Virus record (IMG/VR): IMGVR_UViG_3300046000_006374
Location: 1-21,723 of that record
Length of the DNA stretch: 21,723 nucleotides
DNA from: a virus
Direction: 5' to 3' (one strand)
Both the position numbers and the translations under genes were made by a program. The notes beneath the pieces are model-generated. The model did no database searches. It was not told the DNA's origin and worked only from the letters and a program-made list of their open reading frames with translations. Positions 1 to 21,723 of the stretch are shown here, piece after piece (position 1 is the first letter of the stretch; every line of letters starts with the position of its first letter).

Positions 1-1
1 A

Positions 2-694
2 GACTTCAACACGGAGCACGCTGCCGCCTACGGCATGGGCATGAATCGGGATTGGAACGCTGACCCGCAAGCCATGCAGACCAAGGCCACGCTAGACGAG
101 CGTTACCGGGCAGCGCAAGCGAACGATCCAGCGTACCAAGCGCAACTGGCACAACAGCAGCAAGGTTCGGATTACGGCTCGCTGATGCGCAATTTCAGCC
201 AGTCGGACATGAACGCTGATCCGGTCTACAACAGCGGTCTGCAATTCGGCTTGGACGAAGGCCGCAAGGGATTGGAGCGACAAGCGTCAGCAAGCGGCAG
301 CAACCTATCAGGAGCCACGCTGAAGGCTCTAACGCGCTTCGGCAATGACTACGGCAGCACAAAGGCGAACGAGTCCTTTAACCGCTTCCAGACGAATCAG
401 GGCAACCAGTTTAACCGGCTCTCGGCACTCTCTGGAACCGGGCAAACCGCTGTTGGTCAGGTTGGCGCTGCCGGTCAGAACATGGCAAGCAACATCAGCC
501 AGAATCAGATCGGCATGGGCAACGCTCGGGCAGCTTCGGCCATCGGTCAATCGAACGCGATCACTGGCGCGATTGGTCAAGGATTGAACATGTACCAGGG
601 GCAGCAATACATGGACATCCTGCGCAATCGCAACCCGATAATGGGTAGCGCACCGACTACTGGCAATTACCTTGGCGCATGGGACGGAGATTAA
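2..694 (+). CDS. Putative internal virion / DNA-ejection protein, gp7-like (5'-partial)
   Basis: The reading frame is open to the left edge of the window. The residues before the first in-window ATG (position 35) read DFNTEHAAAYG and flow into the rest, so the gene probably starts outside. About 230 residues are visible. The protein is rich in Gln, Asn, Gly, Ala and Ser, lacks Cys and has no catalytic motif, a composition common in proteins packed inside podovirus heads and ejected with the DNA. It is followed after 3 nt by a ~434-aa and then a ~555-aa gene; this size series resembles the P22 ejection trio 7-20-16. The gp7-like assignment is inference from composition, size and order, not from a recognised domain. 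The stop is TAA at 692-694. Confidence 0.6.
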   Translation, partial: DFNTEHAAAYGMGMNRDWNADPQAMQTKATLDERYRAAQANDPAYQAQLAQQQQGSDYGSLMRNFSQSDMNADPVYNSGLQFGLDEGRKGLERQASASGSNLSGATLKALTRFGNDYGSTKANESFNRFQTNQGNQFNRLSALSGTGQTAVGQVGAAGQNMASNISQNQIGMGNARAASAIGQSNAITGAIGQGLNMYQGQQYMDILRNRNPIMGSAPTTGNYLGAWDGD

Positions 695-697
695 ATC

Positions 698-2002
698 ATG
701 GGTATTGACGCTTCGATTTACGGCGGCATCAAGCCGATTCAGATTGAGAACCCGCTTACGCAATACGCGCAGTTTTCGCAATTGCAGCAAGCGCAGAGCC
801 AGAACCGGCTTGCGGACTTGATGTTTGGCGAGAAGGAACGCGGACTTGCTGACGAAAAGGCGATGAACCAGCTATACGCTGGCGCGGTCGGCGCAGATGG
901 GAAGATCGACCGGAGCAAACTGTTCTCCGGCTTGGCGCAGGGCGGTTTCGGCAGCAAATTACCCGGCATCCAAGAGAGTTTTGCCAAGGGCGATAAAGCG
1001 CGGGTTGAGATGGATGAAAAAACGCTCAAACTCGCCGCTGATCGTTACAAGATGTACCAGGGAGCATTGGGCGCATTATCGCAAGAGCCGAATCTGACGA
1101 AGGATATGGTTGTTCAGGCAGGGCAGGCGCTTGTGCAGCAGGGTATATTGCCTGCCGAACTGTTTGACAAGTCCGTTGCAAGCCTGCCTGATGACCCCGT
1201 GCAGCTTAGGGCGCGGATTGCGCAAGGGCTGAAATCGCAACTCACGCCGGAACAGATGTTCACCATCTTTGCGCCGAAGCCGGAGAAGATCGACAGCGGG
1301 CAGCAAATCAGCTTCAAGGACACGAACCCGAACAGTCCGACATTCGGGCAGATGGTCGGCGGCGCTCCGACGCAAAAAGTGCAAACGCCGGACTCCGTAG
1401 CATCCAACGCAACGTCGAGCGAGAACAACAAAAGGGCGGTTGGCGCATCCTACGCGAACGCAAGCGCAACCCGCGCCGTGGCTGCGTCCAACGTTGAAGC
1501 CGCGAAGATCAAAGGCAACCGCGATACGGAAATGAAGCTGGCCGATGACTTCAATGCGCAATCCAAGGGGTTCAAAGAAGTCAGCGACGCTTACCGCACC
1601 ATCAATGCGACCTTGGATAAGGCAACCACATCGGCTGCTGCCACGCTGGCCGGCGCGACCAAATTCATGAAGCTGCTTGATCCTGGCTCAGTCGTGCGCG
1701 AGTCTGAATTGGGCATGGCCTTGGCCGCTACAGGCGTGTTTGACCGGGCAACCAATTACTTCAACACGCTACAGCGCGGCAAGGTGCTGACTAAGAGCCA
1801 AGCGGCGGATTTTAAGAACATCACGAATCAGATTTACAAGGCCGCGCAGGAAGGGCAGAAGTCGATTGACGCCAGCTACAAACAGCGGGCAAAGGAGTAT
1901 GGATTGCGCCCTGAGATGATTGTTCAAGACCTCGGGCAGAATCAACCCGGCGCGGCGGCTCCATCCTCGTTGCCTAGTGGCTGGACTGTTGAGGAAAAAT
2001 AA
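698..2002 (+). CDS. Putative internal virion / DNA-ejection protein, gp20-like
   Basis: 434 aa, starting at an ATG 3 nt after the previous stop. The N-terminal half is Gln/Leu/Ala-rich and helical-looking (QFSQLQQAQSQNRLADLMFG). The middle has a low-complexity Ser/Asn/Ala region (about 240-275) and the C-terminal third is helical again (SQAADFKNITNQIYKAAQEG), ending in a Pro/Ser-rich tail. No enzymatic motif is visible. Size and position as the second of three consecutive structural genes resemble P22 gp20, one of the proteins ejected into the host periplasm to help DNA entry. That role is inferred; a generic internal structural protein is the alternative. Its TAA stop shares one base with the next ATG (TAATG at 2000-2004), implying translational coupling. 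Confidence 0.6.
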   Translation: MGIDASIYGGIKPIQIENPLTQYAQFSQLQQAQSQNRLADLMFGEKERGLADEKAMNQLYAGAVGADGKIDRSKLFSGLAQGGFGSKLPGIQESFAKGDKARVEMDEKTLKLAADRYKMYQGALGALSQEPNLTKDMVVQAGQALVQQGILPAELFDKSVASLPDDPVQLRARIAQGLKSQLTPEQMFTIFAPKPEKIDSGQQISFKDTNPNSPTFGQMVGGAPTQKVQTPDSVASNATSSENNKRAVGASYANASATRAVAASNVEAAKIKGNRDTEMKLADDFNAQSKGFKEVSDAYRTINATLDKATTSAAATLAGATKFMKLLDPGSVVRESELGMALAATGVFDRATNYFNTLQRGKVLTKSQAADFKNITNQIYKAAQEGQKSIDASYKQRAKEYGLRPEMIVQDLGQNQPGAAAPSSLPSGWTVEEK

Positions 2003-3669
2003 TGCCATCCTTTGAATTTACTTCGCCAGAAGGAAAGAAGTACACGGTCAACGGGCCTGATGGGGCGACAAAGGAGCAAGCATTCCAAATACTGCAAAAG
2101 CAGATTGGCGGCGCATCTGAGCCAACCGTTATGCAGGGCATTAAGCAGGGCGCTGGCAACCTTGCTGCTGGCCTGATCCGTGGCGCTGGCTCAATTGGCG
2201 CAACGGTGCTTGCTCCTGCCGATATGTTCAACGATTGGATGGCGGGCAAAGGGCTGTCGCTGGATTCAAATCGTGACCGCAGGGCTTTGATGGATCAGTT
2301 CATGCGCGAACGTGGCGCGGAGCCTGACTCGTTGATGTACCAAGGCGGCAAGCTCGGCGGTGAGATCGCGGGTACGGCTGGCGCTGGCGGGGCAATTGCG
2401 AATACAGCCCGCGCTGTGCTACCGGCATCTGCCGCAGCTAATCCATTAGCTGCCAAATTGCTTGAGTCGGTCGCTTCTAGCGGATTCCGTACCGGCGCTC
2501 CTGTGGCTAACAGCCTCATGGGGCGGGCTGGCGATCTAGGTATTCGGGCAATCGGCGGCGCTACGGCTGGCGGCGCTTCGGCAGGGCTGGTTAGTCCGCA
2601 AGATGCGGGCTTGGGCGCGATGATCGGTGGCGGGCTTCCCGTGGCCGCTGCCGGTGTCGGCAAGACGTTTCAAGCCGCTGGCAAGGCATTGCGTGGCGGC
2701 GAACTGTCGCCAGAGGTCAAGGCATTGGCTATCAGGGCAAAGGAAATGGGGATTGACATCCCCGCCGACCGCTTGGTTAATAGCCGCCCATTGAACGCGG
2801 TTGCGTCAGGGTTAAATTATGTCCCGTTCAGCGGCAGGGCAGCGACCGAGGCCAAGATGGATAGGCAACTTACGCAGGCGGCTACTCGTTTGTTTGGGCA
2901 GGACTCTGACAATATGATGCTCGCCTTACGCAAGGCATCCGATGACCTCGGCGGCAAGTTCGATGCGACTTTGCGAAACAACGTGGTCAACTTCGATAAG
3001 CAATTGCTTGATGATGTGACGAGCGTGTTCAATACCGCGCAAAAGGAACTTGGTGCGGACTCGCTCAAGGCAATTGGCGGTCAGATTGACGAGTTAGTAG
3101 CCAAGGGCGCGGACGGTGTTATTGACGGCCAAGCGGCATACAACATTAAGCGCACACTGGATCGCATCGGGCGCAGGCCGACGCCGGAGGCATTTCACGC
3201 GCTTGAATTAAAGCGGGCGTTAATGGGCGCGTTGGATCGTTCACTTGGGGCTGAAAAGGCGGCAGCGTTTGCCACAACACGCCAACAATACGGGAACATG
3301 CTTTCACTTGAGAAGCTGGCAAAGAACGGCGTGGAAGGTGAAATATCCGTCGCACGGCTCGCCAATATGCCGAACATCAACAATCCGGCGCTCCAAGAAG
3401 TTGCCGACATTGCGGCACAGTTCGTCAAGGCGCGTGAAGGCCAGCACGGGGCTATGCAGAGGGCTATGGCCGGGCTTGCTACTGCAAGTCTTGGCGGGCC
3501 TATGGGATTGGCTGCTGGAGCCGCTGCGGGGCGCGGAACAAACATGCTGCTAAATAGCAGCGTCACGAAGAACGCGCTTACCGGCCAAATAAACCCGGCT
3601 GTTGAAAATGCGTTGACCGAAGCGTTGAAGCTAACTTACAAGACTGCGCCAACAATCAGCGCCCGGTGA
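2002..3669 (+). CDS. Putative DNA-ejection / membrane-active virion protein, gp16-like
   Basis: 555 aa. The N-terminus (FEFTSPEGKKYTVNGPDG, then GATKEQAFQILQKQI) is a short module often seen at the start of phage and prophage structural proteins. It is followed by a long Ala/Gly-rich stretch (about 45-230) with several hydrophobic segments that could insert in or cross a membrane. The central part (about 240-470) is charged and helical. A second Gly/Ala-rich hydrophobic patch lies near 485-515. Such alternation fits a large ejection protein like P22 gp16, the last of the 7-20-16 trio. No catalytic motif is seen. The function is inferred from size, composition and gene order. The 3' end overlaps a tiny convergent gene on the opposite strand. 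Confidence 0.6.
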   Translation: MPSFEFTSPEGKKYTVNGPDGATKEQAFQILQKQIGGASEPTVMQGIKQGAGNLAAGLIRGAGSIGATVLAPADMFNDWMAGKGLSLDSNRDRRALMDQFMRERGAEPDSLMYQGGKLGGEIAGTAGAGGAIANTARAVLPASAAANPLAAKLLESVASSGFRTGAPVANSLMGRAGDLGIRAIGGATAGGASAGLVSPQDAGLGAMIGGGLPVAAAGVGKTFQAAGKALRGGELSPEVKALAIRAKEMGIDIPADRLVNSRPLNAVASGLNYVPFSGRAATEAKMDRQLTQAATRLFGQDSDNMMLALRKASDDLGGKFDATLRNNVVNFDKQLLDDVTSVFNTAQKELGADSLKAIGGQIDELVAKGADGVIDGQAAYNIKRTLDRIGRRPTPEAFHALELKRALMGALDRSLGAEKAAAFATTRQQYGNMLSLEKLAKNGVEGEISVARLANMPNINNPALQEVADIAAQFVKAREGQHGAMQRAMAGLATASLGGPMGLAAGAAAGRGTNMLLNSSVTKNALTGQINPAVENALTEALKLTYKTAPTISAR

Positions 3670-3748
3670 ATCCTTTGATGAAGGCGACTATCGCCACGGC
3701 GATAAGGACGATGACAGCTTTCCAGATTTGGTAATCCGTAAATTCCAC
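3656..3748 (-). CDS. Tiny single-span membrane protein, antisense within the late operon
   Basis: A 30-codon frame begins at GTG (3748) directly after a strong ribosome-binding site (GGAGG, 4 nt spacing) on the - strand. The product starts MEFTDYQIWKAVIVLIAVAI and ends VAFIKGFTGR: a short polar N-terminus, one hydrophobic span and a basic C-terminus, i.e. a plausible one-pass inner-membrane peptide. It lies against the direction of the surrounding structural genes and overlaps the last 14 nt of the preceding + strand gene. A hairpin lies just upstream of its ribosome-binding site. No function is recognised; tiny membrane peptides of this layout are familiar in short-tailed phages. No convincing - strand promoter was found, so expression is uncertain. 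Confidence 0.55.
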   Translation of the reverse strand: MEFTDYQIWKAVIVLIAVAIVAFIKGFTGR

Positions 3749-3758
3749 AATTCCTCCG

Positions 3759-3780
3759 AAGCCGCCCTGTGCGGCTTTTT
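3759..3780 (+). terminator. Rho-independent terminator inside the late operon
   Basis: AAGCCGC (3759-3765), a 5-nt loop, then GCGGCTT (3771-3777) running into TTTTT and a further GCTTTT. This is a 7-bp GC-rich stem with a U tract, in the gap between the ejection genes and the gp10-like gene. It may attenuate transcription there. The same hairpin sits just upstream of the ribosome-binding site of the antisense peptide gene. Confidence 0.65.
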
Positions 3781-3798
3781 GCTTTTCAAGGATAACAC

Positions 3799-5193
3799 AT
3801 GCCGCTTTACCCTCTGTTTGCGCTTGGGCAAGAAGGAAAGTCCAAGACGGTCACGGCGCAGCGGCATCTAAACCTTTACGCCGAGCCATCCGACGATAAA
3901 AGCCAGCTAAATTTCTACGGGACGCCGGGCACATCGCTGTTTTTCTCGTTTGGAGCCACACCTGTTCGCGGAATGCTGCCTGTCGGGGATTATCTCTATT
4001 GCGTTCATCGCGGCACGTTCTACGAGGTGAACAACGCCGGGGTCAAGACTTCACGCGGCACGATTGGCACGACCACTGGCCGGGTGCAGTTGTGCAGCAA
4101 TGGCACGCAGATTGCGATTGTCGATGGCGCGGCGCTGTGGGTCTACACGATAGCTTCCAACGCCTTCGCGCAGGTCACGACGAACCTTTTAGCTGTGCCG
4201 ATTGATGTGACCTATCAGGACGGGTACGGCGTGCTGACGTTTGCCGATGGACGGTTTCAGATTACCGCGCTTTACGACTTCAAAACGCTGGATGCTTTGG
4301 AGTATGCGACCGCTGAAAGCAATCCTGATGGACTGGTGCGGATTCTGGCCGACCACGGCGAATTGATCCTGGCAGGCGAGAACACCACGGAGTTTTGGGG
4401 CAACTCAGGCGGGCAGGATTTCCCTTACTCGAATATGCGGGGCGCTACGCTTGAATGGGGCTTGGCTGCGCCTTGGTCGCTGTGCAAGTACAACGACAGC
4501 GTGGCGGGGCTGTTCCGTAACTCTATGGGGCAAGTACAGGTCATGATGTTGGCCGGTCATGCGCTCAAGAAGATTAGTTCTCCCGAAGTTGACTATCTGA
4601 TTAACGGATATTCGGCGGTGGCTGACTGTACGGGATTCGCGTACATGCTCGGCGGTCATCCCATGTTGCAGTTGAATTTCCAGTCTGCGGGTAAATCGTG
4701 GCTGTACGACTCACTAACCGGACTTTGGAGCGAATTGCAATCAGGTCTGTCCGGTGCGCGGCATATCGGCGAAATACATGCCGACTACATCAACAAGCCG
4801 CGAGTATCGGATTACAGCAGCGGCAATGTCTACACGTTGGAAGCCGACACTTACACCGATAACGGCACGGCGATTCCCCGCGAGATCATCAGCAAGCACG
4901 TTCTCAACAATCTCAAGGATTTGACGGTTCACGCGCTGCAATGTGACTTTGAAACCGGCGTGGGCTTGGTATCAGGGCAGGGCAGCGACCCGCAAGCCAT
5001 GTTGCAGATTTCACGCGACAACGGGCGCACTTGGGGCAATCAACGTTGGGCGAGCATGGGCAAGATCGGCAAATACCAGACCCGCGTGATATGGCGTCGA
5101 TGTGGTACGGCGCGGGATTTCGTGTTCAAGATTCGCATGACTGATCCGGTCAAGTTTGCACTGTCGGGCGCTGCCTTGGATGTAGGCCAATGA
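3799..5193 (+). CDS. Packaged-DNA stabilisation / tail hub protein, P22 gp10-like
   Basis: 464 aa; the ATG follows AAGGA by about 7 nt. The protein resembles P22 gp10, the tail-hub protein that closes the portal after packaging. It has a repeated beta-rich blade pattern in the N-terminal two thirds, the block YATAESNPDGLVRILADHGE (compare gp10 RAESQPDG), then a hydrophobic-TTEFWGNSG stretch (gp10 SSTIEYF). The C-terminal block has SRDNGRTWG and VIWRRCGTARDF, followed by KIRMTDPVKFALSGAALDV; gp10 ends with VLWKRVG...FKLRVITKSPVTLSGCQI. Length is close to gp10 (about 470 aa). In P22 the gene precedes 7-20-16, whereas here it follows the ejection-type genes. The next gene starts inside its stop codon. 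Confidence 0.78.
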   Translation: MPLYPLFALGQEGKSKTVTAQRHLNLYAEPSDDKSQLNFYGTPGTSLFFSFGATPVRGMLPVGDYLYCVHRGTFYEVNNAGVKTSRGTIGTTTGRVQLCSNGTQIAIVDGAALWVYTIASNAFAQVTTNLLAVPIDVTYQDGYGVLTFADGRFQITALYDFKTLDALEYATAESNPDGLVRILADHGELILAGENTTEFWGNSGGQDFPYSNMRGATLEWGLAAPWSLCKYNDSVAGLFRNSMGQVQVMMLAGHALKKISSPEVDYLINGYSAVADCTGFAYMLGGHPMLQLNFQSAGKSWLYDSLTGLWSELQSGLSGARHIGEIHADYINKPRVSDYSSGNVYTLEADTYTDNGTAIPREIISKHVLNNLKDLTVHALQCDFETGVGLVSGQGSDPQAMLQISRDNGRTWGNQRWASMGKIGKYQTRVIWRRCGTARDFVFKIRMTDPVKFALSGAALDVGQ

Positions 5194-5534
5194 ACAACGC
5201 GCCTCCCATCTCTGAGGGCGGTCTGTCGGGAACATGGATCAACTGGTTCCAACAGGTCTTTAGCTGCCTGCCATGGAAACAAGCCTTCAACGTCAAGGCA
5301 ACGCTTGATTTCCCCTCAATTATCGCGCAGCAGCAATCGGGCTTAACGGTCACGGTCAATGGCGCACGTTCCGGCGATGCGGTCATCGTCACGCCTACGG
5401 CTGATGTGACTGGCTTGATCTTTACCGGCGCGGTGACTGCGATTAATACGGTCACGGTCTACGCCAAGAACTTCAGCGGCATTGCTGTCGATGCCACATC
5501 GCAAACCTTCCGCATCATCGTTATCCAGAAATAG
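5190..5534 (+). CDS. Small virion-associated protein, probably tail-related
   Basis: 114 aa, starting in an ATGA overlap with the gp10-like gene. The N-terminal 30 residues are Trp/Phe-rich (WINWFQQVF and LPWKQAF) and could be a docking helix. The remainder is a beta-rich Val/Thr/Ala domain of about 80 residues (SGLTVTVNGARSGDAVIVTP) reminiscent of small jelly-roll or Ig-like decoration domains. No family was recognised with certainty. Lying between the hub protein and the tail fibre, it is probably a tail accessory protein or fibre adaptor. That role is inference from position and composition. Confidence 0.6.
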   Translation: MNNAPPISEGGLSGTWINWFQQVFSCLPWKQAFNVKATLDFPSIIAQQQSGLTVTVNGARSGDAVIVTPTADVTGLIFTGAVTAINTVTVYAKNFSGIAVDATSQTFRIIVIQK

Positions 5535-5542
5535 GGGCATTC

Positions 5543-6778
5543 ATGGCGAAGCTATCTCCATTATTCAACTGTCAGACCGTCACGGATGCGGGCGTTCCGG
5601 CTTCCGGCTGGAAAATCCTGACCTACGTTGCCGGATCATCGACCCTGCAATCAACGTTCACGGCAGATGACGGACTGACCGCGCAAGCCAACCCGATTGA
5701 ATTGGATGCTGACGGCTTCCCGCCTAGCCCTATTTGGCTGACTGCCGGCGTAGCGTACAAATTCATCCTGACCGACGAAAACAACGCCAGCCAGCGCACG
5801 TTCGATGATGTGTCCGGTATCAACGATACGACCACCTCAGCATCGCAATGGCAGGCTTCAGGCGTCACGCCGACCTACGTTAGCGGGACGCAATTTACCT
5901 TGGTTGGCGACCAGACCTCGGAATTCCACGTTGGCCGCAGGTTGCAATTTACGGTGACAGCCGGGACGGTCTACGGTGTAATTTCTGTCGCAGCCTATAC
6001 CTCGCTGACCACGATTACCGTGGTGCTGGATTCCGGCGCACTGGATTCCGGCCTGTCAGCGGTCAACCTGTCCATCCTTCGCGCAGATCATCAAGCCGTA
6101 CCGCAACCGGCTGGCAATGTCGAACTCGCTGCCGGTAAGTCGATCATCTTCGAAGGCACGACCGCCGACGCTTACGAAACCACACTGTCAGCCGGTGAGC
6201 CGACCGTAGACCGGACGATTACGCTACCGGACGCAACCGATACGCTAGTCGGCAAGGCTACGACCGACACGCTGACGAACAAGACGATCAGCGGCGCGGA
6301 CAACACTCTGACCGCCCTGGTCAAGAGCGACACAACGAAGGCGACCACAAGCGGCACAGAGGTGGACTTCACCGGCATCCCGGCATGGGTGAAGCGCATC
6401 ACCCTGATGCTGTCCGGCGTATCGACTTCCGGCACGGCTAACCTGCGCATCCAATTAGGCGATGCTGGCGGCGTTGAAAACTCCGGCTATCTCGGCGCGA
6501 GTACGGCGCTTTCGTCCGCTGCCAGTACGCAGAACTTCACCGCAGGCGTGGACTTCCTGACGAACAGCGCGGCGAACGTGGTGCATGGCACGGTTCTGTT
6601 TGAATACATGGGCGCGAACCTTTGGACGATAACCGGAACGCTAGGCCATAGCAACGGCGCGTTCATGACCATTGCGGCAGGGACGAAAACGCTATCCGCA
6701 ACGCTCGACCGCATTCGACTGACAACCGCAGGCGCTGATACGTTCGACGCCGGTTCCGCAAACATCCTCTACGAATGA
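5543..6778 (+). CDS. Tail fibre / receptor-binding protein
   Basis: 411 aa, 8 nt after the previous stop, with GGGG upstream of the ATG. The N-terminal ~90 residues (LSPLFNCQTVTDAGVPASGW ... ADGFPPSPIWL) match the attachment module common at the start of phage tail fibres and spikes. The middle carries the typical fibre segment RTITLPDATDTLVGKATTDT followed by LTNKTISGADN. The C-terminal ~150 residues are a Gly/Ser/Thr-rich beta domain ending in ANILYE, likely the receptor-contacting head. There is no C-type-lectin variable repeat as in the Bordetella phage Mtd protein. The stop overlaps the next start (ATGA). Confidence 0.8.
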   Translation: MAKLSPLFNCQTVTDAGVPASGWKILTYVAGSSTLQSTFTADDGLTAQANPIELDADGFPPSPIWLTAGVAYKFILTDENNASQRTFDDVSGINDTTTSASQWQASGVTPTYVSGTQFTLVGDQTSEFHVGRRLQFTVTAGTVYGVISVAAYTSLTTITVVLDSGALDSGLSAVNLSILRADHQAVPQPAGNVELAAGKSIIFEGTTADAYETTLSAGEPTVDRTITLPDATDTLVGKATTDTLTNKTISGADNTLTALVKSDTTKATTSGTEVDFTGIPAWVKRITLMLSGVSTSGTANLRIQLGDAGGVENSGYLGASTALSSAASTQNFTAGVDFLTNSAANVVHGTVLFEYMGANLWTITGTLGHSNGAFMTIAAGTKTLSATLDRIRLTTAGADTFDAGSANILYE

Positions 6779-7017
6779 CAACTATGGAACTCTCCCACAT
6801 CGGCCTGTTCGTGCTGACCGCTTGTGTCGGCGTTCTCGGTTGGTTCGCCCGCGTGCTGTACGAAGCCACGCAATCTTTGCGGCGCGACCTGTCATCGTTG
6901 GAGGTGAAAATATCCGCTGAATACGTCCGCTACGACCGATTGCAGGACGCGCTCAAGCCGATCATGGATTCGCTGCGGGAGATTAAAGAGGCGCTCTCGC
7001 ACAAGGCCGATAAGTGA
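6775..7017 (+). CDS. Membrane-anchored coiled-coil protein of the lysis cassette
   Basis: 80 aa, with its start inside the stop of the tail fibre gene (ATGA). An alternative start is ATG 6784. Residues about 7-28 are a hydrophobic span (IGLFVLTACVGVLGWFARVL). The rest is a charged helix (LRRDLSSLEVKISAEYV ... SLREIKEALSHKADK) likely to form a coiled coil. The layout of one N-terminal membrane segment and a cytoplasmic coiled coil is found in small phage proteins next to endolysins. It could be an accessory holin or antiholin or a membrane-tethered regulator, but no specific family is certain. Its stop overlaps the endolysin start (GTGA). Confidence 0.65.
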   Translation: MTTMELSHIGLFVLTACVGVLGWFARVLYEATQSLRRDLSSLEVKISAEYVRYDRLQDALKPIMDSLREIKEALSHKADK

Positions 7018-7424
7018 ACCGCGACCTTCTTACGGCTGATTTGGAGCGCGACGAAGGGCTGCGGCTCAAGGCTTATCAATGCACATCCGGCAAGTGGACA
7101 ATCGGCATCGGGCGCAACGTGCAAGACCTCGGCATCACGAAGTCTGAGGCCTACATGCTGCTTGGTGGCGACATTGACCGCATCAGCGCAGAGCTAGACA
7201 AGTCTCTCCCTTGGTGGCGGCAACTGTCCGAGCCACGCGCCCGCGCCTTAGCCAATCTTACTTTTAACTTGGGCATCGCTCGACTGCTCGGCTTCCCGAA
7301 GATGCTCGCTGCATTGAAGTCGGGCGACTACGCCGAAGCTGCCCGCCAATTGCTTGATTCCCGCTATGCACAGCAAGTCGGTTCCCGCGCTAACCGTGTC
7401 GCATCACTCATCGAAAAGGGTTGA
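7014..7424 (+). CDS. Endolysin, T4-type lysozyme (GH24 muramidase)
   Basis: 136 aa from a GTG start overlapping the preceding stop. The N-terminal block RDEGLRLKAYQCTSGKWTIG followed by IGRN is the GH24 active-site region. Glu14 (in DEG) is the general acid and Thr29 (in WTIGIG) matches T4 Thr26. The T4 Asp20 position is Cys23 (YQCTSG), a variant common in phage endolysins. The C-terminal half has RARALANLTFNLG and LAALKSGDYAEAARQLLDS, also typical of the family. The enzyme cleaves the MurNAc-GlcNAc bond of peptidoglycan. No signal peptide or SAR domain is visible, so it should need the holin encoded directly downstream. Confidence 0.9.
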   Translation: MNRDLLTADLERDEGLRLKAYQCTSGKWTIGIGRNVQDLGITKSEAYMLLGGDIDRISAELDKSLPWWRQLSEPRARALANLTFNLGIARLLGFPKMLAALKSGDYAEAARQLLDSRYAQQVGSRANRVASLIEKG

Positions 7425-7425
7425 T

Positions 7426-7626
7426 ATGGACAAGCTCATCAAGACGTTTAAAAGCAAGACCATGTTGGTTAGCTATGCGCTGATCATCCTTGGCGCTGTA
7501 GAGGCGCATTTCAGCCTTGTGGCTGGCTTTATCCCCGCTGCTTATCATCCTGTCGCCATCTCCCTGATCGGCCTTCTAATGGCCGTCCTGCGGCTTGTTA
7601 CCACTAAGCCGGTGGCCGACAAGTGA
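7426..7626 (+). CDS. Holin, two membrane spans
   Basis: 66 aa; the ATG is one base after the endolysin stop, and an upstream in-frame start would lie within the endolysin gene and is not needed. Two hydrophobic segments (about 13-34 and 42-58) are joined by a short loop. The N-terminus is basic (MDKLIKTFKSKT) and the C-terminus is short (LRLVTTKPVADK), a pattern seen in many small phage holins of proteobacteria. It would form inner-membrane holes that release the endolysin. It sits directly between endolysin and spanin genes, as expected. Its stop overlaps the next start (GTGA). Confidence 0.8.
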   Translation: MDKLIKTFKSKTMLVSYALIILGAVEAHFSLVAGFIPAAYHPVAISLIGLLMAVLRLVTTKPVADK

Positions 7627-8063
7627 GCCTCTACGCCTACGCCGCTGCTGGCCTGTTCGCGCTTGTGCTGTTAGCCGGTAGCCATTGGAAAGCGTACTCA
7701 GCCGGTCAGTCCGAAGTCCGCACCGAATGGCTGACCGCACAGACCATATTCCAGGCGCAAGCACGCCGCAAAGAATCCCGCATGACCAATCAAATCAATG
7801 AGGCTCGCAATGCTGCTGCCAAACGTGAAACGAAGCTGCGCGCTGATGCTGCCGGCGCTCGTCGGTCTGCTGACGGGTTGCGCGACACCATTGCCAACAT
7901 CAAGCGCGGACTGCCCGAGCTTCCCGCCGATGCCGCAAGTGACCGAGCCGACGCCCTCGCAGACGTTTTCCTCTCGTGCGTCTTCGAATATCGAGACATG
8001 GCAGAACAAGCTGATCGAATCGCAAGTGACCGACAAACGATGATTGATGGATGGCCGAAATAA
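7623..8063 (+). CDS. Rz: Inner-membrane spanin (Rz-like)
   Basis: 146 aa, GTG start overlapping the holin stop. One N-terminal membrane anchor (about 4-20, YAYAAAGLFALVLLAG) is followed by a long charged helical periplasmic domain rich in Ala, Arg, Glu and Gln (about 30-100) and a short C-terminal region with Cys and acidic residues. This is the i-spanin layout: it bridges the periplasm to the Rz1 lipoprotein and disrupts the outer membrane at the end of lysis. The diagnostic feature is the Rz1-type gene nested wholly inside it in another frame. The family is very divergent, so the call rests on topology and context. Confidence 0.82.
   Translation: MSLYAYAAAGLFALVLLAGSHWKAYSAGQSEVRTEWLTAQTIFQAQARRKESRMTNQINEARNAAAKRETKLRADAAGARRSADGLRDTIANIKRGLPELPADAASDRADALADVFLSCVFEYRDMAEQADRIASDRQTMIDGWPK
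7798..8043 (+). CDS. Rz1: Outer-membrane spanin lipoprotein (Rz1-like), nested in Rz
   Basis: Up to 81 aa, entirely inside the Rz gene in a different frame. A lipobox LLTGC ends the signal peptide, with the lipidated Cys at residue 28; the mature part is about 54 aa and Pro/Ser-rich near its start (PLPTSSADCPSFPPMPQVTE). A second in-frame ATG at 7810 gives a more usual 23-residue signal and may be the real start. The lipoprotein would be sorted to the outer membrane and bind Rz. A nested Rz1 with lipobox and Pro-rich mature chain is a hallmark of two-component spanins of phages infecting Gram-negative hosts. Confidence 0.85.
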   Translation: MRLAMLLPNVKRSCALMLPALVGLLTGCATPLPTSSADCPSFPPMPQVTEPTPSQTFSSRASSNIETWQNKLIESQVTDKR

Positions 8064-8073
8064 GGAGCCTGCC

Positions 8074-8229
8074 ATGTGGATCATGCTGCTGCTGTTCCCT
8101 GCAAGCGTCTTTGCCATGATTGTCGATTCCGGCGAAGAATGCGCTGCGCTATGGGCGGTCAATCAGGCGCATTTTTTCGTGACGGGGCAGGAAGCGTCTG
8201 CCATGTGCGCACAGACTTGGGAGATTTGA
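8074..8229 (+). CDS. Small secreted or membrane protein with signal peptide
   Basis: 51 aa. The ATG at 8074 follows a good ribosome-binding site (AAGGAG, 6 nt spacing) that overlaps the Rz stop, so it is preferred over an upstream in-frame ATG at 8044. The start MWIMLLLFPASVFA is a compact signal-peptide-like segment with a possible cleavage after Ala14. The remaining 37 residues include Cys at two positions (EECAAL, AMCAQT), which could form a disulphide in the periplasm. No family is recognised. Its place between the spanins and an HslV-like gene gives no clear role; superinfection exclusion or lysis accessory function would be guesses. Confidence 0.6.
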   Translation: MWIMLLLFPASVFAMIVDSGEECAALWAVNQAHFFVTGQEASAMCAQTWEI

Positions 8230-8655
8230 TTGACCACCATCGTTTGCAATCGGCAGGGCATGGCAGCGGATAAGCGGGCATCAGGTCTGCCGCTTATTCG
8301 AGTAACGAAACTGTTCCGCATCAACGGGTCGGTCATCGGCATTGCAGGCGTCTACGAGCAGGCATTGCGGTTCATTGAATGGCGCAGGACGCCCGACGCC
8401 AAGCCAACATTTGCCGAGTCGTCAAACTTCTCCGCGCTCGAATTAACTCCTGATGGGCGCATTCTATTTTGGGGCGCTGAAATGATAGCCATACCCGTCG
8501 AAGAAGAATATTACGCAATCGGCTCCGGATGTCCCTACGCACTCGGCGCAATGGCTAGGGGCGCATCGCTGAAGGAAGCAGTCAAGATTGCCGGACGATG
8601 GGACGAAGCGACAGGCTCCGAAATCCAGACCATGACGCTACGGAGCCACGCATGA
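8230..8655 (+). CDS. HslV/proteasome-beta-like Ntn-hydrolase
   Basis: 141 aa from a TTG immediately after the previous stop, with GGGAG 6-7 nt upstream. Residues MTTIVCNRQGMAADKR match the HslV N-terminus (TTIVSVRR...): after Met removal Thr becomes residue 1, the nucleophile of proteasome-type peptidases. Asp14 (AADKR) and Lys27 (RVTKLFRI) are good candidates for the family's Asp17 and Lys33. VIGIAG and YYAIGSGCPYALGAMARGAS match HslV VIAGFAG and the AIGSGGxYA...A block, and KEAVKIA matches its following helix. The protein is shorter than HslV (about 175 aa); the centre is reduced. No HslU-like ATPase gene is nearby. Whether it is an active peptidase or binds host HslU is unknown. Confidence 0.75.
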   Translation: MTTIVCNRQGMAADKRASGLPLIRVTKLFRINGSVIGIAGVYEQALRFIEWRRTPDAKPTFAESSNFSALELTPDGRILFWGAEMIAIPVEEEYYAIGSGCPYALGAMARGASLKEAVKIAGRWDEATGSEIQTMTLRSHA

Positions 8656-9809
8656 CCGACCTTCGGCAGTACGCCACGCCACGCCAAGCTGAGTATCTCG
8701 ACGCGGTAGAGAAGCACGGCAGTCATCGTAAAGCGGCTATTGCGCTCGGCGTTGATGCATCCTCAATTAGTCATTCCATGGTCGGGCTGAAGCGCAAAGC
8801 CGCGAAGATGGGCTATGCGCCCGAGCACGATATGGTTAGACCTGTCCCGGACGGGTATTCCGTCAAGGGAATATCGACGTACTACAACGCAGAGGGCAAG
8901 CCTGCGGGACAGTGGGTGAAGTCGAGCGTAGACCGTGAGCGCATGGAAGAGATCATGCGGGAGTTCGTCACGGAATTGTGCCAGGAGGCCAAAGGACGAT
9001 CGCCAAAGATCAACCCGCCCAAGTTCGTGAATAGCGACCTGCTGACGGTCTACCCAATCGGGGATCAGCATCATGGCATGTACGCCGATCCAACCGAAAC
9101 AGGCGATGCCTATGATGCGAAGATTTCGGTTCATCGGCTGGAAAGCGCGTTTGACCACCTCGTTTCGTTAGCTCCAGCGTCAGAGAATGCGCTCCTAATC
9201 AATCTCGGTGATTTTTTGCATGGCAATGACAGCACCAACGAGACAGAGCACGGTAATAGACTTGATGTAGATACCCGCTTTGGCAAGGTGCTGCATTCCG
9301 GCGCAATGGCTCTGGTTCGTTGCGTCCTGAAGCTGCTTGCCAAGCACCAGACCGTCCATGTGTGGAACGTTCGCGGGAACCATGACCGCGACGCAGCATT
9401 GGCGCTTGCAATGGCAATGAGCTTCTATTTCCACAACGAGCCGCGTGTGATTGTTGATATTGGAGCAGGGCTATACAAATATCACAGGTTTGGCAACGTC
9501 CTGATTGGGTCGCATCATGGGCATGGCGCAAAGGCGCAAGACCTGCCGCTAATCATGGCCGAGGATCGGAAAGCGGATTGGGGCGTGACGGATCACCGTG
9601 TTTGGCACTGTGGGCATATTCACCATTTGACGCGCCGCGACTATGTTGGATGCACGGTTGAAACGCACCGAACACTAGCCGGAACCGATGCTTGGCACGC
9701 GGGGCAGGGCTACCGCAGTAAAAAGGATATGAACGCGATTGTGTACCACATCAAGCACGGGGAAATTCAGCGCACGCGCTTTGATATGGGTATGGTGGAA
9801 GCGGCCTAG
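8652..9809 (+). CDS. HTH-domain metallophosphoesterase
   Basis: 385 aa; the ATG at 8652 overlaps the preceding stop (ATGA). Residues about 10-50 form a helix-turn-helix (ATPRQAEYLDAVEKHGSHRK then AAIALGVDASSISHSM) like a sigma-70 region 4 or LuxR-type fold. The rest is a calcineurin-like phosphoesterase with all metal-binding motifs: D138-Q-H140, G-D187, G-N243-H244-D245, H288-H-G-H291 and G-H322-x-H324. Substrate is unknown; relatives include nucleases and phosphodiesterases. Fusion of a DNA-binding domain to a phosphoesterase suggests action on DNA. It is the last gene of the rightward late block and converges with int, separated by only 10 nt. Confidence 0.82.
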   Translation: MTDLRQYATPRQAEYLDAVEKHGSHRKAAIALGVDASSISHSMVGLKRKAAKMGYAPEHDMVRPVPDGYSVKGISTYYNAEGKPAGQWVKSSVDRERMEEIMREFVTELCQEAKGRSPKINPPKFVNSDLLTVYPIGDQHHGMYADPTETGDAYDAKISVHRLESAFDHLVSLAPASENALLINLGDFLHGNDSTNETEHGNRLDVDTRFGKVLHSGAMALVRCVLKLLAKHQTVHVWNVRGNHDRDAALALAMAMSFYFHNEPRVIVDIGAGLYKYHRFGNVLIGSHHGHGAKAQDLPLIMAEDRKADWGVTDHRVWHCGHIHHLTRRDYVGCTVETHRTLAGTDAWHAGQGYRSKKDMNAIVYHIKHGEIQRTRFDMGMVEAA

Positions 9810-9819
9810 TTCGCGCTGC

Positions 9820-10752
9820 TTAAATTTTAGCCGCAATGTCCGACGCGCTCGGCCTGTAATACACGTTCATCAGCAAATTGAGGTTGCGATGCCGCGAGAT
9901 TTTCGCCAGCGTCATCACGTCAACCTTACGCGCAAGGTGCGTTAGCGCAGTTGCCCGCGAGTCGTGAAAAGTGAGTCCGCTAATCAGCAGTTCCTTGCAT
10001 AGCGTCGTGAATAGCGTGCTAGCTTCGTTCGCGCCAACGATGAACGCAGGGCGGTCTAGCAGTTTGGCGGCGATCCGGCCAATCGGGATATTCGCCATGC
10101 CTTCGGTCTTGGTCTTGATCCTGACCACGCTTGCCCGCTTGTCGAAGTTCTCCGGCGCTCGCATGACCTCCCCAAGCCGCATTCCCGTCCGCAGGGCGAT
10201 ATGAAACGCTGCCTGTACCTCGGCGGTCTTGCCTGATCGTTTCGCCCGTAGAACTCGCTTGATAAGCTGCCACGGCCATACGGTCACGCGGGCATCGTTC
10301 TCACGCGGCAGCTTCACGCCTTCAAACGGGTTGCGGTCGATCTTGCGCCATTCCAGGCGGGCGACGTTAAACACGTTGCGCAACAGATTAGCCTCGCGCA
10401 CCACGGTTGAGCCGCTGACCGTCTTGACCCGCAAGTCTCGCCATTGGGCAATATGTGGCGAGTCTATATCGGCAAGCGCCATGTTATCGAACATGGGCAT
10501 GGTAAGCATGGCATCGAGTCGCCGTATCTCCCAAACGCCGCCTGTTTTCTGGCTGGAAACGTCCGTTTTGTATTTGAGAACAGCGTCGGCAAAAGTCATG
10601 CCAGATGACGACCGCAGGCGCTTGGCTTGCGATTCTTGCTCGACCGCCCACTGTTGGGCTTCGCGCTTGGTGTCGAACACTTTGCTCGTGCGGGAGCCGT
10701 TGCGCTCGATCTGCACGCGCCACTTGTCTTTGTACTTGCTGATGTAGGCCAT
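9820..10752 (-). CDS. int: Tyrosine-recombinase integrase
   Basis: 310 aa from the ATG at 10752, chosen because MAYISKYKDKWRVQIERNG is the usual beginning of an integrase arm-binding domain; an upstream ATG at 10851 would add 33 atypical residues. Domains: N-terminal three-stranded arm-binding module (1-50), core-binding SAM-like domain (about 52-135), then the catalytic domain. Catalytic residues visible: Arg in TGMRLGE, H263-x-x-R266 (HDSR), H288 (RHRN), and the nucleophile Tyr298 or Tyr299 (VYYRP). It mediates site-specific recombination between attP and the host attB. The gene is last in leftward orientation, downstream of the putative attP core, and converges with the late genes. No clear ribosome-binding site is seen. 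Confidence 0.93.
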   Translation of the reverse strand: MAYISKYKDKWRVQIERNGSRTSKVFDTKREAQQWAVEQESQAKRLRSSSGMTFADAVLKYKTDVSSQKTGGVWEIRRLDAMLTMPMFDNMALADIDSPHIAQWRDLRVKTVSGSTVVREANLLRNVFNVARLEWRKIDRNPFEGVKLPRENDARVTVWPWQLIKRVLRAKRSGKTAEVQAAFHIALRTGMRLGEVMRAPENFDKRASVVRIKTKTEGMANIPIGRIAAKLLDRPAFIVGANEASTLFTTLCKELLISGLTFHDSRATALTHLARKVDVMTLAKISRHRNLNLLMNVYYRPSASDIAAKI

Positions 10753-10867
10753 CTGTGCGGGATCGGTGTGCGGGAAAAATGCGGGGAGATATGAAGATAT
10801 TGCCACAATCAACCGATGCCGCATAGAGCGTAACAGGGCGAACAGTACCATGCTTTACCTATGGGAA

Positions 10868-10887
10868 TGCCGGGAGCCGGAATCGAA
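10868..10887 (-). other. Putative attP core: 3' end of a tRNA gene
   Basis: Read on the - strand this is TTCGATTCCGGCTCCCGGCA, which divides exactly into a tRNA T-loop (TTCGATT), the 3' T-stem strand (CCGGC), the 3' acceptor strand (TCCCGGC) and discriminator A. The bases before it (GCCTGAC) do not pair with the T-stem and no 5' half exists, so it is only a tRNA fragment. Such fragments are the usual crossover core of integrases that target tRNA genes, and it lies next to int. Phage genes flank it on both sides, so this should be attP rather than attL or attR. The target could be a tRNA-Leu-type gene (acceptor 5' GCCGGGA expected), but this is uncertain. Confidence 0.75.
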
Positions 10888-10888
10888 G

Positions 10889-11110
10889 TCAGGCATGAAT
10901 TTCGCCAAATGCGGGATTCGTGCGGGTTTTCGCGTGATTTCCCCTCAAATAATCCCGCACATCCGAACTCAGCCAGCGCGGAAAGCGGTCTGACGATCCC
11001 GGCACGATAGCAGGGAACCCAATACGCTTGACGATCATGTCTCTTGCATACTTCCGCTTGACCTGATAGAGGTCGGCAATATCGTCCAGCGTCATCAATT
11101 CGTCAGTCAT
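10889..11110 (-). CDS. Excisionase-like HTH protein
   Basis: 73 aa with a strong ribosome-binding site (GGAGG) upstream and an ATGA overlap with the preceding gene. Residues 6-30 (MTLDDIADLYQVKRKYARDM) fit a MerR/excisionase-type winged helix, followed by FPRWLSSDVRDYL, the wing and helix typical of HTH_17 proteins. Size, basic character and position beside int and the putative attP core indicate Xis, which directs the integrase towards excision. Its stop codon lies one base from the tRNA-derived core. Another HTH regulator is possible, but location strongly favours Xis. Confidence 0.75.
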   Translation of the reverse strand: MTDELMTLDDIADLYQVKRKYARDMIVKRIGFPAIVPGSSDRFPRWLSSDVRDYLRGNHAKTRTNPAFGEIHA

Positions 11111-11541
11111 CCTTCCCTCCTGGCAGCGTCAATCCTCTTGTCAATCTCGGAGTCAAGGCCGCTCAAATCCTCCCACTCCGTGAGCAGGTATGGCGGCTCA
11201 GACCGGCTACACATGTTGTCCCGGATATAGCGATACCGCGCCGCATCCTGCTCTGCCGCCCTCAACATCGCCGTCAACTCGTCCACCCGCCGCGCCTCTG
11301 CATCTGCCGCCATCATTGCATGGCGCAGTTGAGTCTCTGCCGCTTCCAGCCTATCCAGTAGCGCAAGGATAGTGGCTGGATTGGCGGCTGCGATGAAGGC
11401 GGTATCCGTCGCGTCTGGATGATCCTGAAAAGTGGCGAAAACGCAGTCATTCTGGCTAACCAATTCCCCAAAGTCATAGTCGTAGCGCCACTCGCCCGGA
11501 GTCGCCGCTTCAGCCAATTCCCACAATCGTTTCGTGTCCAT
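11107..11541 (-). CDS. Ea22-like (Ead) phage protein
   Basis: 144 aa. The ATG at 11541 has AAGGAGG upstream and shares a base with the previous stop (TAATG), so it is preferred to a longer in-frame start. The N-terminus (LWELAEAATPGEW) and the segment FIAAANPATILALLDRLEAA match the widespread Ead/Ea22-like phage family. The second half is a helical Ala/Arg/Glu-rich coiled coil and an Asp/Glu-rich end. The role of this family is poorly known; it is made early and is dispensable in lambda. It lies just upstream of the excisionase gene in the leftward early operon. Confidence 0.7.
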   Translation of the reverse strand: MDTKRLWELAEAATPGEWRYDYDFGELVSQNDCVFATFQDHPDATDTAFIAAANPATILALLDRLEAAETQLRHAMMAADAEARRVDELTAMLRAAEQDAARYRYIRDNMCSRSEPPYLLTEWEDLSGLDSEIDKRIDAARREG

Positions 11542-12290
11542 TATTTTCCCTCCTTTGCTACGGTGGCAGGGTCGAGTGCGCGGATAGCACCTGAGCAATA
11601 CGATGCGTAGTTGTAGCAGTCAATACTTTGAAACCTAATCTGCGCGGTTTGACTAACAACCAACCCCGCCGCTGCTTCCAGTCCCATCCTGATGCCCTTC
11701 TCCAATGCTGGCTTGTCCGATGTGCGGGAGAGGGATGCGATTCTTGCTAATACTTTTACCTGCGATGCTGACGTGGAAAGAAAGCCCGCTAAGAAAACGT
11801 CTCGCTTTTCGTGCGCGGTCAAAGCCGCCCGTTCCAGTGAGTCTGCGATTCCGGTTGCCATCTCTTGCACTTCGCCCACAACTGGTGCTGCCGCGCTCTG
11901 TGCGTCATGGGGCGCTGGATCGACCGGCTCAAGCGCAGGCTGTGCTGCGGGCGGGGTGGTGATGGATGCGAAGTACGCGGTGTATGCCTTCATGCCGCGC
12001 TCGATCATTTTGTTATGTATGACTACAGAGCTGTCCCGCTTGAAGTCAATGAACGGTGATACTCGGTTGTCTTGCAATTCGCCATCATCTGCGTACAGCA
12101 AAGTTCCGGCGTACTGGAATGCCAGTAAGCGGCGCAATAGCGGCTCATCATCCGTCTGCGCAGGCTGTGCAAGGCGTTCGCGCAGGATAGCGATGGCCTT
12201 GGATGCAGGGCTTTCCGTCTGCCTCCCGCAATTCAGCTTCAGCGCATCCAGCGCCGCTTGCATCGCTTGCGCGTCGGGATCAGTTCTCAT
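11541..12290 (-). CDS. Hypothetical early protein, Ea22-related region
   Basis: 249 aa, ATG preceded by AAGGAGAAG and overlapping the upstream stop (ATGA). The first ~45 residues (AMQAALDALKLNCGRQTESP ... AIAILRERLAQPA) are the common N-terminus of variable early-region phage proteins. A Pro/Ala-rich linker lies near 113-135. The C-terminal part contains GMRMG-like text (EKGIRMGLEAAAGLVVSQTA) and a Cys/Tyr cluster (DCYNYASYCSG). No enzyme motif is seen. It looks like a mosaic early accessory protein; function unknown. Confidence 0.6.
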   Translation of the reverse strand: MRTDPDAQAMQAALDALKLNCGRQTESPASKAIAILRERLAQPAQTDDEPLLRRLLAFQYAGTLLYADDGELQDNRVSPFIDFKRDSSVVIHNKMIERGMKAYTAYFASITTPPAAQPALEPVDPAPHDAQSAAAPVVGEVQEMATGIADSLERAALTAHEKRDVFLAGFLSTSASQVKVLARIASLSRTSDKPALEKGIRMGLEAAAGLVVSQTAQIRFQSIDCYNYASYCSGAIRALDPATVAKEGK

Positions 12291-12610
12291 TTCCCTTCTC
12301 CTTTCAGTGCGCGTTCGACTATGGCTCGGACACAGCCGATGAAGTCGTTTCGCTCAAAGTCAAAGAACCCATCGTATTTCGTCCAGTCAGCAGCGATTTG
12401 GACAATCTGCTCATCAGTCAGCGCCGTGATAGGTGCGGCGCGGGCGGCTTGCCACGCGTCTCTGGCTAAATCGTAGGCTTCTGGCGTGGGGCGTTGGAAG
12501 CAAACCGTTCTTAGCCATTTCTCGAAGTCGGGTTCGGCTGGCTGATGTGTCGCCGCATTCTGTGCAGCCTTTAGCCGGTCAATCTCCGCATATTCGTGTT
12601 CGTTCTTCAT
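12287..12610 (-). CDS. Hypothetical early protein
   Basis: 107 aa from the ATG at 12610, which has GGGGGAG upstream and overlaps the stop of the preceding tiny gene (ATGA). A longer in-frame extension would run antisense-style through that gene and is rejected. The text FEKWLRTVCFQRPTPEAYDL ARDAWQAARA is a pattern seen in variable early phage proteins (a short F-x-x-W ... A-x-x-AWQAA motif), followed by a TDEQIVQIAADW helix and FIGCVRAIVERAL, which also recurs in such proteins. Function unknown. Confidence 0.65.
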   Translation of the reverse strand: MKNEHEYAEIDRLKAAQNAATHQPAEPDFEKWLRTVCFQRPTPEAYDLARDAWQAARAAPITALTDEQIVQIAADWTKYDGFFDFERNDFIGCVRAIVERALKGEGK

Positions 12611-12750
12611 TTGCTCCCCCAAATCAAGCCCACGTTCGCAATCGAATAGCCGATAAAGGTCAGCGCCATCCCCGGCTTGCCCTCGGCAACAAAGAACGCT
12701 GCCGTGGCAAGGTAGATCACGCCGACGAAGCCGATTAGCCACGAACTCAT
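12607..12750 (-). CDS. Tiny two-span membrane protein
   Basis: 47 aa: MSSWLIGFVGVIYLATAAFF, VAEGKPGMALTFIGYSIANV, then GLIWGSK. Two hydrophobic segments (about 4-21 and 27-44) surround a short polar loop (AEGKPG), giving a hairpin inner-membrane protein. It starts inside the stop of the upstream gene (ATGA) and ends inside the start of the downstream gene (ATGA), which is strong support for a genuine gene despite its size. Function unknown; possible roles such as superinfection exclusion are speculation. Confidence 0.72.
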   Translation of the reverse strand: MSSWLIGFVGVIYLATAAFFVAEGKPGMALTFIGYSIANVGLIWGSK

Positions 12751-12929
12751 ATACCTTCCCTGTTCATTGTTTTAAGCGCCTCGTCGCGGATCGCCGCGAA
12801 CTCTGCTTCTGTCATCGGCTTAAACAGCAGCGAGCAGACCAGATTGCGCAGCATGACGATCTCCGCAGCAGCCGCAGCCACTTCGATGATTGGCGACTGT
12901 GCCAGCCGGTCTAACTCGCGCTGGTTCAT
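12747..12929 (-). CDS. Small hypothetical early protein
   Basis: 60 aa: a mostly helical, Ala/Glu-rich protein (NQRELDRLAQSPIIEVAAAA, then EIVMLRNLVCSLLF). Its start is 2 nt after the preceding stop and it overlaps the next start by ATGA. There is no strong ribosome-binding site, so translation may be coupled to the upstream gene. No family is recognised. Confidence 0.55.
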   Translation of the reverse strand: MNQRELDRLAQSPIIEVAAAAAEIVMLRNLVCSLLFKPMTEAEFAAIRDEALKTMNREGI

Positions 12930-12931
12930 GG

Positions 12932-13237
12932 CTAGGCGATCAGCGCAGCACGGCCACGCAACGGGTCAGCGAAGGGAATATCGTCATTGAACGAACCGCC
13001 GACTGGCTCCGGTTCCGGCTTGCGCTTGGGCGCTGCCTGGGCATCCTTGGGTTTGACCGACAGCGAGAAGAAACGCTTGCCTTCCATCTTGCCGCCGGGT
13101 TTGCCTTCCTTCGTCCAACCGCTTAACCAGTAGTCCACGCCATCGACGTTAATCGTGCCGGTGAAGTCTGGGTGCGAGTCTGTTTCCTTGCGCTCGTTGC
13201 GTGAGAGGATGCCGGTATTGGTGTTGTCGTATGCCAT
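12932..13237 (-). CDS. Probable ssDNA-binding accessory protein with SSB-like acidic tip
   Basis: 101 aa from ATG 13237 (a longer in-frame extension overlaps the ERF gene and is rejected). The N-terminus (MAYDNTNTGILSRNERKETD then HPDFTGTINVDGVDYWLSGW) resembles small phage proteins with a five-stranded, single-strand-DNA-binding-like fold. A basic Pro/Lys-rich linker (PKDAQAAPKRKPEPEP) leads to GSFNDDIPF, nearly identical to the C-terminal tip of E. coli SSB (DFDDDIPF). Here the tip is followed by ADPLRGRAALIA instead of ending the chain. It lies directly downstream of the ERF annealing protein, so a joint role in recombination or replication is likely. The ssDNA-binding role is inferred. 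Confidence 0.55.
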   Translation of the reverse strand: MAYDNTNTGILSRNERKETDSHPDFTGTINVDGVDYWLSGWTKEGKPGGKMEGKRFFSLSVKPKDAQAAPKRKPEPEPVGGSFNDDIPFADPLRGRAALIA

Positions 13238-13238
13238 G

Positions 13239-13904
13239 TTATGCCGCCTGTTGAAGTGGTTGTTTGAGTGATTCCTGATGCTTCTTGATTGCTGCCCGTT
13301 GCGCGGAATCCAGCAAGCTCCACAAGCCAACCTTGCTGTCCGCGTCTAATGCCTGTTCGTCAATGAACGCGACTGCGCCAGCAACGTCGCCCTTGACCAT
13401 CAGCGCGACGACCTCCATTGCGATATTGCGTAGCTCGTCCTGATCGCTTGGCGGGAGTTTGTCGAACGTGTCACGCGATACCGATTTGGCTGGCGTGGGC
13501 GCTGCCATTGGCGTTGAGCGTGGCTTGCTGGCCGCGTTGCCATCGTCATCTTCTGGCGCTATGCCGCACGCTGCCATGAGGCTGTAGCGGCGGGCATATG
13601 AAAGTGCGCTGCCGTAGCCTTGCGGGTCGTTCTTGGCCGCAGGAACGTGCAACGTGCCGCCGCTCATGGACTCGCCTGATTCGTGGATGAAGCAGGTTTC
13701 GACCGTCACGCCGGATTCGTCCTGATGCGTCTTTTGCACAAGGCCGATACCGTTAGCGTTGAGCGAGTCAAGCACCGCCTCAACGCAAGCTGCTAGGTCT
13801 GCATAGCGACTCTTGAAATGTGGGTTCGTGCTGGTCTTGAGCGCAGGGGCAAACCCTTTTTGCGCCTTCACGAATGCCGCGTAAATCTTGGTGTTCGATT
13901 CCAT
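13239..13904 (-). CDS. erf: ERF-family single-strand annealing recombinase
   Basis: 221 aa from ATG 13904, preceded by GGGAG with 6 nt spacing; in-frame starts at 13925, 13961 and GTG 14042 are possible but would only add a non-family extension. TKIYAAFVKAQKGFAPALKT, NPHFKSRYADLAACVEAVLD and YGSALSYARRYSLMAACGIA followed by EDDDGNAA are the hallmark blocks of the P22 Erf family. The C-terminal part has a Pro/Ala linker and a separate helical domain. Erf-type proteins form rings on single-stranded DNA and anneal complementary strands, helping to circularise the infecting genome and supporting recombination. Confidence 0.9.
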   Translation of the reverse strand: MESNTKIYAAFVKAQKGFAPALKTSTNPHFKSRYADLAACVEAVLDSLNANGIGLVQKTHQDESGVTVETCFIHESGESMSGGTLHVPAAKNDPQGYGSALSYARRYSLMAACGIAPEDDDGNAASKPRSTPMAAPTPAKSVSRDTFDKLPPSDQDELRNIAMEVVALMVKGDVAGAVAFIDEQALDADSKVGLWSLLDSAQRAAIKKHQESLKQPLQQAA

Positions 13905-13960
13905 TTCACTCTCCCATTGGTTCATTTCGCATTCTTCTTGCTGCCGCCAATCCGCGCCCA

Positions 13961-14038
13961 TCACCGAAACCCTCTGTGCCATTCGCGGAAGATCCGGCGC
14001 AATCCCCGTTTCCAGTACCGTATGAGGTAGCGAATCAT
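13961..14038 (-). CDS. Possible 25-aa arginine-rich peptide
   Basis: An ATG directly after the upstream stop (TGA-ATG) opens a 25-codon frame, MIRYLIRYWKRGLRRIFREW then HRGFR, with 8 Arg and several aromatic residues. Its own stop overlaps an ATG (TGATG at 13961) that is in frame with the ERF gene. It fills the only gap in an otherwise overlapping operon. Arg-rich amphipathic peptides may bind RNA, nucleic acid or membranes, but with 25 residues this may be chance or just a coupling device. Confidence 0.3.
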   Translation of the reverse strand: MIRYLIRYWKRGLRRIFREWHRGFR

Positions 14039-14224
14039 TCACGCCTCCATCTCGGCCAGCCGCTGCTCAACCCGCTGCTGCCGCGCCATTTCTGCCCGCA
14101 CTCTGGCGAACGTCTGCCGAATGTCGGTGTGATCCCGGTTGACGTACACGCGGCGCGGGTTGAGGATGTTGCGGGTGTACTCATATTCGCGGCTGCGAAG
14201 CTGCTTGACGATTGTGTGTGTCAT
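14039..14224 (-). CDS. Small basic hypothetical protein
   Basis: 61 aa, starting inside the stop of the upstream gene (ATGA). Highly charged and helical: VKQLRSREYEYTRNILNPRR and RAEMARQQRVEQRLAEMEA, with 12 Arg. No known motif is recognised. The basic character could mean nucleic-acid binding, but this is only a possibility. Located just before the recombination genes of the early-left operon. Confidence 0.5.
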   Translation of the reverse strand: MTHTIVKQLRSREYEYTRNILNPRRVYVNRDHTDIRQTFARVRAEMARQQRVEQRLAEMEA

Positions 14225-14520
14225 GCTTGCTCACCTGTGGCTTTGGCGATTGCTGCGATGGCGAGTACATAAGCATTGGATTGTTCGATGCAATCAAAAT
14301 GCCGTGACCGGAAATACAGGGCGAAGTCTTGCAGCGCAGCCAGCAATTCAGGCGCAGCAGCGATTAACCTCCTGTCTTGGCCGCGAGGCGGGTAGACTCC
14401 GCTGTCTGTCTCGATGATGACTATTTGTGTCGGGCCAAAATAGTCGATGTCCTCCAAGACTTCGCTGACCATCTGGTCTTGGTCATTCCAGTACCACGGG
14501 CCGGGCGTAAATTTGCTCAT
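14221..14520 (-). CDS. Conserved early phage protein of the TPGPW...LIAAAPELLAAL type
   Basis: 99 aa with a strong ribosome-binding site (GGAGG) upstream of ATG 14520. The start FTPGPWYWNDQDQ and the later block DRRLIAAAPELLAALQDFAL are signatures of a very common small protein of temperate-phage early regions, related to the Ea22-like group. Molecular function unknown. Confidence 0.7.
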   Translation of the reverse strand: MSKFTPGPWYWNDQDQMVSEVLEDIDYFGPTQIVIIETDSGVYPPRGQDRRLIAAAPELLAALQDFALYFRSRHFDCIEQSNAYVLAIAAIAKATGEQA

Positions 14521-14521
14521 C

Positions 14522-14626
14522 TCACCCTCCGATCAATTTAGCGACCGCATCAGCGACCGATTCAGCAACGCCGACCAGCCCGAGGACTAGCGCGACCATC
14601 CAATAACTGAGGCTGTCGGCGGTCAT
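14522..14626 (-). CDS. Tiny membrane peptide
   Basis: 34 aa: MTADSLSYWMVALVLGLVGV, then AESVADAVAKLIGG. One hydrophobic span (about 9-21) is followed by an amphipathic helix. The start overlaps the upstream stop (ATGA), and it ends one base before the next start codon, with the next gene's GGAGG inside its last codons. Size is below usual thresholds, but the seamless fit in the operon supports it. Function unknown. Confidence 0.6.
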   Translation of the reverse strand: MTADSLSYWMVALVLGLVGVAESVADAVAKLIGG

Positions 14627-14904
14627 GCTCCGTTTTCCTCTGCTGCCGTGCGCAGATCAGCGGCTTCGGCGCTTGCTGTGAACATTGCGGCGACCTTGGC
14701 GGGATCGCACAGCGCAATAAGCTCTGCCATCACGTCCTGCGCTACCGTGTACAGTCCCAAGTAATCATTAGTGTTCGCCAGCTCTGAAACACGTCCCGCC
14801 GCATAGCCCGCAATGAACGGTGTCAGACTGCCCTCTTTCTTTGCATCGTTGGTCGCCACTCGCAATATGGCGGCAATCCTGTCCCGCGCTTTTTGTTCGT
14901 TCAT
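14623..14904 (-). CDS. Hypothetical early protein
   Basis: 93 aa, mostly helical (QKARDRIAAILRVATNDAKK, then SLTPFIAGYAAGRVSELAN). It starts in an ATGA overlap with the upstream gene and ends in an ATGA overlap with the tiny membrane peptide gene. There are no catalytic or DNA-binding motifs that I recognise. Confidence 0.6.
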   Translation of the reverse strand: MNEQKARDRIAAILRVATNDAKKEGSLTPFIAGYAAGRVSELANTNDYLGLYTVAQDVMAELIALCDPAKVAAMFTASAEAADLRTAAEENGA

Positions 14905-15293
14905 GCTTGCTGCTCCAGATTCGCCAGCGCATCAGCAGCGTCCGCACCGTCTGCCGCCTGTTGAGGCTCGCTTCCGTTGAGGAACACATTGGCAATCGCT
15001 TTGCGGAACGCTGGCCGGTAATCAAGCGACTGTTCTGCCTGACGCGCCAGTTCAAGCGCGGATAACTGAAGCCAGTAAAAACGGTTGCAGCTCCGTTCAA
15101 GCGCGCGCTGCAAGTTGTCGATGTGGTCGATCAGGTCAGCAGGCTTGAGCGTGGCAACGATGTATTCGCCGGAGTCCGTATCAACTTCTTCGTCATCTTC
15201 GTCCGCAGGCAGGTAGTAGTCCGGATGCTCACGTTCTGGATTGCTGGCTAGTGCAAGTCGCTCGCCAAGTTGGAATGTTTCGTATGCGTTCAT
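14901..15293 (-). CDS. Hypothetical acidic early protein
   Basis: 130 aa. An acidic central patch (PADEDDEEVDTDSGEY) follows a short N-terminal helix (YETFQLGERLALASN). The C-terminal half is helical, with CNRFYWLQLSALELARQAEQ and a Gln/Ala/Asp-rich end. The start overlaps the stop of the preceding small gene (ATGA). The acidic patch could mimic DNA or mediate binding, but nothing proves this. Confidence 0.6.
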   Translation of the reverse strand: MNAYETFQLGERLALASNPEREHPDYYLPADEDDEEVDTDSGEYIVATLKPADLIDHIDNLQRALERSCNRFYWLQLSALELARQAEQSLDYRPAFRKAIANVFLNGSEPQQAADGADAADALANLEQQA

Positions 15294-15451
15294 GCTTGCA
15301 CCTGCGCATTCAGGCTTTGCAGGTACGCCATGATTGGGATGGCTTCGTACTTGGCCGTGTTGATCGCTGCGACCGTCTTGCTGTCGAAGGTTTCCATCAC
15401 GACCGCGCCAGTTTCTTTGTTGCGGATAATCCAGCTAGTAGTTGTCGCCAT
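15290..15451 (-). CDS. Small conserved early protein, first gene of the PL operon
   Basis: 53 aa: MATTTSWIIRNKETGAVVME, TFDSKTVAAINTAKYEAIPI, then MAYLQSLNAQVQA. The ATG at 15451 follows AAGGGGGA by 6-7 nt and the gene ends in an ATGA overlap with the next. The sequence reads as a compact beta-beta-alpha domain (a short strand pair, then the TVAAINTAKYEAIPIMAYLQ helix). It is the first gene after the PL promoter, a position often held by a regulator or antitermination factor, but the sequence is not Arg-rich like lambda N and no function can be assigned. Confidence 0.75.
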   Translation of the reverse strand: MATTTSWIIRNKETGAVVMETFDSKTVAAINTAKYEAIPIMAYLQSLNAQVQA

Positions 15452-15493
15452 CTCGTTCCCCCTTGTGTTCGCTGTGTGTCAGCGCGTAGGAGT

Positions 15494-15522
15494 ACTTTAC
15501 CAAAAGGATAAACAGAACGCAA
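15494..15522 (-). promoter_or_regulatory. PL promoter (leftward early)
   Basis: On the - strand: -35 TTGCGT (15522-15517), 17-bp spacer, -10 TAAAGT (15499-15494). The start point is expected near 15487, giving a leader of about 36 nt before the first gene. The same hexamer pair and spacing occur in PR, and the 33-bp promoter segments agree at 27 positions. An operator overlaps the spacer and -10. Confidence 0.7.
15496..15512. promoter_or_regulatory. Operator OL1
   Basis: TTTACCAAAAGGATAAA: half-sites TTTACC and GATAAA around 5 bp, with one mismatch from perfect symmetry. Same 17-bp form as the OR1 site and in the same place relative to the promoter (spacer and -10). Presumed target of the HTH repressor and/or the Cro-like protein. 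Confidence 0.65.
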
Positions 15523-15529
15523 GGGTTTA

Positions 15530-15546
15530 TTTATCGAAAAGATAGA
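15530..15546. promoter_or_regulatory. Operator OL2
   Basis: TTTATCGAAAAGATAGA: half-sites TTTATC and GATAGA around 5 bp. Its centre lies 34 bp from OL1, upstream of the PL -35. The geometry mirrors OR1-OR2 (35 bp). Confidence 0.55.
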
Positions 15547-15572
15547 GTATCTGCAAAAAAAATATGCAGACG

Positions 15573-15594
15573 AAAAAAAACCCGCAATCGCGGG
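15573..15594 (-). terminator. Rho-independent terminator after the Arc-like gene
   Basis: On the - strand CCCGC-GATT-GCGGG (15594-15581) is followed by eight T (15580-15573). It lies about 20 nt past the Arc-like stop and upstream of the PL region, so it should isolate the Arc-like transcript from the PL operon. Confidence 0.8.
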
Positions 15595-15615
15595 CGCGGT
15601 TGGTAAGTAGAACTA

Positions 15616-15849
15616 CTAAGGGGTTTTTGGGTTCGCCGTTCGCACTTCTATGGCAGAAATCTCGCCACGCCTGACTAGCTCGGCCACTAGCTCATCGGAA
15701 GGAACTTCGGCCAGGGGAGGCCGGAAGCTATCTTCTAGCCTTGCTACTAGCTCGGCGTTGATTGAACGGTGCGCAACCACGGCAGCGGCCTCAATCCTGT
15801 CTTTCAGGTCTGACGGCATACGCACAGACAGAGGATTGATGAACCGCAT
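15616..15849 (-). CDS. arc: Arc-like ribbon-helix-helix repressor
   Basis: 77 aa. The first 45 residues read as an Arc/MetJ-type ribbon-helix-helix domain: beta strand INPLSVRMP, helix A SDLKDRIEAAAVVAH, then RSINAELVARLEDSF, closely similar to P22 Arc RSVNSEIYQRVMESF. A C-terminal tail (about 46-77) of Pro/Glu-rich then charged sequence is extra relative to Arc (53 aa). In P22, Arc is encoded in the immI region and represses the antirepressor gene and itself. Here the gene is monocistronic, with its own terminator and a putative promoter overlapped by an inverted repeat. It is divergent from a small + strand gene that it may control. Confidence 0.82.
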   Translation of the reverse strand: MRFINPLSVRMPSDLKDRIEAAAVVAHRSINAELVARLEDSFRPPLAEVPSDELVAELVRRGEISAIEVRTANPKTP

Positions 15850-15894
15850 GATTGCCTGATGCCCTTAGAGGGGAGGCGGCAATTCTATGTCGCT

Positions 15895-15922
15895 ACACCG
15901 TGCCGTTATAGTGACACGGTGT
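15895..15922. repeat. Inverted repeat, candidate Arc-like operator
   Basis: ACACCGTG (15895-15902) and CACGGTGT (15915-15922) are a perfect 8-bp inverted repeat separated by 12 bp. The repeat spans the -10 and start region of the putative leftward promoter for the Arc-like gene, as expected for an autoregulatory operator. Binding by the Arc-like protein is inferred from position only. Confidence 0.5.
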
Positions 15923-15932
15923 TGCTATGCAA
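15905..15932 (-). promoter_or_regulatory. Putative promoter of the Arc-like gene
   Basis: On the - strand: TTGCAT (15932-15927), 16-bp spacer, TATAAC (15910-15905). The -10 is 5 of 6 to consensus; the -35 is weak. The expected start near 15898 leaves about 49 nt of leader. Confidence 0.4.
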
Positions 15933-15969
15933 GATGTTGAATTCAGGAAATTGTTGTAACCTCGGCATC

Positions 15970-15998
15970 TTGACCGAGGCGGAGGCAAACATTATGCT
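15970..15998 (+). promoter_or_regulatory. Putative rightward promoter for the 46-aa gene
   Basis: TTGACC (15970-15975), 17-bp spacer, TATGCT (15993-15998). Start expected near 16005, about 75 nt before the GTG at 16080. It points towards and antisense to the repressor gene. Confidence 0.45.
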
Positions 15999-16079
15999 GT
16001 ATTCATGTACAGGCTTTGTTCCCCGAAGGTTGATGTTTGACTGGAACCACAAGCAGAAATAATTACAAAGGGGGACGGG

Positions 16080-16220
16080 GTGCAAACAAAAAATGGGAAA
16101 GAATCTGCGTTACTGGACGCTTTCCGTAGGTCTACAGAGGAAGATCAGAATGCAATACTTGCATTTGCGAGAGATTCGGCAAATCAAGCAAGTGAGATTC
16201 CACTTCCCAAACTGCTATAG
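16080..16220 (+). CDS. Small acidic/helical protein convergent with the repressor
   Basis: 46 aa from a GTG with AAAGGGGG 5 nt upstream. The product is MQTKNGKESALLDAFRRSTE, EDQNAILAFARDSANQASEI, then PLPKLL, a well-balanced soluble helical sequence. The segment ALLDAFRRSTEEDQNAILAFA resembles helical tails found in some phage regulators. The TAG stop lies in a palindrome shared with the repressor's stop on the other strand. A putative promoter (15970-15998) precedes it. Its place between an Arc-like repressor and the lysogeny repressor suggests a regulatory or antirepressor-like role, which is a guess from position. No known family is identified. Confidence 0.55.
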   Translation: MQTKNGKESALLDAFRRSTEEDQNAILAFARDSANQASEIPLPKLL

Positions 16221-16226
16221 CAGTTT
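16209..16226. repeat. Perfect 18-bp palindrome holding two convergent stop codons
   Basis: AAACTGCTATAGCAGTTT is perfectly symmetric. Its centre CTATAG supplies TAG to the + strand 46-aa gene (16218-16220) and TAG to the - strand repressor (16217-16215). It could act as a weak bidirectional terminator, though the flanking U tracts are only three bases. Confidence 0.7.
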
Positions 16227-16583
16227 CTCGGCGTTTTCTGCCATCCTTAGAATCTGTTTCCGGCCAGCATCAGAGCATTGACCGAACAGTAAAACAAGCC
16301 TTGCAACATCGCCAGCCAGCACAGCCGCTTCTGTTGCTGGCTGGTTTTCTTCAGCCGCCCAAGCATTCGGCTGGTCAAGCCAACCTTCGGTTTTTCCGAA
16401 CGCGGCTTCGATCTTCCTGGCCGTAGCACTCCCGATGTTCTTTGACGGCGCTTTGCCGATCAACTGGCTCACGCGGGACTCTGACGCGCCTATCGCTTCC
16501 GAAAAGCGCGCAGAGCCGCCGCATTGCGTGGCAAGCCATCTTGCGTTCTCTCGTCGGATTTCAGTGCTTAACATGCGCGGCAT
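16215..16583 (-). CDS. CI-like HTH repressor without peptidase domain
   Basis: 122 aa from ATG 16583; a second ATG at 16574 is equally plausible. Residues about 10-70 form an XRE-type helix-turn-helix: RRENARWLATQCGGSARFSE, AIGASESRVSQLIGK (recognition helix) and GSATARKIEAAFGKTEGWLD. The C-terminal 50 residues form a helical region (AARLVLLFGQCSDAG-like) and no LexA/CI S24 autoprotease domain is present. It is divergent from the Cro-like gene and flanked by operators, as expected for the lysogeny repressor. A putative -10 TAAAGT (minus strand of 16592-16597) lies only about 8 nt before the first ATG; the -35 is poor. Confidence 0.75.
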   Translation of the reverse strand: MPRMLSTEIRRENARWLATQCGGSARFSEAIGASESRVSQLIGKAPSKNIGSATARKIEAAFGKTEGWLDQPNAWAAEENQPATEAAVLAGDVARLVLLFGQCSDAGRKQILRMAENAEKLL

Positions 16584-16609
16584 GATGGTCTACTTTATCA
16601 AATATTGAC

Positions 16610-16626
16610 ATTTCCAAAACGGTAAA
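16610..16626. promoter_or_regulatory. Operator OR2
   Basis: ATTTCCAAAACGGTAAA: one good half-site (GGTAAA) and one degenerate half-site (ATTTCC, 4 of 6). Its centre is 35 bp from OR1 and it ends 8 bp before the PR -35. It may also cover the -35 region of the repressor promoter. Confidence 0.45.
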
Positions 16627-16634
16627 GAAATTAC

Positions 16635-16663
16635 TTGCGCTCACTTTACCTATTTGGTAAAGT
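16635..16663 (+). promoter_or_regulatory. PR promoter (rightward early)
   Basis: -35 TTGCGC (16635-16640), 17-bp spacer, -10 TAAAGT (16658-16663). It is near-identical to PL. Transcription should start at about 16670-16671, i.e. at or one base before the ATG of the Cro-like gene. Confidence 0.65.
16645..16661. promoter_or_regulatory. Operator OR1
   Basis: TTTACCTATTTGGTAAA; with flanking bases the arms ACTTTACC and GGTAAAGT are perfect 8-bp inverted repeats (16643-16663). It covers the PR spacer and -10. Best-conserved of the four sites. Confidence 0.75.
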
Positions 16664-16670
16664 ACTGCGC

Positions 16671-16907
16671 ATGGACATGAAAACCTACCTCCGCGAAGCA
16701 ACACCCGACCAGCGCACAGCGTTGGCAGAGCAAGTTGGTTCCAGCGTCGCTTATTTTTATCAAATTGCAGGTGGTCACAAAAAGGCTGGCGCCGCTTTAT
16801 GCCGCGCTCTGTCTGATGCTGAACCACGTCTGACGCTTTCAGAGCTGCGGCCTGACTATTGGCCGGCTGGCATCGCCAAAAGAGCAACGCAACGCAAAAC
16901 TAAGTAA
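16671..16907 (+). CDS. Cro/YdaS-like HTH regulator
   Basis: 78 aa from ATG 16671 (an in-frame ATG at 16677 is also possible). MKTYLREATPDQRTALAEQV then GSSVAYFYQIAGGHKKAGAA is a YdaS/Cro-type helix-turn-helix, with LCRALSDAEPRLTLSELRPD YWP as the typical end of this family. It is divergent from the CI-like repressor and is the first gene of the PR transcript, i.e. the position of Cro. A ribosome-binding site is lacking because the promoter -10 ends 7 nt before the ATG. It is followed directly by a strong terminator. Confidence 0.82.
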   Translation: MDMKTYLREATPDQRTALAEQVGSSVAYFYQIAGGHKKAGAALCRALSDAEPRLTLSELRPDYWPAGIAKRATQRKTK

Positions 16908-16908
16908 C

Positions 16909-16943
16909 AGGCATGGGGCTTCGGTTTCATGCCTTTTTATTTT
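16909..16943 (+). terminator. Terminator after the Cro-like gene (tR1-like)
   Basis: AGGCATG (16909-16915) pairs with CATGCCT (16928-16934) and is followed by TTTTTATTTT. The stem starts 2 nt after the cro stop. It should limit PR transcription into the replication genes, so antitermination or read-through would be needed. Confidence 0.8.
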
Positions 16944-17022
16944 GTCCTGATTAGCAGGATTACAAGCCCCACCGAATAACAACGATAGACCGCGCTGGAA
17001 ACAGCACATTGAGACAGGTCAA

Positions 17023-17070
17023 ATGAAAACAGATCAAGCCATGACGCAAACGGGACAGCAGCAGCGATGA
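17023..17070 (+). CDS. Possible 15-aa leader peptide
   Basis: ATG 17023 opens a 15-codon frame (MKTDQAMTQTGQQQR) whose TGA overlaps the ATG of the replication gene (ATGA at 17067-17070). The replication gene has no good ribosome-binding site of its own, so this frame may deliver ribosomes by coupling. Too short to be sure. Confidence 0.3.
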   Translation: MKTDQAMTQTGQQQR

Positions 17071-17591
17071 AGCGACCGTCATTCCAGTTCTATCCGGCTG
17101 ACTGGCGCAAAGATTCAGCCTTGCAAAGCTGCTCTATCTCTGCTCGCGGTCTGTGGATTGAGATGACTTGCATCATGCATGAGTGCGAGCCATACGGCTA
17201 TTTGGCCGTGAACGGCAAGGGCTTCGACGCGGCGCAACTGTCCCGCTTGGTCGGTGAATCCGCTGGCGTCGTGAAAAAGTTACTTGGCGAGTTGGAGGAT
17301 GCCGGGGTGTTTAGCCGGACAAGCTCTGGCTGCATTTTCTCCCGCCGCATGGTCAAAGACGAGCATATCCGCAACACGCGGGCGCTGGCCGGAAAGATGG
17401 GCGGCAATCCGAATTTGCTTAAGCAAAAGGATAAGCAAACGGTTAACCAAATGGATAACCATGCTTCCAACCTCGCCCTAACCCCTTCTTCTTCTTCTTC
17501 TTCTTCATCTTCAGAGAACCTACCTACGGTGGTTCTCTTAACCCCCCAAAAGCGCCCAAGCCAACGTGAGGAGTTTTCAAACCATGAGTAG
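17067..17591 (+). CDS. Phage replication protein, DUF1376/O-like N-terminal domain
   Basis: 174 aa. The N-terminus PSFQFYPADWRKDSALQSCS, then ISARGLWIEMTCIMHECEPY GYL, is the signature of DUF1376-type phage proteins with a winged-helix fold (SRLVGESAGVVKKLLGELED continues it), found at the head of replication operons. After about residue 110 the sequence is low complexity, with a run of 9 Ser (141-149) encoded by TCT repeats, then a short Pro/Glu/Arg-rich end. The protein probably recognises the origin or loads helicase, comparable in position to lambda O, but is short for that role. The last 8 nt overlap the helicase gene. Confidence 0.75.
   Translation: MKRPSFQFYPADWRKDSALQSCSISARGLWIEMTCIMHECEPYGYLAVNGKGFDAAQLSRLVGESAGVVKKLLGELEDAGVFSRTSSGCIFSRRMVKDEHIRNTRALAGKMGGNPNLLKQKDKQTVNQMDNHASNLALTPSSSSSSSSSENLPTVVLLTPQKRPSQREEFSNHE
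17487..17513 (+). repeat. TCT trinucleotide repeat (poly-Ser tract)
   Basis: Six consecutive TCT codons followed by TCA-TCT-TCA encode nine Ser in the DUF1376-type protein. Slippage by whole units would change linker length without a frameshift. Confidence 0.85.
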
Positions 17592-19068
17592 CCTTGACCT
17601 CCGACCGTACCAACTTTTGGCCGTGCAAAACCTTCGGGCTGGCTTGGGTGGGGGTGATACGCGGCAAATCCTCTGCTCTCCAACCGGGTCGGGCAAAACA
17701 GAAATCGGGATGGCTATCATTCGCGGAGCCATCGCAAAGGGCAAGCGCGTGGGGTTCCTGTGCAACCGAATCAACCTCGTGGAGCAGACTTCGCGGCGAT
17801 TCAGAAAAGCCCGAATCCAGCACGGAATTATCCAAGGCGCGAACACTGTCCGGACGTATGAAAACGTGCTGATTGCGTCGATTCAAACGGTGGCAAGGCG
17901 GGGTATGCCGCAGGTCGATTTACTGGTGATCGACGAGGCGCATGGGGTGGCCGGATCGAAGGAATTTCAGCGAATGATTGCAGAGGCCAACGTGCCGGTA
18001 ATCGGGCTATCGGCAACGCCATACGCCAAGGGGCTTGGCAAGCATTACGACGAGCTAGGCGGGGCGCTATTTCAACGCTTGGTCATCGCTGCGACGATCC
18101 CGGAATTGATCGCTGATGGCTACCTTGTCGATTGCGATGTGTACGCGCCAAGCGAGCCGGATATGTCGGGAATCAAGCAAAGCCGCAACGCTTTCGGGGA
18201 CATGGATTATTCGGACGCGGACGTTGGCAGGGCGGTCGATAAACCGGAACTTGTGGGCGACATTGTGGCGCACTGGTTCCGGCTGGCAGATGACACGCCG
18301 ACCGTCTGCTTTGCATCGAATATTGCGCATAGCAAGCACATCACGGAACAGTTTGTTGCCGCTGGCGTGAAGGCTGAACACATCGACTGCTACACCGATG
18401 ATGACGAGCGCCAGGCGATTCTTGCGCGGGTCGCCAGTGGCGAAACTCGGATCATTTCCAACGTGGGAATCCTGTGCGAAGGGTGGGACTTCCCGGCTTG
18501 TAAAACGCTGATTCTTGCCCGTCCGACCAAGAGCCTGACGCGGTATATCCAGATGGCCGGGAGGGTGCTGCGCCCACACGCAACGAAGGAACGGGCGTTG
18601 ATCCTCGACCATTCCGGCACGGTCACGCGGCTTGGATTGCCGACCGACGAATTCGCGCTGGAACTGGATGACGGCTCACCGAAAGAGGCCAGCGAAAGCA
18701 AGCCAGCAGAGGAAAAGCTGCCGAAGAATTGCCCGTCCTGTTCGTACCTGTTCCACGGCATGAAGTGTCCATCGTGCGGGTTTGAGTTGAAAGCGAAATC
18801 CGAAATCGAAGTCATCGACGGCGAACTGGTCAAGATCACGAAGCGCAAGGGCAACAAGCAGGAGGTTTATTCGCAACTGCTCGCCATTGCTGCATCGAAG
18901 GGCTACAGCGACGGATGGGTTTCGCACACCTACCGCAAGTGGTTCGGCGTGTGGCCGCGAGGCTTGCACGATCACGCAATGGAACCGGGCGACGAGGTGA
19001 AGAACTTCCTCAAGCACCTGCAAATCCGTTTTGCCAAATCCAAGGAGGCGCAACGTGCAGCAGCTTAA
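17584..19068 (+). CDS. SF2 (DEAH) helicase with C-terminal zinc ribbon
   Basis: 494 aa from ATG 17584 (AGGAG upstream); a GTG 18 nt earlier is less likely. Motifs: RPYQ near residue 7, Walker A SPTGSGKT (32-39), DEAH (117-120), SAT (143-145), QMAGRVLRP (323-331). These define a superfamily 2 helicase of the UvrB/T5-D10/ResIII type. A zinc ribbon C383-x2-C386-x8-C395-x2-C398 follows, then a WVSHTYRKWFGVWPRG segment found in phage relatives. It likely unwinds DNA in phage replication, next to a zinc-finger primase. No DnaB-type helicase is visible in the window. The 3' end overlaps the primase start by 14 nt. Confidence 0.9.
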   Translation: MSSLDLRPYQLLAVQNLRAGLGGGDTRQILCSPTGSGKTEIGMAIIRGAIAKGKRVGFLCNRINLVEQTSRRFRKARIQHGIIQGANTVRTYENVLIASIQTVARRGMPQVDLLVIDEAHGVAGSKEFQRMIAEANVPVIGLSATPYAKGLGKHYDELGGALFQRLVIAATIPELIADGYLVDCDVYAPSEPDMSGIKQSRNAFGDMDYSDADVGRAVDKPELVGDIVAHWFRLADDTPTVCFASNIAHSKHITEQFVAAGVKAEHIDCYTDDDERQAILARVASGETRIISNVGILCEGWDFPACKTLILARPTKSLTRYIQMAGRVLRPHATKERALILDHSGTVTRLGLPTDEFALELDDGSPKEASESKPAEEKLPKNCPSCSYLFHGMKCPSCGFELKAKSEIEVIDGELVKITKRKGNKQEVYSQLLAIAASKGYSDGWVSHTYRKWFGVWPRGLHDHAMEPGDEVKNFLKHLQIRFAKSKEAQRAAA

Positions 19069-19969
19069 AACTCGCACATCAAGCGATGCGGTAGGGCGCT
19101 GGCCGGGGATTCTGGCGGCGCTCGGAATTGACGAAATCCATCTGCGCGACAAGCACGGCCCATGCCCGGCATGTGGCGGCGTTGACCGTTACCGCTTCGA
19201 TGACAAAGAAGGGCGGGGAACGTGGTTCTGCTCGCATTGCGGCGCTGGTGACGGGTTCACCCTGTTGGAGCGCGTGTTCGGGTGGGACTTCACCCAAGCA
19301 GCGAAAGAGGTTGACCGCGTGATTGGGACGGTCAAGGCCGGGTCGATCACGAAGGAGCGCACAGAGGAAAGCAAGGTTAGGGCGCTGCGAGAAGTGTGGG
19401 CGGCAAGCAAGCCAGTCACAAAGGGCGATCCAGTGTGGCGCTACCTGAACAGTCGGCTTGGGATTGACGTTATACCTGGCGATCTTCGCTTTCATCCCGC
19501 GCTATCGCACTCGGACGGCGGCAAGCACCCGGCCATGATTGCGCTGATGCGCTACCCAAACGGCGACGGCGCATCCATCCATCGGACGTATCTGACCGAG
19601 GACGGGCGCAAGGCAGCGGTAAGCGAGGTGAAGAAATTCATGGCCGGTAAGCCGCTGCAATCGTCCTGCGTTCGGCTTGGTACGGCGGGGCTGTCAATTG
19701 GCATCGCAGAGGGCATAGAAACGGCGCTGGCGGCATCGCGGCGCTTTATGGAACCCGTATGGGCGGCAACGAACGCAACGCTGCTAGAGGCGTGGGTTCC
19801 ACCTGTCGGAGTCAAGCGGGTTCTGATTGCTGGCGACAACGATGCGTCATTCACCGGCCAAGCATCGGCGTATGTGCTGGCTCGGCGACTGGTGCGCGAC
19901 GGCTACGAGGTCGATGTGCAGATCGCGGGGTCGGTTGGGACGGATTGGGCAGACGAGGTGACAGCATGA
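19055..19969 (+). CDS. DNA primase with zinc finger and TOPRIM domain
   Basis: 304 aa from GTG 19055, chosen for its AAGGAGG site 6 nt upstream; an earlier TTG lacks one. Zinc-finger C37-P-A-C40 and C59-S-H-C62 (PCPACGGVDRYRF, then GTWFCSHCGAGDGF) match the primase zinc-binding domain of T7 gp4 and P4 alpha-like proteins. A TOPRIM-like fold follows: E219-G-I-E222 (GIAEGIETALAA) and D261-N-D263 (IAGDNDAS). The central part (DPVWRYLNSRLGID) is typical of phage primases. It makes RNA primers on single-stranded DNA, and partners with the helicase encoded just upstream. The stop overlaps the next start (ATGA). Confidence 0.9.
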   Translation: MQQLKTRTSSDAVGRWPGILAALGIDEIHLRDKHGPCPACGGVDRYRFDDKEGRGTWFCSHCGAGDGFTLLERVFGWDFTQAAKEVDRVIGTVKAGSITKERTEESKVRALREVWAASKPVTKGDPVWRYLNSRLGIDVIPGDLRFHPALSHSDGGKHPAMIALMRYPNGDGASIHRTYLTEDGRKAAVSEVKKFMAGKPLQSSCVRLGTAGLSIGIAEGIETALAASRRFMEPVWAATNATLLEAWVPPVGVKRVLIAGDNDASFTGQASAYVLARRLVRDGYEVDVQIAGSVGTDWADEVTA

Positions 19970-20196
19970 ACACAATCCCGCTCGACCTGTACCTAGAGGA
20001 ACACGGCACGGCTGGCCGACTCGCTCGCAAAACCGGCTTAAGCAAAGCCACGATCTCCCGCGCCGTGCATGGCTTTCCGCTGGCGTTTCGCAACGCGATG
20101 CTCGTTGAGGCTGCGAGCGGTGGCCGGGTACGCGCTGAAACGATCTGCGATGACGCTAGGGCGCTGGCGGTGTTTCGTTCGATGGTGGCGGCATGA
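19966..20196 (+). CDS. Small HTH DNA-binding protein
   Basis: 76 aa, starting within the primase stop (ATGA). LEEHGTAGRLARKTGLSKAT followed by ISRAVHG is a clear Cro/YdaS-like helix-turn-helix, with VSRAIHG-like recognition helix. The C-terminal half is helical (NAMLVEAASGGRVRAETICD). It may be a second transcriptional regulator of the rightward operon or an accessory of replication. It is distinct in sequence from the Cro-like protein at the operon start. Confidence 0.65.
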   Translation: MNTIPLDLYLEEHGTAGRLARKTGLSKATISRAVHGFPLAFRNAMLVEAASGGRVRAETICDDARALAVFRSMVAA

Positions 20197-20645
20197 GCGA
20201 GATCATCATCAACAGCGCGGAATCGCTATCGACCGCATTCGGTGACATACGCCAGCAGTACGAGCAGCATCATTTCGTCATCCTCAACGTGAAGGCGGGC
20301 GTTGATCGCAGCCTGCCGCAGAACTCCATCGGCCATGCATGGTACGGGCAACTAGCGCGGGAGTTGCGCGAGTACGACGCACTCGGCTGGAAATGCTTCT
20401 GCAAGCTCAATTACGGCGTGCCAATCCTGCGTGCTGAGGATGCCGAGTTCCGCGAGTTCTACGACCTGTCCATCAAGCACACGCTGAGCTACGAGCAAAA
20501 GATCGCGGCAATGAAGTTCATGCCGGTAACTAGCCTGATGACCAAGGCGCAGAAATCGAAGTATCTGGAAACGGTGCAAGCGGCATTTGCGGGGAAAGTT
20601 CGGCTGGAATTCCCGGTGCATAGCGACATGCGGGTGGCGGCATGA
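20193..20645 (+). CDS. NinB-like recombination protein
   Basis: 150 aa, ATGA overlap with the previous gene. FVILNVKAGVDRSLPQNSIG followed by HAWYGQLARELREYDALGWK is like the NinB/Orf family segment (R-S-L-x-Q-N then W-x-x-L). NinB binds single-stranded DNA and substitutes for RecFOR in lambda. The second half (YDLSIKHTLSYEQKIAAMKF, then TKAQKSKYLETVQAAF) is compatible with the family but not diagnostic. A NinG-like gene downstream supports a nin-type region. Confidence 0.6.
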   Translation: MSEIIINSAESLSTAFGDIRQQYEQHHFVILNVKAGVDRSLPQNSIGHAWYGQLARELREYDALGWKCFCKLNYGVPILRAEDAEFREFYDLSIKHTLSYEQKIAAMKFMPVTSLMTKAQKSKYLETVQAAFAGKVRLEFPVHSDMRVAA

Positions 20646-20731
20646 CCTACCTCGCCATCTACCTGCTGCTATCCATCCTCGCCACGATCCTATTCTGCGG
20701 CGTCTGCAAGATCAACGAGGGCGGGCTATGA
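20642..20731 (+). CDS. Tiny membrane peptide
   Basis: 29 aa: MTYLAIYLLLSILATILFCG, then VCKINEGGL. One membrane span followed by two Cys and a short polar tail. Both ends overlap neighbours by ATGA, the same junction style used by the rest of the operon, which supports it as a real gene. Function unknown. Confidence 0.6.
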   Translation: MTYLAIYLLLSILATILFCGVCKINEGGL

Positions 20732-21654
20732 GCGCGAACATTGTTCATTTCGGAGACTGCCGCGACTCGCTGCGCCAGATGGCCGTGGATGGGGTCAAGG
20801 TTCAAATGTGCGTTACGTCGCCGCCTTACTTCGGCTTAAGGGATTACGGGCATGACGGCCAGATCGGGTTGGAGTCCACGCCTGACGCATTCATTGCCAA
20901 CTTGGTTGAAGTGTTCCGCTGCGTGCGCGACGTGCTGGCAGAGGATGGAACGCTGTGGGTGAACATCGGAGACTCATACGCGGCGCGCCAGCGGCAAAGC
21001 GGGCCGGAGCACGCCGGAGAACTGGCGCGGAAGAATGGCGGCCAAATTCTACAAGGGCAGCGAAAGCGCCCTGATGGTCTGAAAGAGAAAGACCTGATCG
21101 GCATTCCGTGGATGCTGGCATTCGCCCTGCGCGCTGATGGCTGGTATCTCCGTCAGGACATCATCTGGCACAAGCCAAACCCGATGCCGGAATCGGTGAC
21201 AGACCGCTGCACCAAGTCGCATGAGTACATTTTCTTGTTGAGTAAATCGGCAAAATATTATTACGACCATCAATCCATCAAAGACCCTGTTAAGCAGGAT
21301 TGGGGAACAAGGGACAGGACTGACGGCAAGTATCACAACGAGGGAAGCGGACTGCAACCTCACGGCGGGCTGGAAAAGTCTTACGAAATGGCGAACAAGC
21401 GCAGCGTTTGGACGGTTGCGACAAAACCTTACAGCGGCGCTCACTTCGCCACCTACCCGCCCGAACTTATCGAACCTTGCATCCTTGCAGGCAGCAGGCC
21501 GGGCGACATTGTTCTAGATCCGTTTTTCGGCAGCGGGACAACCGGCGAGGTGGCACTTGCGCTTGGTCGGCAATACATCGGCTGCGAACTGAATCCAGCG
21601 TATGAGCCGCTGCAGCTTGAGCGCACTAGTCAGCAAGGGCTGGTGTTCTCATGA
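20728..21654 (+). CDS. DNA methyltransferase (N4-cytosine or N6-adenine, beta class)
   Basis: 308 aa from ATG 20728 (ATGA overlap with the tiny peptide); a longer upstream frame is a shadow of NinB. Motif IV TSPPYF (30-35) comes before motif I DPFFGSGTTGE (264-274), the order of beta-class amino-methyltransferases; the Ser-Pro-Pro-Tyr form favours N4-cytosine but N6-adenine is possible. Target recognition presumably lies in about 95-235. HKPNPMPES and SHEYIFLLSKSAKYYYD are family blocks. It uses S-adenosylmethionine. No restriction endonuclease gene is nearby, so it is an orphan methyltransferase, perhaps protecting phage DNA from host restriction. Confidence 0.9.
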   Translation: MSANIVHFGDCRDSLRQMAVDGVKVQMCVTSPPYFGLRDYGHDGQIGLESTPDAFIANLVEVFRCVRDVLAEDGTLWVNIGDSYAARQRQSGPEHAGELARKNGGQILQGQRKRPDGLKEKDLIGIPWMLAFALRADGWYLRQDIIWHKPNPMPESVTDRCTKSHEYIFLLSKSAKYYYDHQSIKDPVKQDWGTRDRTDGKYHNEGSGLQPHGGLEKSYEMANKRSVWTVATKPYSGAHFATYPPELIEPCILAGSRPGDIVLDPFFGSGTTGEVALALGRQYIGCELNPAYEPLQLERTSQQGLVFS

Positions 21655-21723
21655 CCTTCGCCGCCATGACCGCCAAGCGCATCGGCAAGTGCCGCATCTG
21701 TGGCGAGCAGTACGCCAAACTTC
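21651..21723 (+). CDS. NinG-like protein (3'-partial)
   Basis: Only 24 codons are visible: MTFAAMTAKRIGKCRICGEQ, then YAKL. The start overlaps the methyltransferase stop (ATGA). The Cys-x2-Cys (CRIC) in a basic context is like the N-terminal zinc knuckle of NinG/Rap recombination proteins, which follow NinB in lambdoid nin regions. The assignment is tentative because the gene runs off the window. Confidence 0.5.
   Translation, partial: MTFAAMTAKRIGKCRICGEQYAKL

Follow-up and report, generated by a model that had tools for sequence, protein, structure and literature searches.

A tRNA-Leu(CAA) 3' end between excisionase-like and integrase genes as the probable attP of a podovirus-like temperate phage

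Integration at a tRNA gene is an ordinary and well-understood route by which phages enter the chromosome. The locus examined here raises the question of why the 3' end of a tRNA gene should lie by itself between an excisionase-like gene and an integrase gene in 21,723 nucleotides of viral DNA (IMG/VR record IMGVR_UViG_3300046000_006374; this whole stretch is called the window), and of which tRNA it comes from.

A tRNA 3' end and its surroundings

The minus strand from 10887 to 10868 reads TTCGATTCCGGCTCCCGGCA (plus strand, tgccgggagccggaatcgaa), a sequence with a single copy in the window. It divides into TTCGATT, CCGGC, TCCCGGC and A, which is the 7-nt T-loop, 5-nt T-stem strand, 7-nt acceptor strand and discriminator A that the first-pass annotation had recognized. 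That annotation had also described a tRNA lacking its 5' half and its 5' pairing partner, and both points held: CCGGC has no pairing partner in the CTGAC just 5' of the core, and ARAGORN called no tRNA gene in the 21.7-kb window, which probably represents an incomplete phage genome.

The two flanking genes were likewise identified as proposed (Table 1). In the tyrosine integrase the catalytic residues R192, H263, R266, H288 and Y298 (R, HxxR, H, Y) are invariant in the alignment. The gene likely starts at the ATG at 10752, which is preferred over the longest-ORF start at 10851 because homologues begin at MAYI; the core lies 115 bp upstream of this start. On the other side, the stop codon of a small HTH gene is one base from the core. 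The matches of its 73-aa product to phrog_66, annotated as 'excisionase and transcriptional regulator', and to phrog_4996 are weak; of 34 related regions, 27 encode a homologue immediately before int, and the protein is probably an excisionase.

Around the core, six TGCGGG/CCCGCA motifs fall within about 200 bp, versus 24 in the other 21.5 kb of the window. Random placement of 30 motifs would produce a cluster of six like this with a P of about 2e-4, an optimistic figure in that the motif was picked after inspection. Related loci carry 70 motifs versus about 12.5 expected over 32 loci, some of them near duplicates and some without any motif. The motif positions recur in relatives near -33, -22 and -9 from int; these P' positions are identical in the related locus L040, with close variants in L032, L041, L054, L055 and L063. 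By analogy with known tyrosine integrases, the motifs are best read as putative arm-type integrase sites.

Table 1. Features of the proposed attachment region, in window coordinates
Feature	Position	Strand	Basis or remark
Tyrosine integrase (int), 310 aa	9820..10752	-	PF00589 6.6e-11; phrog_1 4e-43
Putative P' arm, three TGCGGG (CCCGCA on the int strand)	10756, 10769, 10780 (10756..10785)		Next to int start
Proposed attP common core	10868..10887	-	tRNA-Leu(CAA) 3' end, T-loop to discriminator A73; identical to the ends of tRNA-Leu(CAA) genes in bacteria and beside prophages
Small HTH excisionase-like gene (xis), 73 aa	10889..11110	-	phrog_66 1.1e-4; phrog_4996 1.2e-6; HTH_17 below cut-off
Putative P arm, TGCGGG and inverted CCCGCA	TGCGGG 10910, 10921; CCCGCA 10954 (10910..10959)		Within 3' part of xis

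Related loci and an integrated relative

An exact search of 2.9 million IMG/VR contigs located the 20-mer in six stretches. Four of them have it as the end of a complete tRNA-Leu(CAA) that starts with GCCGGGA, and the remaining two (L002 and L005) are close kin of the window phage with the core at the homologous att position. As judged from these sequences, the tRNA is a tRNA-Leu with anticodon CAA, which refines the identity beyond the first reading. In two of the stretches with a complete tRNA (L003 and L006), an integrase-like ORF could be discerned in the translations just 3' of the tRNA.

A search with the integrase alignment returned 51 related viral loci, of which 36 had usable sequence upstream of int. 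A tRNA-Leu 3' end, CCGGC[TC]CC[CG]GGCACCA or close to it, lies upstream of int in 25 of these 36, mostly at a distance of 107-170 nt; the best core match in L055 (16/25) was judged spurious and left out of the count. In L026 and L027 an intervening HNH endonuclease gene lengthens this core-to-int spacing to 713 nt. An HNH_3 endonuclease gene in this position was seen in L005 (6424-6927, minus strand) as well as in L026/L027, versus only about 115 bp in the window.

About 20 un-integrated Leu-type sites conserve the block TTCCGGCnCCnGGCACCA and often differ in the T-loop; the family-wide core begins at about TTCCGGC rather than at the T-loop, where it was first placed. From this pattern we infer that strand exchange takes place in the T-stem region, near the T-stem/acceptor junction, corresponding to Islander class J. 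Other relatives depart from the Leu type, with different tRNA-like or non-Leu cores: L041, L046, L049 and L057 have the CCTGTCGAGGGGACCA type in common, L053 has one of its own, and a Leu-type core is absent from L054, L055 and L063. CCCGCA motifs are retained in several of these loci, which suggests target switching with constant arm motifs among related integrases.

Three relatives (L040, L051 and L060) have a complete tRNA-Leu(CAA) upstream of int and no xis, which is the integrated form. The first of them lies on the same contig as one of the four exact-match stretches with a complete tRNA (L007), in a provirus record (G001) whose integrase is 57% identical to that of the window. At its int end, G001 has a complete tRNA-Leu(CAA) with the core at 1204 and the int start at 1333; at its other end, 36.7 kb away, it has a second core at 37898 and xis at 37670-37834. 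The two core copies have TTCCGGCTCCCGGCACCA in common and differ in their T-loops. When the two ends are joined, the result is xis-core-int, as in the window, and therefore the window is read as attP in un-integrated DNA, as was originally suggested; the tRNA-Leu 3' end found between xis and int in related phages agrees with this. The further expectation of prophages bounded by the tRNA end was borne out in part, in that this related provirus combines a full tRNA-Leu(CAA) with a displaced 3' end, but no lysogen of the window phage was found.

We are thus highly confident that the core is the attP of a temperate podovirus-like phage that recombines with the 3' end of a host tRNA-Leu(CAA) gene. 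Given the GC-rich segment CCGGCTCCCGGC, one might take the core for a chance match or a terminator-like element. However, all six exact matches among the viral contigs are tRNA-Leu ends or lie at the homologous att position, the core keeps its place beside integrases of 39-94% identity, and a terminator was looked for at the core without one being found; conservation already excludes a chance match, and this explanation as a whole has next to no probability. Nor does it help much that phages can carry tRNA genes, which would allow the core to be a truncated phage-encoded tRNA gene without a role in integration: the window has no tRNA and the 5' pairing side is missing, and the placement beside int, inside arm-like repeats, is kept in relatives, making a mere gene remnant extremely improbable as well.

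The core could also be the attR of an integrated prophage or the remnant of another element's past integration, given that a displaced tRNA 3' end in an attR looks identical and that one bacterial genome (G444) has a displaced 3' half of tRNA-Leu(CAA) of independent origin. Against this, the core is flanked by phage genes on either side, int at 115 bp and xis immediately next to it, whereas the integrated relative has one of these two genes at each end; moreover, the xis-att-int order is common to most related virus records. We consider such an origin very unlikely. The displaced half in G444 (L090, G444:C157:6613-6635) extends from near the anticodon, with the complete gene (L092) elsewhere in that genome, and is a probable trace of another element that uses tRNA-Leu(CAA) at an anticodon site.

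With the core taken as attP, the integrase would bind at the core and at the CCCGCA arm sites on its flanks and recombine attP with the 3' terminus of the tRNA-Leu(CAA) gene in the host; we infer that the window phage uses the same tRNA as its relatives. In the resulting attL, on the int side, the phage copy of the core would replace the displaced tRNA 3' end, so that attL would consist of the 5' part of tRNA-Leu(CAA) joined to TTCGATTCCGGCTCCCGGCATTCCCA, and in attR the host's own tRNA 3' end would be left adjoining xis at the opposite end of the prophage. Because attP separates them, xis and int would come to lie at opposite prophage ends, and in the lysogen int would follow the tRNA gene, separated from its phage operon. 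A literature search on xis and int at opposite prophage ends found none, which says little in that it demanded every term together. When attL was assembled in silico with three tRNA-Leu genes, ARAGORN called a tRNA-Leu(CAA) and made no call in attR.

The window record is linear and showed no circularity, and it is probably a fragment of a phage genome because no terminase, portal or capsid was recognized among the proteins scanned. P22-like stabilisation/head closure and DNA ejection proteins were noticed at 3799-5193, 2002-3669 and 35-694, and these indicate a podovirus-like particle.

The probable target gene and the missing CCA

The first-pass annotation had predicted a host tRNA ending in the 20-mer with GCCGGGA as its acceptor 5' strand, and a search of bacterial genomes found such tRNA-Leu(CAA) genes in the order of Pusillimonas. 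The 20-mer is present in 3 of 60 genomes of this order, followed by CCA in every case, and a further family member beyond these also has the same tRNA end; 369 genomes sampled across the class of Pusillimonas gave no exact match. In Pusillimonas noertemannii (contig C2 of G015), tRNA-Leu 3' ends were noted at 173669 (L083) and 250647 (L013/L068), about 77 kb apart, one copy adjoining a distant (28%) integrase; the pair is possibly the mark of a large integrated element at tRNA-Leu.

Scanning genomes with the integrase alignment turned up no close lysogen, the closest integrase being 28% identical, and among annotated phages the integrase retrieved identities of about 36% or less only. One structural protein of the window had no match among annotated phages, and its helicase gave broad matches only, below 40% identity; the structural protein and helicase searches were uninformative, and therefore no host is named by that route.

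The core of the window ends at the discriminator (GGCATTC) without CCA, as do those of the close relatives L026 and L027; CCA is kept in 23 of the 25 Leu-type relatives, and no genome with GGCATTC was seen among the bacterial genomes searched. In-silico integration into three tRNA-Leu(CAA) genes left a recognizable tRNA through A73 with the encoded CCA gone. Integration into the known CCA-encoding targets would accordingly remove the gene-encoded CCA. Lysogeny might then turn a CCA-encoding tRNA-Leu(CAA) into a gene that needs RNase Z-type 3' processing and a CCA-adding enzyme, a tentative proposal that we hold to be rather unlikely; if true, one tRNA of the lysogen would be under different maturation control. 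Alternatively, the tRNA-Leu(CAA) of the actual host simply has no encoded CCA.

Relation to known integration systems

The analysis fixes tRNA-Leu(CAA) as the likely integration target of an uncultured phage lineage. The attP architecture, with its core, arms and xis-att-int order, helps host prediction and the calling of prophage boundaries in dozens of related contigs, and both the absent CCA and the swapping of cores while the arm motifs stay constant pose small, testable questions on how integrases adapt to their targets.

The window shares with the tRNA islands and prophages collected by Islander an integrase and an attP containing a 3' piece of the targeted tRNA gene; those islands restore the tRNA gene at one end and leave the displaced fragment at the other, as would be the case here, and site-J cases, in the T-stem region, make up 1836 of 3919 (PMC4383910). 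The window differs from these elements in the position of attP, between xis and int, and in a core devoid of CCA (PMC4383910). Mycobacteriophage Omega, as cited in one paper, integrates at attB-11, a tRNA-Leu-CAA, and resembles the window in its tyrosine integrase, in the isotype and anticodon of its target and in the reconstruction of the tRNA; unlike that of the window phage, its host is actinobacterial, and the two are likened by description (PMC10865867). Mycobacteriophage Gaia, an example of tRNA-dependent lysogeny, also integrates at tRNA-Leu-CAA, but with an 8-bp core that does not restore the tRNA, and it carries a tRNA-Leu-CAA of its own (PMC10865867). Lysogeny of this Fionnbharth/Gaia type was set aside for the window phage: its 20-bp core would rebuild the tRNA body and restore the tRNA through A73, and no phage tRNA was seen in the window.
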